From positions 186,001 through 250,000 of the forward strand of contig NZ_QLTT01000005.1 of NCBI RefSeq assembly GCF_003269295.1: a stretch of 64,000 nt of DNA, given 5' to 3'. Below are positions 1 to 64,000 of this stretch, one piece after another. Source of the stretch: Lentzea atacamensis (GTDB lineage: Bacteria > Actinomycetota > Actinomycetes > Mycobacteriales > Pseudonocardiaceae). The translations under genes and the position numbers were made by a program. A model generated the notes under the pieces. It saw only the letters and a list, made by a program, of their open reading frames with translations. It made no database searches and had not been told where the DNA came from. Each line of letters starts with the position of its first letter. Position 1 is the first letter of the stretch.

Positions 1-422
1 CGCTCGTCGTCGGTCCACTTGTCCGCCCCGGAGCGCCACGCCTCGGCCAGCGGCACCATGTGGTCGATGTCCGCCTCACCGGCGTCCCTGATCACCACGT
101 TGTCGTAGGCACTGTTCCAGGTGCCGGAGACCGCCTTGCAGTCCTTGTCCGACTTGACGTCGGTGCCCTGGCGCTGCAGCACGATCTCCCTGGTGTCGCA
201 GGAGTTTCCCTGCGAGGACCAGTGCGGGAAGCGGTCGCGGCTGTAGCCGGCCATCTTGCCCTCCGGCGCGATCGTCAGCGCGCCGAGATCGGACGAACCG
301 ACCGGAGCGGACCCGGTCGGCGCCGGCGGATTCTCCTTCGAGGACTGGAGATTCGTCAGGTACCAGCCCAGTGCCACGAGCAGCACGAAGACCACCAGTG
401 ACGTCACCGCCGCGCGATTCAT
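1..422 (-). CDS. Secreted HNH endonuclease family protein (3' part outside window)
   Basis: Reading leftwards from an ATG at 422, the protein starts with a hydrophobic membrane/signal segment (about residues 3-20), then a Pro/Ser-rich linker. A globular part follows with GYSRDRFPHW, a Cys pair (NSCDTRE and DKDCKAV) and DIDHMVPLAEAW. The DIDHMVPL...W.SGA pattern is the histidine core of DUF1524/GmrSD-C-terminal HNH nucleases found as exported proteins in actinomycetes. The exported location fits an extracellular or cell-wall-side nuclease. The window edge cuts the gene after about 140 codons, so the last third of the HNH motif is unseen. It is oriented the same way as the formyltransferase gene upstream, 63 bp away. 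Confidence 0.85.
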   Translation of the reverse strand, partial: MNRAAVTSLVVFVLLVALGWYLTNLQSSKENPPAPTGSAPVGSSDLGALTIAPEGKMAGYSRDRFPHWSSQGNSCDTREIVLQRQGTDVKSDKDCKAVSGTWNSAYDNVVIRDAGEADIDHMVPLAEAWRSGADKWTDDE

Positions 423-485
423 GCGCTCATGATCGAGCATGCCGATCACGGACCGATCAACCGGCCTGTGATCGGCATGTCGTCG

Positions 486-1433
486 TTATGGACGCGACGT
501 CAGGTAGCCGCCCATGTTCTTGAAGTACTCGTGCGCTTTGAGCTCGGTGCCGTCGGCGGTCCGAACCTTCTTGACCAGCAACGCCTTGCTGCGCCCGCGC
601 CGGGCCTCGGCACCGGCGACGATCGCCACGCCGTCGCCCTCCCGGTAGAAGATCCGGCCGGGAGTGCCGCCGTACACGGCCTGCGACACGTCGGCCTCGA
701 TGATCTCCAGACGCTGGCCGCGGTGGAAGCAGAACGCGCTCGGGTACGGCGCACACTGCGCGCGCACGAGCCGGTCCAGCTCCTCCGCGGTCCAGGTGAA
801 GTCGATCCGCAGGTCCTCCTCCGCACGCTTGTGGAAGAACGAGGCCTGCGAACGGTCCTGCTTGGTGAAGTCGGTGCGGCCGGAGGCGATCTCGGCGAGA
901 CCGTCGACGGTGATCGGGCCGAAGAGCTCCAGCGTCTTGGCGAAGAGGTCCGCCGTCGTGTCGCGCGGGCCGACCGGAACCGCGCGCTGCAGCACGATGT
1001 CGCCGGCGTCGAGCGTGTCGTCCATCATGTGCGCCGTCACGCCGACTTCCTTCTCGTCGTTGAGCAGCGCCCAGATCAACGGAGAGAAGCCCGCGTACTT
1101 CGGCAGCAGCGAGTCGTGCACGTTCAGCGTCCCGTGCTTGGGCAGCGCGAAGACCTGCGGCGGGATCCAGGTGCGCCAGTTGCAGGCGACGATCACGTCC
1201 GGCTCGGCGGCCTTGAGCTTGTCGAGCAGCTCCTGGTCCTCCGGCCGCTCGCGGACGACCACCTCGACACCGTTCTCACGGGCCAGGTCCTCGACGGAAT
1301 CGCTCCAAATCTTCTCGTACGCGCCCTCACCCCTGGGGTGGGTGACCACCAGGACCACCTCGTGCTCGGACGCCAAAAGTGCCTGCAGGGTGCGATGACC
1401 CCAGGTCTGGAACCCGAACATGACGACCCTCAC
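486..1433 (-). CDS. Hydroxyornithine-type N-formyltransferase (methionyl-tRNA formyltransferase fold)
   Basis: 315 aa. The formyltransferase fold shows the catalytic Asn and His in NVHDSLLPKYAGFSP and the Asp in DDTLDAGDIVLQ, followed by a C-terminal OB-like domain (residues about 205-315). True methionyl-tRNA formyltransferases carry the same triad, but the pairing with a divergent ornithine N-hydroxylase and iron boxes points to the CchA/FxbA/Rft branch. That branch transfers formyl from 10-formyl-THF to N5-hydroxyornithine for hydroxamate siderophores. The start is GTG at 1433, with AAGGAG 8 nt upstream. Likely iron-repressed through the boxes at 1466-1514. No NRPS lies in the window, so the final siderophore is unknown. 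Confidence 0.85.
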   Translation of the reverse strand: MRVVMFGFQTWGHRTLQALLASEHEVVLVVTHPRGEGAYEKIWSDSVEDLARENGVEVVVRERPEDQELLDKLKAAEPDVIVACNWRTWIPPQVFALPKHGTLNVHDSLLPKYAGFSPLIWALLNDEKEVGVTAHMMDDTLDAGDIVLQRAVPVGPRDTTADLFAKTLELFGPITVDGLAEIASGRTDFTKQDRSQASFFHKRAEEDLRIDFTWTAEELDRLVRAQCAPYPSAFCFHRGQRLEIIEADVSQAVYGGTPGRIFYREGDGVAIVAGAEARRGRSKALLVKKVRTADGTELKAHEYFKNMGGYLTSRP

Positions 1434-1465
1434 GGGGTTCTCTCCTTCACTTCGGTGAGATACGG

Positions 1466-1480
1466 TCAGGCTAACCTAAC
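1466..1480. promoter_or_regulatory. Iron box (DmdR/IdeR-like), formyltransferase side
   Basis: TCAGGCTAACCTAAC matches most of the DtxR-family iron box (TTAGGTTAGGCTAACCTAA) right half-site. It lies 33 bp upstream of the formyltransferase start. It probably gives Fe(II)-dependent repression of that gene; the match is imperfect on the left arm. Confidence 0.65.
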
Positions 1481-1499
1481 CGATGGCTTGCCAGGGCAG

Positions 1500-1516
1500 C
1501 TTAGGCTGCCCTAAGT
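1500..1516. promoter_or_regulatory. Iron box (DmdR/IdeR-like), hydroxylase side
   Basis: CTTAGGCTGCCCTAAGT contains TTAGG and CCTAA half-sites with iron-box spacing. It ends only about 10 nt before the hydroxylase ATG (1526), where no Shine-Dalgarno sequence is visible. This suggests a leaderless or very short-leader mRNA with the operator on the transcription start. Confidence 0.7.
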
Positions 1517-1525
1517 TCGGTGCTC

Positions 1526-2776
1526 ATGCATCCGATCTACGACATCGTCGGCATTGGGTTCGGTCCCTCGAACCTGGCGCTCGCCATCGCTCTGACCGAG
1601 CACAACGAGCAGGCCGGAACCCCTGTCACCGCGGTGTTTCTCGAACGCCAGGAAGCGTTCGGCTGGCATCGGGGCATGCTGCTCGACGACGCCACCATGC
1701 AGGTGTCGTTCCTCAAGGACCTGGTCACCATGCGGAACCCGACCAGCCGTTTCTCGTTCCTCTGCTATCTCAGGGACCGCGGCCGGCTCGTCGACTTCGT
1801 CAACCACAAGACGCTGTTCCCGCTGCGCGTCGAGTTCCACGACTACTTCGAGTGGGCGGCGGCGCAGGTCGACGACCTGGTCACCTACGGCGCCGAAGCC
1901 GTTGGCGTCGAAGCGATCCAGGACGACCTGTTCGAGGTGACCACGGCCACGGGTGACGTGTACCACGCACGCAACCTCGTCTTCGCCACCGGACTGCGGC
2001 CGTCCCTCCCGGACGGCGTCGAGCTGTCGGACCACGTGTGGCACAACAGCCAGTTCCTGCACCGGATCGGCGAACTCCAGCACCCGAAGCGCTGCGTCGT
2101 CGTCGGCGCCGGGCAGAGTGCCGCGGAAGCCGTGGCGCACCTGCACCGCGAGTTCCCGAACGCCGAGGTGTGCTCGGTGTTCTCCCGCTACGGCTACTCC
2201 CCCGCCGACGACAGCTCGTTCGCGAACCGGATCTTCGACCCCGAAGCCGTCGACCACTACTACGACGCACCGGACGCGGTGAAGCAGCGGTTGATGGACT
2301 ACCACCGCAACACGAACTACTCGGTGGTCGACGTCGACCTCATAGCGCAGCTCTACCGCACCGCGTACCAGGAGAAGGTCCTCGGCACCGAGCGGCTGAA
2401 GATGATGAACCTGACCAGGCTCGTGGCGGTCGAGGAGTCCGGTTCCGGCGCGCGAGCGGTGGTCCAGTCGCTCGTCACCGGCGAGCAGGAGCTCATCGAG
2501 ACCGACCTCGTGCTGCTCGCGACCGGCTACGACGAGGCCACGCCGGTCCTCGGTTCGCTGGACGAGACCTGCGCACGGGACGAGCAGGGCCGTCTGGTCG
2601 TGGGACGGGACTACCGCGTGCAGTCGTCATTGCGCGGCGGCATCTACCTGCAGGGCGGTACCGAGCACTCCCACGGCATCTCGTCGTCGCTCTTGTCCAA
2701 CGTCGCGGTGCGTTCAGGTGAGATCCTGGCGTCCGTGCTGACCAACACCCCTGTGCCGGTCCTCGCGACGGCATGA
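1526..2776 (+). CDS. L-ornithine N5-/L-lysine N6-monooxygenase (siderophore hydroxylase)
   Basis: 416 aa from ATG 1526; a GTG at 1520 is also in frame. FAD-binding GIGFGPSNLALAIAL at the N-terminus, the FLKDLVTMRNPTS segment typical of SidA/PvdA/IucD/CchB, a central NADPH site VVVGAGQSAAEA (about residue 190), and the C-terminal ATGYDEATP motif. It hydroxylates the side-chain amine of ornithine or lysine, giving the substrate for the divergent formyltransferase. Length (about 420-450 aa) is normal for the family. The overlapping ATGA links translation to the next gene. Regulation by the iron box at 1500-1516 is likely. Confidence 0.9.
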   Translation: MHPIYDIVGIGFGPSNLALAIALTEHNEQAGTPVTAVFLERQEAFGWHRGMLLDDATMQVSFLKDLVTMRNPTSRFSFLCYLRDRGRLVDFVNHKTLFPLRVEFHDYFEWAAAQVDDLVTYGAEAVGVEAIQDDLFEVTTATGDVYHARNLVFATGLRPSLPDGVELSDHVWHNSQFLHRIGELQHPKRCVVVGAGQSAAEAVAHLHREFPNAEVCSVFSRYGYSPADDSSFANRIFDPEAVDHYYDAPDAVKQRLMDYHRNTNYSVVDVDLIAQLYRTAYQEKVLGTERLKMMNLTRLVAVEESGSGARAVVQSLVTGEQELIETDLVLLATGYDEATPVLGSLDETCARDEQGRLVVGRDYRVQSSLRGGIYLQGGTEHSHGISSSLLSNVAVRSGEILASVLTNTPVPVLATA

Positions 2777-4302
2777 AGCTCGACCTGAAGCTGACGGGCT
2801 GCCGGGCCATCACCATGGACCCGGCGCATCCCGCCGCGCACACGATCGGCATCTGGCAGGGCCGGATCGTGGGGATGGACGAGCAGATCGAGAGCCTGCC
2901 CGCCGCCGAGACCGTCGACCTCGGCAACGCCGTGGTGCTGCCCGGTTTCATCGACGCGCACACGCACCTCGCGTGGAACGGCCGGCGCACGATCGACCTG
3001 ACCGGGTTGACGACAACGGCCAAGGTGCTCGACCGCCTGGCCGGTGCTGCCGGTGAGGGGTGGATCGAGGCGTCCGGCTACGACCGCCGGATCATGGAGG
3101 TGCCGCTCACCGCCGCCGATCTCGACCGGATCAGCGCGGGCAGGCCGGTGTACGTCGCCGACCTGTCCGGGCACGCGTGCGTCGTGAACTCCGTGGTGCT
3201 CCACCAGCTTCCGGGCATCACCAGTGACGGCTGGCTGACCGAGAACGAGCAGCTGGCCGCGCGGTCGTTGCGGCTGCCGTACTCGCTCGACGAGATCACC
3301 GCCGAACTGCACGAGAGCGCGCGGCAGGTGCTGGCCGAGGGCGTGACGATGTGCGCGGAGGCGGGCATCGGCGCCGGCCTCATCGCGAGCAGCCCGCTCG
3401 AGGCCGCCGCATACCAACGCGTACAGCTGCCGATCCGCGTGCAGCTCATGGTTTCCGCGTACGTGCTGCACGACGTCGCCGCGGATCCGGCGGACGGGAT
3501 CCCGCGGGCGATCGACCTCGGACTGCACACCGGGTTCGGCGACGACATGCTGTCGCTCGGCGGCCTCAAGCTGTGGACCGACGGCGGCATGATCGCGCGC
3601 ACGGCCGCGTTGTCCGAGCCGTACATCGGCACGGACAACTCCGGTCAGCTCGCGGAGTCCGAGGAGTTCATGCGGGCGGCGATCGTCGACGGGCACCGAG
3701 CGGGCTGGCAGCTCGCGATCCACGCGATCGGCGACCGCGCGATCGACTTCACGCTGGACGCGGTGGCGGAGGCACAACGGCAACGACCGCGCGCTGACGC
3801 CAGGCACCGGATCGAGCACTGCGGCCTGGTGCGCCCCGACCAGCTCGAGCGGATCGCGGCCCTCGGCCTGATTCCCGTTGTCCAACCGACGTTTCTGTGG
3901 TCCTACGGCGACGACTACAGCGAGATCATGGGCCCGGAACGCGCACCCTGGATGTACCGCGGGCGGTCGTTCCTCGACCACGGTCTCACCGTCGCGGGCA
4001 GCTCGGACCGGCCGGTCGCGGACGGGGCACCGTTGCGCGCCATCGAGTTCATGGTGCGGCGCCGCTCGTCGAGCGGCCGCGCGGTCGGACCGGACGAGGC
4101 GATCACCGTCGAGGAGGCGATCCGCGCGTACACGCTCGGCAGCGCCTACGCGTGCCGCAAGGAGCACGTGCTGGGCAGCATCACGCCGGGCAAGCTCGCG
4201 GACCTCGTGGTGCTCGGCGACGACCCGCGCACGAGCGACGCGATCGCCGACATCCCCGTGCTCGCCACCATGGTCGGCGGCACCCTCATGCCGCAGCGCT
4301 GA
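2773..4302 (+). CDS. YtcJ-like amidohydrolase (Amidohydrolase_3 family)
   Basis: 509 aa, starting at an ATG that overlaps the hydroxylase stop (ATGA), so it is in the same operon. N-terminal metal motif FIDAHTHL, a second motif AIHAIGDRAID, then the C-terminal GSSDRPV and a KLADLVVLGDDP segment of the composite beta-sandwich. These are the landmarks of the YtcJ-type amidohydrolases (metal-dependent C-N hydrolases), whose substrates are mostly unknown. Co-transcription with an iron-regulated hydroxylase is unusual, because known hydroxamate clusters carry esterases or transporters rather than this family. A role in siderophore turnover is only a guess. Confidence 0.85.
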   Translation: MKLDLKLTGCRAITMDPAHPAAHTIGIWQGRIVGMDEQIESLPAAETVDLGNAVVLPGFIDAHTHLAWNGRRTIDLTGLTTTAKVLDRLAGAAGEGWIEASGYDRRIMEVPLTAADLDRISAGRPVYVADLSGHACVVNSVVLHQLPGITSDGWLTENEQLAARSLRLPYSLDEITAELHESARQVLAEGVTMCAEAGIGAGLIASSPLEAAAYQRVQLPIRVQLMVSAYVLHDVAADPADGIPRAIDLGLHTGFGDDMLSLGGLKLWTDGGMIARTAALSEPYIGTDNSGQLAESEEFMRAAIVDGHRAGWQLAIHAIGDRAIDFTLDAVAEAQRQRPRADARHRIEHCGLVRPDQLERIAALGLIPVVQPTFLWSYGDDYSEIMGPERAPWMYRGRSFLDHGLTVAGSSDRPVADGAPLRAIEFMVRRRSSSGRAVGPDEAITVEEAIRAYTLGSAYACRKEHVLGSITPGKLADLVVLGDDPRTSDAIADIPVLATMVGGTLMPQR

Positions 4303-4303
4303 A

Positions 4304-4615
4304 CTACCCCTCGGCGATCTTCTTGATCGCAGCCAGCCGCCGATCCCACTGGGAGGCGAGCGAGGCCATCCACGTGGCGGTGGCGTCCAGCGCGCCGGAC
4401 CGGACGGAGAAGTTGTTCTCCCGGCCGGCCCGTTCGGACGCCACCAGCTCGGCCTTCTCCAGCACGGCGAGGTGCTTCACGATCGCCTGCCGGCTCACCG
4501 GCAGCTCCGTGGCGAGCGCGGACGCCGAGACCGGCCCCTTCGCGGCCACGAGATCGAGCACCCGGCGCCGCATCGGATCCGCGAGCGCGGCCAGAACGTC
4601 GTCGACCTGACTCAC
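4304..4615 (-). CDS. ArsR-family winged-helix repressor
   Basis: 103 aa from GTG 4615, which overlaps the stop of the SRPBCC gene (GTGA). The sequence VDDVLAALADPMRRRVLDLV, then SRQAIVKHLAVLEKAELV, is a standard ArsR winged helix-turn-helix. No metal-binding cysteines are present, so it belongs to the metal-independent group that pairs with SRPBCC/AHSA1 proteins. Gene order (SRPBCC gene first, repressor second) and the palindrome at 5056-5075 suggest autorepression of the two-gene operon. Confidence 0.88.
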   Translation of the reverse strand: MSQVDDVLAALADPMRRRVLDLVAAKGPVSASALATELPVSRQAIVKHLAVLEKAELVASERAGRENNFSVRSGALDATATWMASLASQWDRRLAAIKKIAEG

Positions 4616-5046
4616 TTCTCCAGGTACTCCCGCAGCTCGTCCAGTTCGTGGCCCCAGCCGTCGACGTTCCCGGACGCGTAGCGCTCCTGGTCCTCCGACG
4701 GCAGGTCGAGCTGCGTGAACCCGCTCTCCACGACCTGCAGCAACGTGCCGCCGTCCACCGGCGTGAGCGTGAACTCGACCAGCGTCGCGTTGCCGGGCAC
4801 CGGATCCGGCCCGAGCGGACCCGACCAGCGCCACGAGAAGAACGACTCGGGCTCGACCTTCTCGATGATCGCACGCCCGGTGCCGTGCTCCGCCCACGTC
4901 AGCGTGACCTCACCACCGGGCTCGAGCTCCGACACCGTCGCCCCGGCGTCACCGAACCACGTGCCGAGGTGCTCGGCCGAGGTCAGCGCGGCCCAGACGC
5001 GCTGCTGCGACGCGTTGATCAGCACGTCGCGTTCGATCCGGTCCAC
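4612..5046 (-). CDS. SRPBCC (AHSA1/START-like) domain protein
   Basis: 144 aa. The start is chosen at GTG 5046, where AGGAGG sits 5 nt upstream; longer in-frame extensions lack support. The fold is recognised by RIERDVLINASQQRVWAALT, TWFGDAG, and the terminal GWGHELDELREYLEK helix, all typical of activator-of-Hsp90-like hydrophobic-pocket proteins. Such proteins are commonly encoded with ArsR repressors in actinomycetes, and the ligand or reaction is generally unknown. Its ribosome-binding site borders the operator palindrome. Confidence 0.85.
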   Translation of the reverse strand: MDRIERDVLINASQQRVWAALTSAEHLGTWFGDAGATVSELEPGGEVTLTWAEHGTGRAIIEKVEPESFFSWRWSGPLGPDPVPGNATLVEFTLTPVDGGTLLQVVESGFTQLDLPSEDQERYASGNVDGWGHELDELREYLEK

Positions 5047-5055
5047 GTCCACCTC

Positions 5056-5075
5056 CTGCAACCGAGCGGTTGCAG
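5056..5075. promoter_or_regulatory. Palindromic operator before the SRPBCC-ArsR operon
   Basis: CTGCAACCG-AG-CGGTTGCAG is a perfect inverted repeat with 9-bp arms and a 2-bp spacer. It ends next to the AGGAGG of the SRPBCC gene. Position and symmetry fit a dimeric ArsR repressor site that would block transcription close to the start. Confidence 0.65.
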
Positions 5076-5081
5076 AAAAGA

Positions 5082-5951
5082 CTACTGCAGGTGGAACGTG
5101 GCGGCCAGCGTGGTGAGCCGGTCGGTGATGTCCGCGTGGACGTTCGTGCGCCGAACCCAGTTCTGACACCCGCTCGCCGCCGACGGCGGCGGACCGAGCG
5201 GCGACACCGCGTCCGTCACCCCGTACTCCAGCCGGTACGCGAGCACCGCGATCGCCGACTCCAGCCAGAACGACGGATCCGGTGTGGGAATCTCCCCCAG
5301 CCCGACCCGGAACCACACGGGCATCCGCGCGTACTGCCCGAGCGCCTCGGAGATGCGCCGGGCGGCCGCGTCCTTGATCTCCCCGCGAGCCTTGTCCCCG
5401 GCCAGCACCGCCTCGGTGCGCCACTCCTCACCACTGGCGTCCTCATCGGCCGCCAACCGGTCAGCGGCCCGCTTCGCACTCGCCTCGTTGGCGTTGATGA
5501 GCCACTCCATCTGCCGAACCTCGTGCGAAAGCGCGTCCCGCTCGAACCGGGGCACCCGCCCACCGTCCAGCTTGGACCGAGCCTCGTCCCGCCGGGCCTT
5601 GAGCCCGTCGAACTCGAGCACCTCCTGCTTGAGCTCCACCCGAGTGGGATCCGCGAGGATCTCCTGTTCGGCGTCCCAAGCCTTGCGCAACGCCTCGACC
5701 AGCGGCGCGATGTCCCCCGCCACCGCATCAAGATCCGCCAGCGGCCCGTCGCCAGCACCGGACAGCCGCCTCTCCAGCACCGTCAGCCGCGCGGTGACAC
5801 GCTCCAGCTCCGCCGCCAGCTGTCCGACGTGACTGATCAACGTGGCGACCTGCGGCTCGACCACGTCAAGCCGTTCCTTCTCCGTGGGCACCCGACCAGC
5901 GAACCGGACCCCCGGCCCCCGGCCAAGGCACCGATCATCGAATGCACGCAT
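5082..5951 (-). CDS. Hypothetical coiled-coil protein
   Basis: About 289 aa from ATG 5951 (an in-frame GTG at 5993 would add 14 residues; neither has a strong ribosome-binding site). The middle is a long heptad-rich helical region (PQVATLISHVGQLAAELERV and onward, then repeated charged helices to about residue 200), followed by a more globular C-terminal part ending NVHADITDRLTTLAATFHLQ. There is no signal peptide or transmembrane segment. I do not recognise the family. It lies upstream of, and in the same direction as, the SRPBCC gene, 35 bp away with the palindrome between, so the two are probably separately regulated. Confidence 0.7.
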   Translation of the reverse strand: MRAFDDRCLGRGPGVRFAGRVPTEKERLDVVEPQVATLISHVGQLAAELERVTARLTVLERRLSGAGDGPLADLDAVAGDIAPLVEALRKAWDAEQEILADPTRVELKQEVLEFDGLKARRDEARSKLDGGRVPRFERDALSHEVRQMEWLINANEASAKRAADRLAADEDASGEEWRTEAVLAGDKARGEIKDAAARRISEALGQYARMPVWFRVGLGEIPTPDPSFWLESAIAVLAYRLEYGVTDAVSPLGPPPSAASGCQNWVRRTNVHADITDRLTTLAATFHLQ

Positions 5952-6044
5952 TAGGGGCCAGACTTCCGCCCACCCGTGGCATTCGTCCCTCACGCACCGT
6001 CACGGCAGTGGGTGAACAATGACAAAACGAGGTATTACTAGTAA

Positions 6045-7517
6045 ATGGCGACCTCTGTCACTGAGACCGAACGCAAGTACGAGGCACCATCGGACGCGAG
6101 CCTGCCGGACCTCACCGAGATCACCGGCGTAGCGACCGGCCCGGAGGAGTTCGACCTGGAAGCCACGTACTTCGACACCGACGACTACCGCCTGGCGCGC
6201 GCGGGCGTGACCCTCCGCCGCCGCGTGGGCGGCGACGACGAAGGCTGGCACCTCAAACTCCCCGCAGGCGAAGACTCCCGCCAGGAAGTCCGAGTCCCCC
6301 TCGGCCGAGCCGTGAAACAACCCCCGAAGGACCTCTCCTCCCTGGTCCGCGCCCACACCCGAGGCTCAGACCTGACCCCGGTCGCCGAAATCCGCACCAA
6401 CCGCCGCCGCTGGCAGCTGACCAACGGCAACGGCCAGCTCCTCGCCGAGGTGGTCGACGACGTGGTCACCGCCCAAACCATGGGCTCCTCGACCACCACC
6501 ACCTCCTGGCGCGAGATCGAGGTGGAACTGGGAGAAGGGGGCGACCGCAAACTCCTCGACACCGTCGAGCGCCACCTGGGCGACGCAGGAATCCACCCGT
6601 CCTCCTCGAAGTCCAAGCTCTCCCAGGTGATCGGCGTAAAACGAGACGCCATCCCCACCATCGGCAAAAAGTCCACAGCAGGCGACGTGGTCCTCGCCTA
6701 CCTCCACGAACAACGCGCCGCCCTGCAGAACCAGGACCCCCGAGTCCGCCGCAACGAGGACGACGCCGTCCACCAGATGCGCGTAGCCACCCGCCGCATG
6801 CGCTCAGCCCTCCAAGCCTTCGGCAAAATCGTCGACCGCGAAGCCACCCGCTCACTGACCGACGAACTCAAGTGGCTGGCCGGAGTCCTCGGCACCTCCC
6901 GAGACCTGGAAGTCCTGCGCGCACGCTTCGAAGACGGCCTCCACGCCCTCCCACCCGAACTCGTACTGGGCGACGTGGCCGCCCGCCTGACCCGCCACTT
7001 CGCCCCGCTGGAAGCCAAGGCGCACAAGGACTCCGTAGCGGCCCTGGACGGCGAGCGCTACTTCACCCTGCTCAACTCGATCGACGCCCTGCTCGCCTCT
7101 CCCCCTCTGACCAAACTCGCATCCGGCAAGGCGAAGGACGTCCTCCCCAAACTCGTGGAGAAGTCCCGCCACCGCCTGGACGTCCGAGTAGAGGCAGCCC
7201 TGGCGGCCAACAACAACGACGAGCCCCTGCACGAGGCCCGCAAAGCCGCCAAACGCCTCCGCTACTCGGCAGAGGTCGCCGAGCCCGCACTCGGCAAGCA
7301 CGCCAAGGCTTTGCGGAAGCGGGCAAAGGACGTGCAAACACTCCTAGGCGACCACCAGGACTCGGTGGTGGCCCGCCCCGTCCTCCTCGACCTGGGCCGT
7401 GGCGACGAGAACGGCTTCACCTTCGGCCTCCTGTACGGCCAAGAGGTAGAGCTGGCCCACAAGACGGAGGCAGCACTCCCAGCACTGTGGCGCAAGCTGA
7501 GCAAGGAACACCTCTAG
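6045..7517 (+). CDS. CYTH and CHAD domain protein
   Basis: 490 aa. The N-terminal CYTH domain carries the ExExK signature in TETERKYEA and alternating charged beta-strands (residues about 5-200) that line a triphosphate tunnel. The C-terminal CHAD domain (about 215-490) has the conserved His/Arg helices AVHQMRVATRRMRSAL and LHEARKAAKRLRY. CHAD domains bind inorganic polyphosphate, and CYTH domains hydrolyse or bind triphosphates, so a role in polyphosphate or triphosphate metabolism in the cytoplasm is expected. A fused CYTH-CHAD of about 500 aa is normal for actinomycetes. It stands alone, divergent from the coiled-coil gene. Confidence 0.9.
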   Translation: MATSVTETERKYEAPSDASLPDLTEITGVATGPEEFDLEATYFDTDDYRLARAGVTLRRRVGGDDEGWHLKLPAGEDSRQEVRVPLGRAVKQPPKDLSSLVRAHTRGSDLTPVAEIRTNRRRWQLTNGNGQLLAEVVDDVVTAQTMGSSTTTTSWREIEVELGEGGDRKLLDTVERHLGDAGIHPSSSKSKLSQVIGVKRDAIPTIGKKSTAGDVVLAYLHEQRAALQNQDPRVRRNEDDAVHQMRVATRRMRSALQAFGKIVDREATRSLTDELKWLAGVLGTSRDLEVLRARFEDGLHALPPELVLGDVAARLTRHFAPLEAKAHKDSVAALDGERYFTLLNSIDALLASPPLTKLASGKAKDVLPKLVEKSRHRLDVRVEAALAANNNDEPLHEARKAAKRLRYSAEVAEPALGKHAKALRKRAKDVQTLLGDHQDSVVARPVLLDLGRGDENGFTFGLLYGQEVELAHKTEAALPALWRKLSKEHL

Positions 7518-7655
7518 CAACGTCTCGCGATGGCGAAGCCGAGCAAAAGGCGACGGCGAAGCCGAGCTGCCGTTAGCGCCGCAAGCCGCCCAACGCAACA
7601 GGCGTGCCATCAACCCGCGCGCGGCGCTGGCCGGTCTTTGATCAGATTGGCGGGG

Positions 7656-7674
7656 TCTGGGGCGGAGCCCCAGA
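7656..7674. terminator. GC-rich hairpin, probable terminator
   Basis: TCTGGGGC-GGA-GCCCCAGA forms a perfect 8-bp stem with a 3-nt loop, followed by AAAG. The TGGGGCNNAGCCCCA hairpin type is frequent between actinomycete genes. There is no U-tract, so termination is inferred from position after the CYTH-CHAD gene. Confidence 0.5.
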
Positions 7675-7792
7675 AAAGCCCACCCAACCGGCACATACGC
7701 ACGCACCGCAACCACCTACGGACACGAAACCGGAACCCGCCAACGCAACCGGGGGACGACCTACGGACAGAGCGCGCACAACCCAAACCCCC

Positions 7793-7808
7793 ATTGGTCT
7801 AAACCTTG
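7793..7808. promoter_or_regulatory. DasR-like operator (dre) upstream of hexosaminidase
   Basis: ATTGGTCTAAACCTTG shares the TGGTCTA-ACC core of the GntR-family DasR site (ACTGGTCTAGACCAGT), matching about 11 of 16 positions. It overlaps a TTGACA hexamer (7806-7811) and lies 72 bp before the GH20 start. DasR controls chitin/N-acetylglucosamine genes in streptomycetes, which fits the downstream enzyme. Confidence 0.55.
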
Positions 7809-7880
7809 ACACCCACCCCACCGCCTGAAACCGTGACCCCAACGCCGCCACCAAGGTCCCCCCGTGCCTGGAGGATTGGC

Positions 7881-9509
7881 GTGAAATCGAGAAAACTGCG
7901 GGCAGCCCTGACAGCGCTGACAATCGCCACCGCAGGAGTCCTGGTGACCGACCCAGCAGACGCGGCCCCAGCGGCAACATCAACCCGCGAGGCAGCGTCA
8001 ACCAGCGAGGCAGCCGCATCCCGCAAGGCAGCAACCTCGCTACAAGAACTGGTCCCCCACCCGGCCCAACTCCAGCCCCGCCCAGACATCACCTTCACCC
8101 TGACCCCGAACGCCAAGATCCAGCTGACCTCGGACACACCCCGAAAACCAGCCGAACTGCTGGCAGGGATCCTCCGCAAGTCAACAGGATTCCCCCTCCC
8201 GATCACCACAGGCGTACAGGGCGAAGGCATAGTCCTGCTAGCAGGCGCCGACCCGAGAACCGGCCAAGAGGGCTACCAGCTGGACGTGACCCCGAACCAG
8301 GTGGTCATCCGAGCCAACACCACAGCCGGCCACTTCAACGGCATCGCCACCCTCCGCCAGCTCCTCCCGCCGAAGGCGGAGGCGAAGACCAAGCAGCCAG
8401 GCCCGTGGCAAGTCCCAGGCGCGAGCATCCTCGACCACCCGAGGTACCACCACCGAGGCACCATGCTCGACGTGAGCCGCCACTTCTTCACGCCGGACCA
8501 GGTGAAACGCTACATGGACCAAGCAGCGGCCTTCAAAATCAACTACTTCCACCTCCACCTGTCGGACGACCAGGGCTGGCGCCTGGAGATCAAGAGCTGG
8601 CCGGACCTGACCAAGATCGGCGGCAGCACTGAGGTGGGTGGCCGCAAGGGCCGGCTCTACTACACCCAGGACCAGTACAGGGACCTGGTCGCGTACGCGG
8701 CGAACCGCGGCATCACCGTGATCCCGGAGTTCGACATGCCGGGCCACACCAACGCGGCACAGGCGAGTTACGCCGAACTGAACTGCGACGGCAGGAAGCG
8801 CCCGCTCTACACCGGCACCGAGGTGGGCTTCTCGTCCCTCTGCATCAGCAAGGAGATCACGTACAAGTTCATCGAGGACGTGGTCAGGGAGGTCTCCGCG
8901 ATCACCCCGGGCCCGTACTTCCACATCGGCGGTGACGAGGCCCTCTCGACTCCGGACGCCGACTACGTCAAGTTCATGAACCGCGTCCTGCCCATCGTGA
9001 AGAAGTACGGCAAGACCACGATCGGCTGGCACGAGTTCATCAAGACCACCAAGGACACCGCGGTGATCCCGCAGTTCTGGGGCACGACGACGTCCAACGC
9101 CGACGTGGCCGCGGCGGCCCAGCGCGGCAACAAGGTCCTGATGTCGCCCGCGAACCGGATCTACCTCGACATGAAGTACAACAAGGACACCAAGCTCGGC
9201 CTGAACTGGGCGGGCTACGTCGAGGTGAAGGACGCCTACAGCTGGAACCCCGGCGCGTACCTCACCGGCGTGTCCGAGGCGTCCGTCCGCGGCGTGGAAG
9301 CTCCACTGTGGACGGAGACCATCCGGACGAGCGCCGACATCGAGCAGATGGCGTTCCCGCGCCTCCCGGTGGCCGCCGAGCTCGGCTGGGCACCGGCGAG
9401 CGTGCACAGCTGGGACCGGTTCGCGCCACGGCTGGGCGCGCAGGCACCCCGCTGGAAGATCCAGGGCATCAACTACTACGCGAGCCCGCAGGTGCCGTGG
9501 AAGAAGTAG
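7881..9509 (+). CDS. Secreted beta-N-acetylhexosaminidase (GH20)
   Basis: 542 aa from GTG 7881, chosen because GGAGG sits 6 nt upstream and because the sequence then opens with a signal peptide (KSRKLRAALTALTIATAGVL...ADAAPAA). After an Ala/Ser-rich stretch comes the GH20b domain (residues about 50-165) and the catalytic barrel. The barrel shows MLDVSRHFFTPDQV, FHLHLSDDQGWRLEI, VIPEFDMPGHTNAA and the acid/base pair in YFHIGGDEA. It removes terminal GlcNAc from chitin fragments or glycans outside the cell. The DasR-like box upstream suggests induction by chitin/GlcNAc. It is convergent with the aldehyde dehydrogenase homologue, with 3 bp between stop codons. Confidence 0.92.
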   Translation: MKSRKLRAALTALTIATAGVLVTDPADAAPAATSTREAASTSEAAASRKAATSLQELVPHPAQLQPRPDITFTLTPNAKIQLTSDTPRKPAELLAGILRKSTGFPLPITTGVQGEGIVLLAGADPRTGQEGYQLDVTPNQVVIRANTTAGHFNGIATLRQLLPPKAEAKTKQPGPWQVPGASILDHPRYHHRGTMLDVSRHFFTPDQVKRYMDQAAAFKINYFHLHLSDDQGWRLEIKSWPDLTKIGGSTEVGGRKGRLYYTQDQYRDLVAYAANRGITVIPEFDMPGHTNAAQASYAELNCDGRKRPLYTGTEVGFSSLCISKEITYKFIEDVVREVSAITPGPYFHIGGDEALSTPDADYVKFMNRVLPIVKKYGKTTIGWHEFIKTTKDTAVIPQFWGTTTSNADVAAAAQRGNKVLMSPANRIYLDMKYNKDTKLGLNWAGYVEVKDAYSWNPGAYLTGVSEASVRGVEAPLWTETIRTSADIEQMAFPRLPVAAELGWAPASVHSWDRFAPRLGAQAPRWKIQGINYYASPQVPWKK

Positions 9510-9512
9510 CCC

Positions 9513-10850
9513 CTAGAAGTAGCCCTGCGCACGGCCGGAGTAGCTGACCAGCAGGTGCTTCACGCGGCGGTACTCGGCGAGCGCCGCGGTGTTCGCCGGG
9601 TACGCGTAGTAGTTGTTGACCCACACCCGCTCGGCGTTGAGCTCCTGGCCGACGTTGTGCGCCAGCGCCACGTCGCGCGACCAGATGCCGGCGCCGAGCT
9701 GGGCGGTGGTCTCGTTGGCGATCTTCACGGCGTCGTCGCGGTCGTCGAACCTCGTCACCGAGACGATCGGGCCGAGCACCTCGTCGGCGAAGACGGCGGA
9801 ACGGTGGTCGCCCTCGAAGATCGTGGGCTGGACGTAGTGGCCGGACGCCTCGCCCCCGGTCACCAGCCGCGCGCCCTCGGCCTTGCCGCGCTCGATGTAG
9901 GCGAGCACGCGGTCGCGCTGCGCCAGGCTCACCACGGCGCCGACCATGGTGTCCGTGTCGAGCGGGTCGCCCGAGCGGAGCTGCTGCGTGCGCTGGGTCG
10001 CGAGGTGCAGCAGTTCCTCGTAGATCGCGGTCTGGATGAGCGCGCGGGACGGGGCCGTGGAGATCTCGCCCTGGTTGGCCGCGAACATCGCGAAGCCTTC
10101 GAGTGCCTTGTCGAGGAAGCCGTCGCGTTGCGCGGTGACGTCGGAGAAGAAGATGTTGGGGCAGCGGCCGGCCACGACCGGGTGATCCTCGGATCCGGTG
10201 ACCACGTTCACCACACCGGGCGGCAGCAGGTCCGCGATCACGCCGAGCAGCACGTGGATCGACGCCGGCGTCTGCAGCGCGGGCTCCAGCACCACGGCGT
10301 TGCCGGCGGCCAGCGCGGGGGCGAGCACGCGGCCCGCGTTCATCAGCGGGAACGTCCACGAGAGCCGTTCGTGCACCACGCCGAGCGGCTGGAACGAGCG
10401 GTAGTCGCAGGTGTCGCGGCCGAGCTGCTCGACCTCGCCGACCTCGGTGCGGATGACGGCGGCGAACTGGCGGAACTGCTCGATCAGCATCGGGACGTCG
10501 GCGACCAGGGCCTCGCGCACCGGCTTGCCGTTGTCCCACGTCTCGGCGACCGCGAGCTCGGTCGCGTGCTCCTCCACCCGGTCCGCGATCTCGCCCAGGA
10601 CCGTGGCGCGCTCTCGTGCCGTGGTCCTCCCCCACGCGCGTGCGGCGCCGCTGGCGGAGTGCAGGGCACGCGCCCTGTCGGCGTCGGTACCGCGCGCGAC
10701 CTCGGTGAAGACCTCACCGGTCACCGGCGTGACGTTCTCGACGTACTCACCGGAGACGGGCGGCACGTAGTCGCCGCCGATGAAGTGGTCGTACCTCGGC
10801 CGGTACGCGACCACGCTGCCGGGCCGACCCGGCGCCGCGTACTGCGTCAT
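9513..10850 (-). CDS. Aldehyde dehydrogenase homologue lacking catalytic motifs (probable pseudoenzyme)
   Basis: 445 aa against about 505 for AldB/ExaC-type enzymes. The N-terminal scaffold (YDHFIGGDYVPPVSGEYVEN) and C-terminal end (KHLLVSYSGRAQGYF) clearly match this group. The catalytic parts do not. The PWNFP oxyanion Asn is replaced (SWTFP), the cofactor Lys of VLKPA is Glu (VLEPA), and GEVCT reads GEIST with Ser for the nucleophile Cys. About 40 residues holding the GSTEVG loop and ELGGK glutamate are missing between VVTGS and CPNIFF, and the GGYKQSGIGRE loop is also absent. The frame is intact, with a good RBS (GGGAG). It is divergent from a GAF regulator of the type that normally controls such dehydrogenases. 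Confidence 0.85.
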   Translation of the reverse strand: MTQYAAPGRPGSVVAYRPRYDHFIGGDYVPPVSGEYVENVTPVTGEVFTEVARGTDADRARALHSASGAARAWGRTTARERATVLGEIADRVEEHATELAVAETWDNGKPVREALVADVPMLIEQFRQFAAVIRTEVGEVEQLGRDTCDYRSFQPLGVVHERLSWTFPLMNAGRVLAPALAAGNAVVLEPALQTPASIHVLLGVIADLLPPGVVNVVTGSEDHPVVAGRCPNIFFSDVTAQRDGFLDKALEGFAMFAANQGEISTAPSRALIQTAIYEELLHLATQRTQQLRSGDPLDTDTMVGAVVSLAQRDRVLAYIERGKAEGARLVTGGEASGHYVQPTIFEGDHRSAVFADEVLGPIVSVTRFDDRDDAVKIANETTAQLGAGIWSRDVALAHNVGQELNAERVWVNNYYAYPANTAALAEYRRVKHLLVSYSGRAQGYF

Positions 10851-10918
10851 TCTCGACTCCCGCTGGGTGGCTCGGGTGGGGAAAATGAGAAACTAGGCAG
10901 CAGAACGTTGCATGCTCG

Positions 10919-12388
10919 TTGCAAGCCGTGGATGGATCAGTGGCCCACGACCCCGGGCAACACGCACTGTTGCTGAGTCGCGTAAGAGATGCCGTGTTGA
11001 GTGGTACTCGCACGGTGGATTCGCCACGCTCAGTGATTTCCGCGTCGTGGCAACGGTCACTCGCCGCCAACGTGGATCCGGACCTGCACACCGCCCCCAC
11101 GGTCTTCGCCGCCGACGAACTTCCCGACCTGCGCGAACGGCATCCGCTGCACCCCAGCCTGCCGGTGCTGCGCGAGACCCTGCTCGGCTTCGCGCACGAG
11201 GCCAGGCACATCATGATCGTCGCGGACGCGCAGGGCCACATCCTGTGGTGCGAGGGCTCCCACGACACCCGCCTGAGCGCGGAGGACGTCGGCCTCGCGG
11301 AAGGAACGCGCTGGTCGGAGGACGCGGCGGGGACGAACGGCATGGGCACCGCGCTCGCGACGAACGCACCGGTCACGGTCCACTCCGCCGAGCACCTCGT
11401 GCGGACCTATCACCACTGGACGTGCGCGGCGAGCCCGATCCGCGACCCCGACACCGGCAGGACGATCGGCGTCGTCGACCTCAGCGGCCCGATCGAGACG
11501 GTCCATCCGTCGATGGTGGCGCTGGTGTCCGCGTCGGCCCGGCTCGCCGAGTCGGGAATGCTCGCCAGGATGCACGCGCAGGACGAGGAGTTGCGAGCAC
11601 GCAACATGCGGCACCTGATCGCGTTGCGCGGCGAGCCCGGCGCGCTGCTCAGCCCGACCGGCAGGGTCGTCGCGGTCGAGCCGTACGGGCTGCTGCCGTC
11701 ACGCGTCGACGTCTCCAGCGACCGGGTGCGGCTGCCGGACGGCCGGGAGGCGGTGCTGGAACCCCTCGCCCGCGGCTATCTGCTGCGCATGCCCCGGCAA
11801 CGGCACGTGCGCAGGTCGGTGCTGTCGCTGTCGTTCCTGCTCCCGGAGCCGAAGGTCGTGCTGGACGGGCGCGAGGTGCCGATCTCGCTGCGGCACGCGG
11901 AGATCCTGTGCGCGCTGGCGTTGCACGGCAGGCTCTCGGCCGACCAGCTGGCACTGCGGCTCTACGGCGAGCGCGGCAACCCGACGACGGTGCGCGCCGA
12001 GCTGCACCGGCTGCGCGCCCAGCTCGGCGCCGACGTGCTGGCGACCAGGCCGTACCGGCTGACCGCGGACGTCGAGGCCGACTTTCTGGCCGTGCGGGCC
12101 GCGTTGAAGGACGGTGACGTGCCGCTGGCCGCCTCCCGGTACCGCGGCTCCCTGCTGCGCCGCTCCGAGGCACCGGTCGTGCTCGCCGAGCGCGACGATC
12201 TGGCGTCCGGCGTGCGCAAGGCCGTCCTGTCGCGCGGGGACGGGAACGCGCTGTGGACGTTCACCCAGACCGACTCGGGAGAACACGACGTCGAGGCACT
12301 GGAACAGCTGGTCAGGCTACTTCCGGCGGACGACGTGCGGCTCGCGATCGCCACCGCGCGGCTGAGGAGACTCAATCAGGACGATTGA
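10919..12388 (+). CDS. GAF-domain transcriptional regulator with C-terminal winged helix
   Basis: About 489 aa from TTG 10919 (a GTG at 10928 is the alternative). The N-terminal part carries the VDSPRSVISASWQRSLA segment typical of AcoR-type regulators, then a GAF domain (residues about 75-200: GTNGMGTALATN, HHWTCAASPIRDP). There is no AAA+ sigma-54 domain. Instead a C-terminal winged helix (RHAEILCALALHGRLSADQL...VRAELHRLRAQLG) resembles the DNA-binding domain of SARP/OmpR proteins. Proteins of this build are usually encoded next to aldehyde dehydrogenases in actinomycetes. Here the partner has lost its active site. Confidence 0.85.
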   Translation: MQAVDGSVAHDPGQHALLLSRVRDAVLSGTRTVDSPRSVISASWQRSLAANVDPDLHTAPTVFAADELPDLRERHPLHPSLPVLRETLLGFAHEARHIMIVADAQGHILWCEGSHDTRLSAEDVGLAEGTRWSEDAAGTNGMGTALATNAPVTVHSAEHLVRTYHHWTCAASPIRDPDTGRTIGVVDLSGPIETVHPSMVALVSASARLAESGMLARMHAQDEELRARNMRHLIALRGEPGALLSPTGRVVAVEPYGLLPSRVDVSSDRVRLPDGREAVLEPLARGYLLRMPRQRHVRRSVLSLSFLLPEPKVVLDGREVPISLRHAEILCALALHGRLSADQLALRLYGERGNPTTVRAELHRLRAQLGADVLATRPYRLTADVEADFLAVRAALKDGDVPLAASRYRGSLLRRSEAPVVLAERDDLASGVRKAVLSRGDGNALWTFTQTDSGEHDVEALEQLVRLLPADDVRLAIATARLRRLNQDD

Positions 12389-12414
12389 CAAGAGTCTCAG
12401 TAACTGAATATCTT
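12385..12414 (+). promoter_or_regulatory. Predicted sigma-70-type promoter with flanking repeats
   Basis: TTGACA (12385-12390) and TATCTT (12409-12414) are separated by 18 bp before the FAD monooxygenase gene. AGAGTCTC (12391-12398) lies within the spacer and its inverted copy GAGACTCT sits at 12437-12444, just before the ATG, suggesting a repressor site pair. Confidence 0.5.
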
Positions 12415-12445
12415 CCCAACTAAGAGACTTGGTGGGGAGACTCTC

Positions 12446-13720
12446 ATGCGCGCACTCATCATCGGAGCGGGGACCGGGGGCCTGTGCCTGGCGCACGGGT
12501 TGAAGAAGGCCGGCGTGGACGTGGCGCTGTTCGAACGCGACCGCACGCCGCGCAGCATGCTGATCGGCTTCCGGGTCGGGATCAGCCCGGACGGCAGCAA
12601 AGCGCTGCACAGCTGCTTGCCTCCGGAGGTGTTCGCCGAGTTCGTCCGCACGACGGCGAGGCCGGTCCGCCGGATCAACATGCGCACCGAGAAGTACGGC
12701 GAGCTCCTCGTCGCCGACCTGCCGCCCGCGGTGGACGAGACCCGCAGCGAGAAGTCCGTCAGCCGGATCGCGATGCGGACCGCGCTGCTCAACGGGCTGG
12801 AGGACGTCGTCCGGTTCGACAAGACCTTCACGCACTACCGCCACAACGACGACGGCACGGTCACGGCGTTCTTCGCCGACGGCACGTCCGAGACCGGTGA
12901 CGTGCTCGTGGGCGCGGACGGCGCGCAGTCGAAGGTCCGCAAGCAGCGCCTGCCGGACGCGAAGGTGGTCGACACCGGCATCACTTCGATCGCGGGCAAG
13001 CTGAAGATGACGCCGGAGACACTCGCGTTGCTCCCACCTGACGGCGACGAGGCCGTCACGCTGCTCTACGGGCCCAAAGGCGCGTTCGTGATCCTCCACG
13101 TGATGCACTTCGACAACGGAGGCGCCGAGGACGACTACATCATGTGGGGCTTCTCCGCAGCCCACGACAAGTTCCCCGACCTGCGCGGGATGACCCAGGA
13201 CCAGCTCAAGCAGGTCGTGCTGGACCTGACCCCGAACTATCACCCGAACCTGCGCGAGCTCTTCCGCCGCGCGAATCCGGAGACCGTGTTCGAGATCCGC
13301 ATCCGCACTTCGGAGAAGCTGCCGCCGTGGCAGGCGAGCAACGTCACGATGATCGGCGACTCCGTCCACCTCATGACACCCGGGCGCGGCATCGGCGCGA
13401 ACACCGCGCTGCGGGACGCGGAGTTGTTGTGCCGCAAGCTCGTCGAGGCGCACCACGGCAAGGACCTGGTCGAGGCCGTCTCCGAGTACGAGCGGGAGAT
13501 GGTCGAGTACGGGTTCGAGGCGGTGCTCGCCTCACGCGAGCAGATGGACGGGCGTGGCGCGATCCACAAGCCGGTGATCGGCCGGGTCGTGCTGGCATGT
13601 TTCCGCACGTTCCTGCGGGTCACGAACGCGCTGCCACCGCTGAAGCGCCGCATGATGGCGAGGGACATGGCCGATCGTGATCACGTAGATTCAGCCCATG
13701 AGGTGGTTCACGCCCGGTGA
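12446..13720 (+). CDS. FAD-dependent monooxygenase (PHBH-like)
   Basis: 424 aa from ATG 12446, preceded by GGGGAGA. It has the N-terminal Rossmann motif IIGAGTGGLCLAHGLKKAG, the mid-protein DVLVGADGAQSKVRKQRLP (DG motif), and VTMIGDSVHLMTPGRGIGAN (GD motif) that closes the FAD site. These three define group A flavoprotein hydroxylases that act on aromatic or polyketide substrates with NAD(P)H and O2. The substrate cannot be told from sequence. The gene overlaps the start of the DUF402 gene by 23 bp and has its own promoter-like region. Confidence 0.85.
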   Translation: MRALIIGAGTGGLCLAHGLKKAGVDVALFERDRTPRSMLIGFRVGISPDGSKALHSCLPPEVFAEFVRTTARPVRRINMRTEKYGELLVADLPPAVDETRSEKSVSRIAMRTALLNGLEDVVRFDKTFTHYRHNDDGTVTAFFADGTSETGDVLVGADGAQSKVRKQRLPDAKVVDTGITSIAGKLKMTPETLALLPPDGDEAVTLLYGPKGAFVILHVMHFDNGGAEDDYIMWGFSAAHDKFPDLRGMTQDQLKQVVLDLTPNYHPNLRELFRRANPETVFEIRIRTSEKLPPWQASNVTMIGDSVHLMTPGRGIGANTALRDAELLCRKLVEAHHGKDLVEAVSEYEREMVEYGFEAVLASREQMDGRGAIHKPVIGRVVLACFRTFLRVTNALPPLKRRMMARDMADRDHVDSAHEVVHAR

Positions 13721-14255
13721 GGTCATCGTGCGGCGGGAGGTGCTGCACGGCAAGGTCTGGTCCGAGATGCCGACCAGGGTGGTCGTCGACGAACCGGGCC
13801 TGCTCGCGGTGTTCGTGGAGCCGGGCACCCGGCTCACCTATCCCGACCACCACCACCCGCACCCGTGGGACAAGCCCGAGCGCGGGTTCTGGCGAGGGCA
13901 CGGCAAGCTCATGCTGCACCGGCCGGAGGACGCCTACTCCGTCGACCTGTTCTGGAAGGGCGACGACCGGGTCTTCGGCAACTACTACCTGAACCTGCAG
14001 GCCCCCTACCGCCGCACCGAGGACGGGTTCGAGACGCTCGACCACGCGCTGGACTACACGATGGCGCCGGACGGCACGTGGGAGCAGCGCGACCTCGACG
14101 AGTTCGAGGAGCAGGTGGCGTCCGGCAAGTACTCCGCCCAGGAGGCCGAGGCGATCAGGGCGGAGGGCCAGAAGATCGAGAAGATGCTGGCCTCCGGCGA
14201 GATCTGGTGGGACACGGCCTGGGCGGACTGGCACCCTCGCGCGGAGTGGCGGTGA
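13698..14255 (+). CDS. DUF402 (FomD/Ntdp-like) protein
   Basis: 185 aa. DUF402 features are visible: RVVVDEPGLLAVFVEPGT, the GNYYLNLQAPYRRTEDGFET block and LDYTMAPDGTWEQRDLDEFEE. The family includes nucleoside di/triphosphate phosphatases and FomD, which cleaves a cytidylyl-phosphonate intermediate. A hydrolase on nucleotide-linked substrates is the likely activity, but the physiological substrate is unknown. It starts inside the monooxygenase gene and ends in a GTGA overlap with the kinase-like gene, so the three are probably co-translated. Confidence 0.8.
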   Translation: MRWFTPGEVIVRREVLHGKVWSEMPTRVVVDEPGLLAVFVEPGTRLTYPDHHHPHPWDKPERGFWRGHGKLMLHRPEDAYSVDLFWKGDDRVFGNYYLNLQAPYRRTEDGFETLDHALDYTMAPDGTWEQRDLDEFEEQVASGKYSAQEAEAIRAEGQKIEKMLASGEIWWDTAWADWHPRAEWR

Positions 14256-14854
14256 AGGTTCGACCGCTCACGTTCGACACGCTCGTCGCCGAGATCGTCT
14301 CCCGCATCAGCGCGATGGACGGCCGGGTGCGGGTGCTCATCGACGGGGCTCCCGCGGCTGAACCGGGCAAGCTCGCCGACGCGGTCGTGGAACCGTTGCG
14401 CGCCTTGGGCCGTGCGGTGCAGCGGGTGTCCACTGAGGACTTCCTGCGACCGGCGTCGGTGAGGCTGGAACACGGCCGCACCGACCCGTACTCGTACCGT
14501 CACGACTGGTTCGACTTCAACGGCCTGCAGCGCGAAGTCCTCGATCCCGCACTCGACGGCAAAGTGCTGCCGTCGCTGTGGAACGCGGCCACCGACCGGG
14601 CCAGCCGCGCCGAGTACGTGGACCTGCCGGAGAACGGTGTGGTGCTCGTCGACGGCACGCTGCTGCTCGACCGCTGGCTGCCGGCCGAGCTGACCGTGCA
14701 CCTGTGGCTCTCCGCCGGCGCGCTCAACCGCAAGACCGCCGCACTCAAACCGGACGAGGAATGGACGCTGCCGGCGTTCGACGACTACGAGCCGGTGGCG
14801 GACCTGTTCGTGCGCTACGACCACCCGGATCGACCGGGTCTGGTCGAGTCGTGA
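14252..14854 (+). CDS. Uridine kinase-like P-loop protein
   Basis: 200 aa from GTG 14252, overlapping the DUF402 stop. The N-terminal VRVLIDGAPAAEPGKLADAV sits where uridine kinase-like proteins have the Walker A, although the final Ser/Thr is replaced by Leu. The family hallmarks TEDFLRPASVRLEHGRTDP, YRHDWFDFNGLQREVLDP and VLVDGTLLLDRW follow. In actinomycetes this group is annotated as uridine kinase, but activity is unproven and the altered Walker A may reduce phosphate binding. The tight overlap with the DUF402 nucleotide hydrolase suggests both act on nucleotide metabolites. Confidence 0.8.
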   Translation: MKVRPLTFDTLVAEIVSRISAMDGRVRVLIDGAPAAEPGKLADAVVEPLRALGRAVQRVSTEDFLRPASVRLEHGRTDPYSYRHDWFDFNGLQREVLDPALDGKVLPSLWNAATDRASRAEYVDLPENGVVLVDGTLLLDRWLPAELTVHLWLSAGALNRKTAALKPDEEWTLPAFDDYEPVADLFVRYDHPDRPGLVES

Positions 14855-14901
14855 ACCTCACCTCCTCCTGCGGACATAGACGGGGCAGATGAGGAGGGTC
14901 C

Positions 14902-15447
14902 GTGACCGACGAAGAGCTCTGGGGGCAAGTCCGGGCCGGCGTGAGCGAGGCGTTCGGGCTGCTGTTCGAACGCCATGCCCAGGCCGTGTTCGCCTACTGC
15001 CTGCGCCGCACCGGCACGTGGGCCGTTGCCGAGGACCTGGTGTCCGTGGTGTTCATGGAGACCTGGCGCAAACGCACGTCCGTGACGGTCGAGGGGTCTC
15101 TGCTGCCATGGCTGTACACCATCGCACTCGGTGTCACTCGCAATCACCAACGCGCTCGCACGCGGTACAAGGCCGCGCTCGGCAAGGTTCCGCGGCACGA
15201 CGCGGACGACGACCACGCTGACGATGTGGCACGGCGGGTGGACGCCGAGACCAGGACCAGGGCGGTGATCGCCGAGCTGGAGAAGCTACCCGCCGGGGAC
15301 CGGGAGGTGCTGGAGATGGCCGCGTGGTCCGACCTGAGTCAGGCGCAGATCGCCGAGGTGCTCGGCATCCCGGTCGGCACCGTGAAGTCCCGACTCGCTC
15401 GCGCGCAACGCACCGTGCGTGGCGCCTTGGTTGAGGAGGCACTGTGA
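14902..15447 (+). CDS. ECF RNA polymerase sigma factor
   Basis: 181 aa from GTG 14902, with GAGGAGGG upstream. Region 2 is FGLLFERHAQAVFAYCLRRTG...EDLVSVVFMETWRK. Region 4 is VLEMAAWSDLSQAQIAEVLG followed by the recognition helix PVGTVKSRLARAQRTVR. It would direct RNA polymerase to a small stress or envelope regulon. The stop overlaps the next gene (GTGA), which encodes a single-pass membrane protein in the place of an anti-sigma factor. Confidence 0.9.
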   Translation: MTDEELWGQVRAGVSEAFGLLFERHAQAVFAYCLRRTGTWAVAEDLVSVVFMETWRKRTSVTVEGSLLPWLYTIALGVTRNHQRARTRYKAALGKVPRHDADDDHADDVARRVDAETRTRAVIAELEKLPAGDREVLEMAAWSDLSQAQIAEVLGIPVGTVKSRLARAQRTVRGALVEEAL

Positions 15448-16163
15448 TCACGCCCGAGATCCCGCAGCTGGACCCGCTGCGCCTTCAGATCCGCAAGCAC
15501 GCACTGCTGAACGAGATCAGCTCGAAGCCGTCCCGCCGGTGGTGGCGCTTCACGGTGCCCGCGACGGCTCTCGTGGCCGCCGTCGCCGTGACGCTGGTGC
15601 TGTGGACCCCGACGAACCAGGACGCCTACGCGTCGTGGACCGCTGAACCGAGGGCACCCGGCGACCTGGCACCCGTGCTCGCGGACTGCACGAAGACGCT
15701 CGACCGCCACGACGCGCAGGGCGAGGGGAATCGGCCCAACTGGCCGGCCCCCCGTGAGGTGTCGGTCGTCGACCAGCGCGGAGACCTGACGATGGTGCTG
15801 TTCACCGGTCCGCAGTCCGAGATGCTGTGCCTGCGGACGCCGAAAGGTGTCGCGATGAGCGGACATGGGAACGCCACGGGCCGCGAGCCGCTCGGCGACA
15901 GGCTGTTCGCCGACTTCGCCGGGCAAATGGGCATGACGGACGTGAACACCCGCAACAGCATGAGCGTCCTGACCGGCCGGGTGAGCCCGAAGGTCGGCAA
16001 GGTGGTCATCGGCACGGAGGACGGGCTGGAGGTGACCGCGACCGTCGGCAACGGCTGGGTCGTGGCGTGGTGGCCGAGCTTGGGCAAGCCGAAACACGTC
16101 AGGCTTTATGACGAAGCAGGCGGCGTTCTGCAGACCTCCCCGATTCCCGTTCGCGTTCGGTAG
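15444..16163 (+). CDS. Single-pass membrane protein, possible partner of the ECF sigma factor
   Basis: 239 aa from GTG 15444. A short cytoplasmic N-terminus (about 35 residues, basic RRWWR) is followed by one transmembrane segment (PATALVAAVAVTLVLWTP) and an exterior domain of about 180 residues. The N-terminus lacks the HxxxCxxC motif of zinc anti-sigma factors, so a classic ZAS-type anti-sigma is excluded. Overlapping translation with the sigma gene still suggests a functional pair, such as a membrane sensor. I do not recognise the exterior domain. Confidence 0.75.
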   Translation: MITPEIPQLDPLRLQIRKHALLNEISSKPSRRWWRFTVPATALVAAVAVTLVLWTPTNQDAYASWTAEPRAPGDLAPVLADCTKTLDRHDAQGEGNRPNWPAPREVSVVDQRGDLTMVLFTGPQSEMLCLRTPKGVAMSGHGNATGREPLGDRLFADFAGQMGMTDVNTRNSMSVLTGRVSPKVGKVVIGTEDGLEVTATVGNGWVVAWWPSLGKPKHVRLYDEAGGVLQTSPIPVRVR

Positions 16164-16173
16164 TCTGCAAGGC

Positions 16174-16470
16174 ATGTGGCGGCCGGAGACCAAGAACCGC
16201 GCGCTGTTGATGCTCGCGGTCTTCCTGCCTGCCCTCTACGCCTTCACGTTGTTCTCCTCGCCGACCGAGGTCGCCGCGGCCGTGACCGCGCTCGCCCTCG
16301 CGTTGATCGTGGTCGTCGCGCTGGTGCCCCAGCTGATTTCACAGGCGGTGGCGCCAGCGCGGTCGCTCTCGATCCGGGAGCGAGCACAACGATCAGCACA
16401 ACTGCGGCTGCGCGACCCCGACGCCGCTGGTCGGCCCCGTCCTCGAGCACCGGGATGCCGGACGTTCTGA
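16174..16470 (+). CDS. DUF6412-like small membrane protein
   Basis: 98 aa from ATG 16174. Two hydrophobic segments (ALLMLAVFLPALYAFTLF and AAAVTALALALIVVVALVPQ) are followed by a basic, Arg-rich tail. The layout and the position directly before a short yidC-like gene match the DUF6412 proteins of actinomycetes, which have no known function. It lies 40 bp before the insertase gene, in the same direction, so joint expression is likely. Confidence 0.65.
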   Translation: MWRPETKNRALLMLAVFLPALYAFTLFSSPTEVAAAVTALALALIVVVALVPQLISQAVAPARSLSIRERAQRSAQLRLRDPDAAGRPRPRAPGCRTF

Positions 16471-16510
16471 CACGTCCCGCACTTCCCAACTCAAGACGGA
16501 GAACCAACCC

Positions 16511-17128
16511 TTGTTCGCTGACCTGGGCGCTGCCCTGGCGAGCTTCGGCATGCCCGCGCTCGCCATCGTGCTGTTCACGATCGTCGTCCGGCTCGCACTG
16601 CACCCGCTGTACCGCGCGGCCGTGCGCGGCGAGAAGGCCAAGGCCAAACTCGCGCCGGAGATCCAGAAGCTGCAGAAGAAGTACGGCAAGGACCTGATGC
16701 GGTTCTCGGAGGAGTCGCAGAAGGTCTACGAGAAGAACGGCGTGTCGATGTTCGCGGGCATGCTCCCGATGCTCGCGACGATCCCGTTCTTCATGGTCAT
16801 CTACCAGGTCGTCACGACCCCCAACCCCCTCCTGGAGGGGACGATTTTCGGGGTTTCGCTAAGTGCTCACTTCATGAGCAGTTTCGAGTGGGTGTTCTTC
16901 GCGCTGTTCGGCCTGCTCGCGGTCGTCGCGTACGTGACCGTGCGGTGGCAGCAGTCGCGCATGACCACGACGCCCACGCCCGGCTTCATGACCGGGCTGA
17001 TCAAGGCGCTGCCGTTCGGCACGATCCTGGTGGCGGCGTACCTGCCGCTGGCCGCAGGGCTGTACCTGCTCACCACGACGACGTGGACGATCGCGGAGCG
17101 GGCGCTGCTCTACCGCATCCTGAGCTGA
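16511..17128 (+). CDS. YidC/Oxa1-family membrane insertase, short orphan copy
   Basis: 205 aa from TTG 16511. It covers just the conserved Oxa1 core: VLFTIVVRLALHPLYRAAVR with the hydrophilic-groove Arg, the cytoplasmic KLAPEIQKLQKKYG hairpin, the LPMLATIPFFMVIYQ helix and two further helices ending in WTIAERALLYRILS. The family inserts proteins into the cytoplasmic membrane. The housekeeping copy normally sits with rpmH-rnpA-jag. This one is alone with a DUF6412 gene and is probably a specialised paralogue. It is convergent with the PucR regulator and overlaps it by 19 bp. Confidence 0.85.
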   Translation: MFADLGAALASFGMPALAIVLFTIVVRLALHPLYRAAVRGEKAKAKLAPEIQKLQKKYGKDLMRFSEESQKVYEKNGVSMFAGMLPMLATIPFFMVIYQVVTTPNPLLEGTIFGVSLSAHFMSSFEWVFFALFGLLAVVAYVTVRWQQSRMTTTPTPGFMTGLIKALPFGTILVAAYLPLAAGLYLLTTTTWTIAERALLYRILS

Positions 17129-18618
17129 AGCTGGGCGATGAGCCGGACGAGCGGATCGTCCAGGTCCAGGTCGATCCGCTTCAGCCGGTACCGCAACGTG
17201 TTCGGGTGCACGTGCAGCCGCTCGGCCGCGGCTCGCACGTCGCCCAAGGCGTCGAGGTAGACCAGCAACGACTTCGCGAGCTCCGGGTCGAGCGCGTCGA
17301 TCCGGGGGTCGCGGATCCGGGGATTGTCCTGGAGCAGCGCGAGAATCTCGCTGACCAGGACCTGTGACCGCACATCGGCGAGCGTCGCGACTTCGGCGTC
17401 GAGATCGCGGGCCATCGCATCGAGCACGCGCTCGGCCTCCTGCCGCGAGACCTGCGCATCGTCCAATGTGGACACTGTCGAGCCGACCGCCGCCTGAACC
17501 GACGTGTGCAGGTGTCGTCGTGCGGTTGTGACGATTTCCCGCGTCAGGTTCAGAAGTTGAGCGTTCGGGGCGAGGTCCGGCAGCAGCACGTAGGTGCGGC
17601 CGCCGGACTCGCTGACCAGTGCGCTGCGCCGGTACGCCGCCGCGTGCACGGAGATCAGGCCGGTCATCTCGGCGCGGCGGAGCTCGTGTTCGCTGCGGTC
17701 GGCGTCACCTCCGCGCAACGCGAAGACCACGACGGCGGCGGGCTTCTTCGGGTCGGCACCGATCTGGCCGGCGACCGTGGCGGCGTCCATCCGGCCGGTG
17801 AGCAGCGCGGCGAGGAGGTTCTCGCGGAACCGCGACGTCGGCTGGTTGCGTTGCTGGATGAGGTGCGGGGCGGTGACACGGGCGGCGCCGAGCAGCGCCC
17901 GTTCCGCCTGCTCGGACAGCGGCTGGTCGCCCTCCTGCACCCAGATCGTGCCCAGCGGCTGCGAGCCCGCGTGGATGCCGACGGCGATGCGGCGGCGGAT
18001 GCCGAGCTCCGGGCGTTCGTCGATGCGGACGACCTCTTCCGACGACCGCAGCAGGTTGTAGACGCCCCACTCGCGCAGCATCTTCAGGTACGGCTCCGGG
18101 CCCTGGCGTCCGAGGATGGAGAGCCGGCGCAGTTCGTCGACCTCGTCGGACGAGCGGGAGTAGGCGAGCACGCGGCTCGCGGTGTCCTCGATGCTGACGA
18201 TGCCGCCGGTCAGGGTCGCAATCGTTTGCGCGAGTGCGAACAGGTCGCCGAGGATCTCGCCGTCGTCGGTCGTGGTCGTGAGCACGCTCTTGGCCAGCGA
18301 CTCCAGGTGTCCCCACCGAACCTCCGGGCGGACTTCCAGCAGCGCCACGCCCGCGTCGATGGCGGCCTGGTCAAGGGCGGACGAGCTCTCCTTGACCGCG
18401 ACAGCCGCAGCCTTCGCCCGGCCGGCGGCCCTGATCAGCGGCAGTGCAGCCCTGCCGCGTGCGCCGATGACCAGGGCGAGGTCTCCGGCGGCGACGTCCG
18501 GCGGGTCGTCCGGATCCATGATCACGACATCGCGCACGTCGACTTCCAGGCCGTTCGGGGCGACCTGCAGTTCGACCAGTGGATCGCCCAGAGCGATCAG
18601 GAGGTGGCGGAGGCTCAT
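17110..18618 (-). CDS. PucR-family regulator of proline catabolism
   Basis: 502 aa from ATG 18618 (an in-frame ATG at 18636 would add six residues). The N-terminal sensory half has GDPLVELQVAPNGLEVDV, and the C-terminal HTH_30 domain is YLDALGDVRAAAERLHVHPNTLRYRLKRID. It is divergent from pruA-pruB. In M. tuberculosis the equivalent Rv1186c (PruC) activates the proline dehydrogenase operon, and the same arrangement here argues for that role. The intergenic region of 111 bp carries no obvious strong palindrome. Confidence 0.88.
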   Translation of the reverse strand: MSLRHLLIALGDPLVELQVAPNGLEVDVRDVVIMDPDDPPDVAAGDLALVIGARGRAALPLIRAAGRAKAAAVAVKESSSALDQAAIDAGVALLEVRPEVRWGHLESLAKSVLTTTTDDGEILGDLFALAQTIATLTGGIVSIEDTASRVLAYSRSSDEVDELRRLSILGRQGPEPYLKMLREWGVYNLLRSSEEVVRIDERPELGIRRRIAVGIHAGSQPLGTIWVQEGDQPLSEQAERALLGAARVTAPHLIQQRNQPTSRFRENLLAALLTGRMDAATVAGQIGADPKKPAAVVVFALRGGDADRSEHELRRAEMTGLISVHAAAYRRSALVSESGGRTYVLLPDLAPNAQLLNLTREIVTTARRHLHTSVQAAVGSTVSTLDDAQVSRQEAERVLDAMARDLDAEVATLADVRSQVLVSEILALLQDNPRIRDPRIDALDPELAKSLLVYLDALGDVRAAAERLHVHPNTLRYRLKRIDLDLDDPLVRLIAQLQLRMR

Positions 18619-18729
18619 GGTTGTTCGATCGTACATCTGACCTGGTGAATCTTGGCCGGTCGCACAACGGCGGCGAGGTCATGCGGTCTTACGGTTTGGG
18701 CACCCCACATCTCGAAGAGGAGTTGCCGA

Positions 18730-20358
18730 GTGGACGCTGTCACCCAGGTTCCCGCCCCGGTCAACGAGCCGGTGCTGCAGTACGCCCCCGGTACCCCGGA
18801 GCGCGCGGAACTGCAGGCCAAGCTGGCCGAGCTGCAGAAGGAGCCGCTCGAGCTGACGATGACCATCGGTGGCGAACAGCGCATGGGTGGCGGCGCGCGG
18901 TTCGACGTCGTCCAGCCGCACAACCACCGCTCGGTCGTCGGCACCCTGGCGGGCGCGACCCAGCAGGACACCCAGGACGCCCTGCGCGCCGCTCGCGAGG
19001 CCGCCCCGGCGTGGCGCGCGATGTCGTTCGACGACCGCGCGGCCATCCTGCTGCGTGCGGCCGACCTGCTGGCCGGCCCGTGGCGCCAGACGCTGAACGC
19101 AGCGACGATGCTCGGCCAGTCGAAGACCGCGATCCAGGCCGAGATCGACTCCGCGTGCGAGCTGATCGACTTCTGGCGCTTCAACGTGCAGTTCGCCCGC
19201 AACCTGCTGGCCGAGCAGCCGATCTCCTCCCCCGGCGTGTGGAACCGCACGGACCACCGCCCGCTGGAGGGCTTCGTCTACGCGATCACGCCCTTCAACT
19301 TCACCGCGATCGCCGGCAACCTCCCGACCGCGCCCGCGCTGATGGGCAACGTGGTGCTGTGGAAGCCGTCGCCCACCCAGTCGTTCGCCGCGCACCTCAC
19401 CATGCGGCTGCTGGAAGAGGCGGGCATGCCGCCCGGCGTGATCAACCTGCTGCCCGGTGACGGCCTGGCCGTGTCCGAGGTGGCGCTCAACTCCCCCGAC
19501 CTCGCGGGCATCCACTTCACCGGCTCCACCGCGACGTTCCAGAAGCTGTGGGCGCAGGTCGGCGCGAACATCGCGAACTACCGCTCGTACCCGCGGATCG
19601 TCGGTGAGACCGGCGGCAAGGACTTCGTGCTGGCGCACCCGTCGGCCGACCCGGACGTGCTGCGCGTCGCGCTGATCCGCGGTGCGTTCGAGTACCAGGG
19701 CCAGAAGTGCTCCGCCGCGTCGCGCGCCTACGTGCCGCGCTCGGTGTGGAACAAGATCAAGGACCAGTTCCTGGCCGAGGTCGAGGCGCTGACCTACGGC
19801 GACGTCACGGACTTCTCGAACTTCGGTGGCGCGGTGATCGACCGCCGTTCGTTCGACAAGCTGTCGGGCGTGCTGCAGGCCGCGCGCGCGGACTCCACCC
19901 TGGAGATCGCCGCCGGTGGTACCGCGGACGACTCGGACGGCTTCTTCGTGCGCCCGACCGTGCTGCTCGGCTCCGACCCTTCGAACTCCGTGTTCACCAC
20001 CGAGTTCTTCGGCCCGGTGCTCGCTGTCCACGTGTTCGAGGACGCCGACTACCTGACCGTGCTCAAGCAGATGGAGAGCGCGGCGCCGTACGGCCTGACC
20101 GGTTCGATCATCGCCCGTGACCGCACCGCCGTGGCGCACGCGATGGAAGAGCTGCGGTTCGCCGCCGGCAACTTCTACGTCAACGACAAGCCGACCGGTG
20201 CCGTCGTGGGCCAGCAGCCGTTCGGCGGCGGCCGCGCGTCCGGCACGAACGACAAGGCGGGGTCGGTCCACAACCTGCTCCGCTGGGTCAGCCCGCGCTC
20301 CATCAAGGAGACCTTCGCGGCGCCCACCAACCACCTTCACCCGCACCAGGGGGCGTGA
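18730..20358 (+). CDS. pruA: L-glutamate gamma-semialdehyde (P5C) dehydrogenase
   Basis: 542 aa from GTG 18730, with GAGGAG 7 nt upstream. This class-specific aldehyde dehydrogenase shows FVYAITPFNFTAIAGNLPTA, the ETGGKDFVLAHPSAD glutamate region and the nucleophile in YQGQKCSAASRAYVP. It oxidises glutamate-gamma-semialdehyde to glutamate with NAD+, the second step of proline use. The stop shares bases with the next ATG (TGATG), so the dehydrogenases are translationally coupled. In contrast to the homologue at 9513-10850, all catalytic residues are present. Confidence 0.95.
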   Translation: MDAVTQVPAPVNEPVLQYAPGTPERAELQAKLAELQKEPLELTMTIGGEQRMGGGARFDVVQPHNHRSVVGTLAGATQQDTQDALRAAREAAPAWRAMSFDDRAAILLRAADLLAGPWRQTLNAATMLGQSKTAIQAEIDSACELIDFWRFNVQFARNLLAEQPISSPGVWNRTDHRPLEGFVYAITPFNFTAIAGNLPTAPALMGNVVLWKPSPTQSFAAHLTMRLLEEAGMPPGVINLLPGDGLAVSEVALNSPDLAGIHFTGSTATFQKLWAQVGANIANYRSYPRIVGETGGKDFVLAHPSADPDVLRVALIRGAFEYQGQKCSAASRAYVPRSVWNKIKDQFLAEVEALTYGDVTDFSNFGGAVIDRRSFDKLSGVLQAARADSTLEIAAGGTADDSDGFFVRPTVLLGSDPSNSVFTTEFFGPVLAVHVFEDADYLTVLKQMESAAPYGLTGSIIARDRTAVAHAMEELRFAAGNFYVNDKPTGAVVGQQPFGGGRASGTNDKAGSVHNLLRWVSPRSIKETFAAPTNHLHPHQGA

Positions 20359-21281
20359 TGCTTCGCAGCTCTCTTCTCGCGGCGTCCCGCAGCAAGGGCG
20401 CTCGCAGGCTCGTCGAGTCGACGCCGCTGACCCGGCCTGTCGTCGAGCGGTTCGTCGCCGGTGACGACGTCTCCTCAGCGATCCACGCGACCGCCGAGGT
20501 GCTCGCGGACGGCCGGCTCGTCACGCTGGACCACCTCGGTGAGGACACCGTCGAGGAGTCGCAGGCCAACGACACGGTCGAGGCGTACCTGACGCTGCTG
20601 GCGCGGCTGGAGCAGCACGGGCTGACGCGGGGCGCCGAGGTGTCGGTCAAGCTGTCCGCCGTGGGCCAGTCGCTGCCGGTGGACGGCGAGAAGATCGCGC
20701 TGGAGAACGCCAGGCGGATCTGCTCGGCCGCCGCGGTCGTCGGCACCACCGTGACGCTGGACATGGAGGACCACACCACCACGGACTCCACGCTGGACAT
20801 CCTGCGTGAGCTGCGGGTGGACTTCCCGTGGGTCGGCGCGGTGCTGCAGGCCTACCTGCGCCGGACCGAGCAGGACTGCCACGACCTCGCGTACTCCGGT
20901 TCGCGGGTGCGGCTGTGCAAGGGTGCCTACCAGGAGCCCGCTTCCGTCGCCTACCAGGACAAGCACGACGTCGACCTGTCGTACGTGCGGTGCCTGAAGA
21001 TCCTGATGGAGGGTCAGGGCTACCCGATGGTGGCCTCGCACGACCCGCGCCTGATCGCGATCGCCGCCGACCTGGCGTCCGCGCGCTCGAAGGACTCCTA
21101 CGAGTTCCAGATGCTGTACGGCATCCGGCCTGAGGAGCAGCGCCGGATCGCCGGCGAAGGCAACCGCATGCGCGTGTACGTGCCGTACGGCGACGAGTGG
21201 TACGGCTACTTCATGCGTCGCCTGGCGGAGCGTCCGGCCAACGTGGCGTTCTTCGTGAGGTCGCTGCTCACGACGAGCTGA
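20358..21281 (+). CDS. pruB: Proline dehydrogenase (monofunctional)
   Basis: 307 aa from ATG 20358 (GTG at 20355 is less likely). The TIM-barrel proline dehydrogenase core is seen in VTLDMEDHTTTDSTL, VGAVLQAYLRRTEQDC, RVRLCKGAYQEP, VASHDPRLI and the terminal RVYVPYGDEWYGYFMRRLAERP motif that contacts proline and FAD. It oxidises proline to pyrroline-5-carboxylate, passing electrons to the membrane quinone pool. Length of about 300 aa is usual for stand-alone PruB/PutB proteins. It is convergent with the P-loop/TPR gene, overlapping by 14 bp. Confidence 0.95.
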   Translation: MLRSSLLAASRSKGARRLVESTPLTRPVVERFVAGDDVSSAIHATAEVLADGRLVTLDHLGEDTVEESQANDTVEAYLTLLARLEQHGLTRGAEVSVKLSAVGQSLPVDGEKIALENARRICSAAAVVGTTVTLDMEDHTTTDSTLDILRELRVDFPWVGAVLQAYLRRTEQDCHDLAYSGSRVRLCKGAYQEPASVAYQDKHDVDLSYVRCLKILMEGQGYPMVASHDPRLIAIAADLASARSKDSYEFQMLYGIRPEEQRRIAGEGNRMRVYVPYGDEWYGYFMRRLAERPANVAFFVRSLLTTS

Positions 21282-23700
21282 GCGCCTCGACCGTTTCGAG
21301 GGCGAACTCCAGCTTCACCGGCTCACCCACCTCGCGCATGATCTTCACCGCGCGGTGGGTGAGCTGGAGTGCTTTCCGCAGCTGGTACTTCGTCTCCGCG
21401 CAGAGCCGCGCGTAGATCGTGAGCGTGTCGGCGTACCCGGCCTCCCGGTCGAGGTCCTTGCCCGTCAGGTGCCACAGCACGACGGCGGTGTGCGCGGTGT
21501 TCCTCGCCTCCACCCGCCGTTCCGCGCCGCGGAGCTTGCACGCGTGCTGCTGCACGGCCCCGATGTAGGCGCCATGGCCGGACGGCGACTTGTCCTTGAG
21601 CGCCCGCCAGATGTCGAGCATCAGCTCGGACGACTCCAGCGCGTGCCCGTGATACTCCATTTCGGACAGTGTGGCGGTCATGGGCTGCATGGCGATCGCG
21701 AGCTTGGCCCCGAAGAAGTCGATGAGCTGGGACGGCAGCCGCCGGACGATGTCGAACACCTCGGCCGCGCTGATGAGCGCCTTGTCCGCCTCGTCCTGCA
21801 CGAGCAGCTGCTCGGTCAGCATCGACAGGGCGATCGCGAGGTCGGCCTGGTGCCAGACCGTGTTCTCGGCGGCCAGTTCCCGGTACACGTCAACGGCTTC
21901 CTGCGCCGCGGCGAGTTCGGCGTCGTAGTCGTGGGCGACTTTGACGACGTTGAGCAGCGCGGTGCCGAGCCCCTTGCGATCACCGGTTTCCCGCCACAGC
22001 ATCACGGCTTCCTGCGCGGTGAGCTTCGCGTCCGGGTCCTCGCACAGGTCGCGCAACGCCTGGCTGTGCCGCATCAGCGCGTCCGCCAGCTCCGGCTGGA
22101 ACGTCTGCGGGTTGACCACGGCGAGCCTGCGGAAGACCTCGACGGCTTCCTTGAGGGTCTCGTCGGCCGCTTCCGCGCGGCGGAGCTCGACGAGCATGGA
22201 CCCGGCGGCGGCGAGGTTGCGGGCGAGCTCCGGTTCGTAGCGCGGGTCTTCCCGGGAGAGGATGCGCCAGTTCGCGATCGAGAGCTGCATCGAGTCGGCG
22301 GCGTGGGTGTTCTCGCCCTCGGCGTGGTAGCGCCGCGCGACGATGGCCGCGACCCTGGCGAAGTCGGCGCGGAACAACGCCGGGTGCATCTTCGCGAGCT
22401 CCTGGTACATCAGCGTCGCGCGGCTGATGGCGTCCATCGACTCCTCTGGCATGCCGAGGCTCTGGTAGCGGTAGCTGATCTGTTCGAGCGCCGACGCGAG
22501 GTGCGGGGTGGTTTCCGGGTCGTCGATCGCGATCTCGTGCCACAGCCGGATCGCCTCCTCGGAGACCTGCAGAACCTCCTCGGTGCGGTGCACGGCGAGC
22601 AGGCGCAGGCCCAGGTCTCCCAACGAGTCCGCGAGCAGCGGCCGGTTCTCGCGGTCCTGCTCGACGAGCTCGCGGTAGCACTCGACTTCCTGCTTCGAGG
22701 CTTCGACGGCTTCCTCGCGGAGGCCGCAGACCGCAGAGCGGGCACTGAGCATCCCGTACATCTCCGCGCGTTCGAGGGTGTCCTGCGCGCGGTCGATGAG
22801 GCGTTTCGTGATCGTGGACGGGATCGGGTCGGTGGCGAACCGCTCGTCGCGGAAGACGTGGCGGGCGATGTGCTCGAGCGTGGTGAAGGAGCCGATCTCG
22901 GCGGCGGCCCGGAGGCTGTCGCGCTCCATGTCGAGCACGATCTCCGGGTTGGCGTCGATGACCTCGTCGAGCTTGGCGCGCAGGTGCGGCCACCTCTGCG
23001 CGGCGCGGGCGAGCAGGTCGGGATCCGGGGCGTCCGGGGTGGCGACGGCGAGGTAGTCCTCGGCGATGCGGCCGTTCTTGGGACCGTTGTCGCGTTTCAG
23101 GAGCTGGCGGACGAGCTGGGTGCGGTTCACGTCGCACGGGTCGCCGTGGACGGCGGTCAGCGCGGCCAGGTGCAGGTCGAGGACCGTCTCCCCGGCGATG
23201 TTGGGCGGCGGCTCGTCGGGTGCCGTGACGTTGAGCTGCTTGGCGAAGTGCTGGCAGGCCAGGGTGAACGACTCGGCGCGGTCGTCCAGGGTCGGTGCCA
23301 GCGCGACGTCGGTGACCTCGTGGTCGAAGTCCGCGATGCGCTGGCGGGTCGAGGACCACCACCAGCCCGTGGTCCTCGCCGCCAGCAGCACCCGCGTGCG
23401 CTCGGGCCCGTGCCGGAGCGTGTCCTGCAGCTGCAGGAAGACGTCGTTCCACGTGAGGCGGTCAGCGTCGTCGATCAGCAGCAGCCTGCCGTGCTCCTCG
23501 TCGTCCCAGTGCTCCTCCTGGAAGTGCCGCAGGAGCCTGGTCTTGCCCGCACCCGCCGGTGCGTGCAGCAGCAGAGACGCCGCGGGCGCGGGGCTGTCGC
23601 GCCAGTGCGTGAGTGCCTGCAGCTCGGATTCTCTGCCGTGAAAGGGGACCACCTGTCGGGTGGGGTCCAGCAGTGCGGCGACGCTGAGTGCTCGGTCCAC
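21268..23700 (-). CDS. P-loop ATPase with long TPR-like helical repeats
   Basis: 810 aa. After VPFHGRESELQALTHWRDSP comes a Walker A motif (HAPAGAGKTRLLRHF, residues about 46-60) and a Walker B-like LLLIDDADRL. A helical linker follows, then about 500 residues of TPR-like helix pairs (for example SLGDLGLRLLAVHRTEEVLQ, ALMRHSQALRDLCEDPDAKL). This is the build of STAND/AAA-TPR signalling proteins, but there is no recognisable effector or DNA-binding domain. It may be a sensor or scaffold. The neighbouring upstream gene is a methyltransferase pseudogene, so an operon partner may have been lost. Confidence 0.75.
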   Translation of the reverse strand: MDRALSVAALLDPTRQVVPFHGRESELQALTHWRDSPAPAASLLLHAPAGAGKTRLLRHFQEEHWDDEEHGRLLLIDDADRLTWNDVFLQLQDTLRHGPERTRVLLAARTTGWWWSSTRQRIADFDHEVTDVALAPTLDDRAESFTLACQHFAKQLNVTAPDEPPPNIAGETVLDLHLAALTAVHGDPCDVNRTQLVRQLLKRDNGPKNGRIAEDYLAVATPDAPDPDLLARAAQRWPHLRAKLDEVIDANPEIVLDMERDSLRAAAEIGSFTTLEHIARHVFRDERFATDPIPSTITKRLIDRAQDTLERAEMYGMLSARSAVCGLREEAVEASKQEVECYRELVEQDRENRPLLADSLGDLGLRLLAVHRTEEVLQVSEEAIRLWHEIAIDDPETTPHLASALEQISYRYQSLGMPEESMDAISRATLMYQELAKMHPALFRADFARVAAIVARRYHAEGENTHAADSMQLSIANWRILSREDPRYEPELARNLAAAGSMLVELRRAEAADETLKEAVEVFRRLAVVNPQTFQPELADALMRHSQALRDLCEDPDAKLTAQEAVMLWRETGDRKGLGTALLNVVKVAHDYDAELAAAQEAVDVYRELAAENTVWHQADLAIALSMLTEQLLVQDEADKALISAAEVFDIVRRLPSQLIDFFGAKLAIAMQPMTATLSEMEYHGHALESSELMLDIWRALKDKSPSGHGAYIGAVQQHACKLRGAERRVEARNTAHTAVVLWHLTGKDLDREAGYADTLTIYARLCAETKYQLRKALQLTHRAVKIMREVGEPVKLEFALETVEALSSS

Positions 23701-23721
23701 AGCCTCATAGTCGGCCGACGG

Positions 23722-24595
23722 TCAGGCCAGGGGTAGGAAGACCACACCATCGTGGCTTTTTCCCGTTTTTCCTTCACTCCTTTGCTGACTGGTTTGGAGA
23801 TCCTCCAACGGTTGGGCACGCCGTGCGAGGTGGTGACGGTAACTTTCGTACTCACCCACGAACCCGGGCCGGATGCGGGCGAGCTCCAGCACCCCGGACA
23901 GGGCATCGCGGTGGCCGATGAAGTCCGCGCCGGCGTAGTGCGCGCCGCCGATGATCCGTTCCCTGAGCGGTATCCGCTTGCGGGCGTACTCCTCGCGGAA
24001 GAAGCTGCCGGGCGTCATGCGCCGGCGGATCGCGCTCTTCACGTTCCCCGTGACGTCGCGCTCGTGGGTCCACTCGAAGTCGGTGATCTCCCGCTGGAGC
24101 TTGCCGAGCCGCGCGGACGACCTGGGGTCGAACACGTCGATGAGCGAGAAGTGCCGCTCGGCGTCGCCCTCGACGTAGGTGAGCCGGTCGCCGCGGGCGA
24201 GCAGCGCGTTGGTCCTGCGGATGGCGTCCGCGAGATGTCGAGACCGACCGCTCGGGCGGGGTCCACGAGGCGGGCGAGGAAGTTGACGCCCTCGCCCATG
24301 CCACAGCCGACTTCGAGTACGTTGAGGGTTTTGAAATCGTTGCCGAGTGCGGCAGTCCGCGCAATGCCTGGAAGTAGAGCTGCTCGGAGAAACCGTCACT
24401 GACGCCCGCGTTGAAGTTCGGGCAGAGTTCTTCGAGCAGTTTCGGGCAATGCACGCCCCGGTTCCGGAAGTCGCCGGTCCGCGATCACGACGCCACGTCG
24501 TCGTAGACCGCCGAACCGGCACCTTTGGGCTGGTCACCGTCGGGTATACCGGCGTCGAGGTCGCGCAGCCCGGTGGCCGCGTTGCCGTTGGTCAT
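23722..24595 (-). pseudogene. SAM-dependent methyltransferase pseudogene (nonsense codon and two frameshifts)
   Basis: Reading from ATG 24595, the protein opens MTNGNAATGLRDLDAG and continues to AVYDDVAS, where TGA at 24485-24487 replaces what reads like a Trp codon before SRTGDFRNRGV. The same frame resumes with CPKLLEELCPNFNAG and GFSEQLYFQALRGLPHS. A shift near 24340 is needed to reach the SAM-binding motif NVLEVGCGMGEGVNFLARL, and a second near 24231 to pass from VGLDIS to DAIRRTNALLARGDRL. Each shift is explained by loss of one base. Three lesions in about 870 bp argue for real decay rather than an assembly slip. The intact ancestor was a class I methyltransferase of about 290 aa. Confidence 0.8.
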
Positions 24596-24709
24596 GAGAG
24601 CACTGCCGAGGTGAGTGTTGCTTGTGTTCCGCACTGCGACAGCGCTTCCACCGGGAGATGACCATTCTTTTCATTCATTCCGGGTGAATTCGTAGAATAC
24701 ACCCTTGAA

Positions 24710-24723
24710 TGCAACTCGTTGCA
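24710..24723. promoter_or_regulatory. Inverted repeat TGCAA-N4-TTGCA
   Basis: TGCAACTCGTTGCA lies about 100 bp before the polymerase-exonuclease gene. The right half CTCGTTGCAA recurs at 10915-10924, beside the GAF regulator start. This may be a regulatory half-site, but no factor is assigned. Confidence 0.3.
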
Positions 24724-24773
24724 AAGATTTCCAACGTTCCCGGTCTTTTTCCCGGCACAGGACCGGCCGCCCG

Positions 24774-24793
24774 GTTTCAGTCCGGACTGAAAC
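24774..24793. promoter_or_regulatory. 20-bp perfect palindrome before the PolA-like gene
   Basis: GTTTCAGTCCGGACTGAAAC is perfectly self-complementary over 20 bp and ends 29 bp upstream of the GTG start at 24823. It has no U-tract, which makes a dimeric repressor or activator site more likely than a terminator. The regulator is unknown. Confidence 0.6.
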
Positions 24794-24822
24794 TGTCAGA
24801 CCCTCGCTGCACAATCAGTGGC

Positions 24823-26466
24823 GTGCTGGTCGCCCTCGTCCTGGAAGCGGACGGTGCGGGCCGGTGGCAGAAGCTGCACGACGACGGGACGCCCGCTGGT
24901 CCCGCGATGGCGGCGGAGTCGCTGGCCCCCGCCGTCGCGTCGCTGGAGCTTGCCCACAAACCGCGGTGGGTGTGGGCGGACACCACCGAGGTTTACCCGG
25001 CACTGCTGCGCGCCGGGGTGCGGGTCGACCGGTGCTGGGACCTGCACCTCACCGAGGCGTTGCTGCTCGGCGCCGAGGGCAGGCACCGCGAGCCGAAGGA
25101 GCTGGCGGCGGCGCTGGCGCGCGAGCTGGGGATGCCGGCGCCGGCGGATCTGGGGCCGCGCAAGAAGGACGTCGAGCTGACGTTGTTCGAGCCCGAGCCG
25201 GTGGTGCTGCCGGGCGGCACGGACGCGCTGGCCGCGTTGTCGCTGGTTTTCCGGGCACAGCAACGGAATCCGGCGCTGGGGCTGCTGATCGCGGCGGAGT
25301 CGGCGTCGGCGTTGGTGGCGGCGGAGATGACGCACCACGGGTTGCCGTGGCGGGCGGACGTCCACAACGAGATCCTCGAGGAGATGCTCGGCCCGCGCAC
25401 TGCGCCGGGCGTGCGGCCGAAGGTGTTGCAGGCGTTGGCGGACCAGATCCGGGAGGCGTTCGGCGGCAAGGAGGTCAACCCGGACGCGCCGGCGAGCATC
25501 GTGCGGGCGTTCGCGCGTGAGGGCATCGACGTGCCGTCGGCGCGGCGGTGGGTGCTGAAGAACATCGACCATCCGGCCGTGGAACCGTTGCTGGAGTACA
25601 AAGAGCGCGCACGGCTGTGGGTGGCGCACGGCTGGACGTGGCTCGACGCGTGGGTGAAGGACGGGCGGTTCCGGCCGGACTACGTCGTCGGTGGCGTGGT
25701 GTCGGGCCGTTGGGCGTCGCGTGGTGGTGCGGCCCTGCAGATTCCCCGGCTGATGCGGAAAGCGGTGATAGCGGACGACGGCTGGTGCCTCGTGGCGGCC
25801 GACGCCTCCCAGCTCGAACCGCGAATTCTGGCTGCTCTGTCGGGAGATCAGCGGTTGATCGAGGTGTGCGGGGACGACGATCTCTACTCCGCGCTGGCCG
25901 AGGACTCGTTCAAGGGCGAGCGGCCGCGCGCGAAGATCGCGATGTTGTCGGCGATGTACGGCGGCACCTCGGGTGAGGCCGGACCGCTGCTCGCCGTGCT
26001 GCGCAAGAGGTTTCCCCAAGCCGTCGGTTACGTGGAGGCCGCGGCGCAGGCCGGTGAGCAAGGGCGGATGGTCCGCACGCGACTGGGACGCACGTCGCCC
26101 GCACCCTCGGAGGCGTGGCGCGAGCTGACCGGCGGCGCGGACGACTCGGGCGAGGTGTCGAGCTCGTCGCGGCAGGCGGCGCGGAACTGGGGGCGGTTCA
26201 CGCGCAACTTCGTCGTGCAGGGCAGTGCGGCGGACTGGACGGCGGCGTTGCTGGGCGTGCTGCGCAACAGATTGCCCGCCGACGCCCACCTCGTGTTCTT
26301 CCAGCACGACGAGGTGCTCGTGCACTGCCCGCGCGAGGACGCCGACGCGGTGATCCAGGCGATAGCGGACGCCGGACGCGAGGCGACGCGGCTGCTGTTC
26401 GGCGAGACCGCGGTGCGGTTCCCGATGAACGCCGTGCCCGTCGCGTGCTACGCCGACGCGAAATAA
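24823..26466 (+). CDS. Bifunctional 3'-5' exonuclease/DNA polymerase (PolA family)
   Basis: 547 aa from GTG 24823. The N-terminal exonuclease-like domain (to about residue 190) is followed by a family A polymerase domain with motif A LVAADASQLEPRILAALSGD, the O-helix segment RPRAKIAMLSAMYGGTSG, and motif C VFFQHDEVLVHC. The exonuclease part keeps few metal-binding acids (WADTTEVYP, WDLHLTEALLL), so proofreading may be weak. Actinomycetes carry this as a second PolA-type protein besides the housekeeping DNA polymerase I. Its role in repair is presumed. The 20-bp palindrome upstream suggests specific control. Confidence 0.88.
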   Translation: MLVALVLEADGAGRWQKLHDDGTPAGPAMAAESLAPAVASLELAHKPRWVWADTTEVYPALLRAGVRVDRCWDLHLTEALLLGAEGRHREPKELAAALARELGMPAPADLGPRKKDVELTLFEPEPVVLPGGTDALAALSLVFRAQQRNPALGLLIAAESASALVAAEMTHHGLPWRADVHNEILEEMLGPRTAPGVRPKVLQALADQIREAFGGKEVNPDAPASIVRAFAREGIDVPSARRWVLKNIDHPAVEPLLEYKERARLWVAHGWTWLDAWVKDGRFRPDYVVGGVVSGRWASRGGAALQIPRLMRKAVIADDGWCLVAADASQLEPRILAALSGDQRLIEVCGDDDLYSALAEDSFKGERPRAKIAMLSAMYGGTSGEAGPLLAVLRKRFPQAVGYVEAAAQAGEQGRMVRTRLGRTSPAPSEAWRELTGGADDSGEVSSSSRQAARNWGRFTRNFVVQGSAADWTAALLGVLRNRLPADAHLVFFQHDEVLVHCPREDADAVIQAIADAGREATRLLFGETAVRFPMNAVPVACYADAK

Positions 26467-26539
26467 GTCCAAACAAGACGCGGTACGACCTGCTGCGTTC
26501 CGGCTCGTTGCTCCGAATGGCCGCTTGCCCCGCACCCCG

Positions 26540-26553
26540 TGAGAGCGCTCTCA
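26540..26553. promoter_or_regulatory. LacI-family (CebR-like) operator before the GH16 gene
   Basis: TGAGAGCGCTCTCA is a perfect 14-bp palindrome, differing from the CebR box TGGGAGCGCTCCCA at one symmetric pair. It lies 38 bp before the glucanase start, as expected for glucan-oligosaccharide control. Confidence 0.7.
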
Positions 26554-26591
26554 TAAGTGGACTGCACCCGTGACAAGGAGGTCACTCGCGC

Positions 26592-27971
26592 ATGAAGCCA
26601 CGCCGCCGCATCCTCGCGGCCACGACAGCTCTTCTTGCCGCGGTACCCCTGGCGATTGCCGCCATGTCTGCCAACGCTTCGATCCCACCCCCTGCAGCGG
26701 GATGGACGCAGGTCTGGGGTGACGACTTCAACGGCCCGAACGGATCGCTGCCGTCGAGCTCCAACTGGATCTTCGACCTGGGTCACAGCTACCCGGGCGG
26801 CCCCGCGAACTGGGGCACCGGCGAGATCCAGAACTACACGAACAGCACCAGCAACATCAAACTCGACGGCTCCGGCAACCTGCGGATCACCGCGCTGAAG
26901 GACGGCGCGGGCAACTGGACGTCGTCGCGCATCGAAACCCAGCGCGCGAACTTCAAGCCCGCGGCCGGCGGCAAGCTCGCCATCGAGGGCCGCATCCAGA
27001 TGCCGAACGTCACCGGCGAGGCCGCACTCGGCTACTGGCCAGCGTTCTGGGCACTCGGTTCGCCGTTCCGCGGCAACTACTGGAACTGGCCGGGCATCGG
27101 TGAGTTCGACGTGATGGAGAACGTCAACGGCATCAACTCCGTGTGGGGCGTGCTGCACTGCGACGTCGCACCCGGCGGCGCCTGCAACGAGTTCAGCGGC
27201 ATCGGCAACTCGCGCGTCTGCCCCGGCGCCTCCTGCCAGTCGGCGTTCCACACGTACCGCTTCGAGTGGGACGACGCCGAGAAGAGCTTCAAGTGGTTCG
27301 TCGACGGCCAGCACTACCACACCGTGACGCAGGCTCAGCTCGGCGCGGGAGTGTGGGACCGGATGACCTCGCACGCGGGGTACTTCATCCTGCTGAACCT
27401 CGCGATGGGCGGCGCGTTCCCGAACGCGCTGAACAACGGTCAGCCGACCCCTGTCGCGGCCACTCAGTCAGGACACTCGATGGTCGTGGACTACGTGGCC
27501 GTCTACACGGCTGGCGGTGGCCCCACCACTCCCCCGACGACGACCACGACGTCGAACCCCGGCGGTGGGGGTTCCGCGTACAGCGAACTGCAGGCGGAGA
27601 ACGCCTCTGAACGTTCTGGCGGCTCCGTGGCACCGGCCGACGGCGGCTCCGGCGTGCACCAGATCGCGAACGGCGGCTACCTGAAGTTCTCCGGCGTGAA
27701 CTTCGGTTCCGGCCCGGCCCGGCAGTTCTACGCCCGCGTGGCGTCGGGTGCCGGCGGCGGGGTGAGCGGTCTGGTCGAGGTGCGGCTCGGGTCGCGCACA
27801 GCCGCACCGGTCGGGTCGTTCGCGGTCGGCAACACCGGTGGCTGGGACGCGTGGAGAACCATTCCCGCGAACATCTCCAACATCAGCGGGGTGCACGACG
27901 TCTACGTGACGTTCACGAGTGGACAGCCTGCGCCGTACGTGAGCGTGAACTGGGTGAAGTTCGGAACCTGA
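26592..27971 (+). CDS. Secreted GH16 beta-glucanase with C-terminal CBM6-type module
   Basis: 459 aa from ATG 26592, with AAGGAGGT upstream. A signal peptide (RRRILAATTALLAAVPLAIA) is followed by a GH16 domain (about residues 40-290). Its catalytic motif reads GEFDVMENVNG, that is ExDxxE with Phe where Ile is usual, and GYWPAFWALG lies before it. A Thr/Pro/Gly linker (PTTPPTTTTTSNPGGG) leads to a carbohydrate-binding module (QAENASERSGG...VNWVKF) of the CBM6 type. It probably cleaves beta-1,3- or mixed-linkage glucans outside the cell. Expression is probably controlled by the LacI-type operator at 26540-26553. Confidence 0.92.
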   Translation: MKPRRRILAATTALLAAVPLAIAAMSANASIPPPAAGWTQVWGDDFNGPNGSLPSSSNWIFDLGHSYPGGPANWGTGEIQNYTNSTSNIKLDGSGNLRITALKDGAGNWTSSRIETQRANFKPAAGGKLAIEGRIQMPNVTGEAALGYWPAFWALGSPFRGNYWNWPGIGEFDVMENVNGINSVWGVLHCDVAPGGACNEFSGIGNSRVCPGASCQSAFHTYRFEWDDAEKSFKWFVDGQHYHTVTQAQLGAGVWDRMTSHAGYFILLNLAMGGAFPNALNNGQPTPVAATQSGHSMVVDYVAVYTAGGGPTTPPTTTTTSNPGGGGSAYSELQAENASERSGGSVAPADGGSGVHQIANGGYLKFSGVNFGSGPARQFYARVASGAGGGVSGLVEVRLGSRTAAPVGSFAVGNTGGWDAWRTIPANISNISGVHDVYVTFTSGQPAPYVSVNWVKFGT

Positions 27972-28024
27972 CCCTGGGTGAGCGACTCGGCTCGGCCCTG
28001 AGCTAGAATCTCGTCCGTTGGCTC

Positions 28025-28096
<72 letters not shown>

Positions 28097-28103
28097 CTCC
28101 ACT

Positions 28104-28148
28104 CGGGGCGAGTTGTGTTCGCGGATTCCGCGAACACAACTCGCCCCG
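28104..28148. terminator. Long perfect hairpin between tRNA-Val and a convergent gene
   Basis: A 21-bp perfect stem (28104-28124 with 28128-28148) has only ATT as loop. It starts 8 nt after tRNA-Val and ends 7 nt before the stop of the convergent small gene. It probably serves as a bidirectional terminator. Confidence 0.75.
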
Positions 28149-28155
28149 TCGTGTT

Positions 28156-28392
28156 TCACCTGGGGAGCAGGTAGAGCCAGTACTTCTGGCTGGCAGGGCT
28201 GGCGGAGTGCGGCCCGGTGCAGTCCCACCGAACCGTCTTGCCGGATGCGTAGTACTGGAAGCCCGCCGTCTCGCAGGCGGACTTCGTCGGGTACTTCTTG
28301 TAGGGCTCCTGCGCGGACGCCGTGCCCGCACCAGCGAGGATCACGCCCAGAACGACCGAAGCCGCCGCGACCGTGCTCAGGATTCGACTCAT
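28156..28392 (-). CDS. Small secreted protein with two cysteines
   Basis: 78 aa from ATG 28392, favoured because GGAGGA lies 6 nt upstream; ATG 28398 overlaps that site too closely. A signal peptide ends AGAGTASAQE. The mature part of about 50 aa has two cysteines (KSACETAG and RWDCTG) that could form one disulfide, and a Tyr/Trp-rich sequence ending QKYWLYLLPR. I do not recognise a named family, although similar short YxxYxSxxxCxxxG proteins are common exported peptides of actinomycetes. It is convergent with tRNA-Val across the long hairpin. Confidence 0.75.
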   Translation of the reverse strand: MSRILSTVAAASVVLGVILAGAGTASAQEPYKKYPTKSACETAGFQYYASGKTVRWDCTGPHSASPASQKYWLYLLPR

Positions 28393-28465
28393 TGACATTC
28401 CTCCAGTCGATGTCGTTGATCATCCTGCCACGACGGTGTGGATCGTTCCGGACTGAGATGATGGG

Positions 28466-29110
28466 GTGGTGTACGCCGAACGTCCCGCACCCGCGGGTCT
28501 GGCTTGCCTGTGGACGCGCACGGTCTCGTCTCCGACCGTGCAGCGGGTGGTGCCGGACGGCTGCACGGACCTGATGTGGGCTCCGGCCACCGGTTCCTTG
28601 TTCGTGGCCGGGCCGGACACCCGGGCTCAGCTCGCCGAGGTCGCGCCGGGGACGCTGTACGGCGTGCGGTTGCCGCCTGGGGCGTTTCCCTCGGTGTTCG
28701 GGGTGCCCGCGCACGCCGTCCGGGATCTGCGGGTGCCGTTGTCCGAGTTGGTTCCCTCGGCGCGGCTCGACTCGTTCTCGGACATGGTCGCGTTCTGCGC
28801 TGCGCGGGTCGTGGTCGATCCGGCGCTGGCCGCGACGGCGTCGTTGCTGCGGACCTGTGACGTGGCTTCGGCCGCCTGGGAGATCGGGTTGAGCTCTCGT
28901 CAGCTGCGGCGCCGGTGCCTGGACGCGTTCGGGTATCCACCCAAGGTGTTGCAGCGGGTGCTGCGGTTCGACGCGGCGATGCGCCTGGCGTGGGACGGGA
29001 TGCCGTTCGCTTCCGTTGCGGTTGAAGCGGGTTACGCGGACCAGGCGCACCTGGCCCGCGAAGTTCGTGCTCTGGCCGGAGTGCCGCTCGGTCAGCTGAT
29101 CCGGCCGTAG
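28466..29110 (+). CDS. AraC-family transcriptional regulator
   Basis: 214 aa from GTG 28466. The N-terminal half (VVPDGCTDLMWAPATG...LFVAGPDT) matches the DUF6597-type sensor of short AraC proteins. The C-terminal HTH_18 domain is ASAAWEIGLSSRQLRRRCLDAFGYPPKVLQRVLRF followed by AVEAGYADQAHLAREVRALAG. The target genes are unknown. It is divergent from the small secreted protein gene, which is a candidate target. The 3' end overlaps the convergent gene by 19 bp. Confidence 0.87.
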   Translation: MVYAERPAPAGLACLWTRTVSSPTVQRVVPDGCTDLMWAPATGSLFVAGPDTRAQLAEVAPGTLYGVRLPPGAFPSVFGVPAHAVRDLRVPLSELVPSARLDSFSDMVAFCAARVVVDPALAATASLLRTCDVASAAWEIGLSSRQLRRRCLDAFGYPPKVLQRVLRFDAAMRLAWDGMPFASVAVEAGYADQAHLAREVRALAGVPLGQLIRP

Positions 29111-29913
29111 CGGCGCAGGGTCAGCAATGCGTCGACCGTGGCGATGGAACGCCATTCGAAGTTGACGACCGGCGTGAACGCGGGAAAGCCGAAGTTCCAG
29201 CCGCCGTCTTCCTGCTGGCCGTTCTGGAGTTCGTCGAGGTCCTTGCTGAACTCGTCGTCGGTGAACCACGCGCGGGCAAGACTGGTCGGCTTTTCCGCGT
29301 AGTGGTGCGGAGCCATGCCTTCGTCGTCTTCATAGCCCTCGACCTGCAGATGCCTGAGCTTTTCCGCGGCGAGTTCCGCGCGCTTGCGGTCCCCGACCTC
29401 GTCCAGGAACATCACCGCGGCCCGTAGCTCGTACGGGTGGGTCTTCTCCAGTTTGTCGATCTCCTGCCAGCAGTAGGCGGTGGCCTTGTCGAGCCACGGG
29501 TCGGTGATCCCGAGCGCCAGCAGTGCGGCCGCGATCTGGGCCGTCAGGAGAAGTCCGCCCTGGTCGTCGGCGGCGATCCACGGGGCCATGGGATGCCCCT
29601 TCGACGTGGACATGCCGAACGGGACCGAGCCGTCGGGGCAGGTGTTCCTGAGCCACGTCAGAATCGATTCGGCATGCTCGGGGGCGTTGACCTCGCCGAA
29701 CATCTGCAGCGCGCGCAGGGCGTGCAGCGGCTGGCTGGTGGGCCCGCGGTGGTCGGGTTCGAGGGCGTGACCGTAGCCACCGTCGTCGTTGCGGTAGGCC
29801 AGCACGGCCTGGACCACGGCGTTCGCCGAGCCACCGTCGAAGGCGTGCTCGAACCAGCGTTGTTCCAGCGTGCGGGCGTTGTGCCAGATGAAGTTCCTCG
29901 CTCGTTCGATCAT
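29092..29913 (-). CDS. Alpha/alpha-barrel protein of the prenyltransferase/squalene-cyclase fold, function unknown
   Basis: 273 aa. It contains repeated helix pairs with Gly/Trp turns such as YRNDDGGYGHALEPD and QQEDGGWNFGFPAFTP. These resemble the QxxDGGW repeats of terpene cyclase and prenyltransferase alpha-toroids, but the catalytic DxDD of cyclases is absent. There is no signal peptide. Uncharacterised single-domain members of this fold are common in actinomycetes, and no reaction is assigned. Convergent overlap with the AraC regulator gene. Confidence 0.7.
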   Translation of the reverse strand: MIERARNFIWHNARTLEQRWFEHAFDGGSANAVVQAVLAYRNDDGGYGHALEPDHRGPTSQPLHALRALQMFGEVNAPEHAESILTWLRNTCPDGSVPFGMSTSKGHPMAPWIAADDQGGLLLTAQIAAALLALGITDPWLDKATAYCWQEIDKLEKTHPYELRAAVMFLDEVGDRKRAELAAEKLRHLQVEGYEDDEGMAPHHYAEKPTSLARAWFTDDEFSKDLDELQNGQQEDGGWNFGFPAFTPVVNFEWRSIATVDALLTLRRYGRIS

Positions 29914-30060
29914 GTCTCGAACCTAGGGCGGTGACTCTGCGGGGTCTTGAACGAAACGGCCATGTGACCTGATCAGCTGATTCGATCGCCTCCAAGTGGA
30001 ACCGGCGCTGTGCGAAAATCCTCCAACAGGGGTGTTGAGTTCTGAGGGGAGCTGGCCAGG

Positions 30061-30468
30061 ATGCTGATGTTCGACGCGATCGTGCCGGTGATGGCGACCG
30101 CGGCCAAGGCTGCCGGGGCCGCTGCGGGTGCCGCGGCTGGAGCCGGAGGCGCGGGTACTGCCCGGTTCAGCGTCGACCCCGACCAGGCCCAGAAGATGAT
30201 CGACGGCTTGAAGCTGGCGATCGAACGGCTGGTAGAGCTCGAGCAGAAAGCTGGCCGTCTGCAGTCGTCAGGAGCCCCCGGTCCCGACCCCTACAGCGGG
30301 TGGGCAACCCTCGCGATGCGCCAGGCAGCAGGCAAAGACCCCGGTGGCTACGCCTGGGCCAACGAAGCCGCGCAGAGGGCGCTCGAAAAGACGATCGAGA
30401 ACATCGAAAAGGCCCTGGCCAAGTACCGGGGCACCGACGAGGCGGCGCAGACCGCACTGAAGGGTTGA
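30061..30468 (+). CDS. Small Ala/Gly-rich ESX-associated helical protein
   Basis: 135 aa from ATG 30061, with GGGGAG upstream. An Ala/Gly-rich N-terminal stretch (AAKAAGAAAGAAAGAGGAG) precedes two predicted helices (DQAQKMIDGLKLAIERLVEL and ALEKTIENIEKALAKYRG) separated by a loop, a WXG100-like hairpin outline without a clear WXG. It is the first gene of a four-gene run with DUF3558, PPE-like and EspG genes, and is a candidate type VII secretion substrate or partner. Confidence 0.65.
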   Translation: MLMFDAIVPVMATAAKAAGAAAGAAAGAGGAGTARFSVDPDQAQKMIDGLKLAIERLVELEQKAGRLQSSGAPGPDPYSGWATLAMRQAAGKDPGGYAWANEAAQRALEKTIENIEKALAKYRGTDEAAQTALKG

Positions 30469-30475
30469 CACGATC

Positions 30476-31057
30476 TTGAAGCGCATGACCGCCCTGCTGA
30501 CCGCCGTCCTCGCCATCGGCGTCCTGGCCGGTTGCTCGGAAAAGACCGGTGGCAACGCCAACACGACGGCGCCGACCGGTGGCGAGCAGACGAGCACCGC
30601 GCCTACGAGCAGCGATTCGCCCTCGGGTCTCAGCATCGACAAGTTCGTCAGCAAGCCGTGCGAAATTCTCACGGCTGCCCAGGTCGCAAAGCTCGGTTCC
30701 GTCCGCGCACCTCAGACCGGCAGCGATGTGCTCGGCCCCTTGTGCACCTGGAAGGGCCAGGATGTCATCAAGAACTCCACATACACGATCTCCGTGACCA
30801 AGGACAAGGACGTTGAAGAGATGGTCGCCAACGTCAAGAGCGACCCTGTGTTCACCGACCACAAGGTCGACGGCGTGCGCCTTATCACCAGCGATCAGAC
30901 GAACGGTGAGATGAGCTGCGCAACGATCATCCAGGCGTCCAAGACCGACTCGGTGACCCTGCAGGTCAACGTCGCGAAGGACGAGCGGGCGACGAAAAAG
31001 CCCTGCATCGAGTCCGAGACGGTCGCAAAGATGATCATTGAAAACCTGAAGGGGTAG
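30476..31057 (+). CDS. DUF3558-type lipoprotein
   Basis: 193 aa from TTG 30476 (ATG 30485 is the alternative). The signal peptide ends in the lipobox VLAGCSEK, so the protein is lipid-anchored outside the membrane. After a Thr/Ser linker comes the DUF3558 domain, with PCEILTAAQVAKLG near its start and paired cysteines (PLCTWKG and MSCATI). DUF3558 lipoproteins are abundant in Pseudonocardiales and often lie beside ESX genes. Their role is unknown. It lies 7 bp after the preceding gene and 5 bp before the PPE-like gene. Confidence 0.85.
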   Translation: MKRMTALLTAVLAIGVLAGCSEKTGGNANTTAPTGGEQTSTAPTSSDSPSGLSIDKFVSKPCEILTAAQVAKLGSVRAPQTGSDVLGPLCTWKGQDVIKNSTYTISVTKDKDVEEMVANVKSDPVFTDHKVDGVRLITSDQTNGEMSCATIIQASKTDSVTLQVNVAKDERATKKPCIESETVAKMIIENLKG

Positions 31058-31062
31058 CAGTT

Positions 31063-32382
31063 ATGGCTGGGGATGAGCCGAACATCGGAGGCTTCCTGAT
31101 GCTGCCCCTCGCGGGCGGCAACACTGTTTACAATTGGTTCGAGAAGGGCAAGGGACCGAGCCAGAGCACGGGACCGAGCGCTCAGGACTGGCGCGAGGTG
31201 TCCACCGGCCACGCCGACGTCTCGAGGCTGATCGAACAAGCCGTGAAGGACTCCGGTGCGTCCTGGGAGGGCGCGGCCGCTGACGCAGCGCGTGGCGCGA
31301 CCTCACCGCTTGCCACGTGGGCGGATGTCACAGGAGAGTCCGCCAAATCCGTGGCCACGACGTCCGACACCGTCGGTCAGGCGTATGTCGACGCCAAGTA
31401 CAAGATGTCGAAGCCGCCAGAGGTTCCGGACAAGCCGTTCCTCAACGACTGGAAGCCGTGGGAGACGGACTACGACAAGGCCGTCGAGCAGAACCAGAAG
31501 GTCAACGAGCAGAACATGCAGGCGTTCTCCCAGTACGGGGAGACCGTCACGGCCAGCACGAACAACATGCCGACCTTCATCTCCCCCACTGCCAGCGATG
31601 CGGGCATGGAGGAGCAGGGCAACGGCAAGATCGGCAAGGTCGACCGGAACGGTACGGGGGACCCGTACACGCCACCGGGCACCGGCACCCCTCCCGGCAC
31701 CGGTACGCCTCCCGGCTCTGGCGACGACACCAACCTGTCGGGTTGGAAGCCGCCGAACAGCGACACGACCAATCCGCAGTGGACCGACCCCAACGACCCG
31801 CGCAACAGGCCGCCGGGTATCGGCGACCCGAACGACCCGCGCAACCGGCCTCCCGGCGGTGACCCCAACATCCCGCCCGGTGGCAGGTGGGACCCGAACA
31901 ACCCGAACGACCCGCGCAACCGCGGCCGGCTCGACCCCAACGACCCGCGCAACCGTCCGGGCGGCCCCGGCGGGCGTGGGCTCGGCGGGCCCGGCGGCGG
32001 CGGCGGTGGCGGTGGCGGCGGTGGCGGTGGCGGCGGCGGAGGTGCCGGCGGCGGCCGTGGTGGAGGCGCGGGCGGCCTCGGCGGTGCCGCGGCGGCTCGC
32101 CTCGGCGGGCCCGGTGGCATGGGCGGCGGCTTCGGTGGTGCGGCCGGTGTGGCTGGCGCTGAGCAGGGCCGCGGTGGTGCCGGTGGCTTCGGGCCGGCGG
32201 GTGCCGCTGGTGCGGCCGGTCGTGGTGGCGCTGCCGGTATGGGCGCCGGAGGCATGGGCGCCGGTGCCGGTCGTGGCCAGGGAGACGAGGACAAGGAGCA
32301 CAAGTCCGCGTCGTACCTGCAGGAGACCGAGGACATCTTCGGCGACGGAACGATGGTGGCTCCGCCGGTCATCGGCGGATAA
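31063..32382 (+). CDS. PPE/WXG-like ESX substrate with NDPRNRP repeats and Gly-rich region
   Basis: 439 aa. A helical N-terminal domain (residues about 40-180) includes SGASWEGAAADAARGA, a WxG turn as in PPE/WXG100 folds. A proline-rich part then has four (D)PNDPRNR(P) repeats, followed by a glycine-rich stretch with a long Gly run. The C-terminal motif SASYLQETEDIFGDG then VAPPVIGG recurs in PPE-like proteins of Pseudonocardiales. It is expected to be exported through a type VII (ESX) machine, guided by the EspG gene next to it. No ESX core genes (eccB-E, mycP) are present in the window. Confidence 0.8.
   Translation: MAGDEPNIGGFLMLPLAGGNTVYNWFEKGKGPSQSTGPSAQDWREVSTGHADVSRLIEQAVKDSGASWEGAAADAARGATSPLATWADVTGESAKSVATTSDTVGQAYVDAKYKMSKPPEVPDKPFLNDWKPWETDYDKAVEQNQKVNEQNMQAFSQYGETVTASTNNMPTFISPTASDAGMEEQGNGKIGKVDRNGTGDPYTPPGTGTPPGTGTPPGSGDDTNLSGWKPPNSDTTNPQWTDPNDPRNRPPGIGDPNDPRNRPPGGDPNIPPGGRWDPNNPNDPRNRGRLDPNDPRNRPGGPGGRGLGGPGGGGGGGGGGGGGGGGGAGGGRGGGAGGLGGAAAARLGGPGGMGGGFGGAAGVAGAEQGRGGAGGFGPAGAAGAAGRGGAAGMGAGGMGAGAGRGQGDEDKEHKSASYLQETEDIFGDGTMVAPPVIGG
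31786..31957 (+). repeat. In-frame tandem-like repeats coding DPNDPRNRP
   Basis: Four copies of a unit coding (D)PNDPRNR(P) begin near 31786, 31825, 31900 and 31933, with variable spacers. Bases are nearly identical (GACCCGAACGACCCGCGCAA type), indicating recent duplication or conversion inside the PPE-like gene. Confidence 0.85.
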
Positions 32383-32391
32383 GGAGAGAAC

Positions 32392-33168
32392 GTGCTGAGA
32401 TCCAGGGTCGCCATCCCCGTCACGGCGCTTTACCAGGCGTGGCAGGCGGCGGGCCTGCCGTCGCTGCACCGGGCGCTGCTCACGCAGGTCGAGTTCGACG
32501 AGGACCGCCTCGAGTCGGGTGACCTGAGCGAGCTCGAACGGCTGCAGCGCCTCGCGTGGGCACAACTCGAGGCCTACGGGCTGGCCCGCGGCAGCCAGGT
32601 CCATCCGGACCTGGCCAACGCGCTACGGCTCGTGATGGAAGCCGGCGTTGAGTACTGGGCGTTCTTCAGCCTGAAGGACGGGCCGCAGCAGAGCGTGCTG
32701 GTCGTGTCGAACGGCCAGGACGCGCTGCGGATCGTGCTGACGCCGGAACAGCAGTTCGTGCTGGAACCGGTCCGTCCGGAGGAGGCACCGCAGGCGCTGG
32801 TCGGTGCCCTGCCGCCCACGCCGGCCGGCAAGGGCAACCCGATCACGTTGCCAGAGGACGCGCTGGAGCAGAAGCGGCAGTCCTACGAGGACACCGGCTC
32901 GTTCATGCAGCAGAGCCGTCCGACCAGCACGCCGAACGACCAGCTGGTCGCGCAGCTCAAGGAGATCATGAACCAGCCGCGAATCGGCGGCGGTCAGGTC
33001 TACTCGGCCAAGCGCGACCACCTCGGCCGCAAGCAGCGCTGCATCGCACCGCTCACGTACATCGACACGACGAGCGGGCGCTACATCGCGGCGAAGAGCG
33101 AGGGCTGGCTGCGGGTGCAGCCCGCCGACTTCGGCACCCTCGCCCACCTGACCGCCACGATGCCGTAA
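32392..33168 (+). CDS. EspG-family ESX chaperone
   Basis: 258 aa from GTG 32392, with AAGGAGAG upstream. EspG features include the N-terminal IPVTALYQAWQAAGLPSLH, the central strand region EYWAFFSLKDGPQQSVLVVSNG, and the C-terminal end RYIAAKSEGWLRVQPADFGTL. EspG proteins bind the tip of PE-PPE substrates in the cytoplasm and deliver them to their ESX machine. Placed 9 bp after the PPE-like gene, it is likely that gene's own chaperone. Confidence 0.88.
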   Translation: MLRSRVAIPVTALYQAWQAAGLPSLHRALLTQVEFDEDRLESGDLSELERLQRLAWAQLEAYGLARGSQVHPDLANALRLVMEAGVEYWAFFSLKDGPQQSVLVVSNGQDALRIVLTPEQQFVLEPVRPEEAPQALVGALPPTPAGKGNPITLPEDALEQKRQSYEDTGSFMQQSRPTSTPNDQLVAQLKEIMNQPRIGGGQVYSAKRDHLGRKQRCIAPLTYIDTTSGRYIAAKSEGWLRVQPADFGTLAHLTATMP

Positions 33169-33211
33169 CGGCACCTCGGCCGGGTCGCGATCGCGGCCCG
33201 GCCGATGCTGT

Positions 33212-34372
33212 TCAGGCGAGCCGCAGCGCGTCCGGCCCGAGTTCAGCGGGGCTGCGGTGCCCCGACAGCCCGAGCGTCAGGTCGAAGTCCGCGAGCAGGC
33301 TCCGCACCACGTGCTTCACGCCGACCTGCCCGCCGTGCGCCAGCCCGTACGCGTACGGCCGCCCGACCATCACCGCCTTGGCCCCGAGCGCCAACGCCTT
33401 CACGATGTCCGCGCCGGTGCGAATCCCGGAGTCGAAGAGAACGTCGATCTGCTCCCCGACCGCGTCCACGATCGACGGCAGCGCGTCCAACGAGCCGACC
33501 GCACCGTCGACCTGGCGCCCGCCGTGGTTGGACACCACGATTCCGTCCATTCCGGACTCGACCGCCTTGCGCGCGTCGTCCGCGTGCTGGATTCCTTTGA
33601 GGACGATCGGCCCGTCCCAGTGCTCGCGCAGGAAAGCCAGCTGGTCCCACGACTTGTCGGTACCCGTGAACAGCTGCACCCACCGCAGGATCGCCATCGG
33701 CAGGTCGTCCTCCGGCGACTTCTGCAACCCTGCGCGGAAAACGGGGTCGCTGAAGGGAATCGCCGTGCCGACGCCCCGCAGGAACGGCAGATACGCCTGG
33801 TCCAGGTCGTGCGGCCGCCACGCCAGCGTCCACGTGTCGAGCGTGACGACCAGCGCCGTGAACCCGGCCTTGCGCGCCCGGTCCAGCAGCGACGCGCACA
33901 CGTCCGGATCGTTCGGCCAGTACAGCTGGTACCAGCGAGGCCCGTCACCCGACGCCTCGGCGACCTCTTCGATCGTGTGCGAGGACGCCGTCGACAACAC
34001 CATCGGCACCCCCAGCTCAGCCGCCGCCCGCGCGGTGGCCAGCTCGCCGTCCGGGTGCAGGATCGACTGCACGCCAACGGGTGCGAGCATCACGGGCGCG
34101 GGCAGCTCTGTGCCCAGCACCGACACACCGAGGTGCCGCTCGGTCGCGTTGGTCAGCATCCGCGGCACGATCCGCACCCGGTCGAACGCCTCCCGGTTCG
34201 CCCGCACGGTGGCGCCGGAGCCGGCACCTCCCGCCACGTACCAGAACGGCCCCGGCCCCAGCCTGTCGCGCGCGGACTGCTCCAGCGCGTCCGGATCGGT
34301 GGTGAACGGCGGCACCGCGCCGCCGAGCCCCTGCAGGTAGATCTCGTTCTGGTACGCGGCGAATGAGGTCAT
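33212..34372 (-). CDS. Lactate 2-monooxygenase-type FMN alpha-hydroxyacid oxidase
   Basis: 386 aa. The FMN-dependent alpha-hydroxyacid dehydrogenase fold is seen in PFWYVAGGAGSGATVRANREAF, the YQLYWPNDPD strand, the substrate-binding IVVSNHGGRQVDGAVGSLDA with catalytic His, and the C-terminal FDSGIRTGADIVKAL. The residues around WRPHDLDQAYLPFLRG form the longer loop typical of lactate 2-monooxygenase rather than glycolate oxidase, so oxidation of L-lactate or a related hydroxyacid with O2 is expected. It stands alone, followed by a VOC protein. Confidence 0.85.
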   Translation of the reverse strand: MTSFAAYQNEIYLQGLGGAVPPFTTDPDALEQSARDRLGPGPFWYVAGGAGSGATVRANREAFDRVRIVPRMLTNATERHLGVSVLGTELPAPVMLAPVGVQSILHPDGELATARAAAELGVPMVLSTASSHTIEEVAEASGDGPRWYQLYWPNDPDVCASLLDRARKAGFTALVVTLDTWTLAWRPHDLDQAYLPFLRGVGTAIPFSDPVFRAGLQKSPEDDLPMAILRWVQLFTGTDKSWDQLAFLREHWDGPIVLKGIQHADDARKAVESGMDGIVVSNHGGRQVDGAVGSLDALPSIVDAVGEQIDVLFDSGIRTGADIVKALALGAKAVMVGRPYAYGLAHGGQVGVKHVVRSLLADFDLTLGLSGHRSPAELGPDALRLA

Positions 34373-34384
34373 GCTCCTACTCTG

Positions 34385-34756
34385 CTACGAAGCGAGCTGA
34401 ACCAGGAAGAACTCGTTGCCGAACGGGTCGCTGAACCACGTCGCCCGATCGCCCCACGGCATGGTCTCCGGCGCGGCCTTGACCTGCACCCCCTTCTCCT
34501 GGAAGGCCGCGCAGTCGCCGTCGATGTCGTCGGTGATCAGCGAGATGCCGCAGCCCATCGTGAACGACACGTTGGGCGTGTCGGACTGCGACAGCGCGAA
34601 CGCCGTCTGGGCGCCGGGAGGAGCGACGGTCAGCCAGCGCATGCCCGCCTCGTTGCTGTCCTGTCGCTTCTCCCAGCCCAGCACGTCCACGTAGAAGCTC
34701 AGCGCCTCGTCGAGGTCGCGGACGTTGATGGTGGCCGAGTGCACATGAGTGATCAT
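34385..34756 (-). CDS. VOC (glyoxalase/bleomycin resistance-like) family protein
   Basis: 123 aa. There are two beta-alpha-beta-beta-beta modules. The first starts HVHSATINVRDLDEALSFYVDVLGWEK and the second contains MGCGISLITDDIDGDCAAFQ. The C-terminal strand FSDPFGNEFFLVQL carries the Glu that often binds metal in this superfamily. The substrate is unknown; many single-copy members act as binding proteins. It lies 12 bp upstream of, and in the same direction as, the alpha-hydroxyacid oxidase gene, so they are likely an operon. Confidence 0.85.
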   Translation of the reverse strand: MITHVHSATINVRDLDEALSFYVDVLGWEKRQDSNEAGMRWLTVAPPGAQTAFALSQSDTPNVSFTMGCGISLITDDIDGDCAAFQEKGVQVKAAPETMPWGDRATWFSDPFGNEFFLVQLAS

Positions 34757-34766
34757 GCGCAGAACG

Positions 34767-36920
34767 CTAGGCCCGCACCCCCGCCGTCCGCTTCTTCGAA
34801 ACTGCTCGCCTCGGCCAGCGGGACTCCAGCCACATCGCTACGGGCGCCGCGGTGACCACTGTGGACAGCGTCCCCGCGATCAGGCCGATCAGCAACGCCG
34901 TGGCGAAGTTGGCCAGCGAGCCGTCACCCAGGACCAGCAGCGCCGACAGGACGAACAGCACACCGATGCCGGTGTTCACGGTGCGTGGCACGGTTTGCAC
35001 CACCGCGTCGGACACCAGGTCCGGGTACGACGCGGACAGCCGTGAGCCGCGCAGGGAACGCAGGCGGTCGAAGACGACCACGGAGTCGTTCACCGAGTAG
35101 CCGATCACGGTCAGCAGGGCCGCGAGGAACACGCCGTCCGCGGTCTTGCCCATCCACGCGAACACGCCGATGAGCACCAGCACGTCGCTGACCAGCGCGG
35201 CGACCGTGGCGAGGCCCAGGCGCCAGTCGAAGCGCACCGCCAGGTACGCGAGCTGGGCGGCGACGGCGATGGCCAGGCCGATCACGGCGTTGCGGCGCAG
35301 TTCGGACGACAGCGACGGGCCGATCAGCTCGGTGCTCGACTGGCGGGCGCCGTTGTCCACCGCCGAGGACACGATCGTGCCGATGCGGGACGAGTCGGCG
35401 TCGTTGATCGGGCCGGTGCGCAGCGACACCTCGTTGCCGGACGAGGACACGACGACGTCCCCGAAGCCGCCGTCTGCCAGCGCGGTTCGGACGCGGCCGG
35501 GGTCGACGGGGCCGCCCGCGGTGAAGTCGAGCATGCGGCCGCCGGTGAACTCGACGCCCAGGTTCAGGCCGCGCACGAACAGGCCGGCGAACGCCACGAG
35601 CACCAGCACGCCCGCGCTGATCAACCACGCGGAAGGCCGCCGGTACAGCACGACGGACAGCCGCTGCCGCACCCAGCCCAGCGTGTGCAGACCGCTCAGC
35701 CGTGGACGCTTCGACACGAACCGAGTGCCCAGCACCCACAGCACCAGCACACGCGACAGCACGAGGGCGCTGAACATCGAGGCCAGCACACCGATGGTCA
35801 GCGTGACGCCGAAGCCCCGGACCGGGCCCGTGGCCAGCCAGAACAGCAGACCGGCCGCCAGCAGCGTCGTCACGTTCGAGTCGGCGATCGCGCTCAGCGC
35901 CCCGCGGAAGCCGGATTCCGCGGCACGGCGCAGGTTCGGTTTTCGGGCGTACTCCTCGCGTGCCCGTTCGAAGATCAGGACGTTCGCGTCGACCGCCATG
36001 CCGATCGCCAGCACGAAGCCGGCCAGGCCGGGCAACGTCAGGGTCGCGCCGACCGCGAGGAGACCCGCGTAGGCGACACCCGCGTAGCCGGCCAGCGCCA
36101 CGACCGCCAGAACGCCTGCCAGCCGGTACGCGAAGATCAGGAACAACGAGGTCAGGGCGATGCCGATGATCGCGGCCTTGGCGCTGGCGTCGATCGCCTC
36201 GGCGCCCAGGGTGGCGCCGACCGTGCGCTGTTCGATCACCTCGACCGGCACGGGGAGCGCGCCCGAGCGGATGACGAGGGCGAGCTCCTTGGCCTCCGGC
36301 TGGGAGAAGCGGCCGGTGATCGTGGTGGCGCCGCCTGCCTGGCCGGCGCCGCAGGGCGTGTCGGAGCTGACCTCCGGCGACGAGATGGGCTTGCCGTCCA
36401 GCACGAAGGCGATCTGGCGGCCGGGTGTGCCCGGCGGTTCGCAGGCCGCCTCGCCGGTGACCTTCTGCCACTTCGACGGGGCTTCGCCCTGGAACTGGAT
36501 GTTCACGACGAAGCCCGCGCCCTGCTGGTTGCGGACAGCGGATGCGTCGGAGATGCCTTCGCCGGTCATGACGGTCTGGCCGTTGCGCTGAACGAGCAGC
36601 TGCGCGGTGCGGCCGAGAACCTTCACCGCTTCTTCCGGGTCCTGGACGCCGGGGAGTTCGACGACGATGCGGTTCTCGCCGGAGCGGGCGATGACCGGTT
36701 CGGCGACGCCGAGTGCGTCGACACGGCGGCGCAGGACCTCCAGAGATCGGTCGGCCGCGTCGGAGTCGCCCTTGGCCTCGAGGATGATCTGGGTGCCGCC
36801 GCGCAGGTCGAGGCCCAGGCGGGGATCGGTGGTGAGCAGGAGAAAAGCGGATGCGACGAGGACCCCGAGCGCTATCAGACCGCGCACGAGGAGACCCCGC
36901 CGCGCGTTGTCGCGCGACAT
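34767..36920 (-). CDS. Fused SecDF protein-export subunit
   Basis: 717 aa. It joins SecD-like and SecF-like halves. The first half has the DLRGGTQIILEAKGD signature, the VAEPVIARSGENRIVVELPG P1 head and a six-helix channel with LAIGMAVDANVLIFERAREE. The second half has LGVEFTGGRMLDF and IGYSVNDSVVVFDRLRSLRG. SecDF uses the proton gradient to pull exported proteins across the membrane. Actinomycetes normally encode separate secD and secF next to yajC, so a fused copy away from that locus is probably a second paralogue. The small gene and TPR gene upstream are in the same direction. Confidence 0.9.
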   Translation of the reverse strand: MSRDNARRGLLVRGLIALGVLVASAFLLLTTDPRLGLDLRGGTQIILEAKGDSDAADRSLEVLRRRVDALGVAEPVIARSGENRIVVELPGVQDPEEAVKVLGRTAQLLVQRNGQTVMTGEGISDASAVRNQQGAGFVVNIQFQGEAPSKWQKVTGEAACEPPGTPGRQIAFVLDGKPISSPEVSSDTPCGAGQAGGATTITGRFSQPEAKELALVIRSGALPVPVEVIEQRTVGATLGAEAIDASAKAAIIGIALTSLFLIFAYRLAGVLAVVALAGYAGVAYAGLLAVGATLTLPGLAGFVLAIGMAVDANVLIFERAREEYARKPNLRRAAESGFRGALSAIADSNVTTLLAAGLLFWLATGPVRGFGVTLTIGVLASMFSALVLSRVLVLWVLGTRFVSKRPRLSGLHTLGWVRQRLSVVLYRRPSAWLISAGVLVLVAFAGLFVRGLNLGVEFTGGRMLDFTAGGPVDPGRVRTALADGGFGDVVVSSSGNEVSLRTGPINDADSSRIGTIVSSAVDNGARQSSTELIGPSLSSELRRNAVIGLAIAVAAQLAYLAVRFDWRLGLATVAALVSDVLVLIGVFAWMGKTADGVFLAALLTVIGYSVNDSVVVFDRLRSLRGSRLSASYPDLVSDAVVQTVPRTVNTGIGVLFVLSALLVLGDGSLANFATALLIGLIAGTLSTVVTAAPVAMWLESRWPRRAVSKKRTAGVRA

Positions 36921-36965
36921 GGGTGGTTGAAGCCTTCCGGGAAAGTGGTTGCTGAGAAACGGGTT

Positions 36966-37292
36966 TCAGCGACCGGAAGGCGGCGAGCGGTCCCGCTGCG
37001 GGGACCAACGGATGCCGTCGGGCGTGCGGTGCACGCGCCGGACGAAGGAGACGACGAAACGGACGGGCAGCGAGGGCTTCGCGACCGGCGGCACGTCCAT
37101 CGGCAGCTGGGCCTGCGGCACCTGGGCCGCGTGGTGGTTGTGCGGCTTGGGCGCGGCGCCGGGCAGGTTCGCGAAGTCGTGGGCGTGCCGGACGACGGAA
37201 CCGGAAGAGGGCGTGGGCTCGGCGGGCGCGGCGACGATGAACAGCTGCCCGAGGAACAGCAGAACCGCGAGCGCGACCGCGTTGCGACGCAT
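36966..37292 (-). CDS. Small exported or membrane-anchored His/Pro-rich protein
   Basis: 108 aa from ATG 37292, which overlaps the stop of the TPR gene (ATGA). The N-terminal hydrophobic segment RNAVALAVLLFLGQLFIVAAP acts as signal or anchor. The rest is His/Pro-rich (KPHNHHAAQVPQAQLP) and basic near the end. No family is recognised. The overlap with the TPR gene and the position 45 bp before secDF suggest one operon for envelope proteins. Confidence 0.65.
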   Translation of the reverse strand: MRRNAVALAVLLFLGQLFIVAAPAEPTPSSGSVVRHAHDFANLPGAAPKPHNHHAAQVPQAQLPMDVPPVAKPSLPVRFVVSFVRRVHRTPDGIRWSPQRDRSPPSGR

Positions 37293-38245
37293 CACCGCTT
37301 CCTGCCTCCCCCGACGTACACGAGCGCTCCCCCCACGACAGCGCACAACCAGGAAAGCACAAGTGGCTGCATCGTGGTGGCCCCGAACAGCAACGCGACC
37401 GTCCACGCGGTCAGGATCACCACGGAGGCGGCGAGCAGCGACACCGTCACGGCGAGCTTGCGCAGGCCGAAGAGCAGCTTGAACGGGCGCAGCCGCAGCG
37501 CCACGACAACACAGCACAACACCAGCGCGCCGGTGAAGAAGCCCAGGTAGGGCGTCGGCCGCGGCATACCGGCTACCAGCGCCAGCAGCCCGCCGCCGAC
37601 CAGCAGCATCGCCAGCATGCGCAGCGCACGCCACACCTGGACCTTGTTCAGCTGCATCGGCGCGGGAGGCTTCGCGGCACGGCGCCGTTGCACGGTCGCG
37701 AGGTTGGCCTTGGAGTCCGCGTCGGACGGGTCGAGCTTGATCGCCGTGCGGTAGGCGTGCTCGGCGGTGCCCCAGTCGCGCATGCGCAGGGCCGCGTCGC
37801 CGAGCACCTGGAACGCCCGTGCCTCGGTGGGCGCGAGCTGCGAGGCGTGCAGGGCCGAGTCGAACGCCTCGACACCACCGTCCGGCAGGTCCGCGAGCAC
37901 CTCGGCCAGCACGACGTAGCAGCGCCAGTCACCGGGCTTGCGGCGCACGGACTCCCGCGCCGCGACGGCGGCCTCCTGGTGCCGGCCGAGGTCGCTCAAC
38001 GCCAGCGCCGCCAGCCGCTGCGGCCACGCCGGTTCGCCGTCGAGGATCATCGCCCGCTTGGCCGAGTCGAGCGCCTGGTCCGCCTCACCGAGGTCGAGGT
38101 GGGCGGCAGCGAGCCGGCACCACGCCTCGGAGTGCCGAGGGTTCGCCGCCACCAGGGGCCGCAGCAGGTCGATCGCCTGCCGCGGTTTCCCCGAGGCGGT
38201 GAGCTCGGCGGCGCGCAGCAGCACCGCGTTCATCGGCTCGGACAC
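37292..38245 (-). CDS. TPR protein with C-terminal membrane domain
   Basis: 317 aa. The N-terminal half has TPR units (for example AWCRLAAAHLDLGEADQALD, AFQVLGDAALRMRDWGTAEH, KLDPSDADSKANLATV). The C-terminal half has four hydrophobic segments (ALRMLAMLLVGGGLLALVAG and later), placing the repeats on the cytoplasmic side. Such proteins act as assembly or interaction platforms. The function is unknown. It is the first gene of the run with the His/Pro-rich protein and fused SecDF. Confidence 0.8.
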   Translation of the reverse strand: MSEPMNAVLLRAAELTASGKPRQAIDLLRPLVAANPRHSEAWCRLAAAHLDLGEADQALDSAKRAMILDGEPAWPQRLAALALSDLGRHQEAAVAARESVRRKPGDWRCYVVLAEVLADLPDGGVEAFDSALHASQLAPTEARAFQVLGDAALRMRDWGTAEHAYRTAIKLDPSDADSKANLATVQRRRAAKPPAPMQLNKVQVWRALRMLAMLLVGGGLLALVAGMPRPTPYLGFFTGALVLCCVVVALRLRPFKLLFGLRKLAVTVSLLAASVVILTAWTVALLFGATTMQPLVLSWLCAVVGGALVYVGGGRKR

Positions 38246-38290
38246 GCCGCACAGTGTGACAGCGCGCCCCCTGCCCCCGAACGGGTGACC

Positions 38291-39757
<1,467 letters not shown>

Positions 39758-39764
39758 TCACCGG

Positions 39765-39781
39765 GGCCTTGCCGCAAGACC
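39765..39781. promoter_or_regulatory. Rifamycin-associated element (RAE)-like inverted repeat
   Basis: GGCCTTGCCGCAAGACC (complement GGTCTTGCGGCAAGGCC) is an inverted repeat around CTTGC-c-GCAAG, 59 bp before rox. It resembles the RAE motif described upstream of rifamycin-inactivating genes in actinomycetes. I am comparing with that consensus from memory, so an exact comparison is needed. Confidence 0.55.
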
Positions 39782-39892
39782 GGGGGTGCGCTATACCTTA
39801 AAGAGGGCAGGGAGAACATCCCCGCCTTTTCGCGTTTCCGGGGACGTTCCACGACCGAATCGCACCGCAGCCCACCGGTCGCGCCAAGTTGA

Positions 39893-40990
39893 GTGCAGCA
39901 GGCTCAACTTCGGCACGAGCGCGATGTACCTGGTCGCCGGGATCTGGGTGAAGACGCTGACCGGCAGCGACGCCCTCGCCACTGTCGCGATCCTGTGCGT
40001 GTACGCGCCGGGCGTGCTGTCGCCGTGGATCGGCAGGATCGCCGACGCCTGCTGCTGATCTGCACCAACCTCGCGATGGTCCCGGTACTCGCGGTGCTGT
40101 TCTTCACCGACGACGTCCGGGTGATCTTCACGGTTCTGCTGGTCTACGGCGTGAAGGCGGTGCTGGTCAGCGCGGCGGAACCGGCGTTGCTCGTGGCGAT
40201 GCTCCCGCAGGACCAGCTCGCCAGGGTCAACGGGCTGCGCATGTCACTGCAAGAAGGCATGAAGCTCGTGGCACCACTCGCGGGCGCGGCCCTGTTCGCC
40301 GCGTACGGCGCGTGGCCGGTCGTCGCGATCGACGCGCTGTCGTTCCTGCTCGCCGCGGCGGCCACCAGCATGATCAGAGTCGACGAACCACCGCCCGCAC
40401 CGCGCGAAGCACCGAGCTGGCCGCATCTCAACGCGCTGACCTGGCCCATCCTCGGCGCCACCACAGCGTTGTTCGCAGGCTCACTGCACTCCGCGGCGTC
40501 GTTCGCGCTGGTCGAGAAGGGTCTGCACGATGGACCGGAGTTCCTCGGAGTGTTGTCCGCGGTCCAAGGCGCCGGATCGGTCCTCGCAGGCCTGACGGGG
40601 AAACGCGCGAACGTCACGGCCGGACTCGTGCTCATCGCGGTCGCGGCGCTGGCCAGGACGACGGCTTGGCTCCCCGCGGTGCTCGTGGCCGGGTTCGTGC
40701 ACGGCATCGGGCTCGCCTGGGCCGTGATCGCGGTCGCCACCCTGGTCCAGCAACGCACACCGGCCGGCGCCATCGGCAGGGTCAGCGCGACCGCCATGAG
40801 CATCGTGTTCGGTGCCGCACCCCTGGGACTCGCAGCGGGCGCGGCACTCGTCGCGAACATCAGTTTCGAAGCGATCTACGTGATCATCGCCGTCATCACC
40901 GCCGCCGCCGCGATGTGGGTGCGCGGGAGCCGGGCGCGTCGCTTCACCACGCGCCAGGCCCCCGCGCGAGCGGCCGGCCAGATGGAGTGA
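39893..40990 (+). pseudogene. Frameshifted MFS transporter
   Basis: From about 39900, one frame reads LNFGTSAMYLVAGIWVKTL and on to VLSPWIGRIADACC, ending at TGA 40056-40058. The continuation CTNLAMVPVLAVLFF and everything after lies in another frame up to 40990. Typical MFS members have a basic ADRxRRRPLL loop here, so about 11-14 bases appear lost. No good start codon precedes the first part either. The remaining helices (to residue about 365) are intact. Its position beside rox suggests a former drug-efflux partner. Confidence 0.75.
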
Positions 40991-42841
40991 TCAGCCGCAC
41001 GTCGTGGTGGTCGGCGGCACCTGGCAGAGCCTGGCCGCGTAACCGCCGTTCCGAGCCACGGGCACCGTCAGCGAGTCTCCCGCCGAAACCCGTTTGGTGT
41101 CGAACGTGATCTTGCCCGTCGGACCGTCGTGGTACAGCTCGACCAGCCAGGAGCCGGAGCCGAGGAATCCCGTGCCGATCGAGAGGTCACGTGGATCGCC
41201 CGCCACACCGGCACCCAGGAACCAGGTCGAACCGAGCCGCCTGGCGAGCACGGCCAGCCTGCCGGGATCCCCCGCCACGAGCCGGGTCTCGTCCCACGCG
41301 GCGGGAACCGTGCGCAGGAACTGCTCGGCCACCGGGTACGCGGCGTAGCTGGAGATCTTGTCCGCGAAATGCTGGACACCGGACTCGTAGAGCATCCCCA
41401 GCGCCAGCTCGGCCGCATCGGAGTTCGGTCGCACGCCGGAGAACGTCACCGGGGTGAAGTCCATCGGCCCGGTCAGGTTCCTGGTGAACGGCAACGTCAG
41501 GTAGTGCTCGATCGGGAACGGCTCCCGGCCGGGACGCGGTTTCGTGCCCTCCGCACCCTTCACCGCCTCCACCGTCAGCACGTGCGGCCAGGTCCGCTCG
41601 ACCCCGCGCGGGATCGGCGCACCGTGGAAGTTCAGCATCAACCGGTGCTTGGCGGCCGCCGCGTACACGGCGTCGTACCAGCGCATGCGGTCCTGCCCGT
41701 CGGACTCGACGAAGTCGATCTTCAGACCGACCGCGCCCCACGAGCGGTACTGGGCGAAGAGCCGCTCTCGTTCGCTGTCGGTGTCGATGGTCTGCCACCG
41801 CACCCACAACCACGTCTCGACACCACGCGCCTTCGAGTACGAGATCAGCTCGGGAATCCAGTCGGCGCTCCAGCCGGAGTCGACGAGGTTGTACCGGTAG
41901 CCCTGCTTCGCCGCGTAGTCCGCGTACTGCTTCTGCAGAGCGAGGTTTCCCGTGCCGTCGCCCCACCACGACCACACCGCCGTGCCGGGCCTGATCCACG
42001 AGGTGTCGGCGATCTTCGACGGCGGTGCGAGCGACGTGATCAGCGAACTCTCGACCAGCGAGGACAGCGAGCCGACTCCCAGCACCCGCCACGGCGTGGC
42101 GAGCGGGCCAGCCGAGGTCTCCGCGGGGTCGGGCAGAACGAGCCGATAGCGAGAACCGTCGAAGACGACCCGTGATCCGCCGTAGCGGCCGTCGACATCG
42201 GATTCCGCGAGCAGCAACCACGAGCCCGAGACGTTGAACAGCGCCGGATACCCGTACTCGACGCCCTTCTCAGCCACGCGGACGTGCGCGGACTCGTAGT
42301 CGCCGCGCCCGTTGTCGTACGGCAACAGGAACTTCTCGGCGGAGGAAGGCACTGCGAACTCGGACGCCTCACCGAGCACGGTCGCCCACTTGCCCGACGG
42401 CAGGACGTACCTGTACGCCACGCCTTCCGCGGACGTGCGCACCACGACGTCCAGCCGTTCGGCCAAGCGCTGGAAGTGGAACGTCGTCTCCGTACCGACG
42501 TAGGTGTGCTCACGTTTCTTGCCGGACACCGTCGTGTACGAGTCCTGAACGAGCCGCGACGCCGACCCCACGAACTTCAGCCCCGACGTGAGGTCGGCGT
42601 CGGCGGTGCGGATGCCCAGCGCGGACGGCTCCAGCACCGTGGTGCCGCCGTGCCGGACCGAGAGGCTCAACTTCCCCTGGTCGAGCCGTACAAGTGCTTC
42701 TGGCGCAACGGATTGCGCCCCGATAGGCGCGGTGACGCGCCATTCCCCGGATTCGGCGATGGCGGGAGTCGTGCCGACCAGTGCGCCGGTGGCGGCCGCA
42801 CACGCCGCCGCCAGCACCACCGATCTGTTGCGAAGCCCCAT
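40991..42841 (-). CDS. Secreted GH97-family glycosidase
   Basis: 616 aa from ATG 42841 (AGGGAG upstream; GTG 42850 is in frame but less likely). The signal peptide ends GTTPAIAES. The N-terminal beta-sandwich and the central barrel match GH97. The landmarks are WWGDGTGN, GYRYNLVDSGWSADWIPEL, VGLKIDFVESDGQ, LMLNFHGAPIPRGVERTWPH and the catalytic-region EAVKGAEG. The C-terminal beta domain has CQVPPTTTTCG. GH97 contains inverting alpha-glucosidases and retaining alpha-galactosidases. The Asp in KIDFVESDG is suggestive of the retaining type, but this is not certain. A LacI-type box lies just upstream. Confidence 0.88.
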   Translation of the reverse strand: MGLRNRSVVLAAACAAATGALVGTTPAIAESGEWRVTAPIGAQSVAPEALVRLDQGKLSLSVRHGGTTVLEPSALGIRTADADLTSGLKFVGSASRLVQDSYTTVSGKKREHTYVGTETTFHFQRLAERLDVVVRTSAEGVAYRYVLPSGKWATVLGEASEFAVPSSAEKFLLPYDNGRGDYESAHVRVAEKGVEYGYPALFNVSGSWLLLAESDVDGRYGGSRVVFDGSRYRLVLPDPAETSAGPLATPWRVLGVGSLSSLVESSLITSLAPPSKIADTSWIRPGTAVWSWWGDGTGNLALQKQYADYAAKQGYRYNLVDSGWSADWIPELISYSKARGVETWLWVRWQTIDTDSERERLFAQYRSWGAVGLKIDFVESDGQDRMRWYDAVYAAAAKHRLMLNFHGAPIPRGVERTWPHVLTVEAVKGAEGTKPRPGREPFPIEHYLTLPFTRNLTGPMDFTPVTFSGVRPNSDAAELALGMLYESGVQHFADKISSYAAYPVAEQFLRTVPAAWDETRLVAGDPGRLAVLARRLGSTWFLGAGVAGDPRDLSIGTGFLGSGSWLVELYHDGPTGKITFDTKRVSAGDSLTVPVARNGGYAARLCQVPPTTTTCG

Positions 42842-42889
42842 GCGTGTCACTCCCTACAGCGTGGCGGCGGTAGGTGGACAGGATTGGGA

Positions 42890-42897
42890 AAGCGCTT
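42890..42897. promoter_or_regulatory. LacI-family operator core before the GH97 gene
   Basis: AAGCGCTT within GGGAAAGCGCTTACC is a perfect 8-bp core of the kind bound by LacI-family sugar repressors (central CG). It lies 49 bp before the GH97 start and also beside the 3' end of the Nudix gene. Confidence 0.5.
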
Positions 42898-42903
42898 ACC
42901 AGA

Positions 42904-43296
42904 CTAGGCCAGCAGCCCTGCTTCGTGTAGATGAGCGAAGATGATTCGATCGACCGGCGAGATCCGGTCCGCGTCGGCGGTGGTGAGCCACGCGAGTTCC
43001 TCGATCTCGCTTGCCGCCACCAGCTCTCCCGCGAACGAGGCGGTGTAGCAGGTCATTCGCACGATCACCCCTGACGAGTGGCCGTGCGCCTGCGCCTCGA
43101 ACGTCCCGATGTGCTTCGCCGACGCCGCGTCGATCTCGACGGTCAGCTCCTCGCGGATCTCGCGCACGAGCGTCTCGACGTCGGACTCCCCCGGTTCCCG
43201 TTTCCCGCCGGGGAGGTAGTACGTGTCCTTGCCGGCCGATCGGGTGCCCAGCACCCTGCCGTCCTTCAGATGGATCCAGGCGATCTTGTCGATCAT
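42904..43296 (-). CDS. Nudix hydrolase
   Basis: 130 aa. The Nudix box GGKREPGESDVETLVREIRE-EL fits GX5EX7REUXEEXGU except that the last Gly is replaced by Thr. The strand IAWIHLKDGRVLGTRSAG precedes it. It hydrolyses a nucleoside diphosphate linked to another group, and the substrate is not predictable. It stands between the GH97 and azoreductase genes, all on the same strand, and probably has its own promoter. Confidence 0.88.
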   Translation of the reverse strand: MIDKIAWIHLKDGRVLGTRSAGKDTYYLPGGKREPGESDVETLVREIREELTVEIDAASAKHIGTFEAQAHGHSSGVIVRMTCYTASFAGELVAASEIEELAWLTTADADRISPVDRIIFAHLHEAGLLA

Positions 43297-43305
43297 GCCG
43301 CCAGG

Positions 43306-43887
43306 CTAGGCGGACGCGAGCTCCTCCACCACGCGGTGCGCGTCGGCGAGCGACTCGACCGCGAGCTCGCGGAACTGGTGCAGCTGCGGGTTGACGTCGG
43401 CCATCGTGAGCTCGGCGTGCACGAACTCCAGGTTCTGGTCGAGCCCGATCATCGACAGCACCGCCCGCAGGTACGGCTCCTGGAAGTCGAAGCCCGCGCG
43501 CGGCGTGCCCGGCTTGTAGGAACCACCCCGCGCGGTCACCACGACGACGCGCTTGCCGCCCAGTTCGAACGTGCCGTCCTCACGCGGGAAGAACTCCACG
43601 CCCGCGACCTGGTCGATCCACGCCTTCAGCGTCGACGGGATCGAGAAGTTGTACATCGGCGCACCGATGAGGATCACGTCGGCGGCCCTGACCTCGGCGA
43701 CGAGGTCCGCCTTGATGTCGTGCTGAGTGCCGTCCACGTGCGGGACCGGTGCCGCGTTGAGGTCCCGGTAGACGTAACCGCCGCCCGGGTTCGCGGACCG
43801 CCAGACCTCGGCGAACGCGCCGGTGATCTCACGGGTCACGGAGCCCTCGTGGCGGATGCTCGAGTCGATGTGAAGCAGATTGGTCAT
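43306..43887 (-). CDS. FMN-dependent NADH-azoreductase/quinone reductase
   Basis: 193 aa from ATG 43887. It is a flavodoxin-like fold with LLHIDSSIRHEGSVTREITGAF at the start, APMYNFSIPSTLKAWIDQVAG around the flavin, and VVVVTARGGSYKPGTPRAGFD, all typical of AzoR/AcpD. It reduces quinones and azo compounds by two electrons. It is divergent from a MarR repressor, with a perfect operator between them. Such pairs are usually induced by quinone or electrophile stress. Confidence 0.9.
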   Translation of the reverse strand: MTNLLHIDSSIRHEGSVTREITGAFAEVWRSANPGGGYVYRDLNAAPVPHVDGTQHDIKADLVAEVRAADVILIGAPMYNFSIPSTLKAWIDQVAGVEFFPREDGTFELGGKRVVVVTARGGSYKPGTPRAGFDFQEPYLRAVLSMIGLDQNLEFVHAELTMADVNPQLHQFRELAVESLADAHRVVEELASA

Positions 43888-43919
43888 ACTCAGAACATAC
43901 GAGCGAAGAACGTCCGAGT

Positions 43920-43947
43920 CAAGATGTTCTGATCCGAGAACATCTTG
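43920..43947. promoter_or_regulatory. MarR operator between azoreductase and marR genes
   Basis: CAAGATGTTCT-GATCCG-AGAACATCTTG is a perfect inverted repeat with 11-bp arms and a 6-bp spacer, and a further AGAACAT half-site lies at 43892-43898. It is well placed to control both divergent genes. Confidence 0.75.
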
Positions 43948-43969
43948 CCCGGGATGTAGGATGGACCAC

Positions 43970-44440
43970 ATGGAGGAGCAGCAGCCGATACCCGCGTGCA
44001 TGGAGAAGTGGGACATCAACTGGTTGCTGCACCGCGCGGCCCAGCGGGTCGGAGCGGCGTTCGCCGACGAGACCGCGAAGTTCGGCGTCTCACCGCGTGG
44101 TCAGCTGGTGCTGCAGGCACTCGCCAACGACGAGGGGCAACGCACCCAGCTCAAGCTCGGCGCCATGCTCGGACTGGACAAGACGACGCTGATGAGCGAG
44201 CTCGACAAGCTCGAGCGCGCCGGTCTGATCCTGCGCGTACCCGATCCGAAGGACCGCAGGGTGCGCACGCCGATGATCACCGACAAGGGCCGTGAGCTGC
44301 AAAAGCAGGCGGGTGACGCGCTCGCCGAGGTCGAACGTGCCTTCCGCGACCGCTTCACCCGCGAGGAGATGGCGGTCATCCGCAGGGCGTTGATCAACCT
44401 CGCCGATGGTGAAGCGCCCGTGCACGGCTCCTGCCTCTAG
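43970..44440 (+). CDS. MarR-family repressor
   Basis: 156 aa from ATG 43970 (ATG 43961 would add three residues; AGGA sits better for the former). The winged helix is TQLKLGAMLGLDKTTLMSELDKLERAGLILRVPDPKDRRVRTPMIT, with dimer helices at both ends. A cysteine near the N-terminus (IPACMEKW) and one at the C-terminus (HGSCL) could sense oxidants or electrophiles, as in some quinone-responsive MarR proteins, though this is conjecture. It probably represses itself and the azoreductase via the 43920-43947 site. Confidence 0.9.
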   Translation: MEEQQPIPACMEKWDINWLLHRAAQRVGAAFADETAKFGVSPRGQLVLQALANDEGQRTQLKLGAMLGLDKTTLMSELDKLERAGLILRVPDPKDRRVRTPMITDKGRELQKQAGDALAEVERAFRDRFTREEMAVIRRALINLADGEAPVHGSCL

Positions 44441-45624
44441 GCCAGGGAACCCAGGTCCGCCTCGCGCAGCTGCGCCGGAGTCACGGTCGCCTGCGCGTCC
44501 ACCAACGCCTGCAGCGCCGTGCCGTGGTCCCAGACGTTGACGTTCATGGCCGCCCGCAGCCGCCCGTCCCGCAGCCAGAACGCGATGAACTGCCGCGCGG
44601 CCAGGTCGCCGCGCACCACCACCTCGTCGCCGGGATCGGCGAGGCCGCGGTACTCCATGCCCAGGTCGTACTGGTCGGTGTAGAAGTACGGCGACTTCTG
44701 GTACGGCTCGTCCAGCCCGAGCAACGAGCCCGCGACGTGCGTGCCCTGGTCCTTCGCGTTCGCCCAGTGCTCGACGCGAACTCGGTGGCCGTGGCGCGGG
44801 TGGTCGTGCGCCGCGATGTCGCCGGCCGCGAACACGTCGGGTGCGGACGTGCGCAACGCGGCGTCGACCGCCACGCCGCCGTTGGCCAGTTCCAGCCCGG
44901 CGGCCTCCGCGAGCTCCAGTCGCGGCGCCGCACCCACGGCCAGCACCGTCACGTCCGGCAGCAGCTCGGTGCCGTCGTCGAGCACCAGGCCCGACGGAGA
45001 GAAACCCGCCACGCCGGTGCCGAGCTTGAACTCGACGCCGTGCTCCTCGTGCAGGCCGCGGAACATCCGGCCCATCTCCACGCCCAGTACGCGCACGAGC
45101 GGCTCTGCCAGGGGGTCGACCACCGTGACGCGGCAGCCGTGGGTGCGGGCGGCGGCCGCCACCTCGCAGCCGATCCAGCCCGCGCCGATGATCACGACGT
45201 GCCTGCCCTCGCGCAACGCGGACCTCAGCGCCAGCGAGTCGTCGATCGTGCGCAGCACATGTCCTTGCGCGCCAGGCAGAACACGTGGGCGCGATCCGGT
45301 CGCGAGCAAGAGCCGATCGTAGGAACGCACTGCTCCATCGGAGTCAACTATCGTGTGATCACCCGGTCGAAGCTCCAGCACTGAGACGCCGAGCTGGAGG
45401 TCGATCTCGTTGTCGGCGTAGAAACCCGGCTCGTGCATCCACGCGGGTTCGCCGGCCTTGCCGAGCAGAACGTCCTTGGACAGCGCGGGAAGTTCGTACG
45501 GGCGGTGATGCTCGGTGCCGAACACGGTGATCTTGCCGCCGTAGCCGCGGTCGCGGAGCGCGCCCGCCGCGGAGGCACCGGCGAGGCCCGACCCGACAAT
45601 CACAATGCGTTGCGGTTCCGCCAT
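44437..45624 (-). CDS. NAD(P)H:FAD-dependent oxidoreductase (ferredoxin reductase type)
   Basis: 395 aa from ATG 45624, with AGGAGG upstream. Two Rossmann motifs, IVIVGSGLAGASAAGALRD (FAD) and VVIIGAGWIGCEVAAAARTHG (NAD), plus DVFAAGDIAAHDHPRHGHRV near the end, mark the family of rubredoxin/putidaredoxin-type reductases. It transfers electrons from NAD(P)H to a ferredoxin, usually for a cytochrome P450 or Rieske oxygenase. Neither partner is in the window. Convergent with marR, overlapping by 4 bp. Confidence 0.88.
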   Translation of the reverse strand: MAEPQRIVIVGSGLAGASAAGALRDRGYGGKITVFGTEHHRPYELPALSKDVLLGKAGEPAWMHEPGFYADNEIDLQLGVSVLELRPGDHTIVDSDGAVRSYDRLLLATGSRPRVLPGAQGHVLRTIDDSLALRSALREGRHVVIIGAGWIGCEVAAAARTHGCRVTVVDPLAEPLVRVLGVEMGRMFRGLHEEHGVEFKLGTGVAGFSPSGLVLDDGTELLPDVTVLAVGAAPRLELAEAAGLELANGGVAVDAALRTSAPDVFAAGDIAAHDHPRHGHRVRVEHWANAKDQGTHVAGSLLGLDEPYQKSPYFYTDQYDLGMEYRGLADPGDEVVVRGDLAARQFIAFWLRDGRLRAAMNVNVWDHGTALQALVDAQATVTPAQLREADLGSLA

Positions 45625-45824
45625 TTTCACCCCTCCTGGTGACCAACTCTCGTCCCACGTGCGACGCTATCCGCAGCTCGGCGCGGTCGCTCGGCGGAGA
45701 CATTTCCGGGGACCCCTCCCCGGAACGCGAAACCTCCGTCACGACCACCGGCCGCACGCGTCTCATCCACGCGAGCGCCGGCACGACCGGGTCGGCGCAC
45801 CGAGTGAGCTGGAGGAAGAAACCC

Positions 45825-46025
45825 GTGGGAGCCAAAGAGGAGTGGCAGGTCAGCTGCCGCGACATCGCTTCGCGCCGACGGGACTTGACGGTGTTCGTCA
45901 GCCAGGGGCACGTCGTGATCAACGTGCCGCCGGGCGAAGCCGCTGTGCTGACCCCGCTGGAGGTCGGCCGGTTGCGGGCCGCGCTGAGGGAAGCCGTCGT
46001 CGCCGCGTCCGACACAGAGGTGTGA
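45825..46025 (+). CDS. Small protein of 66 aa, function unknown
   Basis: The start is taken at GTG 45825 because GGAGGA lies 9 nt upstream, although the reading frame is open for another 60 codons of unlikely sequence. The product (GAKEEWQVSCRDIASRRRDL, VFVSQGHVVINVPPGEAAVL, TPLEVGRLRAALREAVVAAS) looks like a small beta-sheet plus helix protein without signal or transmembrane segment. Short proteins of this kind are common in Pseudonocardiales, but I do not recognise a named family. It ends inside the CRP-like site before the acyl-CoA synthetase gene. Confidence 0.6.
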   Translation: MGAKEEWQVSCRDIASRRRDLTVFVSQGHVVINVPPGEAAVLTPLEVGRLRAALREAVVAASDTEV

Positions 46026-46036
46026 CCGCAGTCACA
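46021..46036. promoter_or_regulatory. CRP/GlxR-like site
   Basis: TGTGACCGCAGTCACA has TGTGA and TCACA half-sites with a 6-bp spacer, as in cAMP-receptor-type sites (TGTGA-N6-TCACA). It lies 44 bp before the acyl-CoA synthetase ATG and overlaps the end of the preceding small gene. Confidence 0.55.
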
Positions 46037-46041
46037 CCGTT

Positions 46042-46059
46042 ACCTACTCGCAAGTAGGT
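46042..46059. promoter_or_regulatory. TetR-type palindrome before the acyl-CoA synthetase gene
   Basis: ACCTACT-CGCA-AGTAGGT is a perfect inverted repeat with 7-bp arms, 21 bp before ATG 46080. Its size fits a TetR-family repressor of fatty-acid genes, although no such regulator is in the window. Confidence 0.6.
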
Positions 46060-46079
46060 TAGCGGCTAGAGTGAGTGGC

Positions 46080-47579
46080 ATGCTGACGCGCGTGCTGCTG
46101 ACCCTGGTCAAAGCCGGAGTGATCCGGCCGTTGGGCCCGCGCGGCCTCGCTGCCACCGCGCGCGGGTATCTGCAGTGGGACATCACGCTCGCGTGGGGTT
46201 ACCAGACCGGCGCCGGCCGGCACCCGGACCGCGCGGCGATCATCGATGACGACGGCGTGCTGACGTACGCGGAGGTGAACGAGCGCACCAGCCGGCTCGC
46301 GCACGCCTTCCGCGCCGGGGAACGCGTCGGGCTGCTGTGCCGCAACCACCGCGGCTTCATCGAGACGATGACCGCGTGCACGAAGATCGGCGCCGACGCC
46401 GTCCTGCTCAACACCAGCCTGAGCAAAGGACAACTGGCCCAGGTCGCACAGGACCAGAAGATCGACAGGATCGTCGCCGACCGCGAGTTCGCCGACGTGC
46501 TGCCCGACGTCCCCGCGTTCTTCGACGACGAGCTCGAGTCGCTCATCATCAACGGACCGGCGGCACCACTGCCCCGCAGGCCTCCGCGCGGCCGGCTGAT
46601 CGTCCTCACCTCCGGCACCACCGGCACCCCGAAGGGCGCCAAGCGCCCGGAACCCGCGAGCCTCGCCCCCGCCGCCGCACTGCTCTCCCGGATTCCGCTC
46701 AAGCACGGCGACGTCATCGCGATCACCTCCCCGCTCTTCCACGCCTGGGGCCTGGCCGCGTTCCAGCTCGGGCTCGTGCTCGGCGCCACGCTGGTGCTGC
46801 GCCGCAGGTTCGACCCCGCGCAGACGCTGAAGGACGCCGAGAAGTGCACGGCGATGTTCGTGGTTCCGGTGATGCTGCAACGCATGCTGGACACCCCGCA
46901 CCGGCCGAAGCTGCGGATCATCGCGTCGAGCGGATCGGCCCTGCCGCCGCGCGTCGCCTCCCGCACGCTCGAGGAGTTCGGCCCGGTGCTCTACAACCTC
47001 TACGGCTCAACGGAAGTCAGCTGGGCCAGCATCGCGACACCCGAGGAGATGCTCGCCGAACCCGGCACGGCCGGCCGGCCACCGCTGGGCACTCGACTGG
47101 CCATTGTGGACGATCAGGGCAAGCCCGTGGCACCCGGTGGGACAGGGCGGATCTTCGTCGGCAACGAGATGCTGTTCGACGGCTACACCAACGGCACCAG
47201 CAAGGAGTCGTTGAACGGCCTGATGTCCACCGGCGATCTCGGCTACGTCAAGGACGGCCTGCTGTTCGTGGCCGGCCGCGACGACGAGATGATCGTCTCC
47301 GGTGGCGAGAACGTCTACCCGCGCGAGGTCGAGGACCTGCTCTCGAACCTCGACGGCGTCACGGAGGTCGCGGTGCTCGGCGTGCCGGACGACGAGTTCG
47401 GGCAGCGGCTCGCGGCGTTCGTGGTCGGCGACGAGTCACTGACGGCCGACCACGTACGGGAACACGTGAAGGCCAACCTCGCGCGGTTCTCCGTTCCGCG
47501 GGATGTTTTCTTCGTCAACGAATTGCCGCGCAACGCGGCCGGAAAAGTGTTGAAACGTCAATTGCGCGAACAGGTCTAG
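46080..47579 (+). CDS. Fatty-acid/acyl-CoA synthetase (FadD-type AMP-binding enzyme)
   Basis: 499 aa from ATG 46080 (GTG 46071 possible). The ATP/AMP signature IVLTSGTTGTPKGAKRPEPA, then LYNLYGSTEVSWASI, STGDLGYVKDGLLFVAGRDDEMIVSGGENVYP and the catalytic Lys in LPRNAAGKVLKRQL, cover the whole adenylation domain with its C-terminal cap. It activates a carboxylic acid to acyl-AMP and then acyl-CoA. Closest in style to mycobacterial FadD12-type enzymes, by impression only. Two tandem palindromes upstream suggest both global and specific control. Confidence 0.9.
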   Translation: MLTRVLLTLVKAGVIRPLGPRGLAATARGYLQWDITLAWGYQTGAGRHPDRAAIIDDDGVLTYAEVNERTSRLAHAFRAGERVGLLCRNHRGFIETMTACTKIGADAVLLNTSLSKGQLAQVAQDQKIDRIVADREFADVLPDVPAFFDDELESLIINGPAAPLPRRPPRGRLIVLTSGTTGTPKGAKRPEPASLAPAAALLSRIPLKHGDVIAITSPLFHAWGLAAFQLGLVLGATLVLRRRFDPAQTLKDAEKCTAMFVVPVMLQRMLDTPHRPKLRIIASSGSALPPRVASRTLEEFGPVLYNLYGSTEVSWASIATPEEMLAEPGTAGRPPLGTRLAIVDDQGKPVAPGGTGRIFVGNEMLFDGYTNGTSKESLNGLMSTGDLGYVKDGLLFVAGRDDEMIVSGGENVYPREVEDLLSNLDGVTEVAVLGVPDDEFGQRLAAFVVGDESLTADHVREHVKANLARFSVPRDVFFVNELPRNAAGKVLKRQLREQV

Positions 47580-47605
47580 GCTCAGGCTCCGAAGGGGGCT
47601 TGATC

Positions 47606-48934
47606 ATGACAGTTCCCGGCCGGACGGCGGATCCGCGGTCCAACGCCGTGCACAACCTGCGCGAGGCACGCATCGCACTGGACGAGGGCAGGCCAGGCGA
47701 GGCGCTGGAGTACGCGGAGAAAGCGGTTGCCGCCTTCGCGTGGCTGGACGACGTCGAGGGCGTCGCGGAGGGCGTGCTGGCGCAGTCCGTGGCGCTCGGC
47801 AAGCGCGGGCTGTGGCCCAGCGCCCTCGACACGATCGACAGGGTGCAGGAGATCGCGGCGGCGAACCGCCACATCGGACTGCAGGCGCGGTGCAGCTTTT
47901 CCCGTGCTGTCGTGGAACTGCGGCTCGACTCGCGGGAGCGGAGCTTCAACTCGTTCGCCCGCGCACTGGGTCTCGCCGAGCTCACGGGCGACAACGAGCT
48001 GATCGGTTCCGTGCTGTTCGAACAAGCCCGCGTGATGCGCATGCAGTACCACGAGCACTGCATGATCCGCACCCGGGAGAGCCGCTGCAGCCTCGACGGC
48101 GAGCCGTGCGTGCGCAAGCTCCGGCGCGCGGAAGCGTTGTGCGCTCAGGTGCGCGACCGGTGGAAGCAGGTCGGCGACCCGGTCCGGATGGCGATGGTGA
48201 ACGTGCTGCTGACACACGTGCGCATTGATCTGGGTGAACTTGACCGTGCGCATCGCAGCTGGCAGCGCGCTGACCAGTTGCTTGCCGGAAGGAACCGCCC
48301 GGTGGCGCGGGCGGAGGCGTTGATGGCGCGCGCCAGGCTGAGCGGGGCGCGCAAGCGGTACCCGGACCAGATCTCCCAGCTGACGCAGGCCGCCGAGCTC
48401 GCCATGAGCTGCCTGGCGCGCGAGGTGGCGGTGCACGCCCACCAGCAGCTGAGTGAGGCGTACGAACGGTCCGGTGACCTGGAACGGGCGCTGCGGCACG
48501 CGCGGCTGCAGCTTGAGCAGTACCGGTTGTGGGAGCTGCAGGAAGGCCGTGACCTCCTGCGGATGCGCGAGCACGACCTGTCGTCACGGCTGGTGGAACA
48601 GTTGGCGCACAGGCGTTTCGAGCCCAAGCGCGAGGACGCGGTGGTGCGTGTCCCGCACACCGGTGAGCTGCACGAGACCGGCACCGCGGAGCACACGAAC
48701 ACCCGGATCGCCCGCGCGCTGCGGGCCGGTCTCACCAAGCGCGGCATCGAGGTGCTGCGGCTCGTGGCGGCAGGCGCCAGCACGACGATGATCGCGGAGT
48801 CGCTCGGCCTGTCCCCCAAGACCGTGCAGAACCACCTCCAGCGGATCTACACGACCCTTGACGTCAAGGGGCGCTCCGGCGCCGTCGTCTGGTGGATGAG
48901 CTTGACCAACAGCGAGTCATCTGTTGTCAAGTAA
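47606..48934 (+). CDS. LuxR-type regulator with N-terminal TPR-like repeats
   Basis: 442 aa from ATG 47606, with AGGGGG upstream. The first 330 residues are helical repeats (for example LREARIALDEGRPGEALEYA, SEAYERSGDLERALRHARLQ). The C-terminal LuxR helix-turn-helix is GLTKRGIEVLRLVAAGAST...SLGLSPKTVQNHLQRIYTTLDV. There is no receiver domain or ATPase. A central cysteine pair (HEHCMIRTRESRCSLDGEPC) may bind metal or form a disulfide. It resembles the MalT tail without its STAND domain. The target is unknown. Confidence 0.8.
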   Translation: MTVPGRTADPRSNAVHNLREARIALDEGRPGEALEYAEKAVAAFAWLDDVEGVAEGVLAQSVALGKRGLWPSALDTIDRVQEIAAANRHIGLQARCSFSRAVVELRLDSRERSFNSFARALGLAELTGDNELIGSVLFEQARVMRMQYHEHCMIRTRESRCSLDGEPCVRKLRRAEALCAQVRDRWKQVGDPVRMAMVNVLLTHVRIDLGELDRAHRSWQRADQLLAGRNRPVARAEALMARARLSGARKRYPDQISQLTQAAELAMSCLAREVAVHAHQQLSEAYERSGDLERALRHARLQLEQYRLWELQEGRDLLRMREHDLSSRLVEQLAHRRFEPKREDAVVRVPHTGELHETGTAEHTNTRIARALRAGLTKRGIEVLRLVAAGASTTMIAESLGLSPKTVQNHLQRIYTTLDVKGRSGAVVWWMSLTNSESSVVK

Positions 48935-49156
48935 TTGACAATTGCTCCGAGCAGCCAGTGGCCCCATCGCCCGTTCGGTCGCTTGCCGCCGACGGGGTGG
49001 TCCCGGTTCTTGGGTGATTTGCCCATGTCGGGGCGGTGGAATTAGGTGATGTGACCGGTAACTGGTCTGTGTCATGCTCCGTTAACAAGGTGTCCAGTTA
49101 ACGAGCGAGGGACGGTCATGACCGGGCAACGCCGCCCAGCACCCGTGCTCACCCTC

Positions 49157-50404
49157 TCAGTGTTTGCGGAGGGCGATGCGGGCCACGTCGCGCCACAGGA
49201 GCGGATCGACACCCTCGGGGTTGATGTGTTCCAGCAGCGCGGCCAGGGCCGTGCGCGCTCCGGTGCTGCTGTCCGGGTCGACCTCGTCTGCCGCCCGCAC
49301 CAGCAACAGGTGGCACCGCAGCTGCTGCTCTGCGTCGAGCCGGCCGGTCGCGATGGCCTGCTCCGCGAGCTCCCGCGCCCGGTCGATCTCGCCGTCGCGC
49401 AACGCCAGCTCGGCCCGCAACGCCCGTGCGTGCGCGAGCAGACCGTCCTGCCGGCTCATCGCGGCGGCCGTCGTCTCCACCTTGTCCAGCAACGCCACCA
49501 CTTCGTCCAGGTTCGCGCCGGGCGTGCGCAACGCGATGGAGGCACCGGCGAGGCGGACGCGGCAGCGGTACTCGGGATCGCCGTCGAAGTCGTCGAGCAT
49601 CCCGACGGCCTCACGGATGCAGTGCGCGGCTTCTGTTCTGTCGCCCAAACGGTCAGCGACCTTGGCCCGCGCCCACCACGTGGAGATGGCGAGCCGGTCA
49701 CGGCCGAGTTCGGGCAGCCGCACGGAAAGCTGGTCCACGACCTGTTCGGCGTCGGCCAGACGTCCCGCGGCGGTGAGCTCGGCGCACAACGAGATGAGCG
49801 CGCGCGTGTTGACGCGACGCACCCGTTCACCGTCACCGTTGGCCAGCTCGACGGCCTCGTGCGCGGCCCGGACGGATTCGGCCGTCCGGCCGAGGCGCCG
49901 CAACGAGGATGCGCGCAGGATCTCCACCAACGCGTCCACCGCCGGACCGGGAGACCACGACTTGCGCAGCTTCGCCGCCGCCAGCAGCAGACCCTCGTCG
50001 TCGCGCTGCCTCGCGAGCATCACCAGGCGCGTCCACCGCACGCACCAGCCGAACATCTCCTCGTCCGACCGCTTTCCCAGTGTTTCCAGCAGGTCGACGG
50101 CCATCACCAGGTCGCCGTCGTGGTAGGCGAGCAGTGCCTCGCACCACGCCAGCGCCTCGTCCTGCATCGCGGTGCGGTCCTCGTCGACCATCAGCTCGGA
50201 CGGGTCGACTCCCAGCACCTCGGCGAGCCTGCGGACCACGGCGGGCGACGGCACGCGTTCACCGGACTCCAGCCGCGAGACGTAGCTCATGGACACGCCG
50301 GGGCAAGCGAGGTCCTTTTGCGACAAACCGCGCTGCAGCCTGACCGCCCGCAACCGCGCGCCGAACCTCGTCAACGACTTCCTGCCCTCATCCACGGCCG
50401 CCAC
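49157..50404 (-). CDS. XRE-family HTH regulator with TPR-like domain (RRNPP-like build)
   Basis: 415 aa from GTG 50404 (TTG 50407 or GTG 50392 also possible). The N-terminal HTH is FGARLRAVRLQRGLSQKDLA, then VSMSYVSRLESGERVPSPAV. About 330 residues of TPR-like helix pairs follow (for example ALLAYHDGDLVMAVDLLETL, AKVADRLGDRTEAAHCIREA). HTH plus TPR is the architecture of peptide-sensing RRNPP regulators such as Rgg and PlcR, although many actinomycete XRE-TPR proteins have no known ligand. It is divergent, about 20 bp apart, from a gene for a small secreted peptide. Confidence 0.85.
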   Translation of the reverse strand: MAAVDEGRKSLTRFGARLRAVRLQRGLSQKDLACPGVSMSYVSRLESGERVPSPAVVRRLAEVLGVDPSELMVDEDRTAMQDEALAWCEALLAYHDGDLVMAVDLLETLGKRSDEEMFGWCVRWTRLVMLARQRDDEGLLLAAAKLRKSWSPGPAVDALVEILRASSLRRLGRTAESVRAAHEAVELANGDGERVRRVNTRALISLCAELTAAGRLADAEQVVDQLSVRLPELGRDRLAISTWWARAKVADRLGDRTEAAHCIREAVGMLDDFDGDPEYRCRVRLAGASIALRTPGANLDEVVALLDKVETTAAAMSRQDGLLAHARALRAELALRDGEIDRARELAEQAIATGRLDAEQQLRCHLLLVRAADEVDPDSSTGARTALAALLEHINPEGVDPLLWRDVARIALRKH

Positions 50405-50424
50405 CAATCGAACGGAGCCCCTTG

Positions 50425-50583
50425 ATGAAGTTGAACACTATCGCTCGAATCGCCGCCGTAGTGATCCTCAGTTTGGCGGGGATCGCTCTGGCGGGAGGCG
50501 CGGCCCTCGCCGACTCCTGCGGCAGCGGCGGGCCCGGCCACGTGACCAACCCGTTCAACCCGCCGTACGCGGTCGCGCCCTGA
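50425..50583 (+). CDS. Small secreted peptide (52 aa), candidate signal or regulated product
   Basis: ATG 50425 with GGAG 8 nt upstream; 52 codons. The signal peptide KLNTIARIAAVVILSLAG then IALAGGAALADS fits cleavage after ALA. This leaves a mature peptide of about 23 residues with one Cys, Gly-rich at first and ending NPFNPPYAVAP. Third codon positions are mostly G or C, as in real genes here. A perfect hairpin at 50599-50635 ends the transcript, so it is a single-gene unit. The divergent XRE-TPR regulator is the likely partner. Confidence 0.7.
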   Translation: MKLNTIARIAAVVILSLAGIALAGGAALADSCGSGGPGHVTNPFNPPYAVAP

Positions 50584-50598
50584 TCGTCTCGACCGGTC

Positions 50599-50635
50599 GA
50601 GGTGGTCTTGCCTCCCTCGCAAGCAAGACCACCTC
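50599..50635 (+). terminator. Hairpin terminator after the secreted-peptide gene
   Basis: GAGGTGGTCTTGC (50599-50611) pairs perfectly with GCAAGACCACCTC (50623-50635) across an 11-nt loop, 15 bp after the peptide stop codon. There is no strong U-tract, but the stem and position fit. Confidence 0.65.
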
Positions 50636-50700
50636 ACCACCGACACACCAATTGACGCGCCTGGCCACATCGCCGGTTGCGCTTGAGGCACCCTTGGGGG

Positions 50701-51189
50701 GTGACTCTGCAACTGCGCACGCCTCGTCACCAGGTGAGTCCGAAGTCGGTCCTGCTGTGGACGATGCAGGCCGCCGTGTTCTGGCTGGTGCTCTTCGTCC
50801 CCCAGCTCATCGTGTTCCTGCTGGTGAACGAACCGCCGACGTGGGAGCTGGCGCTCATGATCGCCACGCTGGTCGTCGGCGTCTTGCACACCGCGGTCGA
50901 GCCGAGCTGGCGGTACCGCGTCCACCGCTGGGAGACGACGCCGGACGCGGTGTACACCCTCTCCGGCTGGCTGAACCAGGAGTGGCGGGTCGCGCCCGTG
51001 TCCCGCATCCAGACGATCGACACGAAGCGCGGGCCGTTCCAGCAGATGCTCGGCCTCGCGACGGTCACGGTGACGACCGCGTCGGCGGCGGGCCCCGTGG
51101 AGATCGAGGGCCTGGACCACGAGGTGGCGCAGCAGCTCGTGGTGGAGCTGACCAACACCACGCAGGCCACGCCGGGTGATGCCACGTGA
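50701..51189 (+). CDS. PH-domain membrane protein (YdbS-like)
   Basis: 162 aa from GTG 50701 (TTG 50677 in frame). Two adjacent transmembrane helices (AVFWLVLFVPQLIVFLLV and ALMIATLVVGVLHTAV) precede a bacterial PH_2 domain (YRVHRWETTPDAVYTLSGWL...RIQTIDTKRGPFQQMLGLATV). This is the YdbS half of the YdbS/YdbT pair. Ends in a GTGA overlap with the larger partner. The pair is thought to work in the envelope, with a role in protecting against extracytoplasmic toxins in Bacillus. Confidence 0.85.
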   Translation: MTLQLRTPRHQVSPKSVLLWTMQAAVFWLVLFVPQLIVFLLVNEPPTWELALMIATLVVGVLHTAVEPSWRYRVHRWETTPDAVYTLSGWLNQEWRVAPVSRIQTIDTKRGPFQQMLGLATVTVTTASAAGPVEIEGLDHEVAQQLVVELTNTTQATPGDAT

Positions 51190-52709
51190 GCACTCCCGCC
51201 GAGGTACCGGCCGGTCTGCCCGCCGCACCGGAGTTCACCGAACCCCTGTCGGAATGGCACCGCCTGCACGTGCGCATGCTGATCGTGCGGCCCCTCAACG
51301 AGGGCCTCGCGATGCTGGTACCGATCCTCGTTCTGCTGTTCACCGGCAACGGCGAGAAGTGGCGGCTCATCGCCAGCGGCGCCACGGTCGCGGCGATCCT
51401 CGCGTTCAGCTACCTCATCTGGCGCACCACGAAGTACCGCATCACCGACGACCAGGTCGAGCTGCACACGGGGTTGCTCACCCGCAAGCAGCTCGCCGTG
51501 CCGCGCGATCGCATCAGGACGGTCGATCTCACCTCCAAGCCCGGCCACCGCGTCTTCGGACTGTCGGCGGTGCGGATCGGCACCGGGCAGCAGGACATCC
51601 CGGGCACCGACGGCCTCACCCTCGACGCGGTGACCCAGGAGGAGGCCGAGCGGCTGCGGGTGTTGTTGCTGCAGAAGGCAGTCGCGCCGAAGACGGCCTC
51701 ACCCGGCGAGCCGCACGCGGAAGTGGCCGTGCCGGAGTCCGAGGTCATCTCGAAGCTCGACCTGAAGTGGCTGAAGTTCGCGCCGCTCTCGCTGTCGGGC
51801 CTGGTCGCGATCGGTGCCGTGTTCGGCGTGCTGTCGAACTACGCCGACGACCTGGGCCTGCACCCGGTGCAGGACCTGTGGGAGTGGCTGTTCGAGCACC
51901 CGAGCTTCACGCTGCTCGGCGCGTTCGTGATCGCGCTGGTCGTGCTGGGGCTCGTGCTGTCGGTGCCGCTGTACATCCTGCAGTTCTGGAACTACCAGCT
52001 GACCCGCGAACCGGACGGCACCCTGCGGGTGCAGCGCGGCCTGCTCACCACGCGCTCGGTGTCGGTGGAGGAACAGCGGCTGCGCGGTGTGGACATCCAG
52101 GAACCGCTGCTGGTCCGCGCGGGCAAGGGCGCCAAAGCCGTTGCGGTGACGACAGGTCTGGGTTCGAAGGGCGAGAGCAACCTGCTGCTGCCGCCGGCAC
52201 CGCTGTCGGTGGCGCACCAGGTCTCGCGCGACGTGCTGAAGGTCGCCGACGACCCGACCACGCGCAAGCTCCGCAAGCACCCGTTCGCCGCGTTGCGCCG
52301 CAGCCTGTTCCGGCACGTGGTGCCGTGGGTGGTCATCGCGATCGGGCTCGCGGTCTGGGCGCCGTCGTGGGCGTGGCCGATCCCGGTGGCGATCATCCCG
52401 TTCGCCGCGCTGGTCGGCTGGGACAACTACCGCTCGCTCGGCAACGCGCTCGACGACCGCTATCTCGTGACGCGCAACAACTCCCTGGTTCGCAGCACCG
52501 TGGCGTTGCAGCGCACCGGCATCATCGGCTGGCGCATCCGGCGGTCGTTCTTCCAGCGCCGCAGCGGTTTGATGACGATCGGCGCGACCACCGCGGCGGG
52601 CGCGGGCGTTTACCACGTGACGGACGTCGGCGAGTCCGACGGCCTGGCGCTGGCCGACGAGGCGGTCCCGGACCTGCTGCGGCCGTTCCTGGTCCGCGTT
52701 GACGGCTGA
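51186..52709 (+). CDS. Large PH-domain membrane protein (YdbT-like)
   Basis: 507 aa from GTG 51186. There are three PH_2 units with paired transmembrane helices between them: YRITDDQVELHTGLLTRKQ near residue 85, YQLTREPDGTLRVQRGLLTT near 280, and a third after ALDDRYLVTRNNSLVRSTVA near 430. The translational overlap with the YdbS-like gene shows that they act together. Its 3' end contains the start of a SARP remnant. Confidence 0.85.
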   Translation: MSTPAEVPAGLPAAPEFTEPLSEWHRLHVRMLIVRPLNEGLAMLVPILVLLFTGNGEKWRLIASGATVAAILAFSYLIWRTTKYRITDDQVELHTGLLTRKQLAVPRDRIRTVDLTSKPGHRVFGLSAVRIGTGQQDIPGTDGLTLDAVTQEEAERLRVLLLQKAVAPKTASPGEPHAEVAVPESEVISKLDLKWLKFAPLSLSGLVAIGAVFGVLSNYADDLGLHPVQDLWEWLFEHPSFTLLGAFVIALVVLGLVLSVPLYILQFWNYQLTREPDGTLRVQRGLLTTRSVSVEEQRLRGVDIQEPLLVRAGKGAKAVAVTTGLGSKGESNLLLPPAPLSVAHQVSRDVLKVADDPTTRKLRKHPFAALRRSLFRHVVPWVVIAIGLAVWAPSWAWPIPVAIIPFAALVGWDNYRSLGNALDDRYLVTRNNSLVRSTVALQRTGIIGWRIRRSFFQRRSGLMTIGATTAAGAGVYHVTDVGESDGLALADEAVPDLLRPFLVRVDG

Positions 52710-52935
52710 GTTCCGGTTACTCGGCACTCTCGACGTTGCGGTGCGGGGACGGGTCCTTCCGCTCCTCGCCGGGCTGTTGCGCGCCAACGAGATCGTCACG
52801 ACCGATCAGCTGCCGGGGCAGGCACGCACGCCGAGGCGTTCACGTTGTGGCACGGGCCGGTGGATCTACGACGAGCTCGGCGCGCCAGAGGCAGATGAGA
52901 TGCGGCAGAAGCTTCAGGCCGTGCGGAACGTCTGA
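52699..52935 (+). pseudogene. Remnant of a SARP/AfsR-type regulator
   Basis: The frame reads AEFRLLGTLDVAVRGRVLP, then LLAGLLRANEIVTTDQL, the first two elements of a SARP DNA-binding domain. The usual stretch between them (GGRKQRALLA type) is missing, and the sequence degenerates soon after. It ends at 52935 inside the neighbouring regulator gene. About 75 codons survive of a family normally 250 aa or longer. Confidence 0.65.
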
Positions 52936-53855
52936 CGGTAGGCCGTCGGTGACACCCCGATGGACGCGGCCAGCTGCTGCCGCAACGCCGCTCCCGTGCC
53001 GAACCCGGCGTGCCTCGCGACCTGATCGATCGGCAGGTCCGTGGACTCCAGCAGGTACCTGGCCCGCTCCACCCGTTGCTGGGTCAGCCATCGGCCGGGC
53101 GACATGCCGGTCTCCGCGCGGAACCGCCGGGTGAACGTCCGCACGCTCATCCGCGCCTGCTCGGCGAGCGCCGACAGCTCCAGGGGCTCGTCCAGCCGGT
53201 CCAGGGCCCACGCGCGGGCCGGTGCCGTGGACGAGTCCGGGTCGTCGGGCACCGGTCGGTGCACGAACTGCGACTGGCCGCCCTGCCGCCACGCGGGGAC
53301 GACGCAGTAGCGGGCCACCTGGTTCGCGATCTCGCTGCCGTGGTCGGATCTGATCACGTGCAGGCAGAGGTCGATGCCCGCCGCCACGCCCGCCGAGGTG
53401 AGCACGTCGCCGTCGTCGACGAAGAGCACGTCCGGGTTCAGCTCGACCTTCGGGTAGAGCGCGCGGAACGACTCGGTTGCGCTCCAGTGCGTGGTGGCGG
53501 GGCGGCCGTCCAGGATTCCGGCGGCGCCCAGGACGAACGCGCCGGTGCAGATCGACATGATCCGCGACGCCTTCGTGGTGGTGAGCGCCTCGTGCACCGC
53601 CGGTTCCAGCCGGCCCTCCTGGCGCGCGGGCGGGTAGCGGGTGCCCGGCACCAGGACCGTGTCGGCGTCGCGGAGGACTTCCAGGCCGTGGTCGAAGGTC
53701 ATCGTGTAGCCGCCGGTCGTTCGGACGGGGCGGCGGTCGGGCGAGCACACGAGCAGCTCGTAGTCGTCCGGCAGCGCGCTGAAGATGTGGGTGGCGGTGC
53801 CGAAGTCGAAGGCGATCGACGTCTCCAGCGCCAGCACGGCGATCCGGTGGGCCAT
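52914..53855 (-). CDS. GlxA-family regulator (DJ-1/PfpI plus AraC HTH)
   Basis: 313 aa. The N-terminal DJ-1/PfpI-like domain has IAVLALETSIAFDFGTATHIF and IMSICTGAFVLGAAGILDGR with its nucleophile-elbow Cys. The C-terminal AraC domain has EQARMSVRTFTRRFRAETGMSPGRWL and DQVARHAGFGTGAALRQQL. It is divergent from an MFS transporter gene, which is a likely target. The 72-bp gap shows no strong palindrome. Confidence 0.9.
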   Translation of the reverse strand: MAHRIAVLALETSIAFDFGTATHIFSALPDDYELLVCSPDRRPVRTTGGYTMTFDHGLEVLRDADTVLVPGTRYPPARQEGRLEPAVHEALTTTKASRIMSICTGAFVLGAAGILDGRPATTHWSATESFRALYPKVELNPDVLFVDDGDVLTSAGVAAGIDLCLHVIRSDHGSEIANQVARYCVVPAWRQGGQSQFVHRPVPDDPDSSTAPARAWALDRLDEPLELSALAEQARMSVRTFTRRFRAETGMSPGRWLTQQRVERARYLLESTDLPIDQVARHAGFGTGAALRQQLAASIGVSPTAYRQTFRTA

Positions 53856-53926
53856 GGCCTGATTCTTTCACATGTTGGCTTTCGGGCCACTGGTTGTCGG
53901 ATCCACCATCGCCGAACCTTGTCGGC

Positions 53927-55192
53927 GTGAGACTGCATTGGGCCTGGGTTGTCGCTGGTGTGTCCTTCATCGCCCTGGTGGGTGCCGCGTCGTTCCGTGC
54001 GGCACCCGGTGCGTTGATCGAGCCGTTGCGGGCGGAGTTCGGCTGGACGACCGGCACGATCTCGCTCGCCATCTCGATCAACCTGTTGCTGTTCGGGCTC
54101 ACCGCGCCGTTCGCGGCCGCGCTGATGGACCGGTTCGGTGTGCGGCTCGTGGTGACCTGCGCGTTGACGATGGTCGCGATCGGCAGCGGGCTGACGGTGT
54201 TCATGACCACGTCGTGGCAGCTGATCCTGCTCTGGGGTGTCGTGGTCGGGCTCGGCACCGGTTCGATGGCGCTGGCGTTCGTCGCGACGATCACCGGCCG
54301 GTGGTTCGTGCGGCACCGCGGCCTGGTCACGGGGGTGCTGACGGCGGGTGGCGCGGCCGGGCAGCTGGTGTTCCTGCCGCTGGTGGCGTGGCTGTCCGCC
54401 ACCTACGGCTGGCGCTCAGCGTCGCTGGTGATCTGCATCGCGGCACTCGCGGTGGTGCCGCTGGCGGCGTTCTTCCTGCGCGAGTACCCGCGTGACGTGG
54501 GACTCCTGCCGCTCGGCGCGACCGAGGACACTCCCCCGCCGCCCTCGGGTGGTGCGGCTCGCCGCGCGCTCACGGCACTGGGTTCGGCTGCTCGCACGCG
54601 ACCGTTCTGGTTGCTGGCCGGCGGGTTCGCGATCTGCGGTGCCTCGACGAACGGGCTGGTGGGCACGCACTTCATCCCCGCAGCGCACGACCACGGCATG
54701 CCGACCACGACCGCGGCCGGGTTGCTGGCGCTGGTCGGCGTCTTCGACATCGTGGGCACGATCGCGTCCGGCTGGCTCACCGACCGGGTGGACTCACGGC
54801 TGTTGCTTGCCGCGTACTACGCGTTGCGCGGCCTGTCGCTGATGCTGCTGCCCCAGCTCTTCGGCGAGTCGGCGCACCCGTCGATGCTGGTGTTCATCAT
54901 CTTCTACGGCCTGGACTGGGTCGCGACCGTGCCGCCGACGGTGGCGTTGTGCCGCCAGTACTTCGGCATGTCCGGGCCTGTCGTGTTCGGCTGGGTCTTC
55001 GCGTCGCACCAGGTCGGTGCGGCACTGGCGGCGTCCGCGGCCGGGCTCACCCGCGACCACCTGGGCAGCTACGACCTGGCCTGGTACGTCGCGGGCGCGC
55101 TCTGCCTCGGCGCGGCGGTGCTGTCAGCGTCGCTTGCGCGAGGTGCCGAAGATGCCCCGCGTGATCTCGCGCGCCAGGGTGCTGCCGGCTGA
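53927..55192 (+). CDS. MFS transporter
   Basis: 421 aa from GTG 53927 (TTG 53894 in frame but weak). Twelve predicted helices, with the helix 2-3 loop AAALMDRFGVRLVV and the helix 8-9 loop GWLTDRVDSRLLLA. The general build resembles oxalate/formate-type or monocarboxylate antiporters (MCT). The substrate is not predictable. It is intact, unlike the MFS gene near rox. It is convergent with the HerA-like gene, overlapping by 69 bp. Confidence 0.87.
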   Translation: MRLHWAWVVAGVSFIALVGAASFRAAPGALIEPLRAEFGWTTGTISLAISINLLLFGLTAPFAAALMDRFGVRLVVTCALTMVAIGSGLTVFMTTSWQLILLWGVVVGLGTGSMALAFVATITGRWFVRHRGLVTGVLTAGGAAGQLVFLPLVAWLSATYGWRSASLVICIAALAVVPLAAFFLREYPRDVGLLPLGATEDTPPPPSGGAARRALTALGSAARTRPFWLLAGGFAICGASTNGLVGTHFIPAAHDHGMPTTTAAGLLALVGVFDIVGTIASGWLTDRVDSRLLLAAYYALRGLSLMLLPQLFGESAHPSMLVFIIFYGLDWVATVPPTVALCRQYFGMSGPVVFGWVFASHQVGAALAASAAGLTRDHLGSYDLAWYVAGALCLGAAVLSASLARGAEDAPRDLARQGAAG

Positions 55193-56644
55193 CCGCAGGA
55201 ACGACTTCACGGCGCTGTTGCCCAGCACCTTCTCGACGAGCCCCGGTTCCTCCTTCTCCTGCCTTTGCTGAGGAGGGGAATCCGGGGCCTGTTCCTGTTG
55301 CGGCGGCGCGACTTTCCGCATCAGCTGCTCGTAGGCCGACTCGCGGTCGACCGTCTCCGAGTACTTGCCGTGGAGGTCCGAGCCCTGCGCGGCCTGCTTG
55401 ATCCCGTCGTTGCCGATGGTGTCCATCAACGAACGCGGCGCCCTGAGCCTGGTCCACGCGACCGGCGTCGGCGCGCCCTTCTCGCTCAGCACGGTGATGA
55501 TCGCCTCGCCGATGCCGAGCGAGGTGAGCGCTTTCTCCAGGTCGTAGTGCGGCGTGTTCGGGTACGTCTTCACCGTGCGCGCCAACGCTTTCTGGTCGTC
55601 CGGTGTGAACGCGCGCAGTGCGTGCTGAACGCGCGCGCCGAGCTGCGACAGCACGTCGTTCGGAATGTCGGTCGGCAGCTGCGTGCAGAAGAAGACGCCG
55701 ATCCCCTTGGAACGGATGAGCTTCACGGTCTGGGTGATCTGGTCGAGGAACGCCTTCGACGCGTTCGCGAACAGCAAATGCGCTTCGTCGAAGAAGAAGA
55801 CGAGCTTCGGCTTCTCGACGTCACCTTCTTCCGGCAGCGTCTCGAAGAGTTCGGCCAGCAACCACATGAGGAACGTGGAGAACAGCGCCGGATTGCCCTG
55901 CAGCTCGGCCAGTTCCAGCAGGCTGACGACACCCTTGCCATCGCGCTGCCGCATCAGGTCGGCGGGATCCAGCTCCGGCTCGCCGAAGAACCGGTCGCCG
56001 CCCTGCGCCTCCAGGTTGACCAGCGCCCGCAGGATCACGCCCGCTGTGGAGCTCGACACACCGCCGATGCCCTTCAGGTCCTCCTTGCCCTCGTCGCTCG
56101 TGAGGTGCTGGATGACGCTGCGCAGGTCCTTGGTGTCGAGCAGCGGCAGGCCTTTGGAGTCCGCCCAGTGGAAGATCAGGCCGAGCGTCGACTCCTGGGT
56201 GTCGTTCAGGCCCAGCACCTTCGACAGCAGGATCGGCCCGAAGCTCGTGACCGTCGCCCGCAGCGGCACACCGATGCCGCCGGTGCCGATCGACAGGAAC
56301 TGGATCGGGTACGACTGCGGCTGCCAGTCGTCGCCGGTGTCCTTGGCGCGGGCGTCGGTCCGGTCGCTGCGTTCTCCTTCCCGCGACAGACCGGACAAGT
56401 CGCCCTTCACGTCGGCCATCAGCACCGGCACGCCGTTGTTCGACAGCTGTTCCGCGAGCAGCTGCAGGGTCTTCGTCTTGCCCGTTCCCGTTGCCCCCGC
56501 GACAAGTCCGTGGCGGTTGACCATGGACAACGGGATGCGGACGTGCGCGGTCGACTCCACCTGCCCGTCGACCAGCACGGAGCCAAGTTCGATGGCCGCG
56601 CTCTCGGACGCGTACCCGGCAGCGATCTCAGCTTGAGCCGTCAT
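55124..56644 (-). CDS. HerA-like ATPase (DUF853)
   Basis: 506 aa from ATG 56644; the frame is open further upstream but without coding character. Walker A LVAGATGTGKTKTLQLLAEQ, Walker B KLVFFFDEAHLLFANASKAF, arginine-finger region and FCTQLPTDIPNDVLSQLGAR place it with DUF853/HerA-FtsK ATPases. The C-terminal 60 residues are Gln/Pro-rich and basic (APPQQEQAPDSPPQQRQEKE). DNA translocation or repair is presumed. It is divergent from orn, with a 75-bp gap. Confidence 0.87.
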   Translation of the reverse strand: MTAQAEIAAGYASESAAIELGSVLVDGQVESTAHVRIPLSMVNRHGLVAGATGTGKTKTLQLLAEQLSNNGVPVLMADVKGDLSGLSREGERSDRTDARAKDTGDDWQPQSYPIQFLSIGTGGIGVPLRATVTSFGPILLSKVLGLNDTQESTLGLIFHWADSKGLPLLDTKDLRSVIQHLTSDEGKEDLKGIGGVSSSTAGVILRALVNLEAQGGDRFFGEPELDPADLMRQRDGKGVVSLLELAELQGNPALFSTFLMWLLAELFETLPEEGDVEKPKLVFFFDEAHLLFANASKAFLDQITQTVKLIRSKGIGVFFCTQLPTDIPNDVLSQLGARVQHALRAFTPDDQKALARTVKTYPNTPHYDLEKALTSLGIGEAIITVLSEKGAPTPVAWTRLRAPRSLMDTIGNDGIKQAAQGSDLHGKYSETVDRESAYEQLMRKVAPPQQEQAPDSPPQQRQEKEEPGLVEKVLGNSAVKSFLRSAGSTLAREITRGIFGTSRKRR

Positions 56645-56719
56645 GCACGAGGAGCGTAACCAGGTTGCTGCACGCCGCCACTCGAAGTTGACGCGTTGCG
56701 CAGTAATGTTCGGGTCGTG

Positions 56720-57322
56720 ATGGATCGTCTGGTGTGGATCGACTGCGAGATGACCGGACTCGACTTGGGCAAGGACGCTCTGATCGAGATCGCGGCACTG
56801 GTCACGGACGCCGAGCTGAACGTGCTCGGCGACGGCGTGGACATAGTGATCCACGCATCCGACGACGTGCTCGCCTCGATGCCGGACGTCGTCATGGAGA
56901 TGCACGCCAAGTCGGGGCTGACAGAGGAGGTCCGCGCCTCCACGGTGTCGATGGAAGAGGCCGAGGCGGCCGTGCTGGCGTACATCAAGGAGTGGGTCCC
57001 CGACCCGCGCACGGCCCCGCTGGCCGGCAACTCCATCGCCACGGACCGCGGCTTCATCGCCCGCGACATGCCCGCGCTGGACGCGCACCTGCACTACCGC
57101 ATGGTCGACGTGTCGTCGATCAAGGAGCTGTGCCGGCGCTGGTACCCGCGCATCTACTACGCGCAGCCGGGCAAGGGCCTCGCGCACCGGGCGCTCGCGG
57201 ACATCGTCGAGTCGATCCGGGAGCTCGCGTACTACCGGCGCACGGCGTTCGTGCCGCAGCCCGGCCCGACGACCGAGCAGGCCCAGGCCGTGGCCGCTGA
57301 GCTGCTGAAAAACACCGACTGA
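56720..57322 (+). CDS. orn: Oligoribonuclease
   Basis: 200 aa from ATG 56720 (GTG 56717 adjacent). The DEDDh motifs are present: [12 protein letters not shown] (DxE), [18 protein letters not shown], and the final [14 protein letters not shown] with His and Asp. It degrades 2-5 nt RNA, including pGpG from c-di-GMP turnover, to mononucleotides. Single copy in most actinomycetes. Followed by tRNA-His 64 bp later. Confidence 0.95.
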
Positions 57323-57386
57323 CCCCCGATTTCAATATCGGTAGCTGTCGTTGCTATGCTTTCCTCGCCGGTCAACGCCGGTGATG

Positions 57387-57459
57387 GTGGGTGTAGCTCA
57401 GCTGGCAGAGCACTGGGTTGTGATCCCAGGTGTCGCGGGTTCAAGTCCCGTCACTCACC
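57387..57459 (+). tRNA. tRNA-His (GTG)
   Basis: Acceptor GTGGGTG pairs with CACTCAC (one G-U). Position -1 is G (57386), pairing with discriminator C, the histidine identity mark. The anticodon arm CTGGG-TTGTGAT-CCCAG gives GTG. T-arm GCGGG-TTCAAGT-CCCGT. Confidence 0.95.
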
Positions 57460-57467
57460 CTTTGTCG

Positions 57468-57498
57468 AAAGGCCTCCGCAAATGCGGGGGCCTTTCTT
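57468..57498 (+). terminator. Terminator after tRNA-His
   Basis: AAAGGCCTCCGCA (57468-57480) pairs with TGCGGGGGCCTTT (57483-57495) with one G-T wobble and an AA loop, followed by CTT. It starts 9 nt after the tRNA end, so it separates tRNA-His from the ABC-F gene. Confidence 0.75.
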
Positions 57499-57516
57499 CA
57501 CGTTTCGGGAGTGTTC

Positions 57517-59142
57517 ATGACCACGCTCGTCGCCAAGGACCTCGCAGCCGGGCACGGTGATCGCGTCCTGTTCTCCGGGCTGAACCTCGTGGTCGCCCCC
57601 GGTGACGTCATCGGGCTCGTGGGCGTGAACGGCGCCGGCAAGTCGACGCTGCTCAGGACGCTGGCCGGCCTCATCCCCGCCGAGCAGGGCCGCGTCTCGC
57701 TGAACCCGCCCTCCGCGAACGTCGGGCACCTGCCGCAGGAGCCGGAGCGCCGCGAGGGCGAGACCGTTCGCTCGTTCCTGGCCCGCCGGACCGGCGTCGC
57801 GGAGGCTCAGGCCGATCTGGATCTCGCGACCGAGGCGCTGACCGCCGGGAACGACGAGGGCTACTCGGACGCGCTGGACCGGTGGCTCGCGCTGGGTGGC
57901 GCCGACCTGGAGGAACGGTCGCTGGAGGTGATCGCGGACCTCGGGCTGACCGTGGGTTTGGACGCCTTGATGACGTCGCTGTCCGGCGGCCAGGCGGCGC
58001 GGGCAGGCATGGCGTCGATGCTGCTCAGCCGCTACGACATCTTCCTGCTCGACGAGCCGACGAACGACCTGGACCTCGACGGGCTGGAGCGGCTGGAGAA
58101 GTTCGTCACAGGGCTGCGCGCGGGCACGGTGCTGGTGTCGCACGACCGCGAGTTCCTGGCCCGCACGGTGACCAGCGTGCTGGAGCTCGACCTGCACCAG
58201 AACGCCGTGCGCCTGTACGGCGGCGGCTACGAGTCGTACCTCGAAGAGCGCGCGCGGGCGCGTCAGCACGCCCGTGACGACTACGAGGAGTTCGCGGACA
58301 CCAAGGCGTCGTTGGAGGCCCGTGCGCGCATGCAGCGCGCGTGGATGGAGAAGGGCGTGAAGAACGCCCGGCGCAAGGCCGGCGACAACGACAAGAACGC
58401 CCGCAAGTTCCGCGCCGACGCCACTGAGAAGCAGGCCTCGAAGGCCAGGCAGACCGACCGCATGATCGAACGCCTGGATGTCGTCGAGGAGCCCCGCAAG
58501 GAGTGGGAGCTGCGGATGGAGATCGCCGCGGCCCCGCGCTCCGGAGCCGTCGTGGCCTCTCTCCGCGCGGCTGTCGTCGAGCGCGGCGACTTCCGGCTGG
58601 GTCCCGTCGACCTGCAGATCGACTGGGCGGACCGGGTCGCGATCACCGGCGCGAACGGCGCTGGAAAGTCGACGTTGCTCGCGGCACTGCTCGGACGGGC
58701 AGAGCTGGCGTCCGGCTACGCCACCCTGGGCTCCGGCGTCGTGGTCGGCGAGGTGGACCAGGCGCGCGGGCTGTTCCTGGGAGACCTGCCGCTGGTGGAC
58801 GCGTTCGAGGCGGCCGTGCCGGAGATGACGCCCGCGGACGTGCGGACGTTGCTCGCGAAGTTCGGGATGAAGGCGGCGCACGTGCTGCGCCCGGCGGCGT
58901 CGCTGTCACCCGGTGAGCGGACGCGGGCGGCTCTGGCGTTGCTGCAGGGACGCGGGGTGAACCTGCTGGTGCTGGACGAGCCGACGAACCACCTCGACCT
59001 GGTGGCGATCGAGCAGCTGGAGCAGGCGCTGGAGAACTACCCGGGCACGTTGCTGCTGGTGACGCACGACCGGCGGATGCTGGAGGCGGTGCGGGTGAAC
59101 CGTCACCTGGCCGTTTCCGGCGGCCAGGTGACGGTTTCCTGA
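57517..59142 (+). CDS. ABC-F family ATPase
   Basis: 541 aa from ATG 57517, with GGGAG upstream. Two nucleotide-binding domains: Walker A GLVGVNGAGKSTLLRTLAGL and ITGANGAGKSTLLAALLG, signatures TSLSGGQAARAGMASML and LSPGERTRAALALLQG, and Walker B IFLLDEPTNDLDLDG and LLVLDEPTNHLDLVA. There are no transmembrane helices. The linker (residues about 235-340) is the charged helical P-site tRNA-interaction motif (RARMQRAWMEKGVKNARRKA). ABC-F proteins act on the ribosome in translation quality or antibiotic protection; which group this belongs to is not decided. Confidence 0.92.
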   Translation: MTTLVAKDLAAGHGDRVLFSGLNLVVAPGDVIGLVGVNGAGKSTLLRTLAGLIPAEQGRVSLNPPSANVGHLPQEPERREGETVRSFLARRTGVAEAQADLDLATEALTAGNDEGYSDALDRWLALGGADLEERSLEVIADLGLTVGLDALMTSLSGGQAARAGMASMLLSRYDIFLLDEPTNDLDLDGLERLEKFVTGLRAGTVLVSHDREFLARTVTSVLELDLHQNAVRLYGGGYESYLEERARARQHARDDYEEFADTKASLEARARMQRAWMEKGVKNARRKAGDNDKNARKFRADATEKQASKARQTDRMIERLDVVEEPRKEWELRMEIAAAPRSGAVVASLRAAVVERGDFRLGPVDLQIDWADRVAITGANGAGKSTLLAALLGRAELASGYATLGSGVVVGEVDQARGLFLGDLPLVDAFEAAVPEMTPADVRTLLAKFGMKAAHVLRPAASLSPGERTRAALALLQGRGVNLLVLDEPTNHLDLVAIEQLEQALENYPGTLLLVTHDRRMLEAVRVNRHLAVSGGQVTVS

Positions 59143-59164
59143 TCAGTCCACAGTGGTCAGCGGG

Positions 59165-60352
59165 TCAGCGGTTGCCCTGCACCCACTGGGTCCACGGCAC
59201 CTGCCAGTCGCCGAAGCCGTCCCACGGCTCCAGCACCGGCCCACCCGAGTTCTTGACGATGACCACGTCACCCTGCTTGCTGTTGTCGAACACCCACTTG
59301 GCGTTCTCCGGCGACAGGTTGAGGCAGCCGTGGCTCACGTTGCGGCGCCCCTGGTCACCGATGGACCACGGCGCGCTGTGGAAGAAGATGCCGCTGTTGG
59401 ACATCCGGTACGCCCAGTCGACCGGAGTGCGGTAGCCGCCGTTCTCCAGCGCCAGGCCGTACGTGGTCGAGTCCATGATCATGTGGGAGTGCTTCTCCAT
59501 CAGCACGTACGTGCCGGTGGGCGTCGCGTCGGCCGGCTTGCCCATGGAGGTCGGCATGGTCCGCACGACCTGCCCGTTGACCTTGGTGATCACCTGGTGC
59601 GTCTGGCCGTCGGCCTCGTGGATGACCTCGTCGCCGACCGTGGTGGTGATGGTGCGGTCTTCCTGGCCGTAGATGCCGTCACCGACGTGCTTGCCGTAGA
59701 CCTTGATGTGCATGGTGATCTTGGTGCCCGGCTTCCAGAACTTCTCCGGACGCCAGTGCACCTCCTTCTTGTTGAACCAGTAGAAGGCACCCTCGACCTT
59801 GGGCTCGGTGGTGATCTCGAGCATCTTCTCGGCCGCGACCTTGTCGGCCACCGGCTCGTCGAAGTAGAAGGCGAGCGGCTGCCCCACGCCGATCGTGGTG
59901 CCGTCCATCGGGTTCGTCGACACGTAGGTCAGCGTCCGCGGCTTCACCGTGGTGAAGGACGACTCCTTGGTCTGCGGCTTGCCGTCCTCACCGGTGGCCG
60001 TGGCGACCAGCTTGTACGTCTTGGCGTACCCGAGCGGCTCGGTGTTGGTCCACTGCGTCGACTCGGGGTTCATCTTCCCCTCGACGACCTTGCCCTCGGG
60101 ATTGGTCAGCTTGACCTCGGTCAGCTTCCCGTCCGCCGCCGTGGCGATGACCGGCAGCCCTGGCGACACGTCCACCGCGCCGTTGTTCAACGCCAGCGTC
60201 AACGTGACGGGCTTCGGCGGAGGAGGAGCACTCGACGACGTAGCCGCGGCTACGTTCGCCCCTTCACCGCCACCCCCCGAACAGCCTGCGATCAGAATCA
60301 CAGCGACACCCGCCATGACCACCCCACGACCGCGCCTGCCCCACATCCCCAT
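59165..60352 (-). CDS. L,D-transpeptidase lipoprotein
   Basis: 395 aa. A signal peptide with lipobox (VAVILIAGCSGGGG), a Pro/Ser linker and two Ig-like domains (residues about 45-255) are followed by the YkuD catalytic domain. Its catalytic His/Cys regions are IFFHSAPWS and NVSHGCLNLSPENAKWVF. The fold follows LdtMt2 of mycobacteria, making 3-3 peptidoglycan crosslinks outside the membrane. Length is standard. It is convergent with the ABC-F gene. Confidence 0.93.
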   Translation of the reverse strand: MGMWGRRGRGVVMAGVAVILIAGCSGGGGEGANVAAATSSSAPPPPKPVTLTLALNNGAVDVSPGLPVIATAADGKLTEVKLTNPEGKVVEGKMNPESTQWTNTEPLGYAKTYKLVATATGEDGKPQTKESSFTTVKPRTLTYVSTNPMDGTTIGVGQPLAFYFDEPVADKVAAEKMLEITTEPKVEGAFYWFNKKEVHWRPEKFWKPGTKITMHIKVYGKHVGDGIYGQEDRTITTTVGDEVIHEADGQTHQVITKVNGQVVRTMPTSMGKPADATPTGTYVLMEKHSHMIMDSTTYGLALENGGYRTPVDWAYRMSNSGIFFHSAPWSIGDQGRRNVSHGCLNLSPENAKWVFDNSKQGDVVIVKNSGGPVLEPWDGFGDWQVPWTQWVQGNR

Positions 60353-60582
60353 CGGTGTACTTCCGATCTACTTGTCGCCCACTCCCGAGACTGCCTGCAC
60401 GAAGTCGTATTGGCGTCCCCCGACTAGGTGACGACATGGGGTGTGCCGAAGTTGCGCAAGTGGCCGGATCGTTACGTGCTCGTCCACCCCTGGACGTGGC
60501 CTGACCAGCCGATTGGGATCCGCTCGACGGCCTGTGCTAACGTTCTTCCCGTCGGAACGGCAAGTGACCGGCACACAAACAA

Positions 60583-60656
60583 GCGCCGCTAGCTCAGTTG
60601 GTTAGAGCAGCTGACTCTTAATCAGCGGGTCCGGGGTTCGAGTCCCTGGCGGCGTA
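60583..60656 (+). tRNA. tRNA-Lys (CTT)
   Basis: Acceptor GCGCCGC pairs with GCGGCGT, the D-arm is GCTC...GAGC with a GGTT loop, the anticodon arm GCTGA-CTCTTAA-TCAGC gives CTT, and the T-arm is CGGGG-TTCGAGT-CCCTG. No CCA is encoded. Confidence 0.95.
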
Positions 60657-60664
60657 CTCCAAAG

Positions 60665-60698
60665 AAGCAGGTAGAGATTCGTCTCTACCTGCTTTTTT
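60665..60698 (+). terminator. Strong intrinsic terminator after tRNA-Lys
   Basis: AAGCAGGTAGAGA-TTCG-TCTCTACCTGCTT forms a perfect 13-bp stem with a stable UUCG tetraloop, then six T residues (60693-60698). It starts 9 nt after tRNA-Lys. Confidence 0.9.
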
Positions 60699-60775
60699 GC
60701 ATTCTGCGTGCGCATCCTCATTCTCCGTTTCTGCGCTGTGGATCATGGTTTGCGAGCCCGAGGACATCCCTGGGA

Positions 60776-62008
60776 TTAAGGGATCAGGCCGCGCACGCCG
60801 CGGTGTAGGTGGCCCCAGGCCGTGGCCTCGTCGTAGCTCGCGTGGGTGGCGAGGCAACCGTGAAGGATCCCGACGAGGCGGTTGCTGACGTGCCGTAGTG
60901 CGGCGTTGTGTGGGAGACCTCGTGCACGTTGGCGGTCGTAGTAAGCACGTGCGCCGGGCGAACCCGCGAGAGCAGCCATCGCCTGGCGCATCAGTGCGTC
61001 GATGAGTCTGGTGTTTCGCACGTAGCGGGCGTTGACGGTGCTTCTGCAGCCGGAGGCGATGGTGACCGGGCTGGTGCCGGCGTAGTTCTTGCGTGCCTTC
61101 GGTCCGGCGTAGCGGTCGGGATCGTCTCCGAACTCACCCAGCACCCGACTGCCCAGGACCACACCGATACCGGGTTGGGAGAGATAGATCGCGGAGTCTG
61201 GATGTTCATGGAAGCGCTCGGTCAGCTCCCGCTCGAGGTAGTCGATCTGCTCGGCTGTCGTGGCGGTCATCGCGACGAGCGATCGCACGGTCGTGGCGTA
61301 TGCCTGCTGCACGGCCGCCGGTAGGCGAAGCTGCTCTGAGCGCAATCCGTCCTGGATCTTCCGCGCACGTTCGTCGATCTTGCGCCGACCCGCATGGCGT
61401 AGGGCCGCGGTGATCTTCGCGAGAGACAGCTTCATCGCCTTGTCGGGATCTGGCGCCTGCCCCAGCAAGTCCAACGCCTCTGTGGCGGCAAGTTCCTCTC
61501 CGAACGCCGCCAGGGCGGCCGGATAGAAGTCCCGCAGCTGCGCCCGCAACCGGGCGACCAACCGCTGCCGGTCCCAGATCAGGCTTTGATGAGCACGAGC
61601 CAGCAGCTTGATCGCCTCAGCCAGCTCGCTGTCGCCCGCGACCGGACGCAACTGGTGCGAATCGGTACGCACCATGTCCGCCAACACATGAGCGTCCGCG
61701 GCGTCGCTCTTCGCACCAGACGGCGAGAACCGTTCACGGAATCGGTAGGTCTGCCGCGGATTGACCACGAACACTCGGTAGCCAGCTGCTACCAAGGCTG
61801 CCACCCACGGTCCACGATCGGTCTCGATCCCGATCAACACCTGCTCCGGGTCGGCGTCCGGCCCGATCCGCTCAGCGATCAGCCCGTGCAGCTGGCCAAT
61901 CCCCTCAACCCCTTCCGGCAGCCGAGCCTTCGTCAACGCCCGGCCGCTCGCGTCCATGATTTCGATGTCGTGATGACCTTCAGCCCAGTCATCACCGACG
62001 AACAACAC
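60776..62008 (-). CDS. IS110-family transposase
   Basis: 410 aa, intact. The N-terminal RuvC-like DEDD domain has the acids in FVGDDWAEGHHD, LIGIETDRGPWVA and AKSDAADAHVLADMVR. The C-terminal Transposase_20 part has YLSQPGIGVVLGSRVLGEFGD and YAGTSPVTIASG with the catalytic Ser. It catalyses site-specific insertion through a serine-type step guided by a bridge RNA, as known for the IS110 family. It may still be active. The upstream non-coding region (62009 onward) is where this subgroup usually encodes that RNA. Confidence 0.93.
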   Translation of the reverse strand: MLFVGDDWAEGHHDIEIMDASGRALTKARLPEGVEGIGQLHGLIAERIGPDADPEQVLIGIETDRGPWVAALVAAGYRVFVVNPRQTYRFRERFSPSGAKSDAADAHVLADMVRTDSHQLRPVAGDSELAEAIKLLARAHQSLIWDRQRLVARLRAQLRDFYPAALAAFGEELAATEALDLLGQAPDPDKAMKLSLAKITAALRHAGRRKIDERARKIQDGLRSEQLRLPAAVQQAYATTVRSLVAMTATTAEQIDYLERELTERFHEHPDSAIYLSQPGIGVVLGSRVLGEFGDDPDRYAGPKARKNYAGTSPVTIASGCRSTVNARYVRNTRLIDALMRQAMAALAGSPGARAYYDRQRARGLPHNAALRHVSNRLVGILHGCLATHASYDEATAWGHLHRGVRGLIP

Positions 62009-62200
62009 CGTTACCTACCTCCAGTCGACCAGACGACATCGGGAGAACGCCAGCAGCCAATGGTCAAGTGCTCACGCCAAGCGCTAGACGCGGCACGACA
62101 TCCCTTCAGCGGTCACTCCCCCAGCCACCAGCGAGCGCACGAACCACGGGCAGGACTCACCAACTCCGAACGAGCCAAGTGCTCACCCGCTGAGCAGCCA
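62009..62200 (-). other. Non-coding IS110 upstream region, candidate bridge RNA
   Basis: About 190 bp before the transposase without a plausible gene. It contains the direct repeats of CAAGTGCTCAC. By family knowledge the bridge RNA of IS110-group elements lies on this side. I did not establish its fold or guide loops. Confidence 0.4.
62065..62186. repeat. Direct repeats CAAGTGCTCAC
   Basis: Two identical 11-bp copies, 62065-62075 and 62176-62186, lie 111 bp apart (start to start) upstream of the transposase. They may mark element boundaries or a guide/target duplication. Confidence 0.45.
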
Positions 62201-62810
62201 TCTCGTTCCTGAACGTCGGCGCGCCACGGCGAAGTCTTCTGGGTCGCGGTCGAAGGTGAACTCGAACGGGTGAGGCCTCGTGATGTTCACCCAGGACATG
62301 GACCGTTTGCTTCTGGGGCATCAGCTGGCTGCGGCGACGATGTTCGGCCGGTGTGGCCCGCGCGAGCAACAGGTGGAACGCTGCTCGCGCCCGCTCCAGC
62401 TCGTTGTGCACCGCGCGCGGTGCGGACCACCGGGAGGCGCGCTGCACCGGCGCTACCGAACCCACGCGGTTGCTGGCTGCTCAACAACGCCTCTGAGCAC
62501 CGCCAAACCACTCGCGCGTTCCACCGCGTCCGGCGGAGCTCGGGCCCGGCGAGGTCAAGAGTTCCCCGCCGCGTCCCCCGTATGCCTTCGCTCCACACAG
62601 GACGGCTCAGCCGGCATCACGCTTCGGCGGCGCGACTGCGGTCCGCGGCGGCGGCACTGTGCCGAGCAGCAGCGGCGTGGTGTTCCGCGGCGCCGCGGCC
62701 ACACGGGCTGTTGCCTGGCATGGGCTGCTGCTCTCGTGCTTCAGCTGCGCGGCGCTGGGCTTCGGTCAGTGCGACGCAAGTCCCCGCGGAGGCGCCCGGC
62801 ACCGCCGCGG
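62187..62810. other. Degenerate intergenic region, possible gene remnant
   Basis: 624 bp without a convincing gene. On the minus strand, about 62330-62410, HNELERARAAFHLLLARATP then AEHRRRS resembles the first helix of DinB-like proteins, then the frame is lost. A separate short frame reads MSWVNITRPHPFEF and on. No start or domain is complete, so this is probably a decayed gene trimmed by the insertion. Confidence 0.35.
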
Positions 62811-63830
62811 TCAGCCAACCGGGTTGTCGCGCAGGCGAGTCACGGTGGCAGCAGGAGCTTCGGGCATGCGGACCAGCGGCTGCAGCGGAAGCCTGACGTT
62901 GGTGTCGGACGTGCTTTCGAGGTGCTGCAACATGATGCCTTCACGGAGCGCCCATGGGCAGATCCGCAGGCGTTGCACTCCCAGTGCGCTCATCGTCACG
63001 TGCGCCACGACCGCTCCCGCCAGGATCTGCTTGGCCCGCGGCCGCGACACCCCGCGCAACCGGCCCCGCTGGGCCGCCGACATCCCGGCCAGCCGCGGGA
63101 TCCACCTCTGCACGTCCTCGATGGTCAGTTCCCGTCGCACGAACGGGCCCTCACGTTGAGGCGGTGCCCCGGCCAGGCGCGCGAGCTGCTTGAACGTCTT
63201 GGACGTGGCGACGATCCGGCGAGGCATGCTCTCCCAGCGCAGCCGGTCGACCACCTCGCCCAGCGTGTCGCTGACGTACCGGCGCAGCGCCCTGACCTCC
63301 GCCCGTTTCGGCGGGTCGTGGTGCAGGAACGCCCGTGTCAACCGGCCCGCCCCGACCGGCAACGACAGGGCGAGCTCGGGGTCGGCATCGCGGCCGAGCG
63401 CGATCTCCATCGAGCCGCCGCCGATGTCGAGCAGCAGCAGACGGCCGACCGACCACCCGTACCATCGGTGCGCGGCCAGATACGTCAGGCGTGCTTCCTC
63501 CTCGCCCGCGAGGAACTGCGGCCGGATGCCCACCGTCCGCTGGATGCGGTCGATGATCTCGTCCCGGTTGGTCGCGTCCCGCACCGCGGACGTGGCGAAC
63601 GGGTACAGCTGGTCGACGCCGAGGCGATGGGCTGCGTCGACCGCCTCCGCCACCGCGACCGTGACGCGCTCCACGCCCTCTGGACTCACCGATCCGTCCG
63701 GTGTGATCTCCTCGCCCAGCAGCGTCGGCGACTTCACCGAGTGGGCCGGCAGCGGCGGAGCACCCGGCCGCACGTCGACCACCTGCAACTGCGCCGAGTT
63801 CGACCCGATGTCCAGCACACCAAGACGCAT
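62811..63830 (-). CDS. Ppx/GppA family phosphatase
   Basis: 339 aa from ATG 63830; no strong RBS. It has the actin-like ASKHA fold with phosphate motifs LGVLDIGSNSAQLQVVD and LLLLDIGGGSMEIALGRD, the FLAGEEEARLTYLAA catalytic-region Glu, and ATSAVRDATNRDEI. The length equals the short actinomycete type, lacking the C-terminal HD domain of E. coli Ppx. It hydrolyses inorganic polyphosphate or pppGpp. Together with the CYTH-CHAD protein (6045-7517), the window holds two polyphosphate-linked genes. Confidence 0.9.
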   Translation of the reverse strand: MRLGVLDIGSNSAQLQVVDVRPGAPPLPAHSVKSPTLLGEEITPDGSVSPEGVERVTVAVAEAVDAAHRLGVDQLYPFATSAVRDATNRDEIIDRIQRTVGIRPQFLAGEEEARLTYLAAHRWYGWSVGRLLLLDIGGGSMEIALGRDADPELALSLPVGAGRLTRAFLHHDPPKRAEVRALRRYVSDTLGEVVDRLRWESMPRRIVATSKTFKQLARLAGAPPQREGPFVRRELTIEDVQRWIPRLAGMSAAQRGRLRGVSRPRAKQILAGAVVAHVTMSALGVQRLRICPWALREGIMLQHLESTSDTNVRLPLQPLVRMPEAPAATVTRLRDNPVG

Positions 63831-63946
63831 GCAGTGCACATACCCGCCTCCTGGCCGGCCAACCACCGCAGGCTCAGTTTGTCCTTCACGGCCGGGGGTA
63901 GCCGGATCTCGACCGAAGCGGTTCCCCGCCCCCAACGGGAGTTGTC

Positions 63947-64000
63947 ATGTCCCGAACCGAGATGACCGCCCGCACCGCCGTGCAGAAGGCCGCCCTGGCC
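63947..64000 (+). CDS. Start of a gene, product uncertain (possibly DUF4383 membrane protein)
   Basis: ATG 63947 with GGGAG upstream; only 18 codons are present (MSRTEMTARTAVQKAALA). The VQKAALA beginning resembles that of DUF4383 membrane proteins, which continue into a transmembrane helix, but the evidence is too short to be sure. It is divergent from the Ppx gene, 116 bp away. Confidence 0.4.
   Translation, partial: MSRTEMTARTAVQKAALA

Follow-up and report, generated by a model that had tools for sequence, protein, structure and literature searches.

A retained ExaC-derived aldehyde dehydrogenase, predicted to be a pseudoenzyme, beside a divergent GAF regulator in Lentzea

Several described systems resemble parts of the locus studied here. 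In animals, ALDH16A1 is an aldehyde dehydrogenase (ALDH) pseudoenzyme that is thought to act via protein contacts (PMC10650815, excerpt). DhaL and DhaK act through binding to DhaR (PMC5890353, excerpt), and DHA activates DhaR (PMC6643234, excerpt, which also cites the paper on DhaR binding). In the Ssd1/Dis3L2 pseudonucleases, catalysis has been lost repeatedly in independent lineages and a second function has been conserved (PMC8097288, abstract). In the excerpted text of PMC4207490, the word pseudoenzyme occurs in the reference list only. ALDH pseudoenzymes are known already, as is the recurrent loss of catalysis from proteins whose second function is conserved; neither was found for ExaC in the open-licence PMC literature. 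A search of titles and abstracts in that literature found no description of the protein studied here, a result that speaks for this literature and not for print as a whole.

The window analyzed here is a stretch of 64,000 nucleotides from Lentzea atacamensis (assembly GCF_003269295.1, contig NZ_QLTT01000005.1, positions 186,001 to 250,000). On its minus strand, an open reading frame from 10850 to 9513 encodes a protein of 445 amino acids, with ATG as the first codon and GGGAG upstream. A plus-strand open reading frame of 473 aa at 9555-10976 is probably not a real gene; the third-position GC of 0.94 in the minus frame is in keeping with the minus-strand gene. The 445-aa protein belongs to PF00171 (Aldedh, Pfam; 307.5 bits, cut-off 23), and it scored 528.8 bits against NF050026 (ExaC, NCBIfam), below the curated cut-off of 900. 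Its best solved relatives were 9fm9 and the ExaC structure 9koi, and each of these alignments was split in two around a gap. The same genome encodes an intact ExaC of 507 aa elsewhere (C1:930259-931674) with 60% identity to the 445-aa protein, and this full-length paralogue was used as the reference for listing residue losses.

In the alignment to the paralogue, Asn166 was replaced by Thr (10353..10355), Lys189 by Glu (10284..10286), and Cys302 by Ser264 (10059..10061), all on the minus strand. The 38 ExaC residues between 224 and 263, including the GETTTG loop and the Glu of ELGG, are missing (junction at 10173..10193, minus strand), and the remainder of LGGK reads VAGR. Also missing are the C-terminal active-site loop, ExaC residues 469-484 (GGYKQSGIGRE; junction at 9585..9593, minus strand), and residues 373-380, and EIFGP of ExaC is EVLGP. 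Both scaffold ends of the ALDH are present (MTQYAAPG... and KHLLVSYS...GYF). We take the Cys, Asn, and Lys residues and the GxTxxG/ELGG motifs to be catalytic or NAD-binding, and by alignment the protein lacks this ExaC set of catalytic Cys, Asn, and Lys with the NAD-binding GxTxxG/ELGG stretch. The sequence-only reading that preceded this work had reported the Cys to Ser, Asn to Thr, and Lys to Glu changes, a loss of about 40 residues with the NAD loops, the absence of the GGYKQSGIGRE loop, and the preservation of the reading frame, the ribosome-binding site, and both scaffold ends; every one of these points that was checked was borne out, and the gap at 373-380, the intact ExaC elsewhere in the genome, and a putative operator (see below) are additional to it. 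The 445-aa protein descends from the acetaldehyde dehydrogenase ExaC, and the cofactor loop, the catalytic residues, and the active-site loop were lost in frame. Judged from its sequence, it may be classed as an ExaC-derived ALDH pseudoenzyme (9513..10850, minus strand), since it matches the family profile, has lost catalytic residues, and evolves under purifying selection.

The pseudoenzyme gene was found in all 24 Lentzea genomes searched, and all 24 copies are open from ATG to stop (441-449 aa). The NAD-loop and C-terminal deletions were found in the same 24 genomes, with slightly different ends in one of them (G019), whose copy has lost the NAD loop and still has the catalytic Cys and Asn. 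The Lentzea copies and 19 other short forms each read as one open frame, and therefore the deletions are in frame. Two Lentzea pseudoenzymes (L035 and L036) stop four residues early (441 aa), one of them at a TAG within the match.

Selection on the gene was compared with that on the intact paralogue, on the linked divergent regulator, and on a neighbouring FAD monooxygenase-like (FMO) gene. Over 253 pairs from 23 Lentzea sequences (G019 left out where present), the median NG86 omega was 0.203 in the dead gene, compared with 0.154 in the intact paralogue, 0.166 in the regulator, and 0.393 in the FMO neighbour. Codon models fitted by maximum likelihood (ML) gave 0.113, 0.061, 0.094, and 0.164, respectively. 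By region, the ML omega of the dead and the intact gene was 0.090 vs 0.094 for residues 2-120, 0.123 vs 0.032 for residues 121-224, and 0.113 vs 0.063 for residues 225-441. The relaxation sits in the catalytic parts, and residues 2-120 are as constrained in the dead protein as in the enzyme. Among the 23 Lentzea proteins without G019, the former Cys position drifts (15 Ser, 5 Ala, 2 Pro, and 1 Thr), indicating no constraint, and the former Asn position is Thr in 20 and Ala in three. Glu189 and Leu359 are new residues fixed in 23/23 Lentzea, and Glu189 is also present in G019. It is well supported that the Lentzea gene is a retained pseudoenzyme under purifying selection and not a case of simple decay. 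The sequence-only reading had proposed as much and had said that absent orthologues and neutral dN/dS would mean simple decay; 24/24 congeners have an orthologue that shares the losses (that of G019 keeping Cys and Asn), and omega is 0.11 by ML and 0.20 by the NG86 median, fairly close to the 0.06 and 0.15 of the intact paralogue and the 0.09 and 0.17 of the regulator.

Residues 46-120 (10491..10715, minus strand) show higher conservation in the dead protein than the congeneric intact paralogue does and are a candidate interaction surface. In this stretch, 18 columns vary in the enzyme only and seven in the dead form only, compared with 34 and 109 elsewhere (Fisher, 5e-6). The stretch was picked after inspection; when every 75-column window was scanned, none of 5000 column shuffles equalled the result, though such shuffles disregard the correlation of adjacent columns. 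Relative conservation of residues 46-120 is common to the dead groups of three genera, with 0.55, 0.63, and 0.72 of the group mean, the last two being dead forms of two genera outside Lentzea; intact groups gave 0.86, 1.25, and 1.51. The most variable stretch of the Lentzea pseudoenzyme is residues 121-180, which presumably include the ALDH oligomerisation hairpin.

The divergent regulator is encoded at 10919..12388 on the plus strand, and profile and structure matches assign to it a GAF domain and a C-terminal part weakly like winged helices. The best named match of the GAF domain was DhaR, and it was weak (67.5 bits vs a cut-off of 551; PDB E 3.8e-4), as was the match of the C-terminal part to SaeR (E 0.3). 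The listed TTG start (10919) overlaps the putative operator, and the true start is probably the GTG at 10928 or 10940. The regulator is divergent from the pseudoenzyme gene in 24/24 Lentzea, so that an enzyme gene paired with a GAF-containing regulator, the arrangement of co-regulators of the DhaK/DhaL type, is found in all 24. It also adjoins 18 of the 19 short ALDH forms of other genera. Of 13 extra loci, five have a regulator of this family with no ExaC adjoining it, which counts against a role of the ALDH on the regulator. These five paralogues (L259, L260, L262, L263, and L264) have a related repeat with GGCAACG (four) or CGCAACG (one) as second half, and at four of the five loci, L260 being left out, the divergent gene is by eye a response regulator with REC and LuxR domains.

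The regulators beside the intact ExaC in 23 Lentzea (L125-L147) lack about 75 aa that, in the window-type regulator, separate the GAF domain from the C-terminal domain. They are 395-404 aa long in 21/23, compared with 492-495 aa for the window type in 24/24; two are shorter, and one of these adjoins a contig end. A GEPGA motif was found in 0/23 of them and in 24/24 of the window type, and it is a poor marker alone in other genera. At one further locus (L227 5105-6991, G044), the regulator beside an intact ExaC aligned as two overlapping pieces and is possibly broken.

A direct repeat, TGCAACG-N4-TGCAACG with an 11-bp period, lies between the two genes (10906..10923, minus strand), and a -10-like TAGTTT follows 10 nt past the second heptamer (10890..10895, minus strand), conserved as TA.TTT (TAnnnT) in Lentzea. 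The repeat is present between the regulator and the dead ALDH gene with 0 mismatches and an identical spacer in 24/24 Lentzea, with one mismatch at 23/23 intact-ExaC loci of Lentzea, and with at most one mismatch at 18/19 short forms of other genera and at 23/23 longer forms. It has one exact match in the 9.3-Mb genome of the window; in 12 genomes searched, there was exactly one match in ten and none in two, and a reversed control pattern gave four matches in 3/12 genomes, none of them in the genome of the window. When two mismatches are allowed, 0.65 matches are expected by chance within the window, and the weight of the operator therefore comes from its conservation. Direct heptamers at an 11-bp period beside a -10 box resemble sites of SARP/OmpR-type activators. 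The pairing of the TGCAACG repeat with the GAF regulator as its putative operator is based on conservation, and the matches of the control pattern count against it. The -10 box is worn in the short forms outside Lentzea, which counts against the co-regulatory reading given below.

The wider neighbourhood is also conserved. On the plus strand of the window lie a CHAD/CYTH-like gene (6045..7517), a GH20 beta-hexosaminidase-like gene (7806..9509) that had no match in the family search, and a FomD-like gene (13698..14255; 92.9 bits, cut-off 320). In Lentzea, the FMO and FomD-like genes were found at 24/24 loci and GH20 at 23/24. The slot CHAD - GH20 - ALDH - GAF regulator - FomD-like is common to three other genera (g21, g22, and g32), and a fourth (g27) shares GH20, ALDH, and regulator with it. 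The FMO gene lies beyond the regulator (12446-13720) in 24/24 Lentzea and evolves faster, as its ML omega of 0.164 indicates, and the same search did not find it at the g21, g22, g27, and g32 loci read.

Outside Lentzea, a family sample of 297 genomes, in which the best five candidates per genome were scored, contained 19 genomes with matches running through the deletion. All 19 short forms have a single open frame to a C-terminal stop, and in four of them a stop near the C-terminal end of the match was flagged. In g21, 21 loci were read, one per g21 genome among the listed regulator matches, and the same slot held ten intact ExaC, three intermediates, and eight dead short forms. The intermediates are L230 (Cys to Gly), L235 (Cys to Arg and Asn to Asp), and L240 (Asn to Asp, Cys kept). 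In g27, 8/8 loci read were dead; they were chosen by deletion-spanning matches and represent all g27 genomes with a match in the family sample. Of the three g22 genomes, two carry an intact ExaC with a regulator followed in tandem by a dead copy with a regulator, and the third has an intact ExaC. At the one g32 locus read (L241), the ALDH has its full length, with Ser in place of Cys. The deletions recur at three places with varying extent (about 224-263, 293-307, and 461-484), and the C-terminal tail is shortened or altered in g21 dead forms. Omega was 0.267 for six g21 dead forms, 0.083 for intact g21, and 0.155 for g27 dead forms. A further ExaC-like gene, L226 (G190, g26), has the NAD loop deleted and the catalytic Cys kept, and it stands without the GAF regulator or the operator.

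The order and class samples, in which the best four candidates per genome were searched in a way that favours deletion forms like that of the query and may miss others, gave matches in at least 7/397 genomes (five Lentzea, one g21, and one of another family, G691) and, at E<=1e-93, in the genome of the window only among 394, respectively. The dead ExaC of G691 (L272) has Asn changed to Glu and Lys to Ala, and the NAD loop and the Cys loop are gone. Its GAF regulator is co-oriented and more distant (37-40% identical), and its operator is poor, with two mismatches. In a congener of G691 with a 74%-complete assembly (L274, G713), the copy appears frame-shifted, which counts against retention for a co-regulatory role.

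Whether the dead forms have one origin was addressed with two trees. In the ALDH tree, which took in 7/24 dead and 7/23 intact sequences of Lentzea, one clade of all dead forms (28 of 59 rows, without L226 and L240) was marginally disfavoured (AU p 0.054), and one clade of the deletion forms alone (25 rows) had an AU p of 0.315. In the regulator tree (53 rows, with 7/24 and 5/23 Lentzea regulators, after removal of one long row), a single clade for the 29 dead-linked regulators was rejected (AU p 1.25e-109), the groups being set by the state of the neighbouring ALDH and tested after the tree had been viewed. Rejection held when the intermediates were removed (25 rows; p 4.3e-9). The fewest changes on the regulator tree are eight; in the g22 tandems, the second-scoring regulator was taken as dead-linked. 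Since the regulator tree rejects one dead-linked clade, catalysis was probably lost repeatedly. A single ancient origin by duplication was rejected as the explanation: the regulator tree excludes it, if regulator and ALDH were co-inherited, and the ALDH tree is compatible with it. Losses also occurred in opposite order. The G019 copy lost the NAD loop and kept Cys and Asn, and L230 (505 aa) and L241 (507 aa) have lost Cys, with Asn and Lys kept. Repeated loss of catalysis, with retention of the regulator, the operator, and the N-terminal third, is probable; the regulator tree strongly supports such repetition, and the ALDH tree by itself does not.

Constant features are the regulator, the operator, and the N-terminal third, and DhaR is the nearest named relative of the regulator's GAF domain; thus ExaC and its dead descendants would most likely act on the GAF regulator. 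Our main reading, to which we give a probability of about 0.5, is that the retained pseudoenzyme gene acts through its protein product, and that the second, non-catalytic job of ExaC would most likely be co-regulation of the GAF regulator. Judging from the comparison of loci, the best-supported function would be the one guessed in the sequence-only reading, a regulatory or binding role on the divergent regulator, because of the linkage (24/24 Lentzea and 18/19 other short forms), the kept operator, and the existence of dead-form genomes without ExaC. Such a second function of actinomycete ExaC would rest mainly on the N-terminal third (residues 1-120), and it was probably kept several times when catalysis was discarded. 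We hypothesize that the pseudoenzyme binds the regulator. The ALDH protein would bind the sensor (GAF) region and set the activity of the regulator, much as the enzyme subunits DhaK and DhaL control DhaR. Acting at the TGCAACG repeat, near the -35 position, the regulator would turn on the ALDH gene, and the ALDH protein that builds up would complete a feedback loop on the regulator. The dead form would be the protein component of this loop minus the enzyme. The similarity to DhaR is weak and GAF domains of this kind can bind small ligands, both of which count against control by protein contact. A broader and tentative proposal is that actinomycete ExaC is perhaps bifunctional, combining aldehyde oxidation with co-regulation of a dedicated GAF regulator, and that the enzyme was deleted several times at one slot and the co-regulator kept.

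Other roles are weighed against co-regulation of the regulator. The protein might instead be a regulatory or stabilising subunit that assembles with the intact ExaC, or with some other ALDH, into hetero-oligomers and tunes its partner. Intact ExaC is found in 23/24 Lentzea genomes, and the ALDH-fold C-terminal tail and the N-terminal parts are present in Lentzea. However, an ExaC-profile match over the family cut-off was found in 0/18 genomes comprising G019, eight g21 and eight g27 dead-form genomes, and the carrier of an intermediate (G282), and in 0/1 for G691; the control for the 18 genomes had 4/14 named genomes over the cut-off. An intact ExaC of the present family may score below this cut-off. 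In the 17 dead-form genomes of G019, g21, and g27, the best ALDH reached 453 bits in the ExaC-profile search, and the search that scored the best five candidates per genome gave one match in each at E<=1e-75, the dead form itself. With G691, eighteen dead-form genomes have no ExaC that passes the cut-off, though other ALDHs are present, and a role in tuning ExaC therefore cannot be general. The altered tail in g21 dead forms and the variability of residues 121-180 in Lentzea also argue against this subunit role, which we consider improbable. Less doubtful, and still unlikely, is a binding protein that has been neofunctionalised as a ligand carrier, sink, or scaffold and is induced by the GAF regulator without acting on it. 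The gene is kept beside the putative operator, and Glu189 and Leu359 are newly fixed in 23/23 Lentzea, but the ligand cleft is the part that was removed, and different lineages remove different parts of it.

Slow decay of an unneeded gene, in frame by chance, fits the graded erosion in g21, the omega of 0.267 there, the worn -10 box in other genera, and the apparently frame-shifted copy in G713, and some lineages other than Lentzea may indeed be losing the gene. The omega of 0.113 over 23 Lentzea genomes, the operator identical in 24/24, and the open frames with in-frame deletions in 24 Lentzea and 19 other short forms oppose it, and decay is very improbable overall and strongly disfavoured for Lentzea. 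A different, NAD- and Cys-independent reaction is hardly credible: the fold core appears to be retained and G019 has Cys and Asn, but these two positions vary within Lentzea, and the protein has neither the NAD loop nor the C-terminal active-site loop. Co-regulation of the GAF regulator remains our preferred reading. One slot shows the staged passage from enzyme to pseudoenzyme, with intact forms, forms without Cys, and forms with the cofactor loop excised beside the same kind of regulator and operator. Such a series suggests that a common enzyme has a hidden second function, for which residues of about 1-120 are the place to look, and if the bifunctional proposal is true, the slot gives a natural series of separation-of-function mutants.

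Among known systems, ExaC (NF050026; 9koi and 9fm9) is the direct ancestor of the window protein and has the same scaffold ends, but the window protein is under the family cut-off and has lost both the NAD loop and the C-terminal loop, along with the catalytic Cys, Asn, and Lys. DhaR with DhaK/DhaL (4lrx, 4lry, and 4lrz), as far as the excerpted sources describe it, is a GAF-containing regulator of the enzyme's own genes that is controlled by contact with enzyme subunits. It is a different regulator, longer than that of the window (a 643-position model), whose C-terminal part is weakly like SaeR and whose contact with the ALDH is hypothetical. The Ssd1/Dis3L2 pseudonucleases share repeated catalytic loss with conservation of a second function, but they are fungal RNA-binding proteins, and their abstract (PMC8097288) mentions no linked regulator or operator. 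ALDH16A1, compared here by its description in an excerpt, belongs to another family and other organisms. Like the window protein, it has the ALDH fold without the catalytic residues, but in the window protein the stretch that binds the cofactor is deleted, and its loss recurs next to a conserved regulator.
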